From: Ferruginibacter sp. | GTDB lineage: Bacteria > Bacteroidota > Bacteroidia > Chitinophagales > Chitinophagaceae | DNA length: 64,000 nt | Assembly: GCA_019638575.1 (NCBI GenBank) | Contig: JAHBTN010000001.1 | Coordinates: 186,001 to 250,000 of the forward strand | Direction of reading: 5' to 3' | Part shown: positions 1 to 64,000 of the stretch, piece by piece | How positions within the stretch are numbered: the stretch's first letter is position 1 | Layout of the letters: each line of letters opens with the position of its first letter | Program-made: the position numbers and the translations under genes | The notes under the pieces: model-generated | Told to the model about the DNA's origin: nothing | The model's input: the letters and a program-made list of their open reading frames with translations, nothing else | The model's database searches: none

Positions 1-95
1 GGGTGCCCATATTTTACAAGCTTGTTTATGGCAAGATAACTATATCTGTTAGGGTTGGCCGAAGCGCCTATTACCAATGTTTTTTTCTTTTCCAT
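1..95 (-). CDS. CoA-binding domain protein, N-terminal fragment (YccU-like)
   Basis: The first 31 codons are visible on the minus strand before the window edge. The product starts MEKKKTLVIGASANPNRYSY and continues to KYGHP, which is the opening strand and glycine turn of the small Rossmann-fold CoA-binding family (YccU type, usually 120-150 residues). The ATG lies one base after the stop codon of the DCC-family gene, so the two are probably co-transcribed and translationally coupled. Family members bind CoA-like nucleotides but have no settled role. The assignment rests on the N-terminus alone; the rest is outside the window. Confidence 0.7.
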   Translation of the reverse strand, partial: MEKKKTLVIGASANPNRYSYLAINKLVKYGH

Positions 96-96
96 A

Positions 97-498
97 TCAG
101 TTTAAAAATCTTGCTTTTACTTCAGGAGTTGGTATCATACATTGCTGCCGCTTGCCAAACCATTTATAGCGGTTTTTTGCAATCCAGTTATAAACTGCAT
201 TCCTGATGAATGCCGGAACAATGATAAAGCCATAGCATAGCGGCCATAAACCTTTTAAATGCCTGCAAATTCTTAAGGCTGCTGTTGACTGTTTATAAGC
301 TTTTTCATTATCAATTAATACAAAAGATTGCATATCATTAACCGGTAAACCATATTGCTGTAATATTTTTTGCCCTGCCTGCGATTGCATAGCTGCAAAA
401 AAAATATTTGCATTTTTGTTTCGCCTGATGATAAAATTTACTGCGCTGTTACAAAAATTACACACTCCGTCGAACAGTATGATGGGTGAATTATCCAT
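97..498 (-). CDS. DCC-family thiol-disulfide oxidoreductase-like protein (DUF393)
   Basis: This 133-residue protein opens with ILFDGVCNFCN, the DGxCxxC signature (residues 10-16) that names the DCC/DUF393 family. Members have a thioredoxin-like fold and are presumed to do thiol-disulfide chemistry, with no defined substrate. Length matches the family. There is no signal peptide, although a hydrophobic stretch near residues 85-100 (GLWPLCYGFIIVPAFI) is typical of the family. The stop codon sits one base before the CoA-binding gene, which suggests a two-gene operon reading leftwards. The family call is secure; the function is not known. Confidence 0.85.
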   Translation of the reverse strand: MDNSPIILFDGVCNFCNSAVNFIIRRNKNANIFFAAMQSQAGQKILQQYGLPVNDMQSFVLIDNEKAYKQSTAALRICRHLKGLWPLCYGFIIVPAFIRNAVYNWIAKNRYKWFGKRQQCMIPTPEVKARFLN

Positions 499-647
499 AG
501 CCTCAAAGTTACAATTGAATAGTGGTTTTTATTTTTGATTTAAGAAAATAAACTTCATAAGCATTTACTGCAGTTTTAAAAAAGCTGATAGGGTTTTAAC
601 CGTACAAGTGTGCGACACCACCGAAGCTGAATAAACTGATACTGCCG

Positions 648-688
648 GGACAATAAAAAAACAGCGTTAGTTTTTACACTAACGCTTT
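648..688 (-). terminator. Intrinsic terminator after the pyruvate dehydrogenase E2 gene
   Basis: The arms AGCGTTAG (663-670) and CTAACGCT (679-686) pair over an 8-base loop. On the minus strand the stem is followed by a run of seven T residues, as expected for Rho-independent termination of the E2 gene that ends at 722. Confidence 0.8.
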
Positions 689-721
689 CTTATTTTTCAA
701 CATGCAATTTTTAAGTGTAGT

Positions 722-2344
722 TTACAACAGCATGGTTACCGGGTTTTCCAGGTATTTTTTAAGTGTTTGTAAAAATGCAGCGCCTACTGCTCCGTCAACC
801 GTACGGTGATCGCAACTGAGGGTTAATTTCATAATATTAGTTACAGCAAATCCATCGCCTTTTTTAACAACAGTTTCTTTTATCCTGCCTACGGCAAGAA
901 TGGCGCTGTCTGGCGGGTTGATGATGGCGGTAAATTCGTCTATATCCATCATACCAAGGTTGCTTATGGTAAATGTATTACCGCTGAATTCGTTTGGTTG
1001 CAGTTTTTTATCTTTTGCCTTACCATATAATTCTTTGGCTTCGGCTGCAATTTGTGATAACGTTTTTTGATCGGCAAAACGGATAACGGGTACTATCAAC
1101 CCATCGGGAGTAGCCACGGCGCTGCCAACATGTATATGATGGTTTTGACGTATGAAATCACCCATCCAACTGCTGTTTACAGCCTGGTGCTGCCGCAGCG
1201 ATAAGGCTGCTGCTTTAATTACAAAATCGTTAAAAGATATTTTAACCGGGCTTATTTCGTTTAGCTGTGTACGTGCGGTCATTGCATTATCCATGTTTAT
1301 CTCCATGGTAAGGTAAAAATGCGGAGCGGCAAATTTACTTTCGCCAAGACGGCGGGCAATGGTTTTACGCATTTGCGTTAATGGTATATCAGTAAATCCT
1401 TCGGTGCTGCTAACAGTGCTAACAACTGTGACAGGTACTTTGCCGGTTGTGCCAACCGGTGCCGCCGTAGCAGCAGATGGTACATAACTATCAATATCTT
1501 TTTTTATGATACGGCCACCATCGCCGCTGCCGCTTACTTTGCTGATGTCAATCCCTTTATCGGCGGCTAATTTTTTTGCTAATGGCGATGCTTTTATTCT
1601 TCCGTTGGCTGATGATACGGCTTGGTTAACTGTTGCAGCGGCCTGTTCTGCAACCGCTGTTTGTGTAGCGCTAACTGTTGCCTGCTTATTGTTTGCACCA
1701 GCTTTTTCGGCAGCTACATAAGCGCTTACATCGGTGCCTGCTTTTCCTACAATAGCAATAATCTCGTTTATTTTTGCAGCCTGTCCTGCTTCTACACCTA
1801 TGTATAATAAAGTACCTTCTTCGTATCCTACCACTTCCATGGTTGCTTTATCTGTTTCTACATCGGCCAATACATCATCGGCTTTTACCGTATCGCCAAT
1901 TTTTTTATTCCATGCTACAATCTTTCCTTCGGTCATGGTATCGCTTAACAAAGGCATACGTATTTCTTTTGCGCCTGCGGGCAAAGAAACAGTTTGTGTA
2001 TTTGTGGCTGGTGATGGTGTGGCTGCAGTTTTGTTTTCTGTAGCAGCAGTTTTATTTACTTTTGATGATGTATCATCTTTATCAAGCAATGATGTAAAGT
2101 CTTCTCCTTCTTTTCCAACAATAGCAATAATCTGGTTCACTTTAGCTGCATCTCCTGCAGGTACGCCAATGTGTAGCAATGTGCCGTCTACATAACCGTT
2201 TACTTCCATGGTAGCTTTATCTGTTTCCACTTCGGCCAATACATCATCGGCCTTTACTTTATCGCCTACTTTTTTGTTCCAGGATATTATTTTTCCCTCT
2301 GTCATCGTATCGCTCAATAGCGGCATGCGTATCACTTCTGCCAT
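722..2344 (-). CDS. pdhC: Pyruvate dehydrogenase complex E2, dihydrolipoamide acetyltransferase with two lipoyl domains
   Basis: This cytoplasmic 540-residue protein transfers acetyl groups from lipoamide to CoA in the pyruvate dehydrogenase complex. Two lipoyl domains are present, each with the ETDKATMEV lipoylation site (lysines 43 and 166), separated by an Ala/Thr/Pro-rich linker. A peripheral-subunit-binding domain lies at about 248-284 (KASPLAKKLAADKGI), then the catalytic domain from about 316, ending with the DHRTVDG motif (His513, Asp517). E1 and E3 genes are not adjacent; dnaX lies upstream on the same strand with a 66-base gap. Another 2-oxoacid E2 is possible, but two lipoyl domains and the MLL C-terminus fit pyruvate dehydrogenase E2 best. 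Confidence 0.93.
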   Translation of the reverse strand: MAEVIRMPLLSDTMTEGKIISWNKKVGDKVKADDVLAEVETDKATMEVNGYVDGTLLHIGVPAGDAAKVNQIIAIVGKEGEDFTSLLDKDDTSSKVNKTAATENKTAATPSPATNTQTVSLPAGAKEIRMPLLSDTMTEGKIVAWNKKIGDTVKADDVLADVETDKATMEVVGYEEGTLLYIGVEAGQAAKINEIIAIVGKAGTDVSAYVAAEKAGANNKQATVSATQTAVAEQAAATVNQAVSSANGRIKASPLAKKLAADKGIDISKVSGSGDGGRIIKKDIDSYVPSAATAAPVGTTGKVPVTVVSTVSSTEGFTDIPLTQMRKTIARRLGESKFAAPHFYLTMEINMDNAMTARTQLNEISPVKISFNDFVIKAAALSLRQHQAVNSSWMGDFIRQNHHIHVGSAVATPDGLIVPVIRFADQKTLSQIAAEAKELYGKAKDKKLQPNEFSGNTFTISNLGMMDIDEFTAIINPPDSAILAVGRIKETVVKKGDGFAVTNIMKLTLSCDHRTVDGAVGAAFLQTLKKYLENPVTMLL

Positions 2345-2410
2345 AATATTACTTTCTATTTAGATTTTAAGGTTCGAAATTAAGGCAAAATGAGGAAAAG
2401 AACAGCAGTT

Positions 2411-4216
2411 TCATAAATAATCAAGTTCTAAACTAAGTCTGTCTTTTAATTCTTTTACCATTGGGTATTCTGCAATAATTTTTAAGTATTGTTCTCTTGA
2501 ATTTAATGGTTTTTCTACCGGTACTGTTTTATCATAATTTTCGGTTATAACAACACTGCATGTAAGTTGCCTGTTACAAAAGAAATTCTGAAGGTCATCA
2601 ACCAACTGAACCCTTTCCTGCTCAATAAATTTTTGCTGAATATTGTTATCAGTAATTATTTCTATGGTATTGTTGTCAATTATCCGCAGTGTGGCATTTT
2701 TTAAGTTGGTAACAGCCGAGTGTTTTTTATTTTCAACCAGTTTTTTGATGAAATTTTGCCTGCATAATTCCAGGTCGGCATGGTTTAAATCTTTAACAGC
2801 TACACCATTGGCCAAATTTTGTGCATGTACCTTTTTACGGATAGCATCCAGCGAGCCCATCGGTTTGCTGGGTTCCATAACTGTGGTTACCGGTTTTTGA
2901 TTGGTTGTTTTTTTTATTGCAGGCGCCGGTTCTTCTATAATCAACTTTGCCTTTTTTTCTGTTGAAGAGGTTTGTGGAATTTCTTTAGATACCTGTTGCA
3001 CATTTGCAGGTATTTCCTGTTCTTTTACTTTTATTGCCCTTATAGCTTTAAATGCAATGGGTTTAACCGAATCAACTATTTTTTTTTTAATAACAGATGC
3101 ATTGTCATCAACCAATTCAACAGCCTGCATCAGGTAAGTAAGTTTAATGATGGCCAGTTCTACATGCAGCCTTTTGTTTCGGGCCTGCTTATAATTTATT
3201 TCAGCTTCGTTGAGCAGGTTTAATGCTGCAATTAACCAGCCTGTAGAAATTTCTTTGGCAACCTGCAGGTATTTTTGTTTAAAATCGTCGGCCACTTCCA
3301 ATAATATGGCAGCTTTGGCATCTTTACTTACCAACAGGTTTCTTATAAATTCGCTATACCCTTCCAGCAAAGTATCGCCTTCAAAACCTTTTTGATTTAT
3401 TTCATCATACAGCAACATGGCATCGCTTAGTTGCTGTTGCTGCATACATTGCAACAGTTTAAAATAATAATCTTCATCTAATATATTCAGGTGCTCTAAA
3501 GTGTTAGTATAATTTAACTCGCCGTTACTAAAGCTTACAATTTTATCCAGTATGCTTAATGCGTCACGCATGCAACCTTCGCTTTTTTGAGCAATGATGT
3601 GCAAGGCTGCTTTTTCGGCTTTAATATGTTCTTTATCGCATATTTCCTGTAAATGTTCAATGGTATCATTATTAGTAATACGCTTAAAATCAAAAATCTG
3701 GCAACGGCTGAGGATGGTTGGCAGTATTTTATGTTTTTCGGTAGTAGCTAAAATAAAAATGGCATAAGGCGGTGGCTCTTCAAGCGTTTTTAAAAATGCA
3801 TTGAATGCCGAAGCGCTTAACATGTGAACCTCATCCACAATATATACTTTGTATTTACCGGCCTGTGGTGCAAAGCGTACCTGATCAACAAGGCTACGAA
3901 TATCATCAACCGAGTTATTACTGGCAGCATCCAGTTCATGAATGTTTAAAGAAGTGCCGGCATCAAATGTTTTACAACTGTTACAGGTGTTACAGGCTTC
4001 GCCATCGGCGGTTTTATTTTGGCAATTAATGGTTTTAGCCAGTATCCTGGCGCAGGTAGTTTTGCCCACACCACGTGGCCCACAAAACAAAAAAGCATGT
4101 GCCAGTTGGTTATTATTAATTGCATTTTTTAGTGTTGTGGTAATATGCGATTGACCCACCACAGTAGAAAAATTCTGGGGCCTGTATTTTCTTGCCGATA
4201 CTATAAACTTATCCAT
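2411..4216 (-). CDS. dnaX: DNA polymerase III subunit gamma/tau
   Basis: This 601-residue clamp-loader ATPase couples ATP hydrolysis to loading of the sliding clamp. The AAA+ part shows Walker A GPRGVGKTT (46-54), a zinc-binding cysteine set at 65, 75, 78 and 81, Walker B-type DEVHML (128-133) and the SRC motif (170-172). Domain III follows to about 370. A low-complexity Lys/Pro/Thr linker then leads to a diverged tau-like C-terminal region. The ATG start gives the usual MDKFIVSARKYRP opening. I see no clear frameshift heptamer that would generate a separate gamma form. Confidence 0.95.
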   Translation of the reverse strand: MDKFIVSARKYRPQNFSTVVGQSHITTTLKNAINNNQLAHAFLFCGPRGVGKTTCARILAKTINCQNKTADGEACNTCNSCKTFDAGTSLNIHELDAASNNSVDDIRSLVDQVRFAPQAGKYKVYIVDEVHMLSASAFNAFLKTLEEPPPYAIFILATTEKHKILPTILSRCQIFDFKRITNNDTIEHLQEICDKEHIKAEKAALHIIAQKSEGCMRDALSILDKIVSFSNGELNYTNTLEHLNILDEDYYFKLLQCMQQQQLSDAMLLYDEINQKGFEGDTLLEGYSEFIRNLLVSKDAKAAILLEVADDFKQKYLQVAKEISTGWLIAALNLLNEAEINYKQARNKRLHVELAIIKLTYLMQAVELVDDNASVIKKKIVDSVKPIAFKAIRAIKVKEQEIPANVQQVSKEIPQTSSTEKKAKLIIEEPAPAIKKTTNQKPVTTVMEPSKPMGSLDAIRKKVHAQNLANGVAVKDLNHADLELCRQNFIKKLVENKKHSAVTNLKNATLRIIDNNTIEIITDNNIQQKFIEQERVQLVDDLQNFFCNRQLTCSVVITENYDKTVPVEKPLNSREQYLKIIAEYPMVKELKDRLSLELDYL

Positions 4217-4352
4217 ACGCTGCTAATTTCGGAAAACTAATCTTTAAAATAGAATTTGTTTTTTAACCAATTACAGGTTAAAAAAGGGTTTTTGTAATGT
4301 TTATCAACACCGCAATTTAATTGCCGGCTTTAATAAAAAAATAATCAAAAGA

Positions 4353-5522
4353 TTATGAAATAATAGGATGGCGCTTAAATTCCTTTTCCCTGTTAAACAG
4401 GTACCGGTAGGTAGCCAGTTTACGGCTGCGAAAAGTATCGCCAAAGTTTTCGGCTACATTTATCATTTTAGGATTAAAATCGCCAATCCATTGCATTTCA
4501 TAATCGGTATAATTATATGGCGGAGCCTGTACCAGCTTACGGCATTCACCAATTATATACGCATCTATTCCTTTACCCTGCCATTCAGGAACAACTCCAA
4601 AAACCAATCCTACAAATTTATTAGTAGTCCTGAATTTTTGGCGCCATAAAAATTCAAGCTTTTGTAACAAACCAAATTTGCCATTAAAATGTTTAAAATA
4701 CTGGTTAATATCGGGCAGGTTTAAAAACATAGCAATGGCTTTTCCGTTGTGGTAAGCAAAATAAACCACCTTTTCATCCAGCACGGGTTTCATTTTTTTA
4801 AACATCAGCAGCACCTGTTCTTTATTCAATTGTTTTAAGCCTCCATGGCCAGCCCAGGCTTTGTTATACACTTCGGTAAAATCGGCTGCGTATTTTGGCA
4901 AGTTATTTTTTTTGATGGTTTCCATGCTAATGTCTGGATTGGCTTCATGCACTGCATGGCGGTCGAGTGTTTTTTGTGCGATGGGTTTTTGAGCAATTAG
5001 GCCAAAACATACCTGGTTAAAAAATACTTTAAACCCGTAATTTTCGAAGAGTTGAATATGATATGGCTGGTTATAATTCATGCAATACAAAGGCGGCATA
5101 AAACCTTCTACAATAAGGCCCCACCAGCGGTCACGCTCGCCAAAGTTTATTGGCCCGTCCATGGCCTCCATCCCTTTTTGTGTAAGCCAGTTCCTGGCTG
5201 TATCAAATAAAAGGTTGGCTGCATCCTGGTTATTAATACATTCAAAAAAACCTATGCCACCCACGGGCACATCATCGCCTTTGTTTTTATATTTTTTATT
5301 GGTGAAGGCTGCAATACGGCCAATTAAATCTCCTTTATCATCTTTCAAAATCCAGCGTACGGCTTCTCCAAAACGAAATGCTTTATTTTTTTCTTTATCA
5401 AAAACATCATTTATGTCTTTATCTAAAGGCCTTATCCAGTTGGGATCGTTTTTATTGATGGCAACAGCCGTTTGTATAAATTCCTTTGCTGTGGTTTTAC
5501 CAGTTACCGAAATAATTTGCAT
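4353..5522 (-). CDS. GNAT-fold protein of the YghO-like family
   Basis: The 389-residue product resembles the large YghO-like N-acetyltransferase-superfamily proteins in length (about 390 residues) and in blocks such as DPNWIRPLDKDI near the N-terminus and MDGPINFGERDRWWGLIV in the middle. The C-terminal part (from about 280) carries the GNAT-like segment VGLVFGVVPEWQGKGIDAYI, in which QGKGID stands in for the acetyl-CoA-binding Q/RxxGxG/A loop. No substrate is known. It has no signal peptide and is probably cytoplasmic. It stands 136 bases downstream of the dnaX start on the same strand. Confidence 0.7.
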   Translation of the reverse strand: MQIISVTGKTTAKEFIQTAVAINKNDPNWIRPLDKDINDVFDKEKNKAFRFGEAVRWILKDDKGDLIGRIAAFTNKKYKNKGDDVPVGGIGFFECINNQDAANLLFDTARNWLTQKGMEAMDGPINFGERDRWWGLIVEGFMPPLYCMNYNQPYHIQLFENYGFKVFFNQVCFGLIAQKPIAQKTLDRHAVHEANPDISMETIKKNNLPKYAADFTEVYNKAWAGHGGLKQLNKEQVLLMFKKMKPVLDEKVVYFAYHNGKAIAMFLNLPDINQYFKHFNGKFGLLQKLEFLWRQKFRTTNKFVGLVFGVVPEWQGKGIDAYIIGECRKLVQAPPYNYTDYEMQWIGDFNPKMINVAENFGDTFRSRKLATYRYLFNREKEFKRHPIIS

Positions 5523-5616
5523 AATGATGATTAAACATACAAATTTATGATATTGAAAAGTAATGAGGTGAAGATATACATCAACAGGCCAGGTATAACA
5601 AAATAATAAAATAATT

Positions 5617-6099
5617 TTAGCCTATATCTGGCGCCTGGGCATTATGAGGTTGAAAAGTGTACCAGCAAAGCATTAGCAGCAGGCTTGCAATTTTACTGTC
5701 TAAAAAAGATTTTGTTTTATTGATGCCCGAGTTAATGGCCGCAAAGCTGCAGGTAAGCAGGTTTTGATTCATTTGTTCATCATATAAAAAAAGGTTGCCG
5801 CTATTATCTTTATCGTAAATAAAAGAATATTTTTTCCCGTTTAATTCTACTAATCCTTTTCCACTGCCTGGTTTTTCTTCAATAATTTTACCAAGCTTAA
5901 AACCATATTCGTTTCTTATTATTTTTTTAGGAGTAAACAAACCTATTTTATCAAACGAAAACATTCTTTTACCAAGGTTACTAACCATCCTAACAAACCC
6001 GGTTCGTTTGCTGAATGATATATTGGCAATTTTATTCCCTTCATCCCATAATTCAAAACATTCGCCATTTGTATTATTATTTGTGGCTAACCATTTCAT
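5617..6099 (-). CDS. Hypothetical protein, 160 residues, with a hydrophobic C-terminal segment
   Basis: I do not recognise this protein. It is rich in short beta-strand-like segments with Gly/Asn turns (ELWDEGNKIANISFSK, YSFIYDKDNSGNLFLYDEQ), which loosely suggests a phospholipid-scramblase or tubby-like beta fold. It ends with a hydrophobic stretch at about 137-150 (ASLLLMLCWYTF) that could be a tail anchor. There is no signal peptide. The 261 bases upstream are AT-rich with no clear promoter. It is a single-gene unit by spacing. The beta-fold suggestion is inference only. Confidence 0.6.
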   Translation of the reverse strand: MKWLATNNNTNGECFELWDEGNKIANISFSKRTGFVRMVSNLGKRMFSFDKIGLFTPKKIIRNEYGFKLGKIIEEKPGSGKGLVELNGKKYSFIYDKDNSGNLFLYDEQMNQNLLTCSFAAINSGINKTKSFLDSKIASLLLMLCWYTFQPHNAQAPDIG

Positions 6100-6360
6100 A
6101 TTGGCATGTTTTAATTACATCGTGAAATTAAATTTTTTATTGGTTGATTTTTTGTTGTGAATTAAAATGTGATTTAAATGTGAATACTAACATTTTTATA
6201 ACATTTGTAATGAAATGATGTGAAAATATAACATGAATAATATGAAGAAAATCAAACCTTGATGAAGTGCAGAAGAATACTATTTATATACCTGTGTTAA
6301 ACAAGTGATTTTTGCTTACAATAATTTACCTGATTAATACTGCAAATTTTTATGCCCAAC

Positions 6361-7656
6361 TTAAAAACTAAAATGCAACCTGCAGGTGAAGATGTTATCT
6401 TTTAAATCGGTTAGGTAGCCGGGCAATTGTGTTTTTTCATTAGTTATCTTATCATACCAAAAAACAAAACGCAGGTTATCGTTTAAATAATAAATGTATC
6501 CAATACCAAGGGTTGAGTATTTAATATCGGTGGCATTTAATGCAGTACCAGCCTTGCCTATATCATCTTTTTTCACTTTGCTGTTGGGGTCGTACCAATC
6601 GTATTTAAGTACAATTTGGTGATGGGTGTTTACTATATTTTGTAAAAAACAGAAATAAGCTCCATTGAATTTACGGATATAATACCCATTGTTGCCGAAT
6701 AGTAAAGCAGGCGGTGTTTCAGAACTATTTAGTGTGGCTGTTTGTGTGCCAAACATATACTCGGCCCTAAGTTCGGTGGCGCCATATTTATGTGTAAACT
6801 TTACCTGTACATCGGCACCGTAATATTTTCGTGGCGCTATTTTTCCTGTATTGGATGCAGAGGAATCAACTATAAATGTTTTTCCAAAACTGTTATTGCC
6901 TGTTGTAAAAATATATTTTGTGTTTTGTAAAAACCCTCCATTTAAATATGATATGCCTGCACTTAATTTTATTTTTTTTGTAACCGGGTATGGCTTTAAC
7001 GCTACACGGCTGATAAAATCTTTATGACTGTCGTAATCGGCACTGGCAGCTAACCCCTGTCCATTAAACAATCCTGCATCAATTTTTAAATAACGTAGTG
7101 GATGATTTTTTTTACGGGGTTCAAATGATACCATGGCACCCAGGTCTCTCTCGGTTTTCATTAATATCTGGCTCATCCTGCCACGCTCGGGTGCCTCCCT
7201 GTTGCTGGAAGATAAATTCAGTTCGTAACTGAAAGGCCTGGCAAACATACCTACCGTAAGCGAAAACACATCTAATTTATTTTCAAAAATACGGCCCCAC
7301 AAATCACGCATGGCAATGCCCCTTTCTGTTCCGTCTATTTGAAATGCAAACTGCAGCAGAGGCCCTTTCTCTTTAGTAAAATGAACATAATCGATCTTAA
7401 TACGGCTACGGCGAAACATAAAACGGTTGTTTACGTTTGCACCAAAATCGCCACCGGCATAATTTTTAACTCCTTTTGATTGTGCTGCCTGAAACTGCGG
7501 TTGTATATAACCGCTTAACTGTATATAGTGCAATTTTTTATTGATTGATAACAGTCCTTTTTCTTTTGCCGTATCCGCCATATCCATTAAAAACTGTGCA
7601 TTTGAAATGTGATAACATAACAACAATACCAATAGAAATATACAATTCCTTATCAT
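6361..7656 (-). CDS. Phosphate-selective porin (OprO/OprP-type outer-membrane protein)
   Basis: The product is about 431 residues from the ATG chosen here; a non-ATG start nine codons earlier would spoil the signal peptide. Residues 1-21 form a signal peptide (MIRNCIFLLVLLLCYHISNA) cut before Gln. The mature part is rich in alternating strands typical of a 16-strand barrel and contains FMFRRSRIKIDYVHF and AMRDLWGRIFENKLD, blocks seen in phosphate-selective porins. It ends in aromatic residues (CRLHFSF), a usual barrel end signal. It is divergent from the DUF47-PiT phosphate genes, which supports phosphate as its substrate. Substrate selectivity is inferred, not proven. Confidence 0.85.
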   Translation of the reverse strand: MIRNCIFLLVLLLCYHISNAQFLMDMADTAKEKGLLSINKKLHYIQLSGYIQPQFQAAQSKGVKNYAGGDFGANVNNRFMFRRSRIKIDYVHFTKEKGPLLQFAFQIDGTERGIAMRDLWGRIFENKLDVFSLTVGMFARPFSYELNLSSSNREAPERGRMSQILMKTERDLGAMVSFEPRKKNHPLRYLKIDAGLFNGQGLAASADYDSHKDFISRVALKPYPVTKKIKLSAGISYLNGGFLQNTKYIFTTGNNSFGKTFIVDSSASNTGKIAPRKYYGADVQVKFTHKYGATELRAEYMFGTQTATLNSSETPPALLFGNNGYYIRKFNGAYFCFLQNIVNTHHQIVLKYDWYDPNSKVKKDDIGKAGTALNATDIKYSTLGIGYIYYLNDNLRFVFWYDKITNEKTQLPGYLTDLKDNIFTCRLHFSF

Positions 7657-7755
7657 GCAATGATTTTGAATGCAAATTAGCAAGAAATTGATGGCAGTTC
7701 AATGTTATGTAATTATTACCATTTTAATTACATCAAAATAAACTGTCAATATTTA

Positions 7756-7763
7756 TACTTTTG
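7756..7763 (+). promoter_or_regulatory. Bacteroidota -7 promoter element for the phosphate regulator/transporter genes
   Basis: TACTTTTG matches the TAnnTTTG -7 consensus exactly and lies 16 bases before the ATG at 7780. It supports that ATG over the upstream in-frame start at 7702, which would precede the promoter. Confidence 0.65.
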
Positions 7764-7779
7764 CCCAAACATTATTCTT

Positions 7780-8430
7780 ATGGGACTAAATACTGTATTA
7801 AAAATTTTTCTTCCTAAAGACAGGGTTTTTTATCATTTGTTCGAAAACGTATCAGAAGTGCTGGTACAAATGGGTGATAAACTAAAAGAAATGATTAATG
7901 AACCCGATTTTGACAAGCGTGGCAAACTGATAAAGGAGATTGAAGACCTGGAGCATATTAATGACGATTACACCCACACCATCTTTACCGAACTGGGAAA
8001 AAATTTCATAACACCATTTGACCGAGAAGACATACACTACCTGGCCTCTTCATTAGATGATATTGCCGATTATATTTATGCAACTGCAAAAAAAATAAAC
8101 TTTTACCGTGTTAATCCTAATAATGATATGGGGTTTAACAAAATGGCCGACCTGATAGCCATTGGCTGCAGGCAAATTGAAATTGCAGTGAAAGAATTAC
8201 GCAATATGAAAAATATGCGGTCGATAACAGATGCACTGGTTTCGATAAACAGTGTAGAAAACCAGGCCGATGATATTTTTGATATGAGTATTGAACGCCT
8301 GTTTGCTACCGAACCCGATGCAAAAGAAGTGATAAAAAAACGAGAGATATACCAGGTGATGGAGATTGTAACTGATAAATGTGAAGATGCAGCTAATGTA
8401 ATAGAATCAATCATTGTTAAGTATGCTTAA
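7780..8430 (+). CDS. DUF47 (PhoU-like) phosphate transport regulator
   Basis: This 216-residue, all-helical acidic protein belongs to the DUF47/PhoU-like family that accompanies PiT transporters (starts MGLNTVLKIFLPKDRVFYHL). Segments such as DREDIHYLASSLDDIADYIY and VENQADDIFDMSIERLF show the conserved acidic helix pairs that bind metal in the PhoU fold. It ends 30 bases before the PiT gene, so the two form an operon. By family precedent it modulates phosphate uptake at the inner membrane. The start was chosen because an exact promoter element lies just upstream of it. Confidence 0.9.
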   Translation: MGLNTVLKIFLPKDRVFYHLFENVSEVLVQMGDKLKEMINEPDFDKRGKLIKEIEDLEHINDDYTHTIFTELGKNFITPFDREDIHYLASSLDDIADYIYATAKKINFYRVNPNNDMGFNKMADLIAIGCRQIEIAVKELRNMKNMRSITDALVSINSVENQADDIFDMSIERLFATEPDAKEVIKKREIYQVMEIVTDKCEDAANVIESIIVKYA

Positions 8431-8460
8431 TTAAAAAGCAAACCATCACATTTAAATTTT

Positions 8461-9669
8461 ATGACTTTTCTTATAATAATTATTGCCTTAGCGCTCATTT
8501 TCGATTATATCAATGGATTTCATGATGCGGCTAATTCTATTGCCACAGTTGTTTCTACAAAAGTATTAACGCCTACGCAAGCAGTACTTTGGGCTGCCAC
8601 TTTTAATTTTGCAGCTTTTTTTATTTTTAAAGACCATGGTGTAGCCAATACTATTGCTAAAACTGTAAAAACAGAAGTAGTTTACGGGCATGATATGATG
8701 GTGGTAATTTTTTCTGGGTTACTGGCAGCTATTTTCTGGAACCTTTTCACCTGGTGGTTTGGCATACCTTCTTCTTCATCACATGCATTAATTGGCGCTT
8801 TTTCGGGTGCAGCTATTGCCTATGGAGGATTTAGTACCGTAAACCCCGACCCCATCATTAAAACAGTGGCATTTATTTTCCTGGCACCAATAATAGGTAT
8901 GATAATCGCATTTGTGATATCGCTATGGTTTATTAATTCATTTAAAAAAGGATGGATGCCTACGATATTAGCATTTATCATTTTTGCTGGTGTTGCATTT
9001 TTTTTATCACATAACTTAGAAACAGACCCGGCCAAACTAAAATCGCATTTTGAATCTTATACCCTTAAAGTTATTTTTTATGGCCGAAATTTTAAATGGA
9101 TATTACTTTGTTCCATTTTAGTTATTATGGCTTGCTTTACATTGTTTTTAAATAGTTTAAATGCAAACCGTGCCAATACCTGGTTTAAAAGAATACAACT
9201 TATTTCTTCTGCTTCGTTCAGTATTGGCCATGGCGGTAACGATGCTCAAAAAGTAATGGGTATTATCATGGCCGCTTTAATTGCTTATAATCCTAACCTG
9301 TATTCTATCGATCACATGGTATGGTGGGTTCCACTGGCCTGTTATTCTGCTATTGCATTAGGCACTATGAGTGGTGGATGGAAGATTGTAAAAACAATGG
9401 GAACCCGAATTACCAAAGTAACCCCTTTTGAAGGTGTTGCTGCTGAAACAGCCGGTACTATTACACTATTTTTAACCGAAGCATTAAAGATACCCGTAAG
9501 TACAACACATACCATCACCGGTTCCATTATTGGAGTAGGCGCCACCAAACGCTTATCAGCAGTGCGTTGGGGAGTTACGGTAAATTTATTGTGGGCATGG
9601 GTACTTACCATCCCGGTGAGTGGTATAATTGCCAGCATTTGCTATTTTATTGTGAGTAAATTATTTTGA
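8461..9669 (+). CDS. PiT-family inorganic phosphate transporter
   Basis: The 402-residue integral membrane protein carries both PiT signature repeats: NGFHDAANSIATVVSTK near residues 19-35 and GHGGNDAQKVMGI in the second half. About ten hydrophobic segments are visible. PiT proteins import phosphate with a cation across the inner membrane, driven by the ion gradient. It follows the DUF47 gene by 30 bases and is followed by a terminator, giving a two-gene phosphate operon opposite the porin. Low-affinity phosphate uptake is the family role; transport of sulfate by some relatives cannot be excluded. Confidence 0.93.
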   Translation: MTFLIIIIALALIFDYINGFHDAANSIATVVSTKVLTPTQAVLWAATFNFAAFFIFKDHGVANTIAKTVKTEVVYGHDMMVVIFSGLLAAIFWNLFTWWFGIPSSSSHALIGAFSGAAIAYGGFSTVNPDPIIKTVAFIFLAPIIGMIIAFVISLWFINSFKKGWMPTILAFIIFAGVAFFLSHNLETDPAKLKSHFESYTLKVIFYGRNFKWILLCSILVIMACFTLFLNSLNANRANTWFKRIQLISSASFSIGHGGNDAQKVMGIIMAALIAYNPNLYSIDHMVWWVPLACYSAIALGTMSGGWKIVKTMGTRITKVTPFEGVAAETAGTITLFLTEALKIPVSTTHTITGSIIGVGATKRLSAVRWGVTVNLLWAWVLTIPVSGIIASICYFIVSKLF

Positions 9670-9690
9670 TACCTATTAAACTGTTTGTAA

Positions 9691-9718
9691 AATAGCCTGT
9701 GTAATTGGGCTATTTTTT
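9691..9718 (+). terminator. Intrinsic terminator of the phosphate operon
   Basis: AATAGCC (9691-9697) pairs with GGCTATT (9708-9714), followed by a T run. It lies between the PiT gene and galE. Confidence 0.75.
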
Positions 9719-9732
9719 ATTTTCTTTGCAAC

Positions 9733-10782
9733 ATGAACAAAATATTAGTTACCGGTGGATGTGGTTATATTGGTGCACATACCATTGTAGACCTAATTGA
9801 AAATGGCTTTGAAGTAATATCAGCAGATAACAACAGCCGCAGCAATGAAAATATTTTAGACGCAATTGAAAAAATAACCGGTAAGAAAGTGAAAAATTAC
9901 AAAGTTGACCTTTGTATTTATGATGATGTGGTAGCCATCTTCCAGGAAAACAGGGATATTGCCGGCATCATACATTTTGCAGCTTATAAATCAGTGGGCG
10001 AATCGGTAAAAAAACCTTTACTGTATTTTGAAAATAATTTAAACTCTCTAATTAATATTCTAAAATGTGCTGTTGAATTCAACGTTTCAAATTTTGTTTT
10101 TTCATCTTCCTGCACAGTTTATGGCAATCCTGATAAAATTCCTGTTACTGAAGAAACTCCCATGAAACCGGCCGAATCGGCTTATGGCGCCACCAAGCAA
10201 ATGGGCGAACAAATTATACGGGAAGTAATCAACAGCAGCAGTATAAAAGCGATATTATTACGCTATTTTAATCCGGTAGGCGCTCATCCATCGGCATTAA
10301 TTGGTGAACTGCCATTGGGCAAACCCGAAAACCTGGTGCCGGCCATAACACAAACCGCTATTGGTAAATTACCCATGATGCAGGTTTGGGGCAACGATTA
10401 CGATACCCGTGATGGCAGTTGTGTAAGAGATTATATTCATGTATGCGACATTGCCCATGCTCATATACTGGGGCTTAATTACCTGTTGCAAAATAAAAAT
10501 CAAACAAATTGCGATGTGTTTAACCTGGGCACCGGTAATGGATATACTGTATTGGAAATAATAGATGAATTTGAAAAAGCAAGCGGTACAAAACTTAATT
10601 ATAAAATTGGCCCACGCCGCCCCGGCGATGTGATAGCCATTTATGCCAATAACGATAAAGCCAAAAAACTGTTGGGCTGGAACCCCGAATTTAACCTACA
10701 GCAGATGATGGCTACCGCCTGGAAATGGGAACTAAAACTTAAGGAGGATAATAAACTTAATATCCCCGGTTCTGCAAACTGA
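9733..10782 (+). CDS. galE: UDP-glucose 4-epimerase
   Basis: The 349-residue short-chain dehydrogenase-type epimerase interconverts UDP-glucose and UDP-galactose with bound NAD. It shows the NAD-binding TGGCGYIG motif (Gly8, Gly11, Gly14), the SSS..VYG segment (124-131) and the catalytic Tyr151-x3-Lys155 pair (YGATK). Length is normal for GalE. TTTCTTTG at 9721-9728 differs from the TAnnTTTG element by one base and sits only four bases before the ATG, so the transcript may be nearly leaderless. No other sugar genes are adjacent, so it supplies UDP-galactose from outside a dedicated cluster. Confidence 0.93.
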   Translation: MNKILVTGGCGYIGAHTIVDLIENGFEVISADNNSRSNENILDAIEKITGKKVKNYKVDLCIYDDVVAIFQENRDIAGIIHFAAYKSVGESVKKPLLYFENNLNSLINILKCAVEFNVSNFVFSSSCTVYGNPDKIPVTEETPMKPAESAYGATKQMGEQIIREVINSSSIKAILLRYFNPVGAHPSALIGELPLGKPENLVPAITQTAIGKLPMMQVWGNDYDTRDGSCVRDYIHVCDIAHAHILGLNYLLQNKNQTNCDVFNLGTGNGYTVLEIIDEFEKASGTKLNYKIGPRRPGDVIAIYANNDKAKKLLGWNPEFNLQQMMATAWKWELKLKEDNKLNIPGSAN

Positions 10783-10807
10783 TAAAATTTTAAACCATTT
10801 TACATGC

Positions 10808-10830
10808 AACCCGCTACCGGGTTATATTTT
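10808..10830 (+). terminator. Weak intrinsic terminator after galE
   Basis: AACCCG (10808-10813) pairs with CGGGTT (10818-10823) across CTAC, followed by ATATTTT. The stem is short and the U tract is interrupted. Confidence 0.45.
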
Positions 10831-10958
10831 CGAGTTATTATTTGTATTAGTTGTTTATAATATTGTGAGCAACTTTTTCAATCTCATTTGCCAGCCTGCC
10901 AATCTTTCTTTTACTTTGCGGCAATTCTTATCAACGTTTCAAACTAAATATAATTATC

Positions 10959-11912
10959 ATGCTTAATAATATACAGGTTACTGGTAATAAAGATACCCGA
11001 AGCGGTTTTGGCGATGGCATACTGGAAGCGGCACGTAAAAATGAAAACATTGTAGCACTTACAGCCGACCTTGCAGGTTCATTAAAACTTAATGGTTTTA
11101 TAAAAGAGTTTCCCGAAAGGTTCATACAGTGCGGTATTGCAGAAGCTAATATGATGGGTATAGCTGCAGGTCTAACCATTGGCGGCAAAATTCCCTACAC
11201 ATCAACGTTTGCAAATTTTTCAACCGGCAGGGTGTACGATCAAATACGCCAAAGTATTGCCTATAGCGGTAAAAATGTAAAAATTTGTGCATCGCATGCA
11301 GGCCTAACTTTAGGTGAAGACGGTGCCACACACCAAATACTGGAAGATATAGGTTTAATGAAAATGCTGCCGGGCATGACCGTTATTGTGCCGGCCGATT
11401 ATAACCAAACCAAAGCAGCTACTAAAGCTATAGCCGATTTTGAAGGCCCTGTTTATTTAAGATTTGGCCGCCCCGTATGGCCAATATTTACCAATGAAGC
11501 CGATTTTGTAATTGGCAAAGCACAACAATTGTCGCAGGGTAATGATGTTACTATTTTTGCCTGTGGCCACATGGTTTGGAAAGCAGTGGAAGCTGCCAGG
11601 ATACTGGAAGAAAAAGGAATCAGTACAGAACTTATAAATATTCACACCATAAAACCACTGGATGTGGAAGCTATTGTACAATCAATCAGTAAAACAAAAT
11701 GTGCCGTAACCGCAGAGGAACATAATATTATTGGAGGACTTGGAGATAGTATTGCACAAACTGCAGCAAGGCATTGCCCCATTCCTATTGAATATGTTGG
11801 CACCAACGATACATTTGGCGAAAGTGGTAAACCCATGGAACTGCTAAAAAAATACGGCCTGGATACAGATGACATAGTGGCTGCCGCCCAAAAAGTAATT
11901 GCAAGGAAATAA
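10959..11912 (+). CDS. Transketolase, C-terminal (pyrimidine-binding and C-terminal) subunit
   Basis: The 317-residue protein is the second half of a split transketolase. It contains the pyrimidine-binding domain with the catalytic Glu62 in [15 protein letters not shown], then the C-terminal domain. The thiamine diphosphate-binding GDG half is encoded by a separate subunit in such systems. That partner is not in this window; the upstream neighbour is galE. It acts in the non-oxidative pentose phosphate pathway, moving two-carbon units between sugar phosphates. A DXP-synthase-like or other split ThDP enzyme is less likely because the GRPVWP segment and overall length fit transketolase. Confidence 0.88.
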
Positions 11913-11931
11913 GAGAATTAAACTTTTACAC

Positions 11932-12012
11932 AAAAAACCAATCTCAGTTTAGCCCGGCAGTTTAGTTTATTTAATTAAATTGCCTGAACGGAAAATGTGA
12001 GATTGGTTTTTT
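11932..12012 (+). repeat. Long inverted repeat, probable branched terminator before the sigma gene
   Basis: A perfect 15-base arm (AAAAAACCAATCTCA, 11932-11946) pairs with its complement at 11998-12012. The 51-base interior holds a smaller hairpin (GGCA...TGCC). The right arm ends in six T residues, so the structure can act as an intrinsic terminator for the transketolase gene. The arm-loop size is unusually large for that role. It ends 15 bases before the sigma-factor ATG. Confidence 0.65.
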
Positions 12013-12027
12013 ATTTGCTCGACCACT

Positions 12028-12579
12028 ATGACTGAAAATATTGACGATAAGGAACTACTTGAGCAGTTTAAGCAGCCTGCAACCAAAGAACGCAGCTTTA
12101 CGCTCATCATAAAAAAATACCAGGAAAAATTGTATTGGCATATACGCCGTATGGTGGTAAACCACGAAGATGCCAATGATGTATTGCAAAATATGTTCAT
12201 AAAAGTTTGGAATGCATTGGAAAACTTTAGGGAAGACAGCCAGCTGTACACCTGGCTTTACCGTATAGCCACCAACGAAAGCCTTAGTTTCCTGGAAAAG
12301 GAAAAAAGAAAGGCCTCCGTTTCTTTAAGTGATGTAGAAACCGGGTTAAGCAATAAACTAAGGGCTGAAAAAAATTTTGATGCCAATAAACTGGAATGGA
12401 AATTACAGGCAGCCATTCAAAAACTGCCCGAAAAACAAAGAGTGGTTTTTAACCTAAGGTATTTTGATGAAATGCCATACGAAAAAATGAGTAAAGTGCT
12501 TGAAACCAGCGAGGGAGCTTTAAAAGCAAGTTATCATCACGCAGTAAAAAAAATTGAAGATTATATATTGAATAGTTAA
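12028..12579 (+). CDS. ECF-type RNA polymerase sigma factor
   Basis: The 183-residue product has the two-domain layout of extracytoplasmic-function sigma factors. Region 2 includes DANDVLQNMFIKVWNALENF and YTWLYRIATNESLSFL; region 4 includes LPEKQRVVFNLRYFDEMPYE and a helix-turn-helix segment SEGALKASYHHAVKKI. It is followed at 34 bases by a one-span membrane protein and then a periplasmic protein, the usual sigma/anti-sigma arrangement. It should direct RNA polymerase to an envelope-response regulon, which cannot be named from the sequence. The long inverted repeat lies immediately upstream. Confidence 0.92.
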   Translation: MTENIDDKELLEQFKQPATKERSFTLIIKKYQEKLYWHIRRMVVNHEDANDVLQNMFIKVWNALENFREDSQLYTWLYRIATNESLSFLEKEKRKASVSLSDVETGLSNKLRAEKNFDANKLEWKLQAAIQKLPEKQRVVFNLRYFDEMPYEKMSKVLETSEGALKASYHHAVKKIEDYILNS

Positions 12580-12613
12580 ACTTAAGGCAAAAAAATCAGT
12601 CAGAATAAGACAG

Positions 12614-13357
12614 ATGGAAAATAAAGATTACATATTGAACGAATTAATGGAACTGAGTAAAATTGTTGCTTCCATCAATAAGGTTAATGTATTTACCGTG
12701 CCGGATGGTTATTTTGCTTTTTTGCCTGATGATATAATGTTGGGCATTAAAACCGAAAACGGTTTAGCGGGCAGCACAACTGCTGCCACCGGTGCCGATT
12801 TACCGGCGGGGTATTTTGATTCATTGGCTGATAACATAATGCAAAAGATAAAAGCTGGGCAAACTGATACAGCATTAGAAGAAATAAAGGCTTTATCGCC
12901 CATGCTTTATAACATACAAAACAAAAATGTTTTTGATGTACCTGTAGGATATTTTAATAATACAGCTACAGAAATCCTGGAAAAGGCCAGGCCCAAAGCC
13001 AAATTGGTTCATATCCAAAAACGAAGCAGTACATTTTTTAAATATGCAGTGGCTGCAGTTTTTACCGGGGCAATGGCAATGGCTGTTTTTAAATTTACCG
13101 GCAACAGCAATAAAAACTTATTGCCCGAATATGTAAAAACGGGTATGCAGATAAATGATGTAGATGGCGAACTATCAAAAATTTCGGATGCAGATATTGT
13201 AAAATACCTTGAAGAAACCGGTACTGATGTAAAAGCAGCTATTGTGGCTAATAGTATCGACAATAACGAACTGCCATCCCAGGATGATTATTTACAGGAT
13301 GAAAAAGCTTTAGATAAATATCTCAACAGCATAAATATTGATGATTTAACAAATTAA
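12614..13357 (+). CDS. Anti-sigma-like membrane protein with three VPxGYF repeats
   Basis: This 247-residue protein has one membrane span at about residues 137-155 (FFKYAVAAVFTGAMAMAVFKF). The N-terminal, presumably cytoplasmic, half holds three diverged copies of a short motif: VPDGYFAFLPDDIM, LPAGYFDSLADNIM and VPVGYFNNTATEIL. The C-terminal, presumably periplasmic, part is acidic. Position directly after the ECF sigma gene suggests an anti-sigma role, but there is no recognisable zinc-binding anti-sigma HxxxCxxC motif. It ends eight bases before the next gene, so the three genes are probably one operon. Confidence 0.75.
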   Translation: MENKDYILNELMELSKIVASINKVNVFTVPDGYFAFLPDDIMLGIKTENGLAGSTTAATGADLPAGYFDSLADNIMQKIKAGQTDTALEEIKALSPMLYNIQNKNVFDVPVGYFNNTATEILEKARPKAKLVHIQKRSSTFFKYAVAAVFTGAMAMAVFKFTGNSNKNLLPEYVKTGMQINDVDGELSKISDADIVKYLEETGTDVKAAIVANSIDNNELPSQDDYLQDEKALDKYLNSINIDDLTN

Positions 13358-13364
13358 AATCAAG

Positions 13365-13781
13365 ATGAAAAAATATTTACTCATACTATTTATTTTATCC
13401 GGCAGTTGCTTCAGCGCCTTTGCTCAAGACAACAATACCGGTAACGAAACAACAAGGCAGGAAAAGATTCAAGCCCTTTATGTAGCTTATGTAACTCAGC
13501 AATTACAGCTATCACCCGACGAAGCACAAAAATTCTGGCCTGTACACAGTCAGTTTATTTCCGAAATAAGAGCAATTAAAAAAGATTTGCCTGAACTGGA
13601 TCAACAACAGGCACGCCTGGATATAAAAAAGAGATACCTTAATAGTTTTAATAAGATAATTGGCCCCAATCGCTGTGAACGTTTCTTTCGCCTGGAAAGC
13701 GAATTCAGGAAAAAACTAATAGACAAGATAAATAATAACCCCAGGCAAAACCAGCGGCCAAGAATTAGGCGTGGTGGATAG
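13365..13781 (+). CDS. Periplasmic helical protein, possible Spy/CpxP-like partner of the sigma system
   Basis: The 138-residue product has a signal peptide (MKKYLLILFILSGSCFSAFA) and then a mostly helical, charged body. LQLSPDEAQKFWPVHSQF resembles the LTxxQ-type repeat of Spy/CpxP envelope-stress proteins in layout, though not by exact motif. The C-terminus is Arg/Asn/Gln-rich. It is the third gene of the sigma operon and is followed by a strong terminator. A role in sensing or buffering misfolded envelope proteins is inferred from context only. Confidence 0.7.
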   Translation: MKKYLLILFILSGSCFSAFAQDNNTGNETTRQEKIQALYVAYVTQQLQLSPDEAQKFWPVHSQFISEIRAIKKDLPELDQQQARLDIKKRYLNSFNKIIGPNRCERFFRLESEFRKKLIDKINNNPRQNQRPRIRRGG

Positions 13782-13808
13782 TTCATCAGTTTTTCATACT
13801 TATATATC

Positions 13809-13846
13809 AAAACCTCCTGTTCATTTTAGCAACAGGAGGTTTTTTT
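13809..13846 (+). terminator. Strong intrinsic terminator of the sigma operon
   Basis: AAAACCTCCTGTT (13809-13821) pairs with AACAGGAGGTTTT (13831-13843) over a 9-base loop, and T residues continue to 13846. Confidence 0.9.
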
Positions 13847-13908
13847 ATATTTTTCAAAAGACGGCTTCTTCAATATACTAACCTGTAATCTTGCTCATAT
13901 TTAGATGT

Positions 13909-13916
13909 TACCTTTG
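13909..13916 (+). promoter_or_regulatory. -7 promoter element for the two-component operon
   Basis: TACCTTTG matches TAnnTTTG exactly, 14 bases before the ATG at 13930. It lies downstream of an alternative in-frame ATG near 13891-13905, so it argues for the later start. Confidence 0.65.
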
Positions 13917-13929
13917 CTTAACAATTAAT

Positions 13930-14916
13930 ATGGCAGTTAAAACAATTAAACTACGCTCTATTTTTATTCTATACTGGTTCTTGCTGGCCTATATCCTGGC
14001 GGCATTAATCTGGTGGTTTATTGCGCTTAAAAGGCAAAACAGCCAAATGGCAAAATATAAAACAGAACAACTGCAAAAATCGGGCAGTACTGATCCATTG
14101 GCTTATAATAAGATTACCGCTATGGAAAAAAGAAAATCGGCACAATACCTGGGAGAGGGCATTACATTTTTTTTGCTGATAATTGCCGGTGCCGTGTTTG
14201 TTTACAGGGCCGTACGGCGAGAACTGAAGATAAGCAGGCAGCAACAACACTTTATGATGGCCATTACACATGAGTTAAAGACACCAATTTCTGTAGCCAA
14301 ACTTAATTTAGAAACCATGCAAAAGCATAAGCTGGATGAACAGCAACAGCAACGGCTTTTGAAAAATACGCTGGAAGAAACTAACCGGCTTAATGCTCTT
14401 TGCAATAACATGCTGTTATCTTCTCAAATTGAAGCCGGTGGTTACCGCCTTACTGCCGAAGAAACAAACATAAGCGAACTGGTAACTAAATGTGTACAGG
14501 ATTTTGTGGTACGTTATCCACAACAAAAAATAATTTTTGATATAACACCCGGCATATTCCTGGAAGGCGACAGGATGCTGCTGCAGATGCTGGTAAATAA
14601 CCTGGTTGATAATGCCATAAAATACAGTAACAAAGATGCACAGGTAACTGTGTTGTTAACTGAAAACAATAACCAGATAAACTTACTGGTAAAAGACGAA
14701 GGCAAAGGCATTGCCCCGCAAGAAAAAGAAAAAATATTCAGTAAATTTTACCGTACCGGCAATGCAGCTACAAAAGCAGCTAAAGGTACCGGGCTTGGGC
14801 TTTATCTTGTAAAAAAAATAGCCACTCAGCACAATGCAACTATTGCTGTTACTGATAATATGCCTACAGGCAGTATTTTTACAATTACATTACACTCATC
14901 AATACAAAAGATTTAA
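13930..14916 (+). CDS. Two-component sensor histidine kinase
   Basis: The 328-residue membrane kinase has two spans (about 11-32 and 77-93) enclosing a short periplasmic loop, followed by a HisKA domain with the phospho-acceptor His114 in AITHELKTPISVAKL. The ATPase domain shows NLVDNAIKYS (N box), DEGKGIAP (G1) and GTGLGLYLVKK (G2). Start choice rests on the exact promoter element just upstream. It ends seven bases before the response regulator, so the pair is co-expressed. The signal is unknown; the periplasmic loop is small (about 45 residues) with no known sensor fold. Confidence 0.92.
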   Translation: MAVKTIKLRSIFILYWFLLAYILAALIWWFIALKRQNSQMAKYKTEQLQKSGSTDPLAYNKITAMEKRKSAQYLGEGITFFLLIIAGAVFVYRAVRRELKISRQQQHFMMAITHELKTPISVAKLNLETMQKHKLDEQQQQRLLKNTLEETNRLNALCNNMLLSSQIEAGGYRLTAEETNISELVTKCVQDFVVRYPQQKIIFDITPGIFLEGDRMLLQMLVNNLVDNAIKYSNKDAQVTVLLTENNNQINLLVKDEGKGIAPQEKEKIFSKFYRTGNAATKAAKGTGLGLYLVKKIATQHNATIAVTDNMPTGSIFTITLHSSIQKI

Positions 14917-14922
14917 TAAGAA

Positions 14923-15630
14923 ATGACGGAAAAAAAATTTTCGATATTGCTGGTAGAAGATGAAGAAAACTTACAGGAAGCTTTAAAACTGAACCTGGAA
15001 CTGGAAGGCTATGAAATTACAAGCGCTTATGATGGCGCACAGGCGCTGGAAGCTGTACAAAAAGAATTTTTTAACCTGATTATTTTGGATATTATGCTGC
15101 CCGAAGTGGATGGCATTACGGTTTGCGAAACCATAAGGCTTAGCAATCCCGATATACCCATTCTTATCTTAAGTGCAAAAAACAGCAGTGCCGACAGGGT
15201 GATGGGGTTAAAAAAAGGCGCCGACGATTACCTTACCAAACCATTTAACCTGGAAGAATTATTACTAAGGGTAAATAACCTCATCAAAAAAAGCGAACGC
15301 CTCAACAGCAAACAACCATTACCCGAAATTTACAGCTTTGGAAAAAACAAGATAGATTTTAAAGCATCAGAAGCATATACTAAAAGCGGCGCTAAAATAT
15401 CGCTCACAAAAAAAGAAATTATGCTGCTGAAACTGCTTATCGAAAACAAGAATGAAGTGGTTACCCGTGAAAAAATATTACAGGTAGTGTGGGGTTATAA
15501 TGTGTATCCAACCACACGTACTATTGATAATTTCATACTCAACTTTCGTAAATATTTTGAGCAAGACAGTCGTGACCCTGAGTATTTTCACGCAGTACGG
15601 GGCGCCGGGTACAAGTTTACGGCAGTTTAA
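14923..15630 (+). CDS. OmpR/PhoB-type response regulator
   Basis: The 235-residue protein has a receiver domain with the acidic pocket VEDEE (11-15), phospho-acceptor Asp56 in LIILDIMLP and the conserved Lys106 in LTKPFN. A winged-helix DNA-binding domain follows from about 135 (SLTKKEIMLLKLLIENK ... TRTIDNFILNFRKYFE). It is the target of the kinase encoded upstream. Its stop codon overlaps that of batD on the other strand within a TTAA tetramer, leaving no room for a terminator between the convergent genes. Confidence 0.94.
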   Translation: MTEKKFSILLVEDEENLQEALKLNLELEGYEITSAYDGAQALEAVQKEFFNLIILDIMLPEVDGITVCETIRLSNPDIPILILSAKNSSADRVMGLKKGADDYLTKPFNLEELLLRVNNLIKKSERLNSKQPLPEIYSFGKNKIDFKASEAYTKSGAKISLTKKEIMLLKLLIENKNEVVTREKILQVVWGYNVYPTTRTIDNFILNFRKYFEQDSRDPEYFHAVRGAGYKFTAV

Positions 15631-17519
15631 ATATGGTATGTTTCCAACAGGCTGATAACATCGTTTGTACGATTGTACATTTCTTTCATCTTTTCGGTAT
15701 GGGCAAAAGGTGTGTACAGCTCAAACTCTATCTCATCAATTAATGTATAAAGCTGCCGGGCTGTTTCGTTGGCGATACCTTTTTTATCAACCTGCTCAAT
15801 TATTTTTTTCTTATCCAGTTCTTCGGGGGCAATGGAGAATTTTTTTGACAGGTATTTTTTCAATCCTTCATTTAACGATTTGTAAAATGCCGTACCATCT
15901 GCCTTTACAAGCTGTTCTTCGGCATCTTTTAATGGGTTTTGCCAACTATCTGTAATTTTTTCAACAGGCATGTCATCGGTTTCCTGTTCGGCAATTTTAG
16001 ATTCTGCAACTTTTCTTTCCTGCCGGCTGTCGAATTTAAGCCATACAATAAGGCCTATAATTATAAGTGCAGCAATTAGGCTTACCACCCTTAACCTGTT
16101 ATTGAAAAATCTTGTAAGGAAATTACCGGTTGTGCCGGGTTTATTGTTTACAAAAACACTTTTGGGTTTGCCCGTACCTTTTGTTACGGTTAAAACAATA
16201 GGTTTGGTTGATATAGTTTTATATGCAGCATCGTGGCTGTTGAAATAAACAAAATTCACAGCAGGAATTGTATAGGTGCCGGCTATTGAAGCTGTAAAAG
16301 GAAATTCAAAAATTTTTCTTCCACTTACCGGAACAATGTTTTTATTATAATCATCTGTCGCTTTTGAGTCAAAGCCTTCAATACCTGCAGGCCAATTTAT
16401 ATCCGGTGCATTTACCATTTGCAGGTTACCCTGCCCGCCGATAACGATTGCCAGTTTACCGGCATCATCTGTAGTAAATTTATCTTTTTGTACCTGCGCT
16501 GTTATTTCAAACTTACCAACGGCTCCTTTAAAATTTACCGGCTTGTTCAATTCTGGTAATGGTTTAACCAATAAACTTAATGGCTTATTTTTTAAAATCA
16601 CTTTATGATCTTCCATACCCTCGGCCGGAATTCCTTCGCCAGTAAAATCTTTCAGCAAATCATCAAAAAAATCGCCTTGCCTGTTTGCATATCCCGCTTT
16701 AATAAAGTGTACATTATTTTCTATTTCTGCAGTGCCTAAATCAAGTGTGCCGGGCAGTAACGGATAAAGTTGCACTTTACGCAAAGTGTACACATTATAT
16801 TCCCGACCATTATATTTTTCTACATGAAAATTCAAATCATTTGGCTGTTGCAGGTCAATAACAGAAAACCCGTTAAAAGAAGGGTTTTTAATCATGTTGC
16901 TTTCGCTTTTTAAACGGGTGTATAGTTTAAAGGTGGCTACCACAGGCTCCCCTACGTAACAAGATGTTTTATCAACCTCGGCACGAATAAACATGTTTTT
17001 ATTTATTTTCTCAAGTGGATTTTCACCTTTATTTAAAATATAATCTTTGTATTCGGCAGGTGAAGCCGGTTCATCAAAAGGGTTAAAATTATTGAATGGA
17101 GAAAATGGTGTGGCAGCGCCAGCATTGTTGTTATTACTATTAGCTGTTACTTTAATATTTACCGGGTTGCTTTTATAATTTGATCCGTCGGCTATAGCAA
17201 TGGCAGATGGTATTGTAAAATTTCCTGTGCCCTTTGGTTTTAATATAAAATTTAGTGCTACATATTTTTTTACTACTCCATTTATCATACTCATTCCGCT
17301 TTCCTGGTTGGGGCCACTTACAATAACAAAATCTTTCAAAACAGGTGGATTTATCTGTTGAACTTCTTTTGCATTTTCAACCATTAATTTCAACTGTGTG
17401 TATTCATCTTTTCCTATTTCGGCAGGCGAAACAGAAGCAGTGAACTTTACCTGGGCCTTAACTGCTAAAAAGGAAAATAAAAATATTAACGGGAATATCT
17501 TTTGTAAAACTGCTTGCAT
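15627..17519 (-). CDS. batD: BatD-family membrane protein
   Basis: The 630-residue protein has a signal peptide (MQAVLQKIFPLIFLFSFLAVKA), long beta-rich periplasmic BatD repeats (residues about 25-440), one membrane span near 475-495 (VVSLIAALIIIGLIVWL) and a helical cytoplasmic tail. BatD usually travels with BatA/BatB VWA proteins and MoxR ATPase genes in the Bacteroidota aerotolerance operon; none of them is next to it here. The start was taken at the ATG just downstream of an exact TATTTTTG element; the longer non-ATG start would include the promoter. The tail's BatD identity is less certain than the N-terminal part. Confidence 0.88.
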   Translation of the reverse strand: MQAVLQKIFPLIFLFSFLAVKAQVKFTASVSPAEIGKDEYTQLKLMVENAKEVQQINPPVLKDFVIVSGPNQESGMSMINGVVKKYVALNFILKPKGTGNFTIPSAIAIADGSNYKSNPVNIKVTANSNNNNAGAATPFSPFNNFNPFDEPASPAEYKDYILNKGENPLEKINKNMFIRAEVDKTSCYVGEPVVATFKLYTRLKSESNMIKNPSFNGFSVIDLQQPNDLNFHVEKYNGREYNVYTLRKVQLYPLLPGTLDLGTAEIENNVHFIKAGYANRQGDFFDDLLKDFTGEGIPAEGMEDHKVILKNKPLSLLVKPLPELNKPVNFKGAVGKFEITAQVQKDKFTTDDAGKLAIVIGGQGNLQMVNAPDINWPAGIEGFDSKATDDYNKNIVPVSGRKIFEFPFTASIAGTYTIPAVNFVYFNSHDAAYKTISTKPIVLTVTKGTGKPKSVFVNNKPGTTGNFLTRFFNNRLRVVSLIAALIIIGLIVWLKFDSRQERKVAESKIAEQETDDMPVEKITDSWQNPLKDAEEQLVKADGTAFYKSLNEGLKKYLSKKFSIAPEELDKKKIIEQVDKKGIANETARQLYTLIDEIEFELYTPFAHTEKMKEMYNRTNDVISLLETYHI

Positions 17520-17530
17520 ATTGATTAATA

Positions 17531-17538
17531 CAAAAATA
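17531..17538 (-). promoter_or_regulatory. -7 promoter element for batD
   Basis: On the minus strand TATTTTTG matches TAnnTTTG exactly and lies 11 bases before the batD ATG. Confidence 0.55.
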
Positions 17539-17602
17539 AAGTTTTGCAAACAGCCATTTTAAAATGAAAAGTATAAACGGGTAAATGATTTGTTAAACTA
17601 AT

Positions 17603-18310
17603 TTACAAATCTCCTAACTGTGGCCTTATTATAATTTCTTCTACGCAGGCTTGTGGGCTTAAATGTGCGGCAGCATATATCATCTTAGCCACATCCGCAG
17701 CCTCCATTATCCTTGCAGTATCTATATTGCTGCCACTCCAGCTATCAGTATAGGCAGCACCCGGTAAAACATGTGTAACTTTTATATTGTAGGGTTTCAT
17801 TTCTTCCCTAAGGTTTTTGCTAAACCCATACAAGGCAAATTTGCTGATACTGTAAGCGCCACCATTTTCATAAGCAGCCAGGGATGCTATGGAGCAGATA
17901 TTGAAAATATGCCCGCTTTTTACCTTCATCATGTAAGGCAGCAATAGCCTTGTTAAATGATACGCACCATACAGGTTTACCTCTATCATTTTTTCAAGAG
18001 TGCCTTCTGCTTCATTATGTACGCTTCCGGGATAAAATATACCGGCATTATTCACCAGCACATCAATGCGATCAGTAATTTGCAACACCTGTTTTACAAA
18101 ACCGTTAACCGATTGCCTGTCTGCCACATCGCAGGCGATGGCATGCATACTTGTACGGGGAAACCGCCCTTGCAACTCTTTGGCAGTATTTTCTAATTCA
18201 TTGCTATTTCTTGCACATATAAAAAAACTATGTCCCTGCTTATCGGCTGCAAATATTTCGGCTATTGATTTGCCTAATCCTTTTGATGCGCCTGTTATAA
18301 TTATGTTCAT
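17603..18310 (-). CDS. Short-chain dehydrogenase/reductase
   Basis: The 235-residue protein shows the SDR cofactor motif TGASKGLGKS (TGxxxGxG, from residue 6), the NNAG motif, and the catalytic Ser and YSISK (Tyr-x3-Lys) motif. The closest subfamily by look is the sepiapterin-reductase/3-oxoacyl-ACP-reductase group, but the substrate cannot be named. It is cytoplasmic. The gene is divergent from yjjG and lies 83 bases upstream of the batD start on the same strand, so an operon with batD is possible but not shown. Confidence 0.88.
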   Translation of the reverse strand: MNIIITGASKGLGKSIAEIFAADKQGHSFFICARNSNELENTAKELQGRFPRTSMHAIACDVADRQSVNGFVKQVLQITDRIDVLVNNAGIFYPGSVHNEAEGTLEKMIEVNLYGAYHLTRLLLPYMMKVKSGHIFNICSIASLAAYENGGAYSISKFALYGFSKNLREEMKPYNIKVTHVLPGAAYTDSWSGSNIDTARIMEAADVAKMIYAAAHLSPQACVEEIIIRPQLGDL

Positions 18311-18395
18311 ATTTTTTTTAATTCAGTATCTTGCAATGATAAGCAATATCGGCTTAGATAACAATCACAAAAATTAAATTTACAGCCGGCAAATT

Positions 18396-19094
18396 ATGTC
18401 AAAATACAAACATCTTTTTTTTGACCTGGACCATACTTTGTGGGATTTTGATGCCAATGCTAAGGAAACACTTGCCGAAGTATATAGTTTTTTTGAGCTT
18501 AACAATAGGATAAACGCAACATTTGAAGATTTTTATCCTACATACCTTTTTCATAATGAAGTGTTATGGAACCGTTACCATCATGGATTGATAACAGCCG
18601 AAGAACTGAAATGGAAACGGATGTGGCGTACTATGTTAGATTTTAAAATTGCCGATGAGGCATTGGCCAGGGATTTGAGCGGTAAATTTTTGGAAATATT
18701 ACCTACAAAAAAATTATTGTTTCCGCATACCATTGAAATATTGAACTACTTAACCGAAAAAAAATACAGCCTTCACCTTATTACCAATGGTTTTGAAAAA
18801 ACACAATGGAATAAAATTAACAACAGCGGCTTAAACGGATATTTTAAAGAAGTAATTACTTCGGAAGGCAGTAATAGTATAAAACCAAAAAAAGAAATTT
18901 TTGATTTTGCCATGCAAAAAGCTAAAGCTTCTTTAGCTGAAAGTATTATGATAGGCGATAACCTTGAAGCCGATATACAAGGCGCTATCAATGCAGGTAT
19001 GGATACTGTTTTTGTAAACCATATACAGGCTGTGCCTACAATTACTCCCACATACACAGTTACCCATCTTAACCAGTTAGAAAGTATTTTTTAA
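18396..19094 (+). CDS. yjjG: YjjG-family pyrimidine nucleotidase (HAD superfamily)
   Basis: The 232-residue HAD hydrolase begins with the catalytic motif FFDLDHTLWDFD (nucleophile Asp10, acid/base Asp12), followed by a helical cap, motif II ITNG, the motif III lysine in SIKPKKEIF and motif IV IGDNLEADI. This set and the DHTLWDFD wording are typical of YjjG, which dephosphorylates non-canonical pyrimidine nucleotides to keep them out of DNA. It faces rny across a shared bidirectional terminator. A related HAD phosphatase is the alternative. Confidence 0.88.
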   Translation: MSKYKHLFFDLDHTLWDFDANAKETLAEVYSFFELNNRINATFEDFYPTYLFHNEVLWNRYHHGLITAEELKWKRMWRTMLDFKIADEALARDLSGKFLEILPTKKLLFPHTIEILNYLTEKKYSLHLITNGFEKTQWNKINNSGLNGYFKEVITSEGSNSIKPKKEIFDFAMQKAKASLAESIMIGDNLEADIQGAINAGMDTVFVNHIQAVPTITPTYTVTHLNQLESIF

Positions 19095-19108
19095 TACCAT
19101 AAAAAACA

Positions 19109-19137
19109 AAACAGGCTCCTTATTAAGGAGCCTGTTT
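19109..19137. terminator. Bidirectional terminator between yjjG and rny
   Basis: AAACAGGCTCCTT (19109-19121) pairs perfectly with AAGGAGCCTGTTT (19125-19137) over a 3-base loop, with A/T tracts on both flanks. It serves both convergent genes. Confidence 0.92.
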
Positions 19138-19154
19138 AATAAAATTTAAACCTT

Positions 19155-20720
19155 TTATCTTGCTACATTAACCGATCTTTTCTCCCTTATTACGGTTACT
19201 TTAATCTGACCGGGGAATGTCATTTCTGTTTGTATTTTCTGTGCAATTTCAAAACTTAGTTTATCACTGTCTCCATCACTAACTTTATCAGCTTCTACTA
19301 TCACTCTTAATTCCCTGCCTGCTTGTATAGCATAGGCTTTTTCTACACCGTTGTAACTCATAGCCAGGTTTTCAAGGTCTTTAATACGCTGAATATACTG
19401 CTGCATTATTTCACGCCTTGCGCCGGGCCTTGCACCGCTTATGGCATCGCATGCCTGTATAATGGGAGAAATAACGTATTGCATTTCTATTTCATCGTGG
19501 TGTGCGCCTATTGCATTTACCACAGCAGGATTTTCTCCATATTTTTCGGCAAGTTTTGCTCCCAGTAAAGCATGGCTCAGTTCTGTTTCTTCATCAGGCA
19601 CTTTACCTATATCATGTAATAAACCGGCTCTTTTAGCCAGTTTTACATTAAGGCCAAGTTCGGTAGCCATTATAGAGCAAAGGTTGGCTGTTTCACGGCT
19701 GTGCATCAATAAATTTTGGCCATAAGAAGAGCGGAATCGCATACGGCCAACCATCCTTATTAATTCTTTATGCAGGCCATGCACTCCCAGTTCCATAGCT
19801 GTTCGTTCGCCTATTTCCATTACCTGGTCATCAATTTGCTTTTTGGTTTTTTCTACCACTTCTTCAATTCGTGCCGGGTGTATACGGCCATCGGCAACCA
19901 GGCGCTGCAGCGATAAACGGGCTACTTCTCTACGCAATGGATCAAATGAAGAAAGTACAATTGCTTCGGGTGTGTCATCAACAATTAAATCTACACCTGT
20001 TGCAGCTTCAATGGCACGTATGTTTCTTCCTTCACGCCCAATAATAGAGCCTTTTATTTCATCGCTTTCTAAATTAAAAACAGTGATGGCATTTTCAATA
20101 GCTGTTTCGGCAGCCGTACGCTGAATAGTTTGTATTACTATTTTACGGGCTTCTTTATTTGCTTTAAGTTTAGCTTCTTCAACAATTTCTTTTTGAATAA
20201 CCAACGCTTTGGTATTGGCTTCCTGCCTTAAACTTTCAATTAATTGCGCTTTGGCATCTTCGGCACTAAGGCCGGCCACTTTTTCCAGGCGGCGAATATG
20301 TTCTTCCTGGTGTTTTTCAAGCTCGGTACGCTTGTTGTTTACTATTTCAATCTGGCGATTGAGGTTTTCCTTGATGGCTTCGTTTTCCTTGATATGTTTT
20401 TCAAGGTTCTGGTCTTTTTGATTGAGGGATTGCTCTTTTTGCTTGATACGGTTTTCGCTGTCGGCTAATTTTTGATTGCGCTGCATTACATCCTTGTCAT
20501 GATCGGCCTTAAGTTGAACGAATTTTTCTTTCGCTTCTAAAAGCTTTTCTTTCTTAAGATTTTCGGCTTGTAACTGCCCGTCAGCAATTATTTTTTGAGA
20601 TTGTAGCTCTGCCTCTTCAATTTTCTTTTTTGTGTTTTTGGCAAATACCAGTTTACCCAGTATTACGCCAAGTATCAGCGCAACTGCGCCAATGATAATG
20701 TAAATTATTATCGGTTCCAT
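19155..20720 (-). CDS. rny: Ribonuclease Y
   Basis: The 521-residue membrane-anchored endoribonuclease starts RNA decay. An N-terminal span (residues about 3-25, [19 protein letters not shown]) is followed by a long coiled coil rich in Glu, Lys and Gln to about 190, a KH RNA-binding domain ([15 protein letters not shown]) and an HD domain (LLHDIGKV) that holds the metal-dependent catalytic site. Length and order match RNase Y. The ATG is preceded by a 315-base region with no gene. It is convergent with yjjG. Confidence 0.96.
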
Positions 20721-21035
20721 TAAATGTTTCTGTTTTAAATCGGTTCAAAATCATATTCATTTCTCTTTTACCATACCCTTTTACTGATTTAGGATACCCG
20801 GTTAAGATATTTAATTTACGAAGATAAGTAATTTGTTGGTAAAAAATATTTGCCTGTAAGTTATCAGATGAATTGATTGGCAGGCTTTTAAAAAAGCGTG
20901 ACCGGCAGTTAAAGATGGTGTTTTTTTAATATAGAAATGATACAATAGGAATATTAAACAAATAACGGGTAGCCTTTTTCGGGAGAAGAGGTTACGCTAT
21001 TATTTACATTTGAGATAATAGAGAAGTATGCTGTA
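20721..21035. other. Gene-free stretch upstream of rny
   Basis: About 315 AT-rich bases. No ORF of credible composition, tRNA or exact TAnnTTTG promoter was seen. Near 20967-20993 a weak hairpin can form between GTAGCC and GGTTAC, of no clear meaning. Confidence 0.4.
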
Positions 21036-21338
21036 TCAATAAACTCTATGTTCCAAAAAATGGGCAACTTCCAATACAAGGTTATTTTTTAATGAGTTAT
21101 TTTTCCTTTGCTGCGGATAAATGCTAACTCCATTAAAAATATTGTAGTGCAGGGTTAAAAACTGCCCACGGTATTGAAAATCCCAATCAAGGGTTTCTGC
21201 ATCATCTACCTGGTTAAGGAATTTTACTTTTAGGTCTTTAGCCAGTGTGTTGGCAATGGCATAAAATTTAGAAATGCCGCAGTTATCATCTATAACGGCT
21301 TCGGTACTGCCGTTATATGTTTTTAGTTCGTAACTCAT
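21036..21338 (-). CDS. Hypothetical protein, 100 residues
   Basis: I do not recognise this small soluble protein. It begins MSYELKTYNGSTEAVIDD and has alternating polar and hydrophobic residues with a Trp-Asp-Phe core (LDWDFQYRGQFLTLHYNI), consistent with a small alpha/beta fold. No signal peptide, membrane span or cysteine pair is present. It is 47 bases downstream of a small lipoprotein gene on the same strand, so the two may be co-transcribed. Codon use looks like that of its neighbours. Confidence 0.6.
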   Translation of the reverse strand: MSYELKTYNGSTEAVIDDNCGISKFYAIANTLAKDLKVKFLNQVDDAETLDWDFQYRGQFLTLHYNIFNGVSIYPQQRKNNSLKNNLVLEVAHFLEHRVY

Positions 21339-21385
21339 AGTATGGATTTTTAGTTAGGATATTTCTTTAATTGAATTTATTTTTT

Positions 21386-21580
21386 TTACCTGCCGCCCCG
21401 CCACTTTGCTTTACTGGCCTGTTTCATCGCTTTTTGATCGCCATTTAATAATTTTTCGGCCCCCACATTTCGGCCATCGCTGGGGCAGCCTAATTTTTCT
21501 TTTTTTCTAAAAATATTTGTTATAAAACAGCCGCTTAATAAAAAGGCAGCCATTGTAACACCTATGATTATTTTTTTCAT
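21386..21580 (-). CDS. Small lipoprotein, 64 residues
   Basis: The product begins with a lipoprotein signal (MKKIIIGVTMAAFLLSGC) and the lipobox LSGC at 15-18. After a basic stretch (FRKKEKLG) it carries CPSDGRNVGAEKLLNG and a Lys/Ala-rich tail ending in RGGR. Bacteroidota genomes often encode such short lipoproteins with a single extra cysteine after the lipobox, with no known function. It should be anchored in the outer or inner membrane facing the periplasm. It is probably real because of the clean signal and normal codon use. Confidence 0.65.
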   Translation of the reverse strand: MKKIIIGVTMAAFLLSGCFITNIFRKKEKLGCPSDGRNVGAEKLLNGDQKAMKQASKAKWRGGR

Positions 21581-21722
21581 GTAATAAAGATAATATTTTA
21601 GTACACTTTAAAAAAAGTTAAATAGTATTACCGCAGATGAACGGAGCGTCGCCAATCATGCCCCATCAAGGTTCAAATGCCGGTTCAATAAAAATAAAAG
21701 ACCACACCCACTTTAAAAAAAA

Positions 21723-22241
21723 CTATTCAGGTGCAAACCAACTGCTGTACATCACATAATTATCGGCTATTCTTTTTATTTCGCCGCTCACCATTTCTTC
21801 GCTTATGTCTTTTACTTTTTTTGCCGGTATGCCTGCGTACACACTGCCCGGTTCAATCTTAGTATTTGCAAGCACAACCGCCCCGGCCCCTATGATAGTA
21901 TTGCTGCCCACTACGGCATTATCCATTACTATGGCGCCCATTCCTATAAGTACGTTGTCATGTATAACGCAGCCATGTACAATTGCATTGTGTCCGATGC
22001 TTACATTATTTCCAATAGTGGTGGCGGCCTTTTCGTAAGTGCAGTGTATTATTGCGCCATCCTGCACATTTACCTTATTACCCATTCGTATAAAGTTTAC
22101 ATCGCCTCTTAGCACTGCATTAAACCAAATACTACAATCATTACCCATTTGTACATCGCCAACGATAGTGGCATTGGGTGCAATAAAACAGTTTTTACCA
22201 AATATTGGTTGTACGCCCTTTACCGGAAGAATTACTGGCAT
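21723..22241 (-). CDS. Gamma-carbonic anhydrase-family hexapeptide protein (YrdA/PaaY-like)
   Basis: The 172-residue left-handed beta-helix protein shows repeated hexapeptide turns (NATIVGDVQMGNDCSIW and onward) and the three metal-ligand histidines at 66, 84 and 89 with the gamma-CA spacing (HCTYE, GHNAIVH). The family includes carbonic anhydrases and enzymes such as PaaY, and many members have no proven activity. It is likely a cytoplasmic trimer with metal bound between subunits. It lies 100 bases before the patatin gene end on the same strand. Confidence 0.9.
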   Translation of the reverse strand: MPVILPVKGVQPIFGKNCFIAPNATIVGDVQMGNDCSIWFNAVLRGDVNFIRMGNKVNVQDGAIIHCTYEKAATTIGNNVSIGHNAIVHGCVIHDNVLIGMGAIVMDNAVVGSNTIIGAGAVVLANTKIEPGSVYAGIPAKKVKDISEEMVSGEIKRIADNYVMYSSWFAPE

Positions 22242-22341
22242 AATTTTTTAGTCTTATCCTTCCTATTTACTTGATGAAGGATTATTTTTAAGGTGATAGT
22301 TTTAGTTTATAAAGTCAATAAAAAAAATACTGTTGTACAAA

Positions 22342-24567
22342 TTAAAAAGGTATTCCAAAGAGTACATAGGATTGAATTTTTTTACTTTGGTCGCAATACA
22401 TAGCGCTTAACTCCAATGGCCCAATAGGTGTTTTATATGCAAAGGTTAATGAATAGCCCGTTAATGCCGTGGCACTGGATGTACTTATTTGTGGTGCGGC
22501 AAAATCTTTTATCAACCCGTTTATACGGCCAATAATAAATACATTATTAACGGGGTTATACCTTAGCCCCAATTGTAAAGCCAATACACTTCCCGAATTA
22601 ACTGTGGCTTCCTGCAGGCCTGCAAATTTAACCTGGTTTCGAAAGTTGCCATTAATACCGCCTATATAAAAATTATTAAGCACATTGGGCTTATCGGTAA
22701 AATTTATCCCTGCCTGCAACTCCGAAAAAAAAGTAAACCGTTTATTAATTTTTGAAAATAAAGTTCCATCAAATTTAAAACTGGTGAAATTATCAAAACT
22801 TAATGTTGATGGTATTACAGGAACACCGTTTGTATATTGGGTTAAGTTGGGCTTTTGGTTGTACACCTGTGCCAGTTCTGTATTTATTTTAAAGCCTTTG
22901 GTTGGATAAAATATTTGGTTGAGGTTATTATATTTTAAGTATAGATAACTTTTAAAATTACTAAAGCCACCTTTTACCTCAGATATGGCATTTATTGATG
23001 GCGTGTATCTAATATATTCAAATGCGGTGCCTACGCCGGTAGTAAATTTATTACTACCACTGTTTTGAAAATTAAGGTAGGTTTTATAATAGTTTTGTTT
23101 GTATGCTCCATTCAATTTAAAATTATTGTAAGCATCAATAGATTGGTTATCGAGCCTGAAGCCTGTTAAGAAAGCTACATTTTTAATACGGCCAAGGTAT
23201 TGAAAATGCTCAGCTTCTAATTGCAAACTTTCGCCTAACGAAACCGATACCATGCTACGGGAATTGGGCAACAAAAAATCACGGGAGGTTAAATTTAGGT
23301 TTACATTAATGCCCCTGAATCTTGTGTAATAAAGGCCCGCCTTTATATATGTGTTAGGGTTTTCTTCTACAGTAAAAATTATTTTGGCCGTATCTTTTGC
23401 TATTGGCAAAAGCGAATACGAAATACTGGCATAATACCTTGAGCCATAAGCACGCCTTATTTTTTTATTTATAAGAGCAGCAGTATAAGCTTTGTAGTCA
23501 TAAAAATCCATCAGGTGTATAAAAAAGGGCATGGTGGTTTTTTTAAGGCCATTTACTTCATAGCTTGTAATAAAAACCGAAGAAGCTTTTACCGGTTCAT
23601 TTTTGGTAGAGGTAACATTAGTTAAAGCATTTATACTATCTGCCAGTTTTTTAAAAATGGGATAAAATTCTCTGCCTTTTAATAACCCTGTATCCATAAT
23701 TTCTTTTGCACTTCCAAAACTGGCCGTGTTGTATTCCTCCATTGGCATGTGTATATAAATATTTGTAAGCGGTAGTTCTTCTTTAAAGTCGCCGGCTTCC
23801 CTGTAAAATGCCATTTGTAATAAAACATCAACGGGGTTTTTTATTTTGTCAATTTTAGAAAGGCCATTGGTTACATTGCTGCCAATTACAATATCGGCAC
23901 CCATTTCCTTTACGTTTTTAACCGGGAAATTTCTTACCAGCCCGCCATCCACTAATTTTTTCCCGTCCCGTGTTACGGCCGAAAATACTGAAGGGATAGC
24001 CATAGTTGCCCGCAGTGCAGTAATAAGATTGCCGGTATCTAGTACAACCAGGTCGCCGGTTTCAAGATCGGTGGCCATACATTTAAAGGGTATTGGCAAG
24101 CTATCAAAATTGCGGATATTATATACCGGGAAAAACAATTCCGAAAATTTAAGGTTAAGTTCCTGCCCGGTTATAAGGCCTGTTTGCAGTTTAATTTTAT
24201 TTTTTATTATTGGTAATTCAATTGCAAAACGGCTGTACTGTTCTTTTTCTTCCATTGATAAAGTTTGTAATGGAATATTATTTGAAAACAATACATCAAA
24301 ATCAATATTCTTTCTTAAATTTTCTATATCGGCACCACTATAACCTGTTGCATATAATGCACCTACAATAGCTCCCATACTGGTACCGGTAATATAATCA
24401 ATCTTTAAGCCTGCACTGTCGATGGCTTTTAAGATACCAATATGTGCAAGCCCTTTTGCGCCGCCACCGCTAAGTGTAAGGCCTATTTTTGGCCGATGTA
24501 CATTTTCCTGTGCAGCTATGGTCAGGTATAAAAAAGTAAAACAAAAAAGGGTAACAAAGATTTTCAT
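22342..24567 (-). CDS. Patatin-like phospholipase with C-terminal outer-membrane barrel (PlpD-like)
   Basis: From the ATG chosen here the product has 741 residues; a GTG three codons earlier is possible. It has a signal peptide (MKIFVTLFCFTFLYLTIAAQ), then a patatin domain with oxyanion loop SGGGAKGLAHIG, nucleophile Ser63 in GTSMG and catalytic Asp207 in DGG. A POTRA-like link (residues about 320-400) and a barrel of about 330 residues follow, ending in VLFGIPF. This is the layout of type Vd (PlpD-like) proteins. The substrate is presumably phospholipid; whether the patatin part faces the periplasm or the cell surface cannot be told. Confidence 0.88.
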   Translation of the reverse strand: MKIFVTLFCFTFLYLTIAAQENVHRPKIGLTLSGGGAKGLAHIGILKAIDSAGLKIDYITGTSMGAIVGALYATGYSGADIENLRKNIDFDVLFSNNIPLQTLSMEEKEQYSRFAIELPIIKNKIKLQTGLITGQELNLKFSELFFPVYNIRNFDSLPIPFKCMATDLETGDLVVLDTGNLITALRATMAIPSVFSAVTRDGKKLVDGGLVRNFPVKNVKEMGADIVIGSNVTNGLSKIDKIKNPVDVLLQMAFYREAGDFKEELPLTNIYIHMPMEEYNTASFGSAKEIMDTGLLKGREFYPIFKKLADSINALTNVTSTKNEPVKASSVFITSYEVNGLKKTTMPFFIHLMDFYDYKAYTAALINKKIRRAYGSRYYASISYSLLPIAKDTAKIIFTVEENPNTYIKAGLYYTRFRGINVNLNLTSRDFLLPNSRSMVSVSLGESLQLEAEHFQYLGRIKNVAFLTGFRLDNQSIDAYNNFKLNGAYKQNYYKTYLNFQNSGSNKFTTGVGTAFEYIRYTPSINAISEVKGGFSNFKSYLYLKYNNLNQIFYPTKGFKINTELAQVYNQKPNLTQYTNGVPVIPSTLSFDNFTSFKFDGTLFSKINKRFTFFSELQAGINFTDKPNVLNNFYIGGINGNFRNQVKFAGLQEATVNSGSVLALQLGLRYNPVNNVFIIGRINGLIKDFAAPQISTSSATALTGYSLTFAYKTPIGPLELSAMYCDQSKKIQSYVLFGIPF

Positions 24568-24803
24568 TAATTGCACTATTGATATATTTCAGGTGTTGCA
24601 ACCTGGCTAAAATTACGAACTATAATTTTTACGCTTTGTTGATAAAAGTTAATAATTAGTTGTAACAATGATAGCTGGCCTTTGGCACAAGTTATATAAT
24701 TTATAAAGATGCTGAGTTAGTACCACAAATAAAACAGCATGGCTGCCTAATTAAAAACTACTGGTAAGTAAAGATTAGTTTATTTTGCATTATTAAAAAC
24801 AAT

Positions 24804-26003
24804 ATGACCAACCGCCAGCTTTTTTTAAATCATGTGGGGCAAACATCAGCATCGCCTCTTTGCCTTGAAATAGTAAAAGCCCAGGGCAGTAAGTTATACG
24901 ATGCACAGGGAAATGAATTTATAGATTTAATAGGCGGCATCAGTGTTTGCAATGTAGGGCATTGTCATCCTGCAGTTACAGCAGCAATAAAAAAACAACT
25001 GGATAATTACCTGCACATTATGGTGTATGGCGAGTTAGTGGAAACCCCACAGGTAGAATATGCAACATTATTAACAGCTAATTTGCCAGCAACACTCAAT
25101 TCGGTTTTTTATACTGCATCGGGCAGCGAAGCTACCGAAGGAGCTATGAAGCTGGCCAAGCGGTTTACCAATCGCACACAAATAATTTCTTTTAAAAATT
25201 CGTACCACGGCAGTACACAAGGCGCTTTAAGTGTTATGGGCAGCGAATACTGGCAACAGGCTTTCAGGCCTTTACTGCCAGATGTGCTGCAACTTAATTA
25301 TAACTCATTTGATGATTTGGAAAATATTTCGGAACGTACTGCCTGTGTTATTGCAGAAACTGTACAGGCCGAAGCTGGTGTTATTGCACCCAATAACGAA
25401 TGGCTTAAAGCTTTGAGAAAAAAATGCAACGAGTATGGAGCCTTATTGGTGCTGGATGAAATACAATGTGGCTTTGGAAGAAATGGCACCCTTTGGGCAT
25501 TTGAACAATTTGGTGTAGTACCCGATATACTTTTGCTGGGCAAGGCTCTTGGCGGTGGCATGCCATTGGGCGCATTTGTTGCTGATAAAAAAATAATGGA
25601 TGTGCTTACATACAATCCTGTGCTGGGTCATATAAATACTTTTGGAGGCCATCCTGTATGTTGCGCTGCAGGCTTGGCAGCTTTTAATGTATTGCTAAAT
25701 GATAAACTTATTGATGGAGTTACAAAAAGTGAAAATCTTTTTTTATCGCAATTAAAACATTCAAAAATAAAAGCAGTAAGAAGCCTGGGATTGATGATGG
25801 CTATAGAATTTGAAAGTTATGATATAAATAAAAAAGTAATTGACATGCTGACTGATGTTAAAAATAATAGTGGCATTGGTGTTTTTACCGATTGGTTTTT
25901 ATTTGCCCCCAACTGCCTTCGGATTGTTCCTCCACTTACAATATCAAATAATGAAATAAACACAGCCTGTGAAAAGATAATTACAGTACTGGATTCATTT
26001 TGA
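24804..26003 (+). CDS. Class III pyridoxal-phosphate aminotransferase
   Basis: The 399-residue enzyme has the class III fold: SGSEATEGAMKLA (phosphate-binding loop, 106-118), the Asp218 pyridine-nitrogen contact in LVLDEIQCGFGR and the Schiff-base Lys247 in LLLGKALGGGMPLGAF. The family includes acetylornithine, ornithine and other omega-aminotransferases; arginine genes are not nearby, so the substrate cannot be set. TTATTTTG at 24780-24787 is a one-mismatch promoter element 17 bases before the ATG. The gene stands alone between minus-strand genes. Confidence 0.85.
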   Translation: MTNRQLFLNHVGQTSASPLCLEIVKAQGSKLYDAQGNEFIDLIGGISVCNVGHCHPAVTAAIKKQLDNYLHIMVYGELVETPQVEYATLLTANLPATLNSVFYTASGSEATEGAMKLAKRFTNRTQIISFKNSYHGSTQGALSVMGSEYWQQAFRPLLPDVLQLNYNSFDDLENISERTACVIAETVQAEAGVIAPNNEWLKALRKKCNEYGALLVLDEIQCGFGRNGTLWAFEQFGVVPDILLLGKALGGGMPLGAFVADKKIMDVLTYNPVLGHINTFGGHPVCCAAGLAAFNVLLNDKLIDGVTKSENLFLSQLKHSKIKAVRSLGLMMAIEFESYDINKKVIDMLTDVKNNSGIGVFTDWFLFAPNCLRIVPPLTISNNEINTACEKIITVLDSF

Positions 26004-26372
26004 TTTTATTATTTAAGATTAAATAATGTAAAATACTTGGCATATAATTAAAATTATATAACACCAGTTATTTTTGTAGCTATAATACTACAAAATAGTT
26101 ATGCCTAATACTACCGGATTATGGATAATGATTAAATAACTTGCAGTTATACAATTATTTGAAAAGATGCGTTGAATTTAACTTCAACTAAATAATAAAT
26201 TATTGTAAGCTATTGAACTATGATAAACCAAAAATATATTAAGACCCCTTTTGCTTAATGAAAAATCTACTTACCTAATTAATCATGTTACATTGAAAAC
26301 TAACATGGAAGTTTTAGATTAACCGGATAAATTTTAAACTTTTTGTTTATAAATTTTCCGGTTTTTCTTTTT
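26004..26372 (+). other. Gene-free stretch with promoter element and hairpin, possible small RNA
   Basis: This 369-base gap is AT-rich. It holds an exact TATTTTTG promoter element at 26069-26076 on the plus strand, a 12-codon ORF starting near 26101 with no support, and at about 26321-26364 an imperfect stem (AACCGG...CCGGTT) followed on the plus strand by a T-rich run. Together they could frame a plus-strand transcript of about 290 bases; the hairpin overlaps the end of the acyl-CoA synthetase gene on the other strand. Confidence 0.35.
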
Positions 26373-28160
26373 TTAACTGTATATACGCTCCACTGCATTT
26401 TTATATTTTTCCATAATCACTTTGCGCTTTAATTTAAGAGTAGGTGTAAGTTCTCCACTGTCAATAGTCCATTCGTAAGGAAGCAGTTCAAATTTTTTAA
26501 CCTGCTCTACATGGTTAAAAGATTGGTTAAACGAATTGATAAGATCTTTGTACAGGTCTAACACTTTGGGATTTTGCACTGCATCTTCGGCAGTGGTAAA
26601 TGGTATGCCTTTGTGCTGCATCCAATCTTTTAAATTTTGCATTGAAGGCACAATTAAAGCACCTACAAATTTTTGTTCGGCGCCAACAACCATCATTTGT
26701 TCTACAAAAGGCGATTCTTTCATTTTATTTTCGATAGGTTGTGGTGCTACATATTTCCCTCCGCTGGTTTTAAACAATTCTTTTTTACGGTCGGTAATTT
26801 TCAAAAATTTTTCATCTTCAAAAACCCCAATATCGCCTGTATGTAACCATCCATCTATGATAGTTTCTGCGGTAAGATCGGGACGTTTATAATATCCCAT
26901 CATAACGCTGGGGCCTTTTACACAAATTTCACCGTCGGCTTCCAGTTTTACCTGTTGCCCTTCTATTACTGGGCCCACGCTACCAAACTTTGTTCCTCCT
27001 TTTACCCTACGGTTAACACTTATAACCGGGCTGTTTTCAGTAGGGCCATATCCTTCGTAAATAGGAATTTTTGCAGCAGTAAAAATTCTAATTAGCCTAA
27101 CCTGGCAGGCAGCGCCACCTGTTACAATAAAATCTATATTACCACCTAATGCTTCACGCCATTTACTAAAAATTAATTTATTGGCTATAGCCAATTGCAC
27201 TTTATACCAAATACTTTGTGGTTTAATATTATCATAAACAGTAGCCAGGCTAACCGACCAATAAAATAACCGCTTTTTAATTCCAGTTAATTCGGCCCCT
27301 TTTGCCATTATTTTTTCGTAAGTTTTTTCCAATAACCTGGGTACTGTTGCAAATAATGTTGGTTTTACTTCTTTTAAATCGTCGGCAATAGTATCAAGGC
27401 TTTGAGCATAATAAATACAAACACCACTACTGATATAAATGTATGAGACCATCCTCTCAAAAATATGATTAAGAGGTAAAAAACTTAATGCCCTGCCGGA
27501 TGGGTTATCAGTAAAAGGGAAACTAATAACTGAATTAACTACATTACTTACAATATTACGATGGCTTAGCATTACTCCTTTAGGCGTACCGGTAGTGCCC
27601 GATGTATAAATTATGGTGGCACAATGTTCTGCTTTTATTCCATCTTTAATGGTTTCCATTAATACCAGTTCTTCTGCTGTTATGTCTTTAATTATTTCTT
27701 CCCAATAAATAGAACCTGGAAACTCGTCGAAACTGTATATATTTTGTAAAGAGGGAACTTTATTTTTTACAGCAAGTACTTTATCCAAAATATCGGCACC
27801 ACTAACAAATACATGCTTTACAGCTGCATCATTAAAGATAAACTCAAGTTCTTTAACATTTGTTGTAGGATATATGGGGCAAAGCGCCACTCCTATCTGC
27901 TGACAAGCCATGTCAAGCATCAGCCATTCGGGCCGGTTTTTTGATATCAACGCAATTTTATCCTGGTGTTCAATTTCCATATCATTGCCGCTAACCCCCA
28001 GTTTTAAAAGGCCGGCACTAAGCTTGTTTACCAATTCTTTTACTTCAAGCGTACTGTAATGTTTCCATTGCCCGTTTTCTCTACCGCATAACATATTACT
28101 TTGCGGAAATTTTTTTAGCCGAAAATCTATGTAATCAAATATTCTGGAATGTTCATTCAT
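26373..28160 (-). CDS. Long-chain acyl-CoA synthetase / AMP-dependent ligase
   Basis: This protein of about 595 residues is an adenylate-forming ligase of the FadD15-like long-chain type. The phosphate-binding motif is IIYTSGTTGTPKGVMLSHR, followed by YGPTEN (A5-like), DGWLHTGDIG (A7-like) and the DRKKELFKTSGGKYV region with the hinge and C-terminal lysine area. It activates fatty acids as acyl-AMP and then acyl-CoA for lipid synthesis or oxidation. The ATG used here is two codons inside a possible TTG start. The small 2TM protein gene lies just upstream with a 29-base gap. Confidence 0.9.
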   Translation of the reverse strand: MNEHSRIFDYIDFRLKKFPQSNMLCGRENGQWKHYSTLEVKELVNKLSAGLLKLGVSGNDMEIEHQDKIALISKNRPEWLMLDMACQQIGVALCPIYPTTNVKELEFIFNDAAVKHVFVSGADILDKVLAVKNKVPSLQNIYSFDEFPGSIYWEEIIKDITAEELVLMETIKDGIKAEHCATIIYTSGTTGTPKGVMLSHRNIVSNVVNSVISFPFTDNPSGRALSFLPLNHIFERMVSYIYISSGVCIYYAQSLDTIADDLKEVKPTLFATVPRLLEKTYEKIMAKGAELTGIKKRLFYWSVSLATVYDNIKPQSIWYKVQLAIANKLIFSKWREALGGNIDFIVTGGAACQVRLIRIFTAAKIPIYEGYGPTENSPVISVNRRVKGGTKFGSVGPVIEGQQVKLEADGEICVKGPSVMMGYYKRPDLTAETIIDGWLHTGDIGVFEDEKFLKITDRKKELFKTSGGKYVAPQPIENKMKESPFVEQMMVVGAEQKFVGALIVPSMQNLKDWMQHKGIPFTTAEDAVQNPKVLDLYKDLINSFNQSFNHVEQVKKFELLPYEWTIDSGELTPTLKLKRKVIMEKYKNAVERIYS

Positions 28161-28188
28161 AAGCAAGTTGTTGGATTGTACAGGATAA

Positions 28189-28464
28189 TTATTTTTGTTG
28201 GTTTTTTAGCTTTTCATATTCTCTTTCAGTTAGAGTGTCTTTATCTGTTTTATACGCTCTTATAAATTTCATTACTAGCCCTATTCCTAAACCAAACATC
28301 ACCCACAGCGGCCATGGTGTTCCATGAAAACCATCACGGCCAGAAGTGAAAAACCATACAGCCCAGCAGATAGCTGATACAACTACAAAACCTACCAGGC
28401 TATCCTGGAAATTAGCTCGGCGTTTGGCAATTTGCCATAATTTTTCATCTCGTTGTTCGTCCAT
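28189..28464 (-). CDS. 2TM-domain protein
   Basis: The 91-residue protein has two hydrophobic helices, about 23-40 (LVGFVVVSAICWAVWFF) and 51-67 (PLWVMFGLGIGLVMKF), separated by a short Gly-rich loop, with charged ends. This matches the bacterial 2TM domain family, often found alone or fused to histidine kinases in Bacteroidota. The function is unknown. It lies 29 bases upstream of the acyl-CoA synthetase start, so the two may be co-transcribed. Confidence 0.75.
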   Translation of the reverse strand: MDEQRDEKLWQIAKRRANFQDSLVGFVVVSAICWAVWFFTSGRDGFHGTPWPLWVMFGLGIGLVMKFIRAYKTDKDTLTEREYEKLKNQQK

Positions 28465-28587
28465 AATTTAAAAGTTTAAAAACAAGATAATGAAAAATAA
28501 GCATTTGGCATGCGTGCGGCATAGTTATTTAATACAGGCTATGTATTTGAAATTAGGGAAATAAAAAATGAATTGCTTTAGAGCATA

Positions 28588-29589
28588 TTAATGATAATAC
28601 TGCCCTTTGGGAATTTTAAAAATTCGGCCCTGCATAAACCGGTTAAGCTCGGTGTACTCTTTATTGTGGGCTGCTGTCCAGGCCTGGTAAGCCGGTAAAT
28701 TTTCTGCTGTAGCAAATATCCATTGGTTATAGGCTTCAAACAAACCTGCTTCAATAAATTGCTTTTGCAGGTCAAACAGTCTAAAAGGAAATTTGGAAGC
28801 GTATTCGGCATACCAGTCTAATATAAACCGGGTTCTAATCATGGTTAATGAGGTTGTATTAATACCTGATGCTGCCACCGAACTTTGCTTGTTCATTGTT
28901 TTTAAAAATGCAAGAGTAAAAGCATTTTTTTCTTTGTAATTTTTTACCAGGTCTGCGTCCGAAAATAATTTTTTGTACCCTTCCAATAATATATTTTTCA
29001 CCTCGGGTGTATAAGCACTTAACGGGTCAATGTTTAAAAAAATTTCACCGTAAATAAGGCTCCAGGTTTTATCGGTAGTAAAATAATAATACTTACAAGC
29101 ATTGTAATAGTTACCTGCAAAACCGGGGTCATTCTCTATTCCTTTTTCCCATTGCTTAATGGCACTGTAATCCTGCTTGGTCCATAATACTTTTCCTAAC
29201 TCATTATACAGTGCCCCGCTATTGGGTAATTTTTTTATTCCTTTCCTGTATGCAGCTTCCGATTCTTTCACCATATCCATTGCCCAGTAAGTATCGCCTG
29301 CCATTTGAAAACATTGGTCGTCGGCATCATCCCTGTCCAACAGTTTGTTAAGCACTTCAACCGATTTTTTATAGTCTTTGGCATAATAATAATTAAGGCC
29401 AAGGTCTTTTGCGGCTTCCAGGTTATTCGGTTCCATTACCAATACCCTGTTTAGTATAAGTATGGCATTTGCATAATCTCCTTTATGCATATAATCCCTG
29501 GCACTCTGTTGTAATTGCTTTACATCCTGCGCTGCAGTTATTAATTGCAAACTAATGGCAACTGACAGGAAAAATATTTTTTTCATCAT
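28588..29589 (-). CDS. Secreted tetratricopeptide-repeat protein
   Basis: The 333-residue protein has a signal peptide (MMKKIFFLSVAISLQLITAA) followed by at least four TPR-like helix pairs, for example DYANAILILNRVLVMEPNN, and ALYNELGKVLWTKQDY with the usual Ala/Gly/Leu spacing. The C-terminal third lacks clear repeats. It is expected in the periplasm as a protein-binding scaffold. Two adjacent ATG codons are possible starts. No partner is evident: the neighbours are DUF1015 upstream and the 2TM gene downstream. Confidence 0.78.
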   Translation of the reverse strand: MMKKIFFLSVAISLQLITAAQDVKQLQQSARDYMHKGDYANAILILNRVLVMEPNNLEAAKDLGLNYYYAKDYKKSVEVLNKLLDRDDADDQCFQMAGDTYWAMDMVKESEAAYRKGIKKLPNSGALYNELGKVLWTKQDYSAIKQWEKGIENDPGFAGNYYNACKYYYFTTDKTWSLIYGEIFLNIDPLSAYTPEVKNILLEGYKKLFSDADLVKNYKEKNAFTLAFLKTMNKQSSVAASGINTTSLTMIRTRFILDWYAEYASKFPFRLFDLQKQFIEAGLFEAYNQWIFATAENLPAYQAWTAAHNKEYTELNRFMQGRIFKIPKGQYYH

Positions 29590-29644
29590 ACTTTAAATAA
29601 ATTGACGGTAAGATAATTATTAAAACTGTTAACGCTTAATTGTA

Positions 29645-30886
29645 TCAATCCATTTCAGTTTCATTTATTAAATGTGTAAGAAGGCCATCTCTTAACTTAG
29701 GTTCAAACCAGGTGCTTTTGGGTGGCATCACATTGCCACTGTCGGCAATATCAAATAATTGCTGAATGGTTACAGGATGCAAACTAAAAGCCACCGCCAT
29801 ATCGCCGCTGTCAACTCTTTTTTCAAGCTCAGCCAGCCCACGTATGCCGCCAACAAAATCTATCCGTTTATCGGTACGCTGGTCTTTTATATTTAAAACA
29901 GGGGCAAGCAAATTATCAGACAGGATGCTGATATCAAGAATACCAATTGGGTCGTTGCTATAACTGCCGACGTGTGCAGTAAGGCGGTACCATTGCTTAT
30001 CAAGGTACATACCAAATGTGTGTAACCTATCGGGCGAAAAAGCCTTACCTGCAGTTTCCACATCAAACTTATTTTTTATGGCCGATAAAAAATCATTTTT
30101 GCTCAATCCGTTTAAATCAGTTACTACACGGTTGTAATCCATAATGTACAACTGGTTTGATGGAAATAAAGTAGTGAGAAAAATATCAGCGCCTTCAGGA
30201 GCAAGCGATCCTAAAGCTGCCCTCACTTTTGCTGCAGAGGCTGCCCTGTGATGCCCGTCGGCAATATAAGTACAGGGAACTTTTGTTTTAAATAATAAAC
30301 TAATCTCTTCAATTGTTTCATCAGCATTTACAATCCAAATGGTATGTTTAATGCCATCATCAGCAATAAAATCATACACCGGGTTTTTTTCCTTCCACTT
30401 ATTAATAATAGCATCAATTTCATTTACATTTCGGTAGACAAGAAATACATTACCGGTTTGTGCACCCGTAGTTTTTATATGATTAATCCTGTCTTGCTCT
30501 TTTTCGGGCCGGGTAAATTCATGTTTCTTTATAAGCCCATTTTCATAATCATCAACCGAACTGCCACAAACCAAGCCTGTTTGGCTTTTGCCATTCATTG
30601 TTAACTCATATATATAGTAACAAGCCTTGCTTTCTCTAAACAATATTTTACGGCTGATGAATGCATCAAGATTTTCTTTTGCCTTATCGTAAACTGCTTG
30701 TGCATGTATATCAACTGTATCGGGCAAGTCTATTTCGCTTTTTGTTATGTGCAAAAAACTTGCATTGTTTCCCTGCGCCTCCACCTTGGCTTCTTTACTG
30801 TTAAGCACATCATAAGGCCTCGATGCTACAAGCCTTGCTGTTTCTGCTGCCGGCCTTAAAGCCTTAAAAGGTGATACTGTAACCAT
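29645..30886 (-). CDS. DUF1015-family protein
   Basis: The 413-residue soluble protein belongs to DUF1015, recognised from the start VSPFKALRPAAETARLVASRPYD and the central YIADGHHRAASAAKV motif. In many bacteria the family sits beside serine-biosynthesis genes, and here serC is 37 bases upstream on the same strand. No enzymatic activity is established; the DGHHR block suggests a catalytic or metal-binding site. Length is normal for the family. A role linked to serine or phosphoserine metabolism is inferred from synteny only. Confidence 0.88.
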   Translation of the reverse strand: MVTVSPFKALRPAAETARLVASRPYDVLNSKEAKVEAQGNNASFLHITKSEIDLPDTVDIHAQAVYDKAKENLDAFISRKILFRESKACYYIYELTMNGKSQTGLVCGSSVDDYENGLIKKHEFTRPEKEQDRINHIKTTGAQTGNVFLVYRNVNEIDAIINKWKEKNPVYDFIADDGIKHTIWIVNADETIEEISLLFKTKVPCTYIADGHHRAASAAKVRAALGSLAPEGADIFLTTLFPSNQLYIMDYNRVVTDLNGLSKNDFLSAIKNKFDVETAGKAFSPDRLHTFGMYLDKQWYRLTAHVGSYSNDPIGILDISILSDNLLAPVLNIKDQRTDKRIDFVGGIRGLAELEKRVDSGDMAVAFSLHPVTIQQLFDIADSGNVMPPKSTWFEPKLRDGLLTHLINETEMD

Positions 30887-30923
30887 GCTTATGTATTAAT
30901 TATAAAAATGAAAATAAATGTTT

Positions 30924-31991
30924 TTATCCGTTTTTTATTGCAAACTCTTTCATAACCTGTGCCAATACTTCCACGCTGCTTAATGGCAGTGCATTATATA
31001 ACGAAGCCCTAAAGCCGCCAACCAAACGATGCCCCTTAATACCTACAATACCGTTTTCTTTTGTATAATTTAAAAAAGGTTCTTCCAGTGTTTTATCGTT
31101 CATCACAAAACATACATTCATCCTGCTCCTGTCTTCGGCCTGTGCTGTACCGGTAAACAAAGGGTTAACATCAATAGCTTCATATAACAATGTAGCTTTT
31201 TTTTCATTCCGTTTTTCCATTGCCTCAGGGCCGCCATTTGCCTTTAACCATCTTAAAGTAAGCAAGCAAACATAAATAGCAAATACAGGTGGTGTATTTA
31301 ACATACTTCCTTCTTTTATATGGTTCCTGTAATCGAGTATGGTAGGTATAGTACGTTTTACTTTTCCTAAAATATTTTTATTTACCACTACAAGGTTTAC
31401 ACCGGCCGGCCCCATATTTTTTTGTGCACCGGCATAAATTAAACTAAATGAATTAAAATTTAATACCCGGCTAAAAATATCGCTGCTCATATCGGCAACC
31501 AGGCTATTGCTGGTAACAGGTATATGTTGCCATTGTGTTCCGTAAATGGTATTGTTGGTAGTTATGTGCAAGTATTTTGAATCGTTGGGTACTGCAAAAT
31601 CTTTGGGTATATAATTAAAATTAGTATCCCTGCTGCTGCAAACAGTTTCAACTCTGCCAAATAGTTTTGCTTCTTTAATGGCTTTGGTACTCCATACACC
31701 GGTATCGGTGTAGGCCGATGATTCCTTGTCATCCAGCAAATTCATCGGCACTTGCATGAACTGTGTAGATGCGCCGCCATGCAGGAATAAAACTTCGTGT
31801 TCATCATCAAGCTGCATCAACTCTCTTACCAATGCCCTTGCTTCGTCCATTACATCCTGGAACAAAGCAGTGCGATGCCCTATTTCTAAAATTGATAAAC
31901 CTGTACCGTTATAATCAAGTACTGATTTAGATGCTTCTTCAAAAACAACTTTTGGTAAGATAGAAGGCCCGGCATTAAAATTATGAACCAC
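30924..31991 (-). CDS. serC: Phosphoserine aminotransferase
   Basis: The 355-residue class V PLP enzyme converts 3-phosphohydroxypyruvate to phosphoserine using glutamate, and also serves pyridoxal synthesis in some bacteria. The family start HNFNAGPSILP, GGASTQF loop (72-78) and Schiff-base Lys191 in AGAQKNMGPAG are present, as is HRLVGGFRASLYNA near the C-terminus. The start codon is GTG: no in-frame ATG gives the full HNFNAGP opening. The DUF1015 gene follows. A serA gene, often adjacent, is not seen. Confidence 0.95.
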   Translation of the reverse strand: MVHNFNAGPSILPKVVFEEASKSVLDYNGTGLSILEIGHRTALFQDVMDEARALVRELMQLDDEHEVLFLHGGASTQFMQVPMNLLDDKESSAYTDTGVWSTKAIKEAKLFGRVETVCSSRDTNFNYIPKDFAVPNDSKYLHITTNNTIYGTQWQHIPVTSNSLVADMSSDIFSRVLNFNSFSLIYAGAQKNMGPAGVNLVVVNKNILGKVKRTIPTILDYRNHIKEGSMLNTPPVFAIYVCLLTLRWLKANGGPEAMEKRNEKKATLLYEAIDVNPLFTGTAQAEDRSRMNVCFVMNDKTLEEPFLNYTKENGIVGIKGHRLVGGFRASLYNALPLSSVEVLAQVMKEFAIKNG

Positions 31992-32087
31992 TGTTTAATT
32001 AATTAACTGGTGAAATATTGTTGCTGGCAAAAATACCTATTTAGCCGCAAACCCTTTTTTTGATTTTTGTGAACCTGTATAATGCTA

Positions 32088-32123
32088 TAAAACAACATTG
32101 CCAAAGCGGTAAACTTTGGCAAT
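32088..32123 (-). terminator. Terminator of the BI-1 gene
   Basis: ATTGCCAAAG (32097-32106) pairs with CTTTGGCAAT (32114-32123) over a 7-base loop. On the minus strand it is followed by a T-rich stretch (GTTGTTTTAT), 27 bases after the BI-1 stop. Confidence 0.78.
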
Positions 32124-32149
32124 GCGATTATAAAAAATTTTTAGTTTAA

Positions 32150-32914
32150 TTATCTTTTGCTCATTTTAGAAAGCAGCCTCAGTATTTCAAGATATAACCA
32201 AACAATGGTTACCAGTAAGCCAAATGCACCATACCATTCCATATATTTAGGTGCACCTAACTCAACTCCACGTTCAATCATATCAAAATCTAAAATCAGA
32301 TTAAGGGCTGCAAGGGCAACAACAAAAACAGAAAACCCGATACCAAGTGCACTGCCCTCGTGTAAAAACGGAATTTGTATGCCAAAGAAACCAAGCACTA
32401 TGGCTATAAGGTAAAATATGGCGATGCCGGCAGTGGCAGTAATGATAATGCTTTTGAATTTTTCTGTTGCTTTTATAATTTTAAAGCTATACAGCAGGTA
32501 CATGGCAATAGCTGTACCAAATGTTAAACCAACTGCATTTATTACAATACCGGGCGCAACATCTGCAAATGCAAACTTGTAATAAGCAGATATAGCACCT
32601 ACAAACAAGCCTTCAAGCAATGCATAAAGCGGTGCAAGGTAGGGCGCCCATTCTTTTTTAAACATCATTACAATGGCAACGACAAGGCCGCCAAATGCGC
32701 CCACATAAATAAATGTTTGAACGTTGCTGCCGCCTTCTGCATATTCTTTCCATGCATAAAAAGCAGTGCCCATCACCATTAAAAACAAAAAACCAAATTT
32801 TTGTAATGTACCTTTTACAGTCATTACATTTTCAGGCGAAACCACCTGGTCAAGCACGGTGTTTTTAAACCTGTTTTCAGCTAAGGTTGGATTACCCGAT
32901 TTAAATAAAGCCAT
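32150..32914 (-). CDS. Bax inhibitor-1/YccA-family membrane protein
   Basis: The 254-residue protein has about seven membrane spans after a polar 45-residue N-terminus (MALFKSGNPTLAENRFKN). This N-terminal motif, SGNPTL, and the end region with DFDMIERGVELGAPKYMEWY are typical of the Bacteroidota/Actinobacteria branch of the BI-1/YccA family. In this family paired aspartates near the C-terminus control a pH-sensitive calcium leak. Its role here is unknown. It is divergent from pheS with about 100 bases between. Confidence 0.9.
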   Translation of the reverse strand: MALFKSGNPTLAENRFKNTVLDQVVSPENVMTVKGTLQKFGFLFLMVMGTAFYAWKEYAEGGSNVQTFIYVGAFGGLVVAIVMMFKKEWAPYLAPLYALLEGLFVGAISAYYKFAFADVAPGIVINAVGLTFGTAIAMYLLYSFKIIKATEKFKSIIITATAGIAIFYLIAIVLGFFGIQIPFLHEGSALGIGFSVFVVALAALNLILDFDMIERGVELGAPKYMEWYGAFGLLVTIVWLYLEILRLLSKMSKR

Positions 32915-33006
32915 AACTATAAATTTTGTTTATAAAATTAAAGAAACTCCTGTAAAAATCAACCTAATTTTTAAAAGCCTGCTTAAATAGCTACTGCCGC
33001 TTTCCT

Positions 33007-33014
33007 TATCTTTG
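33007..33014 (+). promoter_or_regulatory. -7 promoter element of pheS
   Basis: TATCTTTG matches TAnnTTTG exactly and ends four bases before the pheS ATG. Transcription would start at or very near the start codon, so the mRNA is predicted leaderless or nearly so. Confidence 0.7.
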
Positions 33015-33018
33015 CCGC

Positions 33019-34041
33019 ATGGAACAACTGGTAAAACAGATAGAAAGTTTAAAAGAAGAGATAAAGGCATTTAATAATGGTGATGCCGAAAGTTTCCGTA
33101 TTAAATACCTGGGCACTAAGGGCCTGGTGAAGGCCATGATGGGTGAAATGAAAAATGTGGCTGCCGAAAATAAAAAGCAGGCCGGGCAGCTATTAAATGA
33201 ATTTAAATTATTTACTGAAGCCAGGTATGAAGAATTAAAAGCTGCATCGGGCAACGGGCAACAGGCTACACAAAGCGATATGGACCTTTCGCTGCCTGCC
33301 GACCCCATGCCATTGGGAAGCCGCCATCCTATCAGCATTGTAAAAAACAGGATCATCTCTATTTTTAAAAGGCTTGGTTTTGCCGTGGCCGAAGGCCCCG
33401 AAATAGAAGACGACTTTCATAATTTTACCGCACTTAACATGCCGGAGAACCATACTGCAAGGGATATGCAGGATACGTTTTATATTACACAAAACCCCGA
33501 CTGGCTTTTACGCACCCATACATCAAGCGTGCAGGTGCATGAAATGCAAAAAGGAAATTTACCCATAAGGATTATTTGCCCGGGCAGGGTTTACCGCAAC
33601 GAAACCATCAGCGCACGTGCCCATTGTTTTTTTCACCAGGTAGAAGGTTTATACATAGCAGAAAATGTTTCGTTTGCCGACCTAAAACAAACGCTTTATT
33701 TTTTTGTACAGGAAATGTTTGGCAAAGATGTAAAAGTGCGTTTTAGGCCAAGCTATTTCCCTTTTACCGAACCAAGCGCCGAAATGGACATCAGTTGCCT
33801 GATATGCGGCGGCGAAGGTTGCAGTGTTTGTAAAAAAACCGGTTGGGTAGAAATACTTGGCTGTGGCATGGTGCATCCCAATGTATTGGATAACTGTGGT
33901 ATTGACAGTAATAAATATACCGGCTTTGCTTTTGGCATGGGTATAGAAAGAATTACCATGCTTAAATACCAGATTAAAGACCTGCGCCTGTTCAGCGAAA
34001 ATGATGTAAGGTTTTTAAAGCAATTTACTTCGGGGATATAA
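33019..34041 (+). CDS. pheS: Phenylalanine--tRNA ligase alpha subunit
   Basis: The 340-residue class II synthetase catalytic subunit charges tRNA-Phe as part of an alpha2-beta2 enzyme. It shows an N-terminal coiled coil, GSRHPIS, motif 2 (GRVYRNETISARAHCFFHQVEG) and motif 3 region FAFGMGIERITMLKY, with FRPSYFPFTEPSAE between them. A four-cysteine cluster (CLICGGEGCSVC, residues about 257-268) is inserted near the active domain, a form known in some bacterial PheS proteins. The pheT beta-subunit gene is not adjacent. Confidence 0.96.
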   Translation: MEQLVKQIESLKEEIKAFNNGDAESFRIKYLGTKGLVKAMMGEMKNVAAENKKQAGQLLNEFKLFTEARYEELKAASGNGQQATQSDMDLSLPADPMPLGSRHPISIVKNRIISIFKRLGFAVAEGPEIEDDFHNFTALNMPENHTARDMQDTFYITQNPDWLLRTHTSSVQVHEMQKGNLPIRIICPGRVYRNETISARAHCFFHQVEGLYIAENVSFADLKQTLYFFVQEMFGKDVKVRFRPSYFPFTEPSAEMDISCLICGGEGCSVCKKTGWVEILGCGMVHPNVLDNCGIDSNKYTGFAFGMGIERITMLKYQIKDLRLFSENDVRFLKQFTSGI

Positions 34042-34098
34042 AGTTGGCTGCTATGTTAAAGCAACCTCTTGTCAAATTCGTAAACCAAATCTAACATA

Positions 34099-34566
34099 AT
34101 GAAACAGTTGACACTTTTTATACTATTGGCAACAGTAATAAGTTGCAATCAGACAAAAGAGAAAAGCACTTCGACACTTCCTGTAAATGTTGACTCATTG
34201 ACGGCAACCTTTCTTGCAGGCTGGAATAACAAAGATTCAGCAGCTATTATGAAAACAATTGCTGACAATGCCATAGTTATGAACGACTCATTAATTCATA
34301 ATGGACATTCTACTATTGCAAATAATTGGGTAAGTGGTGGAGTTAAAGTACTTAGCAATATTAAGACTTTGTCAGTAATTAAGGATAGCGACAACAAAAT
34401 TGCATATGATGGAGGAACGTATTCACTTGACTTGACACCACCAGGCGGACCTGTTCTTAAAGAGAAGGGCAATTACAATCTTGTATGGACAAAGCAACAA
34501 AATGGAGAATGGAAATTGACCTTAATTCATATTGAAGACATTACAAGAATGCCCGACATTAAATAA
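34099..34566 (+). CDS. DUF4440/SnoaL-like lipoprotein
   Basis: The 155-residue product has a lipoprotein signal (MKQLTLFILLATVISC, lipobox ISC at 14-16) and then an NTF2-like fold segment: VDSLTATFLAGWNNKDSAAIM and a VWTKQQNGEWKLTLIH end, typical of DUF4440 proteins. The family fold binds small ligands, with no defined substrate here. Codon use differs from the neighbours: Asp is mostly GAC and Gly often GGA. The gene breaks the pheS to hbd plus-strand series and is flanked by short inverted matches. Recent transfer is inferred. Confidence 0.75.
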   Translation: MKQLTLFILLATVISCNQTKEKSTSTLPVNVDSLTATFLAGWNNKDSAAIMKTIADNAIVMNDSLIHNGHSTIANNWVSGGVKVLSNIKTLSVIKDSDNKIAYDGGTYSLDLTPPGGPVLKEKGNYNLVWTKQQNGEWKLTLIHIEDITRMPDIK

Positions 34567-34855
34567 ATTACAATTCAAAAAAAACACAGCCGCCAACACA
34601 AGTATTTTCAAAAACAGCACTTCACAAAGTATCATCAGTTATGTGCTACAATCAGCAGCAATTCAGGCAGACATATTTTCAAATACCGCCAATTCGAAAA
34701 TATATAAACCATTACATTCTATAAATAGATTTTACAAAAACCCTGCCTTATTTTATTATTTTAAACTTTGTTATTTGAGCAATTACAACTCATTTTTTCA
34801 ACTTCAAAAGTTAGTCTAATAATTATATCTTTAGGGCAAACAAGTTAAATTTAAA
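34567..34855 (+). other. Intergenic stretch after the foreign-looking lipoprotein gene
   Basis: These 289 bases hold no convincing gene. GCCGCCAAC near 34589-34597 is an imperfect inverted match to GTTGGCTGC near 34044-34052 on the other side of the lipoprotein gene. TATCTTTA about 30 bases before the next ATG is a one-mismatch promoter element. Confidence 0.4.
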
Positions 34856-35698
34856 ATGAACAGCATTTGTGTAATAGGCGCCGGCACCATGGGCAGCGGC
34901 ATAGCGCAAACAGCAGCCCAAAACGGTTTTAATACTTTATTGTTTGATATCAATATTGAAGTTGTAGAAAAAGTAAAAGCGGCCATCAATAAAAGCCTCG
35001 GTTTTCTTGTTTCAAAAGAAAAAATAACAAGCGCCGAAAAAGATGCAATACAAAACAGGATACAGTTTATTACAAACATACAGCAATGCAGGGCCGATGT
35101 AATTATAGAAGCCATAGTAGAAAAAACCGAAGCCAAAGTTTCAGTTTTCAATCAACTTGCAGCCATCAATAAAAGCGATACCATCTTTGCTTCCAACACA
35201 TCTTCCTTATCAATATCCGACATACAATCAAAACTTAATAACCCACAACAAGTGGTGGGCATGCATTTTTTTAACCCGGCACAGGTGATGAAACTGGTAG
35301 AAGTGGTTAAAGGCAAACAAACATCAGAAGTGGTTGCTCAAAAAATTTACAATCTTTGCCTGCAAATGAAAAAAACACCGGTGATGTGCAAAGATGCTCC
35401 GGGCTTTATTGTAAACCGTGTTGCCAGGCATTATTATTTGGAAGCGATGAAGCTGGTAGAAAAAAATATTGCAAGCATAGAAAATGCAGATGAGATAATG
35501 GAAGCCTCGGGATTTAAAATGGGGCCTTTTAAACTTATGGACCTTATTGGCAATGATATAAACCTTGCCGTTTCGCAATCTTTATATGATGCCTTTAACC
35601 AGGCCCAAAGGTTTACACCATCACCCCTGCAGGTACAAAAAGTAAAACAAGGCCAACTGGGCAAAAAAACAGGAGAAGGATTTTATAAATATAATTGA
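34856..35698 (+). CDS. 3-hydroxybutyryl-CoA dehydrogenase
   Basis: The 280-residue NAD-dependent enzyme oxidises L-3-hydroxyacyl-CoA (or reduces acetoacetyl-CoA). It has GAGTMGSGIAQ (NAD-binding, residues 6-16), SNTSSLSI with the catalytic-site Ser, HFFNPAQVMKLVEVV with the catalytic His and a C-terminal dimerising helical domain with GEGFYKY. Length fits the single-domain Hbd/PaaH type. An epimerase-like gene starts two bases after its stop codon, so the two are translationally coupled. The exact pathway (butyrate, phenylacetate or fatty-acid oxidation) cannot be told from the context. Confidence 0.93.
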   Translation: MNSICVIGAGTMGSGIAQTAAQNGFNTLLFDINIEVVEKVKAAINKSLGFLVSKEKITSAEKDAIQNRIQFITNIQQCRADVIIEAIVEKTEAKVSVFNQLAAINKSDTIFASNTSSLSISDIQSKLNNPQQVVGMHFFNPAQVMKLVEVVKGKQTSEVVAQKIYNLCLQMKKTPVMCKDAPGFIVNRVARHYYLEAMKLVEKNIASIENADEIMEASGFKMGPFKLMDLIGNDINLAVSQSLYDAFNQAQRFTPSPLQVQKVKQGQLGKKTGEGFYKYN

Positions 35699-35700
35699 TA

Positions 35701-36678
35701 ATGATTTTAGTTACAGGCGGCGCTGGTTTATTGGGAAATGAATTAATTAAGCAACTGCTTGATGCAGGCAAAGAAGTGAGGGCCATTTATAATAAAACCC
35801 CATTACAAAATTTCAACTCAGCAAAACTGCAGCAGGTTAACTGCAATATATTAGATGTAATTGGTTTGGAAAAAGCCATGCAGGGTATTGAAGAAGTTTA
35901 TCATTGTGCAGGCATGGTAACATTTAATCCCAGGCACCGGCATCAAATGTTTAAGATAAATGTAGAAGGTACGGCTAACGTGGTAAATATCGCTTTGGAT
36001 GCCGGTGTAAAAAAACTGGTTCATGTAAGTTCGGTTGCAGCCATGGGCCGCATACGAGAAAACAAGCCAATTGATGAAACCATGAACTGGACCGAAGAAA
36101 CCAGCAACAGCAAATATGGCCAAAGTAAATACCTGGCAGAAATGCAGGTGTGGCGTGGCATTAGCGAAGGGCTTGTTGCGGTTATTGTAAACCCGGTAAT
36201 TATTTTAGGCGCCGGTAATTGGGAGGGTGGTTCTACGCAACTTTTTAAATCGGTGTACGACGAATTTCCCTGGTATGCTACCGGCACTTCGGGTTTTGTT
36301 GATGTACGGGATGTGGCAATTATAATGCAACAGTTAATGAACAGCAATATAACTGCTCAACGTTTTATCATAAGCGCTCAAAATAAAAGCTATGCCGATG
36401 TATTTACACTTATAGCAAAAGCATTTGGAAAAAGGCCGCCGTATAAAAAAGTAACTCCTACAATAGCGGCCATTGTTTGGCGGCTTGAAGCCATCAAAAG
36501 TTTTTTTACCGGTAAATCGCCGCTTGTTACAAAAGAAACTTCAAAAACAGCGCTCACCAATGCCAGTTTTGATAACAGCAAACTGTTGCGTTATTTACCT
36601 GGGTTTACTTACCGCTCTATTGAAACATGCATTAAAGACACCTGCTTTTCATTACAACAAAAGCTTAACAGCAATTGA
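35701..36678 (+). CDS. NAD(P)-dependent epimerase/dehydratase-family protein
   Basis: The product has about 325 residues. It shows the extended-SDR motif VTGGAGLLGNELI at the N-terminus, HVSSVAAMG, and the Tyr-x3-Lys pair in YGQSKYLAE. An ATG at 35701 is used; a TTG two codons earlier would overlap the hbd stop. The family covers sugar epimerases, dihydroflavonol-type reductases and hydroxysteroid dehydrogenases; the GRIRENKPIDETMNW region looks most like the dihydroflavonol-reductase-like group. Coupling to the CoA dehydrogenase gene suggests a shared pathway, not identified. Confidence 0.88.
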   Translation: MILVTGGAGLLGNELIKQLLDAGKEVRAIYNKTPLQNFNSAKLQQVNCNILDVIGLEKAMQGIEEVYHCAGMVTFNPRHRHQMFKINVEGTANVVNIALDAGVKKLVHVSSVAAMGRIRENKPIDETMNWTEETSNSKYGQSKYLAEMQVWRGISEGLVAVIVNPVIILGAGNWEGGSTQLFKSVYDEFPWYATGTSGFVDVRDVAIIMQQLMNSNITAQRFIISAQNKSYADVFTLIAKAFGKRPPYKKVTPTIAAIVWRLEAIKSFFTGKSPLVTKETSKTALTNASFDNSKLLRYLPGFTYRSIETCIKDTCFSLQQKLNSN

Positions 36679-36722
36679 TGTAATTTAGCGCATTCATTTT
36701 TTATACTGTTTAATATAACCTG

Positions 36723-38297
36723 ATGAAAAATTTCATTGCCCTTTTATTGTTTTCATTTATTTCATTTGCTGCTTATGCTCAAAATTTTTTCACCATCAGC
36801 GGAAAAATAATTGACCAGGATACAAAGCTTCCGTTACAAGGCGCTTCGGTTTTTGCCGAAAACACTACCATTGGTACAGCCACAGATGCAGAAGGTGTTT
36901 TTCATTTAAGGTTACCCAATGGCGGGTATAGCCTTGCAATAACTTTCACCGGCTACCAAACCGAAACAAAACGTATTACCGGCAGCGATGCCGATAATAA
37001 TAACCTGGTAATTGACCTGAAGAAAAAAGAAAAATCGCTGGATGAGTTTGTGGTGAAAGCAAGTTATGAAGTGGCTGATGGGCTTGCTAAATACGGTGAT
37101 TTTTTTATCGATAATTTCATTGGCAAAACAGCAAATGCCCGGCAATGCAGCATTGAAAATAAAGATGCATTAAAGTTTTATTATTACAAACGTAAAAACC
37201 TTTTAAAAATTTTAGCTACAGAGCCCTTACGCATAGTTAACAATGCATTGGGCTATACCATAAAATATGAACTTGATTCTTTTGTACATGAATACAACAC
37301 CGGTATAAGTCTTTACTCGGGCTATCCTTTGTTTAAAGAAATGGAAACAAGCAGTCTGCAGCAGTTGGAGAAATGGAATGCAGCACGTACAGTGGCTTAT
37401 AATGGCTCTATCCTGCATTTTATGCGTAGTTTGTACAATAAAAAATTAAAAGAAGAAGGATTTGAAATTCAGTTTGTAGTTAAAAATAATGATTCTGAAA
37501 CAGCGTTACCACTAAAAGATTTCTACCAATCTGTTAATTATAAAAAAGATGATAGCGCCAATATAGTTGATATATTACCTAACCAACGGGATGTAGCTAT
37601 TATCTATAAAAATGAAGAGCCTTCGGATTTATACAGGGAAGCAAACCCCGATGCACCGGCCAAGTTTGAATTATCTGTTTTAAATTTTTTGCCCAACGAA
37701 TCGCTTGATATTGAACAAAACGGTTTTTATTATGAACAAAACGATATTACCATTACCGGTTATTGGGCTTGGGAAAAAATAGGCGATATGCTGCCTTACA
37801 ATTTCAGGCAGAAAGAAAATACCATTGCCAGTGAAAAAACTGACACAGTTGCACATACTCAATCTATAACTACACATGCAGATACCACAGTTAATAAAAA
37901 TGATACAACATTAACTGCCACTACGCAAACTAAACAGCCGGCAAATTTATTAAACGACTCCGGGTGGAAGATGGAAGAAAGTACAGTGATAGAAGGAAAG
38001 AATATGAAATATTACAAAAGAGGCCGTAAAGAAAATACCATCAATTTTGATAATGACATTTACAAGTTTGAAACCGATAACACAGGTACCTATTTTTTTA
38101 ACGGGCAGCAATATAAATTTAACTGGAAGTATCTTGATGCAGATAAAACAAAAATAGAAATGGCCATACAATACCCAACACCATTAATAGTTACACTCGA
38201 AAACATATTGATTACTGATAACACTTTAAAATATACCCGGCTTTTAAACATTAATGGTATTAATTATGTAGCCATTGAAACCAGGATAAATAACTAA
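36723..38297 (+). CDS. Secreted protein with carboxypeptidase-like regulatory domain
   Basis: The 524-residue product has a signal peptide (MKNFIALLLFSFISFAAYAQ) and an N-terminal CarboxypepD_reg-like Ig fold (SGKIIDQDTKLPLQGASVFA ... GGYSLAITFTGYQT, residues 25-100), as on many SusC-like and DUF5686 proteins. The rest is not a TonB receptor: no plug or barrel is evident. A Thr/Asp/His-rich low-complexity stretch lies near 380-405, and the C-terminus is beta-rich. It may be periplasmic or surface-attached. It precedes lpxD in convergent orientation. The function beyond the first domain is unknown. Confidence 0.78.
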   Translation: MKNFIALLLFSFISFAAYAQNFFTISGKIIDQDTKLPLQGASVFAENTTIGTATDAEGVFHLRLPNGGYSLAITFTGYQTETKRITGSDADNNNLVIDLKKKEKSLDEFVVKASYEVADGLAKYGDFFIDNFIGKTANARQCSIENKDALKFYYYKRKNLLKILATEPLRIVNNALGYTIKYELDSFVHEYNTGISLYSGYPLFKEMETSSLQQLEKWNAARTVAYNGSILHFMRSLYNKKLKEEGFEIQFVVKNNDSETALPLKDFYQSVNYKKDDSANIVDILPNQRDVAIIYKNEEPSDLYREANPDAPAKFELSVLNFLPNESLDIEQNGFYYEQNDITITGYWAWEKIGDMLPYNFRQKENTIASEKTDTVAHTQSITTHADTTVNKNDTTLTATTQTKQPANLLNDSGWKMEESTVIEGKNMKYYKRGRKENTINFDNDIYKFETDNTGTYFFNGQQYKFNWKYLDADKTKIEMAIQYPTPLIVTLENILITDNTLKYTRLLNINGINYVAIETRINN

Positions 38298-38320
38298 AAA
38301 TATTACAAGCATTAAATTAC

Positions 38321-38345
38321 AATGGGCAAATTTCATTTGCCCATT
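38321..38345. terminator. Hairpin enclosing the lpxD stop codon
   Basis: AATGGGCAAA (38321-38330) pairs with TTTGCCCATT (38336-38345), and the lpxD stop codon falls in the 5-base loop. Neither side has a good T run, so a bidirectional terminator role is only possible. Confidence 0.4.
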
Positions 38346-39277
38346 ACTTTATCCCACAATTCAGGAATCCTTTTTATCCAAACCAGTTCACGCCTTGCAA
38401 TACCGGCTTCCTGTGCTGGCGCTCCCCAATATGTTTTGTTACCTTCTAAATCGCCACCAACACCGGTACGTGCCAGTAATACCGCATTGGCACCAATGGT
38501 AAGGGTTTTATTTACAATCACCTGTCCCCACAATGTAACACCATCTTCAATAGTTACCACACCTGCAATTACTACATTGGCTGCCATCAGGCAATTTTTT
38601 CCTATGGTAGTATCATGGCCCACATGTATTAAATTATCCAATTTACTGCCTTTGCCAATAATGGTATCATGTGTTACGCCACGGTCAATGGTACAGTTGG
38701 CTCCAATTTCCACATCATCTTCAATAATAACCCGGCCGCAACTGGGCATTTTTTTATACCAAACTTCACGGTCTTTTTTCCCATTGTAATAAAATGCATC
38801 GCTGCCAATTACTGTGCCTGCCTGTATCACCACATTATCGCCAATGATACAATTATCCATAATATTAACATTAGGATGTATCACTGTATTTTTTCCTATT
38901 GAAACTTGATGGCCAATAAATGCACCGGGGTAAATATAACTTCCCTCGCCCACCACAGCAGTTTCACTAATTAAACCACTTGTTTTTTTAAAAGGCCTGA
39001 AATGATTTACAATTTTACAATACGCATCAAAAGGGTTATCTACAATTAATAATGCTTTTCCATCGGGTACTTCTGTTTCTTTATTGATGATGATAAAACT
39101 TGCTGCGCTGTGCAAACACTTATCATAATATTTTGGATGATCTACAAATACAAGATCCCCTTTTTCAACTTTATGTATTTCGTTAATGCCGGTAGCAAAT
39201 TCAGTAGTATTGCCAATTAATTTTGCATTAATCAACCCGGCAATCCAGGTTAAAGAAACAGGAGAAGGAAATTGCAT
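38333..39277 (-). CDS. lpxD: UDP-3-O-acylglucosamine N-acyltransferase
   Basis: The product has about 314 residues from the ATG that follows an exact promoter element; a TTG start six codons earlier is inside that promoter area. An N-terminal uridine-binding domain (about 1-90) is followed by a left-handed beta-helix of hexapeptide repeats (from VGEGSYIYPGAFIGHQV), with the catalytic His in IHVGHDTTIG. LpxD adds the second acyl chain in lipid A synthesis at the cytoplasmic side. At 314 residues it is somewhat shorter than E. coli LpxD (about 340). Bacteroidota often carry two lpxD-like genes; this is one of them. Confidence 0.88.
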   Translation of the reverse strand: MQFPSPVSLTWIAGLINAKLIGNTTEFATGINEIHKVEKGDLVFVDHPKYYDKCLHSAASFIIINKETEVPDGKALLIVDNPFDAYCKIVNHFRPFKKTSGLISETAVVGEGSYIYPGAFIGHQVSIGKNTVIHPNVNIMDNCIIGDNVVIQAGTVIGSDAFYYNGKKDREVWYKKMPSCGRVIIEDDVEIGANCTIDRGVTHDTIIGKGSKLDNLIHVGHDTTIGKNCLMAANVVIAGVVTIEDGVTLWGQVIVNKTLTIGANAVLLARTGVGGDLEGNKTYWGAPAQEAGIARRELVWIKRIPELWDKVMGK

Positions 39278-39292
39278 AATCAAAAATTTAAT

Positions 39293-39300
39293 CAAAGGTA
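39293..39300 (-). promoter_or_regulatory. -7 promoter element of lpxD
   Basis: TACCTTTG on the minus strand matches TAnnTTTG exactly, 15 bases before the lpxD ATG. Confidence 0.65.
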
Positions 39301-39690
39301 CATGCTTTACTCAAATTCTGTTTTTATCAAAAAAGCATATTAAACCGGGGATTTTTTAAGAATCCGGAAAAATATTTTTTATTTTTTTTAACCTCTAAAA
39401 TCAGCCTATCTGCTTACTTGCGTTTTGATTTATTAAATGGAGAATTGAAAAAAGAATTATAAAAAATAAATGAAAAAATTTTTTACGATGCTTGCAAATA
39501 TAGCAGGGGCAATGATTTTATGCATTGATAGTTTTTTATTTTACATCATTAATACTTTCTTCTTTTTTAAAATTTTTTAAAACACGAAAAATATAATTGA
39601 AAAACCTTTGCGATTATCCACAGCCCATTTTTAAATGTTAATAAAATTTATTGAAAAAATTTTTTGGTTAGCAGAAATTCTTTTTAATAT
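39301..39690. other. AT-rich gene-free stretch with A/T tracts
   Basis: About 390 bases of strongly AT-rich DNA with many A5-T6 tracts and no credible ORF. It holds one perfect DnaA box. Such DNA can be curved or easily melted, and the gene orientation changes from mainly leftward to mainly rightward near here. Confidence 0.5.
39614..39622 (+). promoter_or_regulatory. Perfect DnaA box
   Basis: TTATCCACA is identical to the consensus high-affinity DnaA box. No second exact box was found within the same gap. Confidence 0.55.
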
Positions 39691-39692
39691 TG
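39663..39692 (+). promoter_or_regulatory. Promoter of the candidate small RNA
   Basis: TTTG (39663-39666), an 18-base spacer and TAATATTG (39685-39692) match the Bacteroidota -33/-7 arrangement with one mismatch in the -7 box. It predicts a start near 39697. Confidence 0.55.
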
Positions 39693-39696
39693 TGTA

Positions 39697-39769
39697 GGGA
39701 ATTTGGTTCCCGGTACTTACTAACCCATCTATATATCAAAGCCCGGCTAAAAAGCCGGGCTTTATTTTT
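39697..39769 (+). ncRNA. Candidate small RNA, about 73 bases
   Basis: The predicted transcript opens with a 5'-terminal hairpin (GGGAA, loop TTTGG, TTCCC; 39697-39711), then about 26 single-stranded bases rich in C, T and A (GGTACTTACTAACCCATC), and ends in a perfect 11-pair GC-rich terminator. A promoter with both elements lies at the expected distance upstream. No ORF fits inside. It could instead be an attenuating leader of the GNAT gene at 39793, but the terminator plus separate promoter fit a free small RNA better. I do not recognise the family. Confidence 0.55.
39738..39769 (+). terminator. Strong intrinsic terminator of the small RNA candidate
   Basis: AAAGCCCGGCT (39738-39748) pairs perfectly with AGCCGGGCTTT (39753-39763) over AAAA, followed by ATTTTTC. 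Confidence 0.92.
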
Positions 39770-39792
39770 CTGTTCATCTTCAAAAAAAATGT

Positions 39793-40263
39793 ATGCCATT
39801 GAATGAATTTGTAAGAGATGATTTTATCATCAGCACTAACAAAAAAAAATTGGATGTAGCGTATATACATCATTACCTGAGCAATGAAAGTTACTGGGCT
39901 AAAAATATCCCGGTATCAATTGTTATAAAATCAATTGAAGGTTCATTATGTTTTGGGTTATATCAAAAAAAAGGATATACAGAAACAGTACAAATTGGTT
40001 TTGCAAGAGTAGTTACAGATTATGCAACCTTTGGTTACCTGGCCGATGTTTTTGTTGATGAAAAATACAGAAGCCGTGGTTTGGCAACCTGGATGATGGA
40101 AATAATTATGAACCACAAAAACCTGCAGGGTCTTAGACGTTGGCTACTAGCCACCAGGGATGCCCATGCTTTGTATTTAAAATTTGGGTTTTTACCATTG
40201 GATAAACCTGAACGGATAATGAGCTTCAAGCCATTTGAAGAATACCCAAAAGATAACTCATGA
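39793..40263 (+). CDS. GNAT-family N-acetyltransferase
   Basis: The 156-residue protein has the GNAT acetyl-CoA-binding signature DVFVDEKYRSRGLATWMMEI (V-x-Q/K-x-x-R-G-x-G/A type) in the middle and RDAHALYLKFGFLPLDKP near the end, which matches the small GNAT group with a YxKxGF motif. The substrate is unknown. It follows the small RNA terminator by about 25 bases, so it would need a further promoter or depend on readthrough. yicC begins 34 bases downstream. Confidence 0.9.
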   Translation: MPLNEFVRDDFIISTNKKKLDVAYIHHYLSNESYWAKNIPVSIVIKSIEGSLCFGLYQKKGYTETVQIGFARVVTDYATFGYLADVFVDEKYRSRGLATWMMEIIMNHKNLQGLRRWLLATRDAHALYLKFGFLPLDKPERIMSFKPFEEYPKDNS

Positions 40264-40297
40264 TTATATCCTTAACTTGCAGCAAAATTCATAACAC

Positions 40298-41173
40298 ATG
40301 CTTAAATCGATGACGGGTTTTGGAAGGGCTGAACAAACTGAAACTGATAAAACCTTCCTGGTAGAAGTAAAAGCACTTAATGGAAAACAGTTTGAACTTC
40401 AACTAAGGCTGCCTCCTTTATTAAAACCTTATGAATTTGAAATACGCAATACCATTCAGGAACATTTAGTAAGAGGATCTATCGACTGTACAATTACCAT
40501 CAAACAAAACGGAACTTCAAAACCGGTTAACATAAATACCGATTTAATAAAAGCATATTATACACAAATAGAAACATTGGCTGGCGAATTAAAGATTGAC
40601 ACCAATTCGGTATTAAGTGCACTGCTGCGATTACCCGAAGTAGTAACACCTGCCAATGATGTTTTAAACGAATCGGATTTTAAAGATTTTAATAAAGTTT
40701 TGCTGGAAGCACTGAATGACCTTAACCGGCACCGCACTGATGAAGGCGCAGTGCTTGAACAAGACTTAATAACCCGTATTAACAATATAAAAGAACAGGA
40801 AGAAGCCATTTTAAAACTTGAACCCAACCGAAAAGTAAGGATAAAAGAAGAAATAAATAACTTGCTGGAAAAACATGTTGGCAAAGAAAATATTGATAAC
40901 AACCGCATGGAACAGGAACTTATTTATTATATGGAGAAGATAGATATACATGAAGAACAAATAAGATTGCGACAGCACTGTGAATATTTTAAATCAGTTG
41001 TAAAAGAACCTGAAGAAGATAAAGGCAAAAAATTGTCGTTTATTTTACAGGAAATAGGGCGTGAGATAAATACAACCGGCAGCAAAGCCTATGATGCCGA
41101 CATACAGAAATGTGTAGTAAAAATGAAAAGCGAACTGGAGAAGGCAAAAGAACAGGTGCTTAATATTTTATAA
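40298..41173 (+). CDS. yicC: YicC-family endoribonuclease
   Basis: The 291-residue protein opens with LKSMTGFGRAE, the family signature, and ends with the C-terminal ENTTGSKA-like region (GREINTTGSKAYD) and helical DUF1732 part (CEYFKSVVKEPEEDKGKKL). YicC proteins are metal-dependent RNases that degrade small RNAs in E. coli. In many genomes gmk follows; here gldH follows instead. It lies 0.5 kb downstream of the candidate small RNA, a link that is only suggestive. Confidence 0.94.
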   Translation: MLKSMTGFGRAEQTETDKTFLVEVKALNGKQFELQLRLPPLLKPYEFEIRNTIQEHLVRGSIDCTITIKQNGTSKPVNINTDLIKAYYTQIETLAGELKIDTNSVLSALLRLPEVVTPANDVLNESDFKDFNKVLLEALNDLNRHRTDEGAVLEQDLITRINNIKEQEEAILKLEPNRKVRIKEEINNLLEKHVGKENIDNNRMEQELIYYMEKIDIHEEQIRLRQHCEYFKSVVKEPEEDKGKKLSFILQEIGREINTTGSKAYDADIQKCVVKMKSELEKAKEQVLNIL

Positions 41174-41206
41174 CCTTTAAAAAAATAAGGCCAAAGTATT
41201 TAATTT

Positions 41207-41698
41207 ATGGTAGCCGGCATGGTAAAAAAATTTTCACTGATGGTTCTGCTGTTTACAGCAGGGTTAATTTTTATTGTATCATGCAAACAAATAGATGTAT
41301 TTGAGAAAGATACTGTAATACCCAACTATAGCTGGAAATCTGATTTTAAAGTAACCGGCTCTTTTACAATTACAGACACACTATCTGCTTATAGTATTTA
41401 CCTTGTGCTTAGGCATACCGATGCCTATAAATACAATAATATTTGGCTAAACATTGGCTTACAACCACCGGGAGATAGTTTAATTATTCAAAAAGTGAAT
41501 TTGCAACTTGGCGATGATATTAACGGATGGGAAGGTACAGGGATGAATGATATTTGGGAATTGCGTAAGTTATTAAATGGACAGCCCAGGCGATTTAAAA
41601 AACCGGGCACTTATAACTTTAGTATTTCACAAATTATGAGAGACGACCCATTGGAAAAAATCATGAGTGTGGGTATGCGTATAGAGAAAAAACAATAA
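41207..41698 (+). CDS. gldH: Gliding motility lipoprotein GldH
   Basis: The 163-residue lipoprotein has a lipobox (IVSC near 25-28) after a hydrophobic signal and the GldH body (DVFEKDTVIPNYSWKSDF, LVLRHTDAYKYNNIWLNI, GTGMNDIWELRK). GldH is one of the Gld proteins required for gliding and T9SS secretion in Flavobacterium, and homologues are common in Chitinophagaceae whether they glide or not. An ATG four codons downstream gives a more usual signal length and may be the real start. It follows yicC by 33 bases and precedes the DUF6089 barrel gene. Confidence 0.9.
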   Translation: MVAGMVKKFSLMVLLFTAGLIFIVSCKQIDVFEKDTVIPNYSWKSDFKVTGSFTITDTLSAYSIYLVLRHTDAYKYNNIWLNIGLQPPGDSLIIQKVNLQLGDDINGWEGTGMNDIWELRKLLNGQPRRFKKPGTYNFSISQIMRDDPLEKIMSVGMRIEKKQ

Positions 41699-41773
41699 TA
41701 AAATTAACAAAGCCTTTATCACAAAAAAATAAACATCCCGTTTTTATAAAAACAATTATTTATTTTGCGTTTT

Positions 41774-42610
41774 ATGAAATTAAAACTCCTGGCCTGCTTC
41801 CTGCTTTTATCCATTGTTGCTAATGCACAGTCTCAGCATAACGAATATGTTCAAAAAGGCGAATTTGGTATTACTGCAGGCTTAGCCCATTATTTTGGAG
41901 ATTTAAATACAAGGGCTGCCATTAACCGCCCTAAAGTGGCTCTTGGCGCATTTTTTCGTAAACAGTTTGGTAATTATGTAGGAGTACGGCTAAGTGCACA
42001 TTATGCCCAATTGGGTTATAGTGATATTTACAGCAGAAACGAATATCAAAACCTTCGGAACTTAAGTTTCAATTCAAATATCTGGGAAGTGGCCTTACAA
42101 GGCGATTTTAATTTTTTTAAGTTCATTCCCGGCGACCCCTACTATGGTTTTACACCTTATATAACATTAGGCGTAGGTGTATTTACATACGACCCCTATG
42201 CATATATTAACGGGCAAAAAGAATTTTTACGTCCGCTTGGCACCGAAGGGCAGTTAATAGGTTACAACGGCAGAAAACCCTATAATACACTTGCCGTTTG
42301 CATACCATTGGGGGTTGGTATTAAATATAACCTTACCGATAAAATAAATGTATCTTTTGAAGTGGCACACCGCTTTACCACTACCGATTACCTGGATGAT
42401 GTAAGTACCACTTATGCCGGTGCAAATAATTTTACACCGCTATCTACCGCTGCTTTATTACAAGACCGCTCAGTTGAAATAAGGCCACTAAACCCTTTAG
42501 GTGTTGAAGGTGTACAACGGGGTTTTGCCAAACAAAAAGATCAATATATCATTGCAGAAGTTGGCATAACTTATAATATAAGTACTTATAAATGCCCATC
42601 TGCAAAATAG
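41774..42610 (+). CDS. DUF6089 outer-membrane beta-barrel protein
   Basis: From the ATG the product has 278 residues: a signal peptide (MKLKLLACFLLLSIVANAQ) and a beta-barrel body with GEFGITAGLAHYFGDLNT at the start, a GLAHYFGDLN motif that marks DUF6089 and related barrels. The end, IAEVGITYNISTYKCPSAK, has a C-terminal extension after the last strand. In related genomes this gene stands beside uppS and bamA. The role is unknown, probably envelope structure. TTATTTTG at 41760-41767 is a one-mismatch promoter element six bases before the ATG. Confidence 0.85.
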   Translation: MKLKLLACFLLLSIVANAQSQHNEYVQKGEFGITAGLAHYFGDLNTRAAINRPKVALGAFFRKQFGNYVGVRLSAHYAQLGYSDIYSRNEYQNLRNLSFNSNIWEVALQGDFNFFKFIPGDPYYGFTPYITLGVGVFTYDPYAYINGQKEFLRPLGTEGQLIGYNGRKPYNTLAVCIPLGVGIKYNLTDKINVSFEVAHRFTTTDYLDDVSTTYAGANNFTPLSTAALLQDRSVEIRPLNPLGVEGVQRGFAKQKDQYIIAEVGITYNISTYKCPSAK

Positions 42611-42833
42611 AGGTTGGCCAAGTATCCTGTGTATCTCCTATATTAAATATTGTTTATTTTAAATCGTGGTTTGCCGGGTAAAAAAGTATAATTTTATTCT
42701 GATAAATAATTTTTCTTTTAAATAAACTTATCTATTTTTACAACCTCCCCAATTAAAACAAATACACAGGTTTACATTTAATTTTTCTTCCAAAGAACAA
42801 CAAAGAGTAAATCCTTATCATTCTGTGATGAGA

Positions 42834-42870
42834 CCATAGTTTTTAACCAAGCAAACAAACTAAACTATGG
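42834..42870 (+). promoter_or_regulatory. Hairpin that sequesters the start codon of the T9SS cargo gene
   Basis: CCATAGTTT (42834-42842) pairs perfectly with AAACTATGG (42862-42870); the 3' arm contains the ATG at 42867. The loop is 19 bases. Such a stem could lower translation of the gene, or be a protein-binding operator. Confidence 0.5.
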
Positions 42871-45800
42871 CGTTCATTCGCAACTGTACTGTGCTGGCAG
42901 TAATGGCATTGTGTATGTCGGTTACAAATGCACAAACGGTTAGTTATCCTTCATTAGCATCTCAATTGCTGAAATCAACAGCAACAGATGCAGCCAACTT
43001 ATTAAACCAGGCAAAGCCAGGTAGTAATTTTATTACTGAAGAATATTCTACAATGCCGGCAAACGGTATCATTTTAATTTACGATTCAACAATTACAGAT
43101 AATCTTGCCTGCAGGGTACAAAGCGATGGTAACAGTTATATTAAATTTTCGGCTGCAGAAGATAATGGCCTTTGTTTTGGATTGTATCAATACCTGCAAA
43201 ATCTTGGTTTTAGGTTTTACCTGCCCGGAACAATATGGCAAACCATACCAACCCTGTCAAACATCTACATAAAAACCGATAGTATTTACAATTCGGAATT
43301 TAAATACAATGGCTGGTTTATTAGCGGTGGGCATAATACCTGGGTAATGGATAACAACAGAGATTATAACTGGGATGTATATTTTGGGCAAAATGGCCAT
43401 AACTGGGCATTATACCAACGTCGAAATGGTATGACGGGCAAATACAGGTTTATGGGGCATCGTGGCGATATTACAACCGGTGCTTACTTAACCACCTTAC
43501 AAAACAATCCGTGTTATGTTGCCAACTTTAATAATTCCCGTGCAGCCAGTGCCAGTTCGGTACCCGATATAAATAATGAAGCTGCCATTAACTTATGGGC
43601 TACTGCTATTGAAGAAAAATATACAAGCCTCAACAATGCTATCAACAGCAATGTACCATTGTATATAAACCGGTACAGGAAGATGAACTACAATTATCAC
43701 AATATTGGTATTGAAGTTCCGGATGGTGCAAGGTGGGGAAACTCTACAGATTTAAATGGATGCCCCGGCAATGGTTATCCATCAGCAAGCGATCAGCATA
43801 TCATTCTTTCAAACAAAACTGCTGAAAAATTAAATTCAGATTTCCCCGGCAAACATTACCAGGTATATGCTTATTCAAGACATGCAGATATTCCATCACC
43901 CGGAATTGCTATCAACAGCAAAATTGATGTTCAATTAATTCCCGAAGTATACCAAAATTTTACCAGCCCCAATGGGTTAAGAAACCGATGGTATAACTTA
44001 ACTAAAAATATTTCGGAATACAATTACTTAAACCTTTCGGGCTGGAGCGGCGAAACACCGGCATTTGATTTAAATAACTTTAAAGAAACCGTTCAGCTGG
44101 CTATAGATAAAAAAAGCCAGGGGCTTGTTTGGGAAACTTCACCGGCAAAATTTGCCAGCTTACCTTACCTGTATGCTGCCAATAAAAATTTATTGGCCGG
44201 AATTAACATTGATAAAAGCTTACAGGAATTTTGCGGTGCTATGTTTGGTCATGCTTCTCAAACAGTATATGAATTGTTGCATTTTTGGGTAGATAGTAAA
44301 AATATAACCGGCGTTGCTTCAAACAAATATAAATTACCTTATTTATTGAATTTGATAAGCACTGCCGATGTACAAACACAAGCTGATGCCGTTATTGTAA
44401 AAGAAAGGATGCTGGAACTAAAAGCGTATATGCACTACATGGCCATGTACCTTGATTGGGTTACTGACCAAAGAAGCAATGAAGCAAAAAAAGAAAAAGC
44501 AGCAGCGCTTTGCATCTATCTTGCCAGGATTAATAAGATGATGCTGGTAAACAGTTACTATTTAATTACAACCATTACTGCAAAGTATGCAAACACAAGT
44601 GATTTTTACCAGCAATACAATTGTATAAATGGAACCGCCTATCAAAATGGTAACCTGCCGTTGATTACAGATAATGAAATTGAAAATAACTTTTTAACCG
44701 ACAAAGCTGAATACAGTAACCTCATCAATGATTATAAATTTGAAACTTCATTGAATATAAAAGATAAACTGGCAACTGGCAATTTAAATGCATTGCAAAA
44801 AATAAATGTTCAATTAAAATATACTAACGGTATTGATAATTACAACAGCGCTGTATTTTATTTTAATGCGCCCGGTGCAGGAAAATTTTCAGTAGCATAC
44901 AATCCTGTTTTTAATTTACCCGGTAAAGGATATATCAACTTCCTGGTAGAAAAAGTTGGCGGTAAACTGCAAGTGCTTAATGATGTTACAATAGGTTATA
45001 CTGATAAGCCCGGTGAACTGTTGGTACAAATACCAGCTGCTGGTACCTATAAATTCACTATAACATCAAAATACCAATCTACTGTTGATATACACATTGA
45101 TGCCGGTAAGAACATATTTTATAAGTCAGGCACATTTTTTGGCAATACCACCGAAATTTATACTGATGTAAATAATATGCCCGGCTATTTTTATGTACCG
45201 GCAGGTATAGATAAAGTATATTTCAGCATTAGCAATAGTAACCCCGGTGGTAACGGTTTTGCATCGCCTGAAAAAATTAATAAAGAATTTGAAATAAAAG
45301 ATAATGATGGCAATTCAATAACTGCCCGTTTTGTAACCTCCAAAGATTCGGCATTATTTTACATTCCCATTCCTGAAGGCAGCAGGGGCAAGTTCTGCCG
45401 CATTACAAAAAAATCAAACTATGGATTACTGTTTTCAAATATCAGTAACTACTTATGGTATGCTCAGCCTAAACCAACCCCCTGCAAAAATTCTAACTTT
45501 ACCATTTCTGTTTTAAAAATAAAAGAGAATTGTATAACCAGGTTAACTGCTAATAATATTTCAGCAAATTATGAATGGCATGTTAATGACAATGGAAATA
45601 ATTTTACTTACAGCGGGCAGCCAATAATTGATTTGCCTGCAAACAGTTCTCCCAACACGTCTATAACATTAACAACCGATAATAATTGCAGCACCACAAA
45701 AAAATTAAAAGAAGATAAAAATTACCTACAGGCTATACAGGCATGTGCAGCCGGTGCAACATTACCAGGCGCCACAGGCAAACCTGTTATATATCCCAAT

Positions 45801-46004
45801 CCTACAACGGGGTATTTTACCTGTATGATGAATGGGGTGCAATTAAAAGCAGATGAATTAAATATATTAAATGTGCAAGGAACAAGGGTGGCCGATTTTA
45901 ACCAGGCCAACGGTTTTAATATAGGCAATTTACCGGCAGGTATATACTGGTATAAACTTAAAGTAAAAGAAAAGGAATATAGTGGCAGGCTTATTAAGCT
46001 ATAA
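42867..46004 (+). CDS. Large secreted T9SS-cargo protein with DUF4838-like region
   Basis: The 1045-residue protein has a signal peptide (MAFIRNCTVLAVMALCMSVTNA), an N-terminal alpha-glucuronidase-like part (GLCFGLYQYLQNLGFRFYLP, about 98-118), and a central region resembling DUF4838 glycoside-hydrolase-like proteins. A beta-sandwich region follows, and a T9SS type A sorting domain ends the protein (VIYPNPTTGYFTCMM ... LPAGIYWYKLKVK, about 970-1045). It should be exported across the outer membrane and kept on the surface or released. The substrate is inferred to be a polysaccharide. A 9-pair hairpin covers its start codon. Confidence 0.8.
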   Translation: MAFIRNCTVLAVMALCMSVTNAQTVSYPSLASQLLKSTATDAANLLNQAKPGSNFITEEYSTMPANGIILIYDSTITDNLACRVQSDGNSYIKFSAAEDNGLCFGLYQYLQNLGFRFYLPGTIWQTIPTLSNIYIKTDSIYNSEFKYNGWFISGGHNTWVMDNNRDYNWDVYFGQNGHNWALYQRRNGMTGKYRFMGHRGDITTGAYLTTLQNNPCYVANFNNSRAASASSVPDINNEAAINLWATAIEEKYTSLNNAINSNVPLYINRYRKMNYNYHNIGIEVPDGARWGNSTDLNGCPGNGYPSASDQHIILSNKTAEKLNSDFPGKHYQVYAYSRHADIPSPGIAINSKIDVQLIPEVYQNFTSPNGLRNRWYNLTKNISEYNYLNLSGWSGETPAFDLNNFKETVQLAIDKKSQGLVWETSPAKFASLPYLYAANKNLLAGINIDKSLQEFCGAMFGHASQTVYELLHFWVDSKNITGVASNKYKLPYLLNLISTADVQTQADAVIVKERMLELKAYMHYMAMYLDWVTDQRSNEAKKEKAAALCIYLARINKMMLVNSYYLITTITAKYANTSDFYQQYNCINGTAYQNGNLPLITDNEIENNFLTDKAEYSNLINDYKFETSLNIKDKLATGNLNALQKINVQLKYTNGIDNYNSAVFYFNAPGAGKFSVAYNPVFNLPGKGYINFLVEKVGGKLQVLNDVTIGYTDKPGELLVQIPAAGTYKFTITSKYQSTVDIHIDAGKNIFYKSGTFFGNTTEIYTDVNNMPGYFYVPAGIDKVYFSISNSNPGGNGFASPEKINKEFEIKDNDGNSITARFVTSKDSALFYIPIPEGSRGKFCRITKKSNYGLLFSNISNYLWYAQPKPTPCKNSNFTISVLKIKENCITRLTANNISANYEWHVNDNGNNFTYSGQPIIDLPANSSPNTSITLTTDNNCSTTKKLKEDKNYLQAIQACAAGATLPGATGKPVIYPNPTTGYFTCMMNGVQLKADELNILNVQGTRVADFNQANGFNIGNLPAGIYWYKLKVKEKEYSGRLIKL

Positions 46005-46033
46005 GGAATACAAATTTTACAACTAAAATTTAT

Positions 46034-46041
46034 TACTTTTG
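46034..46041 (+). promoter_or_regulatory. -7 promoter element of uppS
   Basis: TACTTTTG matches TAnnTTTG exactly, 43 bases before the uppS ATG and just after the T9SS cargo gene. Confidence 0.65.
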
Positions 46042-46049
46042 CCCCCCAA

Positions 46050-46071
46050 AGTCAGGCCCCTAAGCCTGACT
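46050..46071 (+). promoter_or_regulatory. 5'-end hairpin of the uppS mRNA leader
   Basis: AGTCAGGC (46050-46057) pairs with GCCTGACT (46064-46071) over CCCTAA. It begins about eight bases after the -7 element, so it would form at the extreme 5' end of the transcript. There is no T run after it, so it is not a terminator. Confidence 0.5.
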
Positions 46072-46084
46072 ACTCATTTACATT

Positions 46085-46843
46085 ATGAGCCTTAAGGATA
46101 AAATTGACATGCAGCGGTTGCCCAGCCACATTGCCATTATAATGGATGGAAATGGAAGATGGGCAAAAGAAAAAGGCGAAGATCGCCTGTATGGACATTT
46201 ACATGGTGTGGAAAGTGTACGTAATATTGTGGAAGCTGCTGCAGAAATGGGTATTCAATACCTTACTTTATACGCTTTTAGTACCGAAAACTGGGATAGG
46301 CCTAAATATGAAGTAAGCGGCCTGATGGAACTATTAGTTGACACTATAAGAAACGAAGTGCCAACATTAAATAAGAACAACATAAAACTGCATGTAATTG
46401 GCGATACATCCATGTTACCACAGGAAGCTAATTACGAGCTAACTGAAGCATTACAGGAAACAGCCAACAATACCGGCCTAAACCTGGTTATGGCTCTTAG
46501 TTACAGCAGCCGTTGGGAAATAAATAATGCCGTAAAGCAAATAGCCGTTGATGTAAAAAATAATAAGCTTAAAAGTGATGATATAAGCAATGAAATTTTT
46601 CAACGGTATTTAACAACAAAAGATTTTCCCGACCCGGAATTAATGATTAGAACAAGCGGAGAATACAGGATAAGCAATTTTCTCCTTTATCAACTGGCAT
46701 ATGCCGAACTTTATTTTACTAATACACTTTGGCCCGACTTTAGAAAAGAAAATCTGTATGAAGCCATCCTGGATTACCAGGGCAGAGAAAGAAGGTTTGG
46801 TAAAACAGGCGAACAAGTAAAAGATGAGGAAGCCACAGGTTAA
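46085..46843 (+). CDS. uppS: Undecaprenyl diphosphate synthase (isoprenyl transferase)
   Basis: The 252-residue cis-prenyltransferase extends farnesyl diphosphate with isopentenyl units to make the C55 carrier for peptidoglycan and O-antigen. It has the catalytic Asp in IIMDGNGRWAKEKG, the conserved LYAFSTENW block and the C-terminal RTSGEYRISNFLLYQ region. Length is normal. Its own promoter with a 5' hairpin lies directly upstream, and bamA begins 127 bases downstream, so the envelope genes may be partly co-transcribed. Confidence 0.96.
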   Translation: MSLKDKIDMQRLPSHIAIIMDGNGRWAKEKGEDRLYGHLHGVESVRNIVEAAAEMGIQYLTLYAFSTENWDRPKYEVSGLMELLVDTIRNEVPTLNKNNIKLHVIGDTSMLPQEANYELTEALQETANNTGLNLVMALSYSSRWEINNAVKQIAVDVKNNKLKSDDISNEIFQRYLTTKDFPDPELMIRTSGEYRISNFLLYQLAYAELYFTNTLWPDFRKENLYEAILDYQGRERRFGKTGEQVKDEEATG

Positions 46844-46970
46844 AAGAATTAATAATAAGATAATCGTAACCTTAATAATTTCAATCTTTTATTACTGGCA
46901 ATGATTTAGGATGAGGTTAACAAATAGTTTTAATTAATGGGCTTAATTTGCCGCACGTAAAAAACAACTG

Positions 46971-49697
46971 ATGCAGAGGATCTACAAAGGAATTTTTATA
47001 ATTTTCACCCTGTTATTTAGCAGCAATTTAGTATCGGCCCAAGATGGTTCAGTATCTGTTGATCCTGCATTATTAGGCATCTTTAATGCAAAAACTCCAA
47101 AAGAATATACCATTGCAGATATAACTGTAACAGGTACAAAAGCTTTTGATGCTAATCTTATCATTTCTATATCGGGCCTTGCTGTTGGCGATAAAGTAAT
47201 TATACCCGGTACAGATGTATTTAGTAAAGCAATTACCAAACTTTGGCGTCAAAACCTTATTTCGGATGTTGAAATTTCTTTTACAAAACTTGAAGGCACA
47301 AATTTATATGTACAAATTGATGTAAAGGAAAGGCCCAGGCTGGCCAGTTATAAATTTGTTGGTATTAAAAAAGGCGAAAAAGACGACCTGGAACCTAAAA
47401 TGGCGCTTTCCAAAGACAGGGTGGTTACCGAAAATATGAAGCTGAGTGCAATAGAAGTAATCCGTAAGTTTTATTATGGCAAAGGTTTTAGAAATGTGGA
47501 TATACAGCTTACCGAAGAACAAGTGCCGGGCATGAACAATGCCATTGCCTTAACTTTTTATATAAAAAAGGGCCATAAAGTAAAAGTAAACTCCATCAAC
47601 TTTAGTGGTAATGAAAATATTGAAGCACAAAAGCTAAAGAAACAAATGAAAGGTACCAAAGAAATGAACCGCATCACTTTGTTTCCCATTACAGTTAAAA
47701 ACCCATTTGGCGATACAGAATCAAAACAAACTTTTAAAGATTATATAAAAGATGTGGGCTTTATGTCGATAACTAAAACCAGGGATTATGTTGATCCTTA
47801 TTTTAGAATCAGAGGTTTTAGTGGCGCAAAATTTAATGAAAATAAATACATAGAAGATAAAGAGCATGTTCTTGACTATTATAATTCCAGGGGTTACAGG
47901 GATGCAGTAATACTTAATGATACTGCTATTATGGACCAACGCAATAACCTTAATCTATTTTTAAAAGTTAGCGAAGGCCGTCAATATTATTTTGGCAATA
48001 TAGTTTGGCGAGGTAATACCAAATACAGCGATTCTGTATTGAATAGCATTTTAGGTATTAAAAAAGGCGATATCTATAATCTTGACCTTTTAAATAAAAA
48101 AATAGGCAAACAATTATCTGCCGAAGGGTTAGACATTGGAAGTCTTTATATGGATGATGGTTACCTTTTCTTCCAGGTAGACCCGGTTGAAACAGCCGTA
48201 TATAACGATACCATAGATTTTGAATTAAGAATGAGGGAAGGCCCACAAGCCACTTATGGAAACATCACAATCTCGGGCAATAAAAAAACCAAAGATTATG
48301 TAATACGGCGTGAACTGAGAACCATACCCGGTGAAAAATTCAGCCGTCAGGATATTATACGTACGCAGCGTGAATTGGGGCAACTTGGTTTTATTGACCC
48401 CGAAAAAATAAACCCACAAATTAATCCCAATGCCGAAAACGGAACAGTTGATATCAATTGGGGTGTAGAAGAAAAATCGGGCGACCAGTTAGAACTGTCG
48501 GCAGGCTTTGGCGGTGGCATTGGCCTTACAGGAACATTGGGTGTTTCGTTCAATAATTTTTCAATAAAAAATATTACCAAACGCTCCACCTGGGATCCAC
48601 TGCCATCGGGTGATGGCCAAAAATTTTCTGCCCGGATACAATCTAATGGCAAGGCATTCAGGTCGTATAATTTTTCATTTACCGAACCCTGGTTAGGTGG
48701 TAAAAAGCGCAACTCATTTACCATTGCCTATTCAAACACGAAATATGCAAATGCATATGATGTATTTGGGCAGTACTGTAAATCATGTGGCGATACGTCT
48801 TATGTAAAGTCAACCAATTTTGATATCTCACTAGGTAAGCAGTTAAAATGGCCCGATGATTATTTTAACCTTATTTATGCCATCAATGTTCAACGATATA
48901 AATTAAGAAACTACAGCTTGTTTGGCTCATCTGAAGAACTAAGAAATACAACATCAACCAATATAAGTTTAAGACTTGCTCTTATTCGTAATTCTGCTGG
49001 CCCTAACCCAATATTCCCTACCAGCGGTTCAAACTTTTTGTTAAGTGGCCAGTTCACCCTGCCTTATTCATTATTGGGTATTACATCAAATACTACCAAT
49101 AGTTATAAATTACCAGAGTTTCATAAGTGGCGGATGAATGCTGAATGGTATGTTCCTATTGGCCTTGCAAAGGGCGAAGAAAAGAACAAACAGTTTATAT
49201 TAAAGGTTGCAGCAAAATATGGTTTCATTGGCAGGTACAATAAAAACCTGTCAATAACCCCATTTGGCCGTTTTCAACTGGGCGATGCAGGGCTTAGTAA
49301 TAATTTTGCGCTGTTAGGTTATGATATTATTGCACACAGAGGTTACCCGGTGTATGAAACATCTAACCCACGTATAAATCCGGATGATATTACACCAGCA
49401 CAATTTTTCACCATCTTTAATAAATATACCGTAGAGCTAAGGTATCCATTTAGTACAAGCGCCTCAAGTACAATTTATGGATTGGCATTTTTTGATGCTG
49501 CAAATGGCTGGTACGATTTTAAATCATACAATCCATTTAAATTACGCCGTTCTGCTGGCTTAGGCTTAAGGTTCTTCCTGCCTATGTTTGGTTTACTTGG
49601 CTTCGATTATGGAATTGGCTTTGACAGGTTTAACCAAACAAGCGGTTTAAAAGGAGCAGCTAAGTTTACATTTATGCTTGGCCAGGAACCTGAATAA
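46971..49697 (+). CDS. bamA: Outer-membrane protein assembly factor BamA
   Basis: The 908-residue protein has a signal peptide (MQRIYKGIFIIFTLLFSSNLVSA), POTRA domains (from IADITVTGTKAFDANLII through GNITISGNKKTKDYVIRREL, about 45-490) and a C-terminal barrel of the Omp85 type (about 500-908). Bacteroidota BamA forms are longer than the E. coli one, as here. It inserts outer-membrane barrels. The last strand ends KFTFMLGQEPE, so three polar residues follow the usual end signal. TTAATTTG at 46943-46950 is a one-mismatch promoter element upstream. Confidence 0.96.
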   Translation: MQRIYKGIFIIFTLLFSSNLVSAQDGSVSVDPALLGIFNAKTPKEYTIADITVTGTKAFDANLIISISGLAVGDKVIIPGTDVFSKAITKLWRQNLISDVEISFTKLEGTNLYVQIDVKERPRLASYKFVGIKKGEKDDLEPKMALSKDRVVTENMKLSAIEVIRKFYYGKGFRNVDIQLTEEQVPGMNNAIALTFYIKKGHKVKVNSINFSGNENIEAQKLKKQMKGTKEMNRITLFPITVKNPFGDTESKQTFKDYIKDVGFMSITKTRDYVDPYFRIRGFSGAKFNENKYIEDKEHVLDYYNSRGYRDAVILNDTAIMDQRNNLNLFLKVSEGRQYYFGNIVWRGNTKYSDSVLNSILGIKKGDIYNLDLLNKKIGKQLSAEGLDIGSLYMDDGYLFFQVDPVETAVYNDTIDFELRMREGPQATYGNITISGNKKTKDYVIRRELRTIPGEKFSRQDIIRTQRELGQLGFIDPEKINPQINPNAENGTVDINWGVEEKSGDQLELSAGFGGGIGLTGTLGVSFNNFSIKNITKRSTWDPLPSGDGQKFSARIQSNGKAFRSYNFSFTEPWLGGKKRNSFTIAYSNTKYANAYDVFGQYCKSCGDTSYVKSTNFDISLGKQLKWPDDYFNLIYAINVQRYKLRNYSLFGSSEELRNTTSTNISLRLALIRNSAGPNPIFPTSGSNFLLSGQFTLPYSLLGITSNTTNSYKLPEFHKWRMNAEWYVPIGLAKGEEKNKQFILKVAAKYGFIGRYNKNLSITPFGRFQLGDAGLSNNFALLGYDIIAHRGYPVYETSNPRINPDDITPAQFFTIFNKYTVELRYPFSTSASSTIYGLAFFDAANGWYDFKSYNPFKLRRSAGLGLRFFLPMFGLLGFDYGIGFDRFNQTSGLKGAAKFTFMLGQEPE

Positions 49698-49730
49698 AAA
49701 ATTAATCTGTTAACAATAAAATATTTTAAG

Positions 49731-50243
49731 ATGAAAAAAATATTAGTTATTGCCGGATGCATATTTATGCTTGCTTTTTCTGCATCGGCACAGCGTTATG
49801 CCGTTATAGATTCAAAATACATTCTTGATAAAATACCGGAATACAAGGAAGCACAAAAAACACTTGACCAGTTTAGCGAAAAATGGCAGCAGGAAATAGA
49901 TCAAAAACAAGCTGCTATGGATAAAATGTATAAAGATTATGATGCTGAACAGGTTATGCTAAGTGATGTATTGAAAAAGAAAAGAGAAGACGAACTGTAC
50001 AACAAAGAAAAAGAATTACGTGACCTGCAAAAAAAGCGCTTTGGTTTTGAAGGCGACCTGTTTAAAAAAAGGCAGGAACTGATAAAGCCTATCCAGGATA
50101 AAGTGTATAATGCCGTGCAAAAACTTGCCGCAGAAAAACAATATGATTTTATATTAGATAAAAGTGAAGGAATAACCGTTATCTTTGCCGACCCAAAACT
50201 GGATAAAAGCGCAGATATACTCCGGAACCTGGGTGTTAAATAA
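49731..50243 (+). CDS. Skp/OmpH-family periplasmic chaperone (first copy)
   Basis: The 170-residue product has a signal peptide (MKKILVIAGCIFMLAFSASA) and the Skp pattern: a short beta-strand start (YAVIDSKYILDKIPEY), a long charged coiled-coil arm and a strand end (YDFILDKSEGITVIFADP). Skp holds unfolded outer-membrane proteins on the way to BamA. It is 33 bases downstream of bamA and precedes a second copy, the usual Bacteroidota pair. Confidence 0.92.
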   Translation: MKKILVIAGCIFMLAFSASAQRYAVIDSKYILDKIPEYKEAQKTLDQFSEKWQQEIDQKQAAMDKMYKDYDAEQVMLSDVLKKKREDELYNKEKELRDLQKKRFGFEGDLFKKRQELIKPIQDKVYNAVQKLAAEKQYDFILDKSEGITVIFADPKLDKSADILRNLGVK

Positions 50244-50326
50244 AATAAAATATTTAAAAAACGATGCAAAAATTTCAACAATTAAGCATCTTACTTAACA
50301 ATAAAACAATAAACATAAAAATTACA

Positions 50327-50857
50327 ATGAAAAAATTACTTTTAGTAGCTGTGATGGCAGCAGGTATGTTCAGTAGTGCATCGGCACAAACAAAAATCGG
50401 GTATATCAATACCGATGAATTAATAAGTTTAATGCCCGAAGCAGTAAAAGCTGATGCAGAAATTAAAGAATTTCAAACTTCATTGCAACAGCAGGGGCAA
50501 ACATTACAAACCGAAGCCGATCAAAAAAGAGACCAGTATTTTAAAGACTCTGTAAACTTGTCGCAAAGTATGAAAGAAATACGCAGGAGCGAACTGGTTA
50601 AATTATATACCCGCCTGCAAAATTACGACCAGGAAATGCAGGAAAAATCGGCCCAATATGCTCAAACTAAAATTATCCCTATTCGCCAAAAAGCATTGGA
50701 TGCAATTAAAGCAGTTGCAAAGGAAAAAGGTTATACTTATGTACTTGATGAATCACAGGGCCATCTTTTAGTGATGCCTCCGGGTGATGACCTTTTGGCC
50801 GCAGTAAAAACAAAATTGGGTATTAAAGACCCTGCACCCGCAGCTGCTGGCAAATAA
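50327..50857 (+). CDS. Skp/OmpH-family periplasmic chaperone (second copy)
   Basis: From the ATG chosen here the product has 176 residues: a signal peptide (MKKLLLVAVMAAGMFSSASA) begins it, so the upstream in-frame start at 50264 would add 21 residues before the signal and is rejected. KIGYINTDELISLMPE and YTYVLDESQGHLLVMP are the Skp end strands around a coiled-coil arm. The tail is Ala/Pro-rich. It differs from the first copy in sequence, so the two may serve different clients. Confidence 0.92.
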   Translation: MKKLLLVAVMAAGMFSSASAQTKIGYINTDELISLMPEAVKADAEIKEFQTSLQQQGQTLQTEADQKRDQYFKDSVNLSQSMKEIRRSELVKLYTRLQNYDQEMQEKSAQYAQTKIIPIRQKALDAIKAVAKEKGYTYVLDESQGHLLVMPPGDDLLAAVKTKLGIKDPAPAAAGK

Positions 50858-50882
50858 TACCTATATAAATACATTATTAAAG

Positions 50883-50908
50883 CCTTCCATTTATTGGAAG
50901 GTTTTTTT
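50883..50908 (+). terminator. Terminator after the skp pair
   Basis: CCTTCCA (50883-50889) pairs with TGGAAGG (50895-50901) over TTTAT, followed by seven T residues. Confidence 0.9.
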
Positions 50909-51010
50909 ATTTCATAAAATTATAAATACAAACGGGTAATATTTTGCTGCAAACTGTACTGTACACAACATACATGTATTTTACAGTTTAATAAGAATTA
51001 TTTTTGATTT

Positions 51011-51832
51011 ATGAAACAACAACCAATTGGAATTTTCGACAGTGGCTATGGAGGCTTAACTGTGCTAAAAGAAATTAAAGCTAAACTACCGGGTTATGAT
51101 TATTTATACCTGGGTGATAATTCCCGTTCGCCATATGGTAACCGTAGCTTTGAAACCGTTTATGAATATACACTGCAATGCGTAAAATGGTTTTTTAAAC
51201 AAGGATGCAGCCTGGTAATACTTGCCTGCAATACAGCATCGGCAAAGGCCCTGCGCACTATTCAGCAAAACGATCTTGCAAAGATAGACCCGGCAAAAAG
51301 GGTGTTAGGCGTTATAAGGCCCACTACAGAAATCATTGGGAAGTTTACAAAAACCGGTAATATTGGCATATTAGCCACAAACGGTACCGTGGGTTCAGAA
51401 TCTTATCCCATTGAGATAAAGAAATTTTTTCCGGGCATAAAAGTTTTTCAGCAGGCGTGCCCCATGTGGGTGCCACTAATTGAAAATAATGAGTTTGATA
51501 ATGCCGGCGCCGATTATTTTATTACAAAATATATTACTGAACTTATGCAGCAATCGCCGGATATTGATACTATATTATTAGGCTGCACTCATTACCCTTT
51601 ATTAATTGATAAAATTAAAAACGCTTTGCCACCCACAGTAACAGTGGTATCGCAGGGAGAAATTGTAGCCAATAGCCTTGCAATTTATTTGCAAAACCAT
51701 CCACAGATAAACGAAAAGTGCAGTAAAAATGGGCAGATAAGCTTTTATACTACCGATTCAACAGAAGATTTTGACAACCATGCAGCCATTTTTTATGGAA
51801 GCGTTATAAAATCATCGCATTTAAGCTTATAA
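51011..51832 (+). CDS. murI: Glutamate racemase
   Basis: The 273-residue cofactor-independent racemase makes D-glutamate for peptidoglycan. It shows IGIFDSGYGGLTVLK (Asp10, Ser11), the catalytic Cys73 in LACNTASA and the second catalytic Cys in LLGCTHYPLL (about 190-199). Length is normal. It stands after the skp terminator and before the rpmH promoter, so it is likely a single-gene unit. No promoter element of exact type was seen upstream. Confidence 0.96.
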   Translation: MKQQPIGIFDSGYGGLTVLKEIKAKLPGYDYLYLGDNSRSPYGNRSFETVYEYTLQCVKWFFKQGCSLVILACNTASAKALRTIQQNDLAKIDPAKRVLGVIRPTTEIIGKFTKTGNIGILATNGTVGSESYPIEIKKFFPGIKVFQQACPMWVPLIENNEFDNAGADYFITKYITELMQQSPDIDTILLGCTHYPLLIDKIKNALPPTVTVVSQGEIVANSLAIYLQNHPQINEKCSKNGQISFYTTDSTEDFDNHAAIFYGSVIKSSHLSL

Positions 51833-51879
51833 ACGGCAAATAAATTAATTATCAACCATCAAAATCAAAAAAATTAACC

Positions 51880-51887
51880 TACTTTTG
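51880..51887 (+). promoter_or_regulatory. -7 promoter element of rpmH
   Basis: TACTTTTG matches TAnnTTTG exactly. It gives a 5' leader of about 100 bases before the rpmH ATG, longer than for most genes in the window. Confidence 0.68.
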
Positions 51888-51910
51888 CCGTCCTTTCACA
51901 AACAGCGGGG

Positions 51911-51931
51911 ATGGTGCCTTGTTGTATGTAA
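51911..51931 (+). other. Six-codon ORF in the rpmH leader
   Basis: ATG GTG CCT TGT TGT ATG TAA (MVPCCM) sits in the rpmH leader. It may be a leader peptide or chance. A small CCTGA/TCAGG hairpin follows near 51963-51978, close to the rpmH start. Confidence 0.25.
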
Positions 51932-51993
51932 TAACAGATTAGGAAATTAATTTTAAAGCAAGCCTGAAGTTAATCAGGTAAAAATTAAATAAC

Positions 51994-52161
51994 ATGCCAG
52001 GTAAAAAAAGAACTTATCAGCCACATAAGCGCCGCAGAAAAACAGTACATGGTTTTCGTAAACGTATGCAAACTGCTAATGGACGTAAAGTTTTAGCAAG
52101 CCGCAGAAAAAAAGGACGTCATAAACTGACAGTATCAAGCGAGCACGGAGATAAAAAATAA
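51994..52161 (+). CDS. rpmH: Ribosomal protein bL34
   Basis: This 55-codon gene encodes the smallest large-subunit protein: [20 protein letters not shown] at the start, then [18 protein letters not shown], the classic L34 pattern (KRTYQP, HGFRxRM, GRKVLAxRR). The C-terminus is extended by about ten residues beyond the usual RKxLT end (SSEHGDKK). It precedes rnpA, the common rpmH-rnpA-yidD order. An exact promoter element lies upstream, and a strong terminator follows before rnpA. Confidence 0.95.
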
Positions 52162-52205
52162 GATGACAAGGTTTTTATGCAACAAAAACCAGGTTAAAAT
52201 AACGC

Positions 52206-52235
52206 AGTCCCCCGATTTTCTCGGGGGACTTTTTT
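52206..52235 (+). terminator. Strong terminator between rpmH and rnpA
   Basis: AGTCCCCCGA (52206-52215) pairs perfectly with TCGGGGGACT (52221-52230) over TTTTC, followed by a T run to about 52235. It ends about 13 bases before the rnpA start. Confidence 0.92.
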
Positions 52236-52247
52236 AATTTTAAGAAA

Positions 52248-52661
52248 TTGGATACTACACAACGATATTGTTTTAAAAAAAATGAAAAATTAAAAAGCCG
52301 CAAAGCCATTGAACATTTGTTTAAATCGGGTAACCAGTTTTCTAATTTTCCGTTTAAAATATTATGGTTGTTTAATGAAACTACCCCTTCATCTTTGCAA
52401 ACAGGTTTTGCGGTAAGCAGTAAACATTTTAAAAAAGCTGTTGACCGTAACAGGGTTAAAAGATTGATGAGGGAAGCATATCGCTTGCAAAAAAATGAAC
52501 TGAAGAACCAGTTAATAAAAAACAATAAGCAGCTCTCGGTTTTTTTTATCTATGTAGGCAACGAGTTGCCAAAATATGATTTCATTTTTGAAAAAACAGG
52601 TAATGTATTAAAACGGTTATTAAAAATTTTGAACGATCAACAATTAAATGAAAACAATTAA
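52248..52661 (+). CDS. rnpA: Ribonuclease P protein component
   Basis: The 137-residue basic protein assists the RNase P RNA in processing tRNA 5' ends. It shows the family opening [20 protein letters not shown] and the RNA-binding [16 protein letters not shown] (RNR motif). The start codon is TTG at 52248: no in-frame ATG precedes the conserved opening. It lies directly after the rpmH terminator, so its expression depends on readthrough or another promoter. Its end overlaps the yidD start by 14 bases. Confidence 0.92.
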
Positions 52662-52878
52662 ACAGGTATTAAGTTTTCCGTTTATTGCACTGATAAAGCT
52701 TTACCAGGCAATTATATCACCCTGGATTGGCCCTAAGTGCCGCTACACTCCTACCTGCTCGCAATATGGTATTGAAGCTTTAAAAAAATATGGCCCTGTA
52801 AAAGGTATGTGGCTTACCATCAAAAGAATTGGCAGGTGCCATCCCTGGGGCGGGCATGGTTACGATCCTGTGCCATGA
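52648..52878 (+). CDS. yidD: Membrane protein insertion efficiency factor YidD
   Basis: The 76-residue protein has the YidD pattern: an amphipathic start ([19 protein letters not shown]), [19 protein letters not shown] and [17 protein letters not shown] with the conserved cysteines. It aids YidC-dependent membrane insertion at the inner face of the membrane. The start overlaps rnpA by 14 bases, which suggests coupled translation. yidC is not in this window, unlike in many genomes. Confidence 0.94.
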
Positions 52879-52940
52879 TAAAATTCAAATATTAAAACAT
52901 CTAAAGAAATAAATATTGCCAGTAACCAATCTTACATTAA

Positions 52941-52974
52941 AAAAGCTGTAACCATTTTTTTGATTACAGCTTTT
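52941..52974. terminator. Bidirectional terminator between yidD and sod
   Basis: AAAAGCTGTAA (52941-52951) pairs with TTACAGCTTTT (52964-52974), with A/T tracts on both sides, between convergent genes. Confidence 0.88.
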
Positions 52975-52999
52975 ATTTTATAAACCCATTCCTTTACTA

Positions 53000-53593
53000 T
53001 TAAAACCTTTCAGCCACTTTATCCCAGTTAACTACATTCCAAAATGCAGCTAAATAATCAGCACGGCGGTTTTGGTAAAGCAGGTAGTAGGCATGTTCCC
53101 AAACATCACATCCCAATAATGGTGTTCCTTTTACTTCTGTTACATCCATCAAAGGATTATCCTGGTTAGGGGTAGATGTAACTTCAAGTTTACCATCTTT
53201 TACAATCAGCCAGGCCCAGCCGCTTCCAAACCTTGTCATACCTGCTGCTGCAAATTTTTCTTTAAATGCATCAAAAGAACCAAATGAACTATTTATTGCA
53301 TCAGCAAGCTTGCCAGATGGCACCCCACCTTTACCGGGTGCAAGGCTTTCCCAAAAAAAGCTATGGTTCCAGTGTCCGCCGCCATTATTTCTTACGGCAG
53401 GACTAATACTTCCTGCTGCAGCAACCAGTTCTTCAATGCTTTTATTTTCGTTTGCCGTGCCTGCAATTGCCTTGTTTAAATTATCAACATAAGCCTGGTG
53501 ATGCTTACCATGATGGATTTGCATGGTTTTTGTATCAAAGTGTGGCTCTAATGCATCGTATGCATATGGTAAAGCCGGTAATGTAAATGCCAT
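53000..53593 (-). CDS. Superoxide dismutase (Fe/Mn type)
   Basis: The 197-residue enzyme removes superoxide. The metal ligands are visible as His27 in the helix with HHGKHH, a second His in NHSFFW (about 80), and the Asp and His of [12 protein letters not shown] near the C-terminus. The [14 protein letters not shown] and GSGWAWL blocks are classic. Whether Fe or Mn is used cannot be told from the sequence with confidence. It lacks a signal peptide, so it is cytoplasmic. Confidence 0.95.
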
Positions 53594-53676
53594 AGTGTAT
53601 AGTTTTATTTAATTAAGAATTTATTTTGAATGATAGGCTACAAATTTACGTTATCTATTCCCTTATAAGTTTTAAA

Positions 53677-54075
53677 ATGAAAAAAATCATTGTTATTTTA
53701 ATTACGTTTTCAGGAATTTCTGTTGGCTATGCCCAACAAACAACTGTTCCAAAGGATAGCGGCAACACCAAACAAATTCATGTGCCTGCATTACCGGTAA
53801 AAAAAGATTCATTACGGGTAAAGGAAATTCCCTCAGCAAGGCTGTTCCCCAATCCTGCAAAAAATAAGGTTGAAATAGAAGTAAAAGGTTTTAAACCGGG
53901 CATTGTACATATTCAGTTAATAGATAAAGCCGGTAAACTGGTAAGAAATGATCAGCGGTCTTTATTCTCAGGCAACGAAACCATCGTTTATATGTTTTCA
54001 GAAAACCCTGGCATTTATTTTTTAATTATAAAACAAGATGAAAAAAGTTTAAAAAGCAAACTCATCATTCATTAA
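53677..54075 (+). CDS. Small secreted protein made mostly of a T9SS sorting domain
   Basis: From the ATG chosen here the product has 132 residues: a signal peptide (MKKIIVILITFSGISVGYA), a short Lys/Pro-rich linker (residues about 20-52) and a T9SS C-terminal sorting-type domain with RLFPNPAKNKVEIEVKGF and PGIYFLIIKQDEKSLKSKLI. Almost nothing is left as cargo. A start 17 codons upstream at 53626 would mask the signal peptide. It may be a small surface protein, a cargo remnant, or an anchor partner. It is divergent from sod. Confidence 0.72.
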   Translation: MKKIIVILITFSGISVGYAQQTTVPKDSGNTKQIHVPALPVKKDSLRVKEIPSARLFPNPAKNKVEIEVKGFKPGIVHIQLIDKAGKLVRNDQRSLFSGNETIVYMFSENPGIYFLIIKQDEKSLKSKLIIH

Positions 54076-54112
54076 GCTATTTAAGCTTTTAAAACATATT
54101 TTTCAAAATGCA

Positions 54113-54556
54113 TTACCTGCGTGCCTTAAAAAAATCCTTCATTAACCCGGCACATTCTTCTTTTAAAATACCGCTTACAAGTTTTGTTTTTGGATGATAA
54201 GGGTTTTTATTGCCACAGCATTTCCGGTACCCGTTCTTTTCGTCATCGGTGCCATAAACAATTTTCCCAATCTTGCTCCAGTATAGCGCACCGCTGCACA
54301 TAAGGCAGGGTTCTACGGTAACATATAATGTTGCATCGGGTAAATATTTGCTGCCTAAAAAATTAAATGCAGTGGTTAATGCAAGTATTTCGGCGTGTGC
54401 GGTACTATCGTTCAGCATCTCCACCTGGTTGTGTGCACGGGCAATGATACGGTTGTTCATTACAATAATTGCCCCTACCGGAACTTCTTCCCTGTCAAAA
54501 GCTTTTTGTGCCTCCGCCAATGCCTGTTGCATATATTGTTCATCAGTCATAGCCAT
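54113..54556 (-). CDS. tadA: tRNA adenosine(34) deaminase
   Basis: The 147-residue cytidine-deaminase-fold enzyme turns wobble A34 into inosine in tRNA-Arg. The zinc site is H54-A-E56 (TAHAEILAL) with Cys84 and Cys87 in PCLMCSGAL, and the N-terminal EVPVGAIIV block is typical of TadA. Length is normal. A TTG one codon upstream is a less likely start. A nucleoside or guanine deaminase is the alternative. It is convergent with the T9SS mini protein gene. Confidence 0.9.
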   Translation of the reverse strand: MAMTDEQYMQQALAEAQKAFDREEVPVGAIIVMNNRIIARAHNQVEMLNDSTAHAEILALTTAFNFLGSKYLPDATLYVTVEPCLMCSGALYWSKIGKIVYGTDDEKNGYRKCCGNKNPYHPKTKLVSGILKEECAGLMKDFFKARR

Positions 54557-54642
54557 CAACTATTTTTATGCCGGTAAGTTTATACTTTATAAAGCTATAT
54601 AAATTATAAACGAAATAGTATCTTTCAACAAATTTACAAGCA

Positions 54643-56007
54643 ATGGAACAACTGCTGCAGATGCAACGTTTTTTTAATAGCGGTACAACCAGGCCTTATG
54701 CATTCCGCAAAGCTCAATTGATAAAATTTAGAGATACCATTTTAAAATACGAAAAGCAAATTCACGATGCACTATATACCGATCTTAAGAAAAGCCCGGA
54801 AGAATGCTGGGTTACCGAAACAGGATTTGTTTTAGCCGAATTAAACAATACCATTAAACATTTAAAAACATGGATGCAACCTGGATTGGTAAGTACCAAT
54901 TTATTAAATGCGCCTTCTAAAAGTTTTATTTTACACGAACCCCTGGGTGTTGTGCTCATCATAAGTCCCTGGAACTATCCTTTTCAATTATTATTAACGC
55001 CACTTATTGGAGCCATGGCTGCCGGCAATTGCATTGTGTTAAAATCATCTGAATTTGCTCCGGCCACATCGGTAGTAATGAAACAAATGATTGAAGAGTG
55101 TTTTAACAAGGAATATGTTTTGTTTGTTGAAGGCGATGGTGCCACGGTGATACCGGCCATGATGAATAATTTTACTTTTGACCATATTTTTTATACCGGT
55201 AGCACTGCCGTTGGAAAAATAATTTATAAGATGGCTGCCGAAAAACTGGTACCTGTTACCCTGGAACTTGGCGGTAAAAATCCATGCATTGTGGAGGAAG
55301 ATGCAAATATTAAAGTTGCAGCTCGCCGTATAGCTATGACAAAATTCAGCAATGCCGGACAAATGTGTGTAGCACCCGATTATTTACTGGTACATGAAAG
55401 TAAAAAAGCAGCATTGGTTGAGGCTTTAAAAAAAATAATCCTGCAATTTTTTAGCGATAAGCCTGAAGAAAGTTACAACTATGGAAAAATTATAAATGAA
55501 AAACAGTTTAACAGGCTGGTAAATTATTTACAACAGGGTACCATTGTTTATGGGGGCAGGTTTGATAAAGAAAAATTATTTATCGAACCAACAATCATTG
55601 AAAATGTAAATACGGGTATGGGTATTATGCAAGAAGAAATATTTGGCCCTATTCTTCCCATCATCAGCTTTAGCTCAAAAGAAGAAGCACTACAATTGAT
55701 TGGCCAGCATAAAAATCCCTTAGCATTCTATGTATTTACTTCAAGCCATACAAAAGAGAATTTCTGGTTAAACAATGTTGCATTCGGCGGCGGATGCATA
55801 AATAATGCAAGCTGGCATTTAACCAATCATCACCTGCCCTTTGGCGGCAGGGGTTTTAGCGGCAGTGGGCAATATCATGGCAAGGCTTCTTTTGATACCT
55901 TCAGCCACAAAAAATCCATCATGAAAACACCAACCTGGTTCGATCCTTCCATTAAATACCCGCCATTTAAAGGAAAATTAAAGCTGTTTAAATGGGTGAT
56001 AAGATAA
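54643..56007 (+). CDS. Aldehyde dehydrogenase (class 3, fatty-aldehyde type)
   Basis: The 454-residue enzyme oxidises aldehydes with NAD(P). It has ISPWNYPFQLLLTPLIGA, the general-base Glu208 in LELGGKNPCIV and the catalytic Cys242 in FSNAGQMCVAPDY, with the PFGGRGFSGSGQYHG region near the end. The shorter length (about 455) and the C-terminal hydrophobic KLFKWVIR end fit the ALDH3 group, which acts on medium- and long-chain aldehydes. The one-mismatch promoter-like TATCTTTC lies about 20 bases before the ATG. Confidence 0.92.
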   Translation: MEQLLQMQRFFNSGTTRPYAFRKAQLIKFRDTILKYEKQIHDALYTDLKKSPEECWVTETGFVLAELNNTIKHLKTWMQPGLVSTNLLNAPSKSFILHEPLGVVLIISPWNYPFQLLLTPLIGAMAAGNCIVLKSSEFAPATSVVMKQMIEECFNKEYVLFVEGDGATVIPAMMNNFTFDHIFYTGSTAVGKIIYKMAAEKLVPVTLELGGKNPCIVEEDANIKVAARRIAMTKFSNAGQMCVAPDYLLVHESKKAALVEALKKIILQFFSDKPEESYNYGKIINEKQFNRLVNYLQQGTIVYGGRFDKEKLFIEPTIIENVNTGMGIMQEEIFGPILPIISFSSKEEALQLIGQHKNPLAFYVFTSSHTKENFWLNNVAFGGGCINNASWHLTNHHLPFGGRGFSGSGQYHGKASFDTFSHKKSIMKTPTWFDPSIKYPPFKGKLKLFKWVIR

Positions 56008-56046
56008 TGCGTTGTACATCTCACTCAAAAATTTATCCTGAAGAAA

Positions 56047-56730
56047 ATGTATAAAATTCTTAAAAAGATATTCATTATCTCTTCACTGGCCGTAATTGTA
56101 TTCTCTATTTTTGTATTAGTAACAAACAGGAATTCGAAAAACATGACTGCAAGGCAAAAATTTTTAAAAACAGTTTACCCGGTTTTCATGTGGTTTTCGG
56201 GTAAAGATAACAATGCAGTCTTGCATCTTACAAAAGAGAATATAGTTCCACCTACTTCTTTTTATGCATTAAAAGATACCTTGAACAATGGAATGGTATT
56301 TGACTTTGCATTGTTAAAAGGTAAAAAAGTGATGCTGGTAAATACTGCATCGGATTGTGGATACACCAATCAATATACCGATTTACAAAAATTATATGAA
56401 TTGAATAAGAGCAAGTTGCTGGTAATTGGTTTTCCGGCAAATAATTTTAAAGAGCAGGAAAAAGGTAGCGATGAAGAGATTGCCGCTTTTTGCAAAAACA
56501 ATTTCGGTATAAATTTTCCATTAATGAAAAAAAGCAGCGTTTTAAAAAATGATAATCAAAGTGCCGTTTTCAACTGGCTTACCGAGCCTGCAAAAAATGG
56601 ATGGAACAATAAACAACCTTCATGGAATTTTTGTAAGTATCTTGTAGATGAAAATGGAAACCTGACCGATTTTTTTGGCCCTGCCATTGAGCCGTTAGGA
56701 AAAGAAATAACTAAAGCTATAAACCGATAA
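56047..56730 (+). CDS. Glutathione peroxidase-family protein with membrane anchor
   Basis: The 227-residue protein has an N-terminal membrane span (about 8-26, IFIISSLAVIVFSIFVLV) and a thioredoxin-fold GPx domain with the peroxidatic Cys104 in NTASDCGYTNQY. FPANNFKEQEKGSDEEIAAFC and SWNFCKYLVDENG give the remaining GPx blocks, with Asn and Gln of the tetrad changed in part (NNFKEQE for NQFGGQE). It likely reduces peroxides with thioredoxin outside the cytoplasmic face. Catalytic Cys, not selenocysteine, is used. It follows the ALDH gene by 39 bases. Confidence 0.9.
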   Translation: MYKILKKIFIISSLAVIVFSIFVLVTNRNSKNMTARQKFLKTVYPVFMWFSGKDNNAVLHLTKENIVPPTSFYALKDTLNNGMVFDFALLKGKKVMLVNTASDCGYTNQYTDLQKLYELNKSKLLVIGFPANNFKEQEKGSDEEIAAFCKNNFGINFPLMKKSSVLKNDNQSAVFNWLTEPAKNGWNNKQPSWNFCKYLVDENGNLTDFFGPAIEPLGKEITKAINR

Positions 56731-56740
56731 ACTCACTTTT

Positions 56741-57280
56741 ATGTTCGAACAAAAAGATTTTAGTTTTATACATAAATATTTTATTGCCGAAAAACAGGGT
56801 AGCCTTTTTCTGCTTTCTATAGGTATAGCAGCCGTTTTGCTGGCAATCATTTTCTTTTTCTTTATAAAAACCAATGCTTCGTTTTATAAAGGTGCTGCAG
56901 TTATTTTGATGGCATTGGGATTAATACAGGCAATTGTTGGCTTTAATATTTATAAACGAACCGATAAGCAAAAATCTGATATTGCTTATAACGTAGGTTT
57001 AGAGCCCGTAACCTATACCAACAACATGGAAATGCCACGTATTACAAAAGTGATAAAGAGCCTTGTAATTTACCGATGGGCCGAACTTACCTGTGCTATC
57101 ATTGGTATTGTATTATGGATAACATACAAATCAAACCCGTCTAAATCATTTTTAACCGGCCTTGGTTTAACATTAGCCATACAGGCAATCATTTTGCTGG
57201 GTGTTGATTTTTTTGCAGGCAAAAGAGCAGGTACATACCGACAGCAACTTGAAAATATAGTAACAAATAATAAAAAATAA
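56741..57280 (+). CDS. Hypothetical membrane protein with four spans
   Basis: I do not recognise this 179-residue protein. Four hydrophobic segments are visible at about 20-40, 46-64, 108-126 and 138-156, with a polar loop between the second and third that carries EMPRITKVIKSL. The N-terminus (MFEQKDFSFIHKYF) is cytoplasmic by charge. It lies 10 bases after the glutathione peroxidase gene and 7 bases before trmO, so the three are probably one operon. No catalytic motif is seen. Confidence 0.7.
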   Translation: MFEQKDFSFIHKYFIAEKQGSLFLLSIGIAAVLLAIIFFFFIKTNASFYKGAAVILMALGLIQAIVGFNIYKRTDKQKSDIAYNVGLEPVTYTNNMEMPRITKVIKSLVIYRWAELTCAIIGIVLWITYKSNPSKSFLTGLGLTLAIQAIILLGVDFFAGKRAGTYRQQLENIVTNNKK

Positions 57281-57287
57281 AACCAAA

Positions 57288-57740
57288 GTGGTTATTCAAC
57301 CAATTGCAATAGTTAAAAATAACAGGCACCAGGTAACTGATGATTTTTGGGGTGATGTGGAAAGTGAAATAGAATTATTACCGCATATCCCTGCAGAAGC
57401 ATTTAATGGTATAGAGGCATTCTCTCATCTTGAAATTATTTTTCATTTTAATAAAGCCGGGCAATCAAAAATAATTTATAGTGGCCACCCACGAGAAAAC
57501 AAAGACTGGCCAATTGTTGGCATTTTTGCTCAACGTAAGAAAAACAGGCCTAATAGCATTGGCCTTACTACTGCAGAACTTTTAAGAAGAGACGGTAATA
57601 AAATTTGGGTAAAAAACCTTGATGCAATTGATGGTACACCTGTATTGGATATAAAACCTGTTATGAAAGAGTTTTTACCAAAAACCGAAATCCGGCAACC
57701 TGTGTGGAGTATTGAACTGATGAAAAATTACTGGCATTAA
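57288..57740 (+). CDS. trmO: tRNA m6t6A37 methyltransferase TrmO
   Basis: The 150-residue protein is the TrmO/TsaA (YaeB) type, which methylates N6-threonylcarbamoyladenosine at position 37 of some tRNAs with SAM. It has the family FSHLEIIFHFN, HPRENKDWPIVGIFAQRKKNRPNSIGLT and LDAIDGTPVLDIKP blocks. The start is GTG: MVIQPIAIVKNNRHQ is the expected opening and no ATG fits. Its stop codon is directly followed, with no gap, by the stop codon of dusB on the other strand. Confidence 0.9.
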   Translation: MVIQPIAIVKNNRHQVTDDFWGDVESEIELLPHIPAEAFNGIEAFSHLEIIFHFNKAGQSKIIYSGHPRENKDWPIVGIFAQRKKNRPNSIGLTTAELLRRDGNKIWVKNLDAIDGTPVLDIKPVMKEFLPKTEIRQPVWSIELMKNYWH

Positions 57741-58778
57741 TCAAACCGGGCATTTCTCATGGTAATTAATGAGTTCTATCGGAGTCTTTATAAATTCAAA
57801 GCCGGCATATTTATTCTTTATCTCATCAAGTACTTCATCAATTTCTTCAACAGTGTTTAAAGTTACCAGTTTAAGCCTGTAGTCTTTAATACCGGGCAAC
57901 CCTTTTAAATAATTGGTGTAATGTCTTCGCATTTCATAAATACCAACCTTGGGGCCTTTCCATTCAAATGATTTATGCAGGTGTTTTTTACAAACCGCTA
58001 CCCTGTCTTCAATGGTTGGTGCAGGCAAATATTCGCCTGTTTGTAAAAAATGTTTTATCTCGTTAAATATCCATGGATAACCAATTGCTGCACGGCCAAT
58101 CATAATACCATCTACACCATATTTGTTTTTATATTCCAGTGCTTTATCGGGGCTGTCGATATCGCCATTGCCAAAAATGGGAATGTTTATCCTTGGGTTG
58201 TTTTTCACTTTACCAATCAGTTCCCAGTCGGCCTGCCCCTTATACATTTGTGTACGGGTGCGCCCATGAATAGCCAATGCTTTAATACCTACATCCTGCA
58301 AGCGTAGGGCAACCTCTTCAATATTTTTTGTATTATCATCCCAGCCCAACCTTGTTTTTACCGTAACAGGTAAAGAAGTTGACTTTACAACGGCGCTGGT
58401 TAGTCGCACCATCAAATCAATATCTTTTAATACGCCTGCACCGGCACCTTTTAATGCCACTTTTTTAACGGGGCAACCAAAATTTATATCCAGTAAATCG
58501 GGATTGGTTACATCCACAATTTTTGCAGCAAGCGAAAGGCTTTCTTCATCGCCACCAAAAATTTGTATACCTACCGGTTTTTCATAATCAAAAATGTCTA
58601 ACTTCTTACGGCTTTTAATAGCATCCCTTATCAAACCTTCGCTGCTGATAAATTCGGTGTACATCAGGTCGGCACCATTGTCTTTACAAACAGCTCTAAA
58701 AGGCGGATCACTCACATCCTCCATTGGAGCAAGCAGTAAAGGAAAATCGGGTAATTGTATGGTACCTATTTTAATCAT
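57741..58778 (-). CDS. dusB: tRNA-dihydrouridine synthase
   Basis: The 345-residue FMN enzyme reduces uridines in the D-loop of tRNAs. It shows APMEDVSDPPFRAVC, INFGCPVKKVALKGAGAG with the catalytic Cys, HGRTRTQMYKGQADW and GNGDIDSPDKALEY, all classic Dus motifs. DusB is the usual bacterial form and fits the length. It is convergent and abutting with trmO, another tRNA-modification gene. Confidence 0.94.
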   Translation of the reverse strand: MIKIGTIQLPDFPLLLAPMEDVSDPPFRAVCKDNGADLMYTEFISSEGLIRDAIKSRKKLDIFDYEKPVGIQIFGGDEESLSLAAKIVDVTNPDLLDINFGCPVKKVALKGAGAGVLKDIDLMVRLTSAVVKSTSLPVTVKTRLGWDDNTKNIEEVALRLQDVGIKALAIHGRTRTQMYKGQADWELIGKVKNNPRINIPIFGNGDIDSPDKALEYKNKYGVDGIMIGRAAIGYPWIFNEIKHFLQTGEYLPAPTIEDRVAVCKKHLHKSFEWKGPKVGIYEMRRHYTNYLKGLPGIKDYRLKLVTLNTVEEIDEVLDEIKNKYAGFEFIKTPIELINYHEKCPV

Positions 58779-58920
58779 TGATAAAATAAAGAATTAACTG
58801 CATTTACTTTTTTACAATTTTGATTTTTGCCTGCTTAAAGCATTTTAAACTATCTTTTTGGCTAATCAGTATTACTCATTGTATATTGCGCCTGCAAATT
58901 TACATCAAATCATCTTAGGT

Positions 58921-59916
58921 ATGGAATACAGGAGTGTAAAAGGTTTTACCGGTTGGGGCCAATTAGGAATTTTACTCGTTTTCCTGGGGGCTGGCTTTAT
59001 ATTGGCTGCAATAACACAATTAGTGATTGTAATGCAAATACTGCCTGCAGGTGTATCAATGGATAAAATGGGTGATGAAATGATGAAAGTAATGCTGAAA
59101 CCCGAAAATGTTGGCTATGCAAGGCTAAGCCAGGTTGTAGGTACATTTTTTCTTTTATTTATACCAGCCATATTGTACATGCTTGTATGCCACGGAAAAA
59201 ATAAATTCTGGTTAGGTTTTAACAAGCATATCAATGCAGCACAAATAGTACTTGGCTTTTTTCTTATTTTCCTGGCAAATGTTGTTGCAAATCCATTAGC
59301 CGAATTAAGTAGGTCTATACTCACCAATTTTCCTTCATTAAATGCAATGGGCATGCGATTGGAAGATGCCTATACCGAACAGGTAACAGCATTAAGCAAT
59401 TTAAAAAGCTGGGGCGAATTTTTTATGGCCATAGTCATCATGGCTTTTTTCCCTGCATTGTTTGAAGAGATTTTTTTCAGGGGGGCATTGCAAAACCTAT
59501 TGGAGAGATGGTGGAAAGCGCCTTTACTGGCTGTGATTGTAACTTCTTTGATATTTAGTTTCATCCATATGTCGGTATTCCTTTTTTTAAGCAGGGTAGT
59601 TTTGGGTTTTGTATTAGGGTTGATGTATCAGCGAAGCAGGAATCTTTGGGTAAATATCATTGCTCACTTTTTAAACAACACGGTTGCTGTTATTCAATTA
59701 TTCTGGTTATCAAAACATCAAACAAAAATTGAAGTGGATAAACTGGATCCTAAGATTCCGCTTTGGGGTGGATTGATAGCACTTGCTATAACTTTTGGCC
59801 TGTTTTTGCTTTTTGAAAAAGTTTCTGCCAAAAACCGTAAACAAATAGCTTTTGAAGAACAGGACCTGATTGAACATATTGATATTGGGCATTCTTATCC
59901 AACAAATAAAAACTGA
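58921..59916 (+). CDS. CPBP-family intramembrane metalloprotease
   Basis: From the ATG chosen here the product has 331 residues. About eight membrane spans are visible. The CPBP/Abi motifs are EEIFFRGALQNLLERWW (EExxxR), FIHMSVF with the His, and HFLNN. Such proteases cleave membrane proteins or prenylated peptides, with no known client here. A TTG start 21 codons earlier at 58858 overlaps a promoter-like TATCTTTTTG sequence, so the later ATG is preferred. cdsA starts six bases after the stop. Confidence 0.88.
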   Translation: MEYRSVKGFTGWGQLGILLVFLGAGFILAAITQLVIVMQILPAGVSMDKMGDEMMKVMLKPENVGYARLSQVVGTFFLLFIPAILYMLVCHGKNKFWLGFNKHINAAQIVLGFFLIFLANVVANPLAELSRSILTNFPSLNAMGMRLEDAYTEQVTALSNLKSWGEFFMAIVIMAFFPALFEEIFFRGALQNLLERWWKAPLLAVIVTSLIFSFIHMSVFLFLSRVVLGFVLGLMYQRSRNLWVNIIAHFLNNTVAVIQLFWLSKHQTKIEVDKLDPKIPLWGGLIALAITFGLFLLFEKVSAKNRKQIAFEEQDLIEHIDIGHSYPTNKN

Positions 59917-59921
59917 AAATT

Positions 59922-60812
59922 TTGGCGTTAAACATCCAGGTATTTAAAACAAGGGCCTTAACTGCTTTGCTTTTTGTAGCCGTAATGCTTACCGGGCTGC
60001 TTTGGAATTTTTGGAGTTTCCTTATCTTGATTTCGGTTATACATTTTGGTTGTTGGTTTGAGTATTTAAAACTGGTAGAGAAAACTTACACAAACAGGAT
60101 AGATAATGCTATCAAATGGTTTCTTGCAATTTGTGGATATACGCTGATGATTGTTGCCGGGCAACATCAAATTGGCGGTGATTTGTATTTGGAAATATTG
60201 GGTTACCAGGTAAGTTTAAAAATTTTGTTTTGGGTATTTTTATTTATTTGTTTGCTAATTTTTCTTTTTCAAAACAGGCAGGTTATACCCCAGGCAAAAT
60301 GGATGAGCCTGGCCGGGCTTGTTTACATTTCTTTAAGCCTGGCAGCTTTAATAAATTTATATACTACAGCCCCCTTACATTTCAGTAGTTCAATTATTGA
60401 TGTAAAAGATGGCCGGTTACCCATTTTGATAATTGTTAGTATCTGGATAAATGATACGATGGCTTACCTAGTTGGATCGTTCATAGGTAAAACTCCATTA
60501 TCAAAAATATCACCCAAAAAAACCTGGGAAGGTACATTGGGTGGCATCATATTGAGTATTATAGTAATTACCATAATTATATACAGTTTATATCAACTTA
60601 CTGCAATTGATATATTTGGTATAGCTTTAATACCTGCCCTCTGTGCAATTTTTGGCACATTTGGAGATTTATTTGAAAGTAAGCTGAAGCGACTGGCCAA
60701 TGTAAAAGACAGCGGTAGTTTTATGCCGGGCCATGGTGGTTTTTTAGACAGGTTCGACTCTTTACTTTTTGCAGCACCTGCTGTATGGCTGTATGTAAAA
60801 ATTTTACTTTAG
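59922..60812 (+). CDS. cdsA: Phosphatidate cytidylyltransferase
   Basis: The 296-residue multi-span enzyme makes CDP-diacylglycerol from phosphatidate and CTP, the branch point of phospholipid synthesis. It ends with the signature SKLKRLANVKDSGSFMPGHGG and DRFDSLLF motif, and shows SKISPKKTWEGTLGG. The start is TTG at 59922: FKTRALTALLFVAV directly follows, as in related CdsA proteins, and no earlier ATG is in frame. It is five bases after the CPBP protease stop and precedes psd. Confidence 0.93.
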   Translation: MALNIQVFKTRALTALLFVAVMLTGLLWNFWSFLILISVIHFGCWFEYLKLVEKTYTNRIDNAIKWFLAICGYTLMIVAGQHQIGGDLYLEILGYQVSLKILFWVFLFICLLIFLFQNRQVIPQAKWMSLAGLVYISLSLAALINLYTTAPLHFSSSIIDVKDGRLPILIIVSIWINDTMAYLVGSFIGKTPLSKISPKKTWEGTLGGIILSIIVITIIIYSLYQLTAIDIFGIALIPALCAIFGTFGDLFESKLKRLANVKDSGSFMPGHGGFLDRFDSLLFAAPAVWLYVKILL

Positions 60813-60853
60813 ATCTTTAAGGTTTAGCATACTACTGGTAAAACATAACTGTC

Positions 60854-60861
60854 TATATTTG
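60854..60861 (+). promoter_or_regulatory. -7 promoter element of psd
   Basis: TATATTTG matches TAnnTTTG exactly, 17 bases before the psd ATG, so psd can be transcribed apart from cdsA. Confidence 0.6.
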
Positions 60862-60878
60862 CAACTCAACTTATTTTA

Positions 60879-61535
60879 ATGACCATTCACCGGGAAGGAT
60901 ATAAAACCATTGCTATTGCCACTTTAATTTTTGGCGCAATTAATTTGCCTGTTTATTTTTTCTTTAGCGCTTCATTAATGTGGCTATGTAATTTAATTTT
61001 TATTATTACACTTTGCATATTGCTGTTCCTCATTTCATTTTTTCGAATTCCAAACAGGCAACTTACAATTAATGAAAATGCTATAATAGCCCCTGCAGAT
61101 GGTAAAGTGGTAGTAATTGAAGAAACCACAGATGAAGAATATTTTAAAGATAAACGTCTTCAGGTTTCCATCTTTATGAGCCCGGCCAATGTACATGTAA
61201 ACCGTAATCCAATAAGCGGCGAGGTTATATATAATCAATACCACAAAGGAAAATACCTGGTAGCCTGGCATCCTAAATCATCTACCGATAATGAACGCCA
61301 TTCGGTAGTAATTAAAAAAGATAGTACTGAAATTTTAGTAAAGCAAATAGCCGGTGCTCTTGCAAAACGCATTGTAAATTATTTGCAGGTTGGCCAAAAA
61401 GTAAAACAAACACATGAAATGGGCTTTATAAAATTTGGCAGCCGTGTTGATCTGCTATTACCTATTGGCACTAAAATAAATGTATCGCTTAACCAGGCTG
61501 TTCAAGGTGGCGTAACTGTTATAGCTACCCTATAA
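60879..61535 (+). CDS. psd: Phosphatidylserine decarboxylase proenzyme, short form
   Basis: The 218-residue protein is the archaeal/Bacteroidota-type Psd. It has two N-terminal spans (about 12-48), IIAPADGKVVVIEE, the HVNRNPISGEVIY block and the self-cleavage site FGSRVDLLLP near residue 187, where the Ser becomes the pyruvoyl group. It makes phosphatidylethanolamine at the inner membrane, in line with cdsA next door. Length is typical of the short form. Confidence 0.93.
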   Translation: MTIHREGYKTIAIATLIFGAINLPVYFFFSASLMWLCNLIFIITLCILLFLISFFRIPNRQLTINENAIIAPADGKVVVIEETTDEEYFKDKRLQVSIFMSPANVHVNRNPISGEVIYNQYHKGKYLVAWHPKSSTDNERHSVVIKKDSTEILVKQIAGALAKRIVNYLQVGQKVKQTHEMGFIKFGSRVDLLLPIGTKINVSLNQAVQGGVTVIATL

Positions 61536-61614
61536 TTTTAACGTTTAATACTGTTGGCGCTATGCAATTTCTCCCCTATATTTACGTTTATAAAAATCAT
61601 CTAAACCTAAAATC

Positions 61615-61797
61615 ATGAAGAAGATACTTTTATTAGCAACAGCATTTATGTTTGTAACCGGAGTTGCCTTGGCCGACAATGGAAAAAAGAAAAACAAAAA
61701 GAAATGTGCAAAAGGTAAAACTTGCTGCACAAAAGATGCAAAGGCTAAAACATCAAAATCCTGCTGTTCAGAAAAATCAACAACAGCTAAAATGTAA
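61615..61797 (+). CDS. Small secreted Lys/Cys-rich protein
   Basis: The 60-residue product has a signal peptide (MKKILLLATAFMFVTGVALA) and a 40-residue mature part of Lys, Cys and Ala with five cysteines arranged as C...C-C...C-C (KKCAKGKTCCTKDAK, SKSCCSEKS). No family is recognised. The CC pairs could bind metal or form disulfides in the periplasm. A terminator follows it, and TATATTTA at 61577-61584 is a one-mismatch promoter element, so it is a single-gene unit and likely real. Confidence 0.65.
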   Translation: MKKILLLATAFMFVTGVALADNGKKKNKKKCAKGKTCCTKDAKAKTSKSCCSEKSTTAKM

Positions 61798-61818
61798 TAC
61801 TGCTAAACAATCATTGTA

Positions 61819-61846
61819 AACCTTTCGGATACCGAAAGGTTTTTTT
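61819..61846 (+). terminator. Terminator of the small Cys-rich gene
   Basis: AACCTTTCGG (61819-61828) pairs perfectly with CCGAAAGGTT (61832-61841) over ATA, followed by a T run to 61846. Confidence 0.93.
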
Positions 61847-62002
61847 ATACCCGGAATCAATCAATAATCACAATATATGCAAATAATAAATAATGCAAAA
61901 GTTACTTTATTGTGGATATAGGGAATTTTGAAACAACAGCATATTTTTACATTTATCAATAAAAAAACTCGTAATTCTGGCATTTAACTAAATAGTTTCC
62001 CC

Positions 62003-62010
62003 TACCTTTG
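62003..62010 (+). promoter_or_regulatory. -7 promoter element of rplS
   Basis: TACCTTTG matches TAnnTTTG exactly, 24 bases before the rplS ATG. Confidence 0.7.
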
Positions 62011-62033
62011 CCATCCGAAAAAAATATACAAAT

Positions 62034-62402
62034 ATGAACGCAGTAGCATTTGTTCATGATCAACTGGACACAAAAGGAAAAGCAAAGCTTCCGAAATTTA
62101 AAGCAGGCGATAACGTAACTGTTAATTATAAAATTATTGAGGGTACCAAAGAGCGTATCCAAAGTTTTAAAGGCGATGTGATAAAACGTCAGGGTACTGG
62201 TGCAACAGCTTCATTTACAGTACGTAAAATGAGCGATGGTGTAGGAGTTGAACGATTGTTTCCACTTTATTCTCCAAACATAGAAAGTATTATTTTAAAT
62301 AAAGTTGGTAACGTAAACAGAGCAAAGTTGTATTATTTGCGTGACAGGAGTGGTAAAAGTGCCCGGATTACCGAAAAAAGAAGGGCTATTGCAAAGGTAT
62401 AG
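62034..62402 (+). CDS. rplS: Ribosomal protein bL19
   Basis: The 122-residue large-subunit protein has [42 protein letters not shown] and [20 protein letters not shown], with [15 protein letters not shown] at the end, all hallmarks of L19. It lies at the 30S-50S contact. It has its own promoter and terminator, so it is apart from the rpsP-rimM-trmD operon seen in many bacteria. Confidence 0.97.
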
Positions 62403-62421
62403 TGTTGATTTTCAATATATT

Positions 62422-62456
62422 AAAAAAGCAGAAAAATATTTTTCTGCTTTTTTTTG
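62422..62456 (+). terminator. Terminator of rplS
   Basis: A perfect palindrome of about 14 pairs around AGCAGAAAAAT / ATTTTTCTGCT is followed by a T run to about 62456. Confidence 0.9.
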
Positions 62457-62556
62457 TTTTAAGCTTTCTTTATTAAAATATTTATTGTTTCTTTATGACT
62501 CAAAATTACAGCCTTAGGTAAAACTTTACCCTTTTTAATCTTAAACCCTTTTATTT

Positions 62557-62685
62557 ATGAGAAAGATTATGCTTTCCCTTGTTGTAATTTTTATTGTTGT
62601 AACAGTAACTTCATGTGCCAGGGGTATATCACCCGAGCAGGCTGCAAATGGAAAAGCCAAATGTGGCAAAACTTACATTCGTTAA
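62557..62685 (+). CDS. Small lipoprotein, 42 residues
   Basis: The ATG at 62557 encodes a lipoprotein signal (MRKIMLSLVVIFIVVTVTSC, Cys20) followed by a 22-residue mature part ARGISPEQAANGKAKCG plus a short tail (KTYIR). Bacteroidota encode many such tiny lipoproteins with one more cysteine near the end. No function is known. It lies between the rplS terminator and tatA, with normal codon use and a clean stop at 62683-62685, so it is likely real in spite of its size. Confidence 0.6.
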   Translation: MRKIMLSLVVIFIVVTVTSCARGISPEQAANGKAKCGKTYIR

Positions 62686-62774
62686 TTTTTTTAAGTTGAA
62701 TTTTATTTTAAAAATGCAGTTAACCGGCAGTTAATTTGCTGGTATTAATTGCCATTGCAAACAATTATTTGGTT

Positions 62775-62782
62775 TATATTTG
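62775..62782 (+). promoter_or_regulatory. -7 promoter element of tatA
   Basis: TATATTTG matches TAnnTTTG exactly, 17 bases before the tatA ATG. Confidence 0.62.
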
Positions 62783-62799
62783 CATTCTAAATCCAGTTT

Positions 62800-63051
62800 A
62801 TGACTTTAAGTAACATTTTCTTATTATCTATGCCCGGTGGCAGCGAATGGATACTCATCATCATTGTAGTGCTATTAATGTTTGGTGGCAAAAAAATACC
62901 AGAATTGATGAGAGGAATTGGCCGTGGCATGCGTGAATTTAACGATGCCAAAAACAATGTAAAAAGCGAAATTGAAGAAGGAATGAAAGAGAAAGATAAA
63001 GACGATGAAATTAGAAGATTAAAACAGCAACTTGAACAAAAGAATGCCTGA
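62800..63051 (+). CDS. tatA: Twin-arginine translocase subunit TatA/TatE
   Basis: The 83-residue protein has one N-terminal span (about 14-28, [15 protein letters not shown]), the [20 protein letters not shown] hinge and amphipathic helix typical of TatA, and a charged coiled tail. TatA forms the pore of the twin-arginine pathway that exports folded proteins. tatC is not in the window. A promoter element and a hairpin terminator frame it as a single-gene unit before gatA. Confidence 0.93.
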
Positions 63052-63078
63052 AATTAAAGGCATTTATTAAATAACCAA

Positions 63079-63116
63079 GGCTGAAATGTTTTGCTTTAAC
63101 AGCATTCATTTCAGCC
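63079..63116 (+). terminator. Hairpin terminator of tatA
   Basis: GGCTGAAATG (63079-63088) pairs perfectly with CATTTCAGCC (63107-63116), followed by ATTTTCAT. Confidence 0.72.
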
Positions 63117-63146
63117 ATTTTCATATATGCCTGCAGGCATCAAATC

Positions 63147-64000
63147 ATGTTTATATTTAAGGATATTAATGATTATCATGAGCAGCTTCAATCTGGCTCA
63201 ATAAGCTGTGCAGAAATTATATCTTATTACCTCCAAAAGATAGAAGCCAATAAAAAACTTAATGCCTTTACGGATATTTATGCTGAAGAAGCAATAGAAA
63301 AAGCATCGTTACTGGATACAAAAAGAAAAAATGGCGAACCACTTAAAAAATTGCATGGTGTAGTAATTGCCATAAAAGATGTTATCTGTTATAAAAATCA
63401 TAAAGTAAGTGCGTCATCAAAAATGCTGGAGGGTTTTTATAGTTTATATACAGCAACGGCATTACAACGCCTGTTAGATGAAGATGCTATTATAATTGGA
63501 AGTTGTAATTGCGATGAATTTGCCATGGGCAGCAGTAACGAAAACTCGGCTTATGGCAATGTTTTAAATGCGCTTGATAATACCAGGGTTCCCGGAGGCT
63601 CATCAGGCGGAAGTGCCGTAGCCGTGCAAGCCGGTTTATGTATGGCCAGCCTGGGCAGCGATACCGGTGGTTCGGTAAGGCAACCTGCAGATTTTTGCGG
63701 CATCATCGGCCTTAAGCCCTCTTATGGAAAAATAAGCCGGTATGGTTTAATTGCTTATGCTTCTTCATTTGACCAAATAGGAATTTTCAGTAGATCAATA
63801 AATGATACAGCATTATTACTTGCAATAATGAGTGGTGCCGATGAGTTTGACAGCACTGCTTCCCAAAATAATAGCAGTGAAGATTTTTTTAAACAATTCT
63901 TGCAAGTAAATGATGTGCCTGGTGATAAAAAATTTAAAATTGCCTATTTTAAAGAAGCCCTCCATCATCCATCAATTGATAAAGAGATAAAGGAAAAAAT
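63147..64000 (+). CDS. gatA: Asp-tRNA(Asn)/Glu-tRNA(Gln) amidotransferase subunit A, truncated by the window edge
   Basis: The open frame starts at ATG 63147 and runs without a stop to the last base (284 codons plus two bases). It encodes the amidase-signature subunit that frees ammonia from glutamine for the tRNA amidotransferase. The catalytic triad is visible as Lys77 in VVIAIKDV, cis-Ser152 in GGSSGGSAVAV and Ser176 in SDTGGSVRQPA; the Ser152-Ser176 spacing of 24 is typical of GatA. The C-terminal part lies beyond the window. Confidence 0.93.
   Translation, partial: MFIFKDINDYHEQLQSGSISCAEIISYYLQKIEANKKLNAFTDIYAEEAIEKASLLDTKRKNGEPLKKLHGVVIAIKDVICYKNHKVSASSKMLEGFYSLYTATALQRLLDEDAIIIGSCNCDEFAMGSSNENSAYGNVLNALDNTRVPGGSSGGSAVAVQAGLCMASLGSDTGGSVRQPADFCGIIGLKPSYGKISRYGLIAYASSFDQIGIFSRSINDTALLLAIMSGADEFDSTASQNNSSEDFFKQFLQVNDVPGDKKFKIAYFKEALHHPSIDKEIKEK

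Follow-up and report, generated by a model that had tools for sequence, protein, structure and literature searches.

Does the gene-free DNA between the lpxD gene and a GNAT acetyltransferase gene of Ferruginibacter sp. encode a small RNA of its own, or does it belong to the gene that follows it? An earlier note on the window (the whole 64,000-nt stretch of DNA analysed here) had described a candidate small RNA at this place, which we call sRNA1, and had offered an attenuator of the GNAT gene as the alternative. The parts that it described, namely the TTTG, the 18-base spacer, the TAATATTG box, the GGGAA/TTCCC arms, the 26 bases between hairpin and terminator and the 11-pair terminator itself, all lie where it had placed them (Table 1). 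Taken singly these parts prove little, as the window is AT-rich, its terminators are about as frequent as in shuffled sequence (3 sites against 2.4) and the sRNA1 promoter is absent from the list of a promoter scan whose consensus is of the E. coli type. Taken together they exceed chance, since the RNA (39696-39770) folds at -28.7 kcal/mol as compared to -15.4 +/- 2.9 kcal/mol for 200 shuffles (z -4.6) and the whole block is found again in other genomes of the genus.

Table 1. Features of the sRNA1 locus and its surroundings (positions are those of the window)
Feature	Position	Strand	Family	Remarks
lpxD	38333..39295	-	PF04613, TIGR01853	divergent neighbour, context only
DnaA-box-like element TTATCCACA	39614..39622	+		left half of inverted pair, upstream of sRNA1
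TGTTAATAA (reverse reading TTATTAACA)	39636..39644	-		right half of inverted pair
TTTG, -33 element of Bacteroidetes type	39663..39666	+		weakly conserved; consensus from PMC7366714
-7 element TAATATTG	39685..39692	+		same in 23/23 aligned homologues
sRNA1	39697..39769	+		predicted transcript of ~73 nt, with its start deduced from the position of the -7 box; covariance model matches in the family
5' hairpin GGGAA-loop-TTCCC	39697..39711	+		arms GGGAA 39697-39701 and TTCCC 39707-39711
recognition segment TACTTACTAACCCAT	39714..39728	+		single-stranded, nearly invariant; exact complement of the sRNA2 core
intrinsic terminator	39738..39769	+		11-pair stem 39738-39763 and T-rich tail
GNAT acetyltransferase gene	39793..40263	+	PF00583	context only; not a conserved neighbour of sRNA1

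With a query of 151 nt, the block is recovered at E <= 4e-16 from 21 of the 24 same-genus genomes, and matches in the other three (G005, G007 and G016) and in 15 genomes from other families of the order are weak. An alignment of 23 rows contains an identical TAATATTG box along with the 5' stem, the segment TACTTACTAACCCAT and the terminator, so that the check proposed for the candidate, conservation of its hairpins or promoter in relatives, came out in its favour. In its promoter pair the -7 box is the same in 23/23 rows, but the -33 TTTG is weaker than had been stated: of 70 distinct homologues 32 have it, and 41 have TTG. These 70 are no test of the -7 box, as the pattern by which they were picked contains that box. 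Among public relatives, the core is carried by metagenome-assembled genomes named Ferruginibacter sp. or Bacteroidetes bacterium and by the isolate Deminuibacter soli, and is missing from three of the eight loci.

A covariance model built from 24 sequences and limited to the RNA part (model R1) matches 283 of 294 genomes of the family (Chitinophagaceae) at E<=0.1, a tally that includes weak matches, perhaps bare terminators. When applied to a sample of the order (133 family genomes and 263 others), R1 matches all 133 family genomes at E<=0.1 and 116 of them at E<=1e-6, as against 112 of the 263 others at E<=0.1, with a best E of 1.9e-5. In a sample of the class the best match outside the family reaches E 2.7e-6, and the core sequence is found in none of the 19 outside-family loci, out of 21, that were read there; outside the family, the two samples give weak matches only. 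Two weak matches within the family (L118 and L124) do have the core, in changed form. The earlier statement that no named family matches holds as well: a search of the whole window against Rfam 15 returned nothing at gathering scores, nor did a search with seven sRNA2 or recA loci (see below). The 73 sub-threshold matches (E up to 10; the best by bits being MicC, 30.4 against a cut-off of 90) are taken as chance because all fall under their cut-offs and lie on both strands. A short reading frame was also considered and rejected, as 43 of the 70 homologues lack any ORF that ends in a stop codon and the longest ORF is of 13 aa.

That the block acts as RNA is suggested by the way its stems change. 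In 64 homologues, standard pairs occupy 96.2% of pair cells and 13 of the 15 pairs show changes on both sides; there are 127 double-change cells as opposed to 31.8 +/- 4.8 after shuffling (a count that none of 500 shuffles attains), and the paired share falls to at most 62.7% in slid controls. This alignment was fitted to the covariance model and therefore leans towards the structure. All 10 modelled pairs of the terminator changed on both sides, with 98.3% of cells paired. For the 5' hairpin the figures are lower (both sides changed at 3 of 5 pairs, 92.2% of cells paired), owing to a register shift between species; when the homologues are folded singly, the hairpin forms in 64/64. The comparative data thus match what had been proposed, a free-standing small RNA that combines a promoter, a 5' hairpin, an open middle and a terminator; very probably sRNA1 is a genuine small RNA gene, conserved across a bacterial family.

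Could the conserved block nevertheless be a DNA element, for instance part of a replication origin, rather than an RNA gene? The DNA upstream of the promoter does invite the idea. It carries an inverted pair of boxes which, like the single boxes at sRNA2, presumably resemble DnaA boxes; the left one, TTWTCCACA, is invariant in 27/27 genus rows, and a pattern search recovers the pair from 36 of 39 genus genomes (0 for a control pattern), mostly once, at the sRNA1 locus. A TTATNMACA-type box occurs within 100 nt upstream of sRNA1 in every one of the 70 homologues, 64 of which have it at the same fixed place; in 64/70 a TGTKNATAA-type box begins 49 nt ahead of the -7 box. Of random 100-nt genome pieces, a background less AT-rich than promoters, 3.0% contain a TTATNMACA-type box. 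The cumulative GC-skew minimum of the window falls at 39417, and sampled GC skew puts sRNA1 near the origin side in the window and in four genomes (G278, G542, G157 and G263). The origin reading first suggested by the skew was dropped, leaving the locus as origin-proximal only, because at +/-50 kb the local minimum does not fall at sRNA1 in four genomes. As hairpin and terminator moreover covary as RNA does, we consider it very unlikely that the block is a DNA element instead of an RNA gene.

The alternative of an attenuator or leader of the GNAT gene has in its favour that, in the window, the terminator lies 23 nt ahead of the GNAT start codon. Among 72 distinct loci, with families named from Pfam and NCBIfam, lpxD lies divergently upstream of sRNA1 in 66. 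Genes of three families were sought downstream, and the first to follow is a pseudouridine synthase gene at 36 loci, a YicC gene at 22 and a GNAT gene at only 11, the remaining 3 having none of these. With the upstream neighbour mostly constant and the downstream one varying, the synteny refutes the GNAT attenuator as a general explanation, to which we give hardly any credence, and points to sRNA1 as a unit of its own rather than the leader of any one gene. In many relatives, the gene for the YicC-family endoribonuclease (40298-41173 in the window) is found a short way downstream of sRNA1.

If sRNA1 acts by base pairing, its open middle should have complements elsewhere. An exact search of 39 genus genomes for TGGGTTAGTAAG, a 12-nt complement of the core, returned 86 places as against 29 for the reversed pattern. 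The surroundings were read at 51 of these and comprise 35 copies of a second conserved block, which we call sRNA2, 6 recA 3' ends, 1 sRNA1 and 9 others; the remaining 35 places were assigned to sRNA1 by coordinates. No broad set of targets is visible, since the 10-nt core complement shows no excess in the window's own genome (13 places, 15 for the control), and a broad target set was accordingly rejected. A sample of 1.34 Mb of DNA has this 10-mer at 10 places, of which 9 lie between genes (sRNA1 5, sRNA2 1, unassigned 3).

The sRNA2 block lies upstream of radA and has its own -7-like box (TAATTTAG), an invariant core (GAATTTAATGGGTTAGTAAGT) and a terminator that also covaries (97.5% of cells paired; 30 double-change cells as compared to 10.0 +/- 2.4); its transcript would be of about 55 nt. 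It is present in 23 of the 24 same-genus genomes, the window's own genome having only a piece, cut by the contig end. With a second covariance model (R2), sRNA2 is detected in 39 of 40 selected family genomes and, in the order sample, in 121 of the 133 family genomes and in none of the 263 others. At 28 of the 30 family loci that were read, sRNA2 is followed on the same strand by radA; of the other two, one is at a contig end and one has an unclear reading frame. A single TTATNMACA-type box stands in 49 of 60 sRNA2 promoters, in every case 46 or 45 nt before the -7 box. Two genomes (G021 and G283) carry two copies of sRNA2, and in 16 of 29 hand-picked pairs on the same contig the two RNAs lie within 40 kb of each other (median 36 kb). 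The sRNA2 core also reads AUG GGU UAG UAA, that is a start, one codon and two stops, which may be a minimal ORF or chance.

The segment TACTTACTAACCCAT is an exact 15-nt complement of the invariant sRNA2 core, and the conserved open segment of sRNA1 is covered by it in full. Within the predicted folds the pairing segment has a mean computed unpaired probability of 0.81 in sRNA1 and 0.71 in sRNA2, and over 26 genome pairs the mean pairing energy is -19.8 kcal/mol versus -5.7 kcal/mol with shuffled sRNA2; 24 of the 26 beat all 30 of their own shuffles, the exceptions being G104 and G066. The mutual complementarity expected of a sponge or anti-sRNA pair is present, as 15 exact nt in conserved cores, and so, in silico, is the accessible conserved segment complementary to RNAs encoded elsewhere that is expected of a trans-acting small RNA. 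In the three genomes with an altered sRNA1 core (G316, G176 and G066), sRNA2 shows no compensatory change: a C to U change in G316 and G176 retains a G-U wobble, and a C to A change in G066 loses one of the 15 pairs, with sRNA2 unchanged. Conservation of sRNA2 extends on the 5' side past the complement by 7 invariant bases (GAATTTA), so that pairing with sRNA1 does not explain all of it. The two RNAs tend to occur together, 113 genomes with strong sRNA1 having sRNA2 and 3 lacking it, as against 8 and 9 of those with weak sRNA1 (Fisher p 1.6e-7, in a test that ignores relatedness and in which fast-evolving genomes could weaken both models together).

A further complement is found at recA. We searched 31 genomes, which returned 30 loci with recA recognised in 29, and GGGTTAGTAAG with two mismatches or fewer stands behind the recA stop codon in 17 of the 29 family genomes (exact in 4, one mismatch in 12, two in 1), while 2.6% of random 130-nt pieces of the same recA loci match. 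The site lies mostly within 50 nt past the stop codon and before a terminator-like hairpin; it is missing in the other 12 genomes. The window's own genome has an exact match, for which the computed duplex with sRNA1 is -27.8 kcal/mol. The suggestion that the open middle could pair with messages thus gains support from complements in the sRNA2 core and, in part of the family, in recA 3' ends. The recA sites do not keep the AUG of the sRNA2 core. Upstream of recA, box-like matches occur in 14 of 26 regions, and were not counted as a sign of a shared regulator because they lie directly behind the LexA box and, by our own reading, at the -33 position; a CTAA-N5-TTAG box is visible in most of the recA promoters inspected.

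Taken as a whole, these sequence comparisons make it reasonably likely that sRNA1 is a trans-acting base-pairing small RNA, with sRNA2 as its partner or sponge and the recA mRNA as a likely target. Both RNAs would be transcribed, and sRNA1 would anneal in the cell through the 15-nt segment that is open in the predicted folds. In the 15-bp duplex with sRNA2, one RNA could titrate or destroy and so silence the other, as sponges and anti-sRNAs do, perhaps through RNase III, and a duplex with the recA 3' end, just ahead of the recA terminator, may change the stability of the recA mRNA. Since the recA site is of the sRNA2 type, we assign the role of regulator to sRNA1 and that of sponge to sRNA2, although it could be the other way round. 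The exact complementarity between the two RNAs, one of them beside a DNA-repair gene, points tentatively to an RNA circuit with a link to DNA repair.

Two other readings accept sRNA1 as real and differ on what its partner sequences mean. Were the invariant segment a protein-binding site, with the complements elsewhere due to a DNA-level or unrelated constraint, a nearly invariant single-stranded 15-nt segment lacking compensatory change would be expected too. However, what sRNA2 and the recA 3' ends bear ahead of a terminator, on the transcribed strand, is the complement and not a repeat of the segment, and a single protein is not expected to read the sequences of both strands as RNA, which makes a protein site improbable. 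Alternatively, sRNA2 could be no free RNA and form the leader at the 5' end of radA, an attenuator in which pairing with sRNA1 just ahead of the stem tunes the terminator. This agrees with the near-constant position of radA behind sRNA2 on the same strand (28/30 loci) and with the rarity of a strict TAnnTTTG box in the gap from terminator to radA (2 of 28 loci, chance about 6%), but a conserved TAnnTTTA box directly ahead of the radA start codon (20/21 loci) indicates that radA probably has its own promoter, so that sRNA2 is less likely to be a mere radA leader. The gap between sRNA2 and radA is otherwise unconserved (23 to 291 nt), and the terminator stems, by inspection, vary with no kept pairing to the core. 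We consider such a leader possible and rather unlikely. An anti-terminator was looked for by eye across the sRNA2 sequences and none is conserved. The same TAnnTTTA box (L327-L354, 20/21 loci) suggests a nearly leaderless radA message.

A more far-reaching extension of the sponge reading is that two small RNAs under joint control, with exactly complementary cores, act as an RNA toggle which sets the capacity for homologous recombination in this family. The DnaA-box-like promoters, the radA neighbour and the recA docking site would then tie recombination genes to the replication cycle through RNA; we regard this as speculative and doubtful. If the regulatory reading is true, an environmental bacterial family has a conserved pair of small RNAs linked to recA and radA and controlling recombination, and two covariance models (R1 and R2) along with a short, testable pairing site are now at hand. 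To our knowledge, the small RNAs of Bacteroidota outside the gut genus Bacteroides have been little studied, and we know of no RNA chaperone in the family of sRNA1. In the open-access literature, as far as its incomplete coverage goes, we found no report of the sRNA1/sRNA2 pair or of such control of recombination in Bacteroidota.

Known systems resemble this pair in part. GibS and FopS (PMC7366714 and PMC11697453) are trans-acting small RNAs of Bacteroides, and share with sRNA1 a Bacteroidota host, a TAnnTTTG-type promoter and a supposed extended pairing that does without classical Hfq. They act on sugar-use genes, whereas sRNA1 points to recA and radA, belongs to a different order, has a different sequence and is without a match in Rfam. 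The same gene, recA, is in Bacteroidetes under a non-canonical LexA (SOS) control (PMC8565304), which acts at the level of transcription; no CTAA-N5-TTAG box was seen by eye in the sRNA1 or sRNA2 promoters. In Caulobacter, CrfA pairs with SisA-D as an RNA sponge and the pair is tied to Hfq (PMC12559287). The present case is similar in that each of two non-coding RNAs is encoded separately and carries a segment matching the other, which it may titrate. Compared by description, the sRNA1/sRNA2 match differs from it in being an exact 15 nt, in extending over a whole family and in recurring in recA 3' ends.
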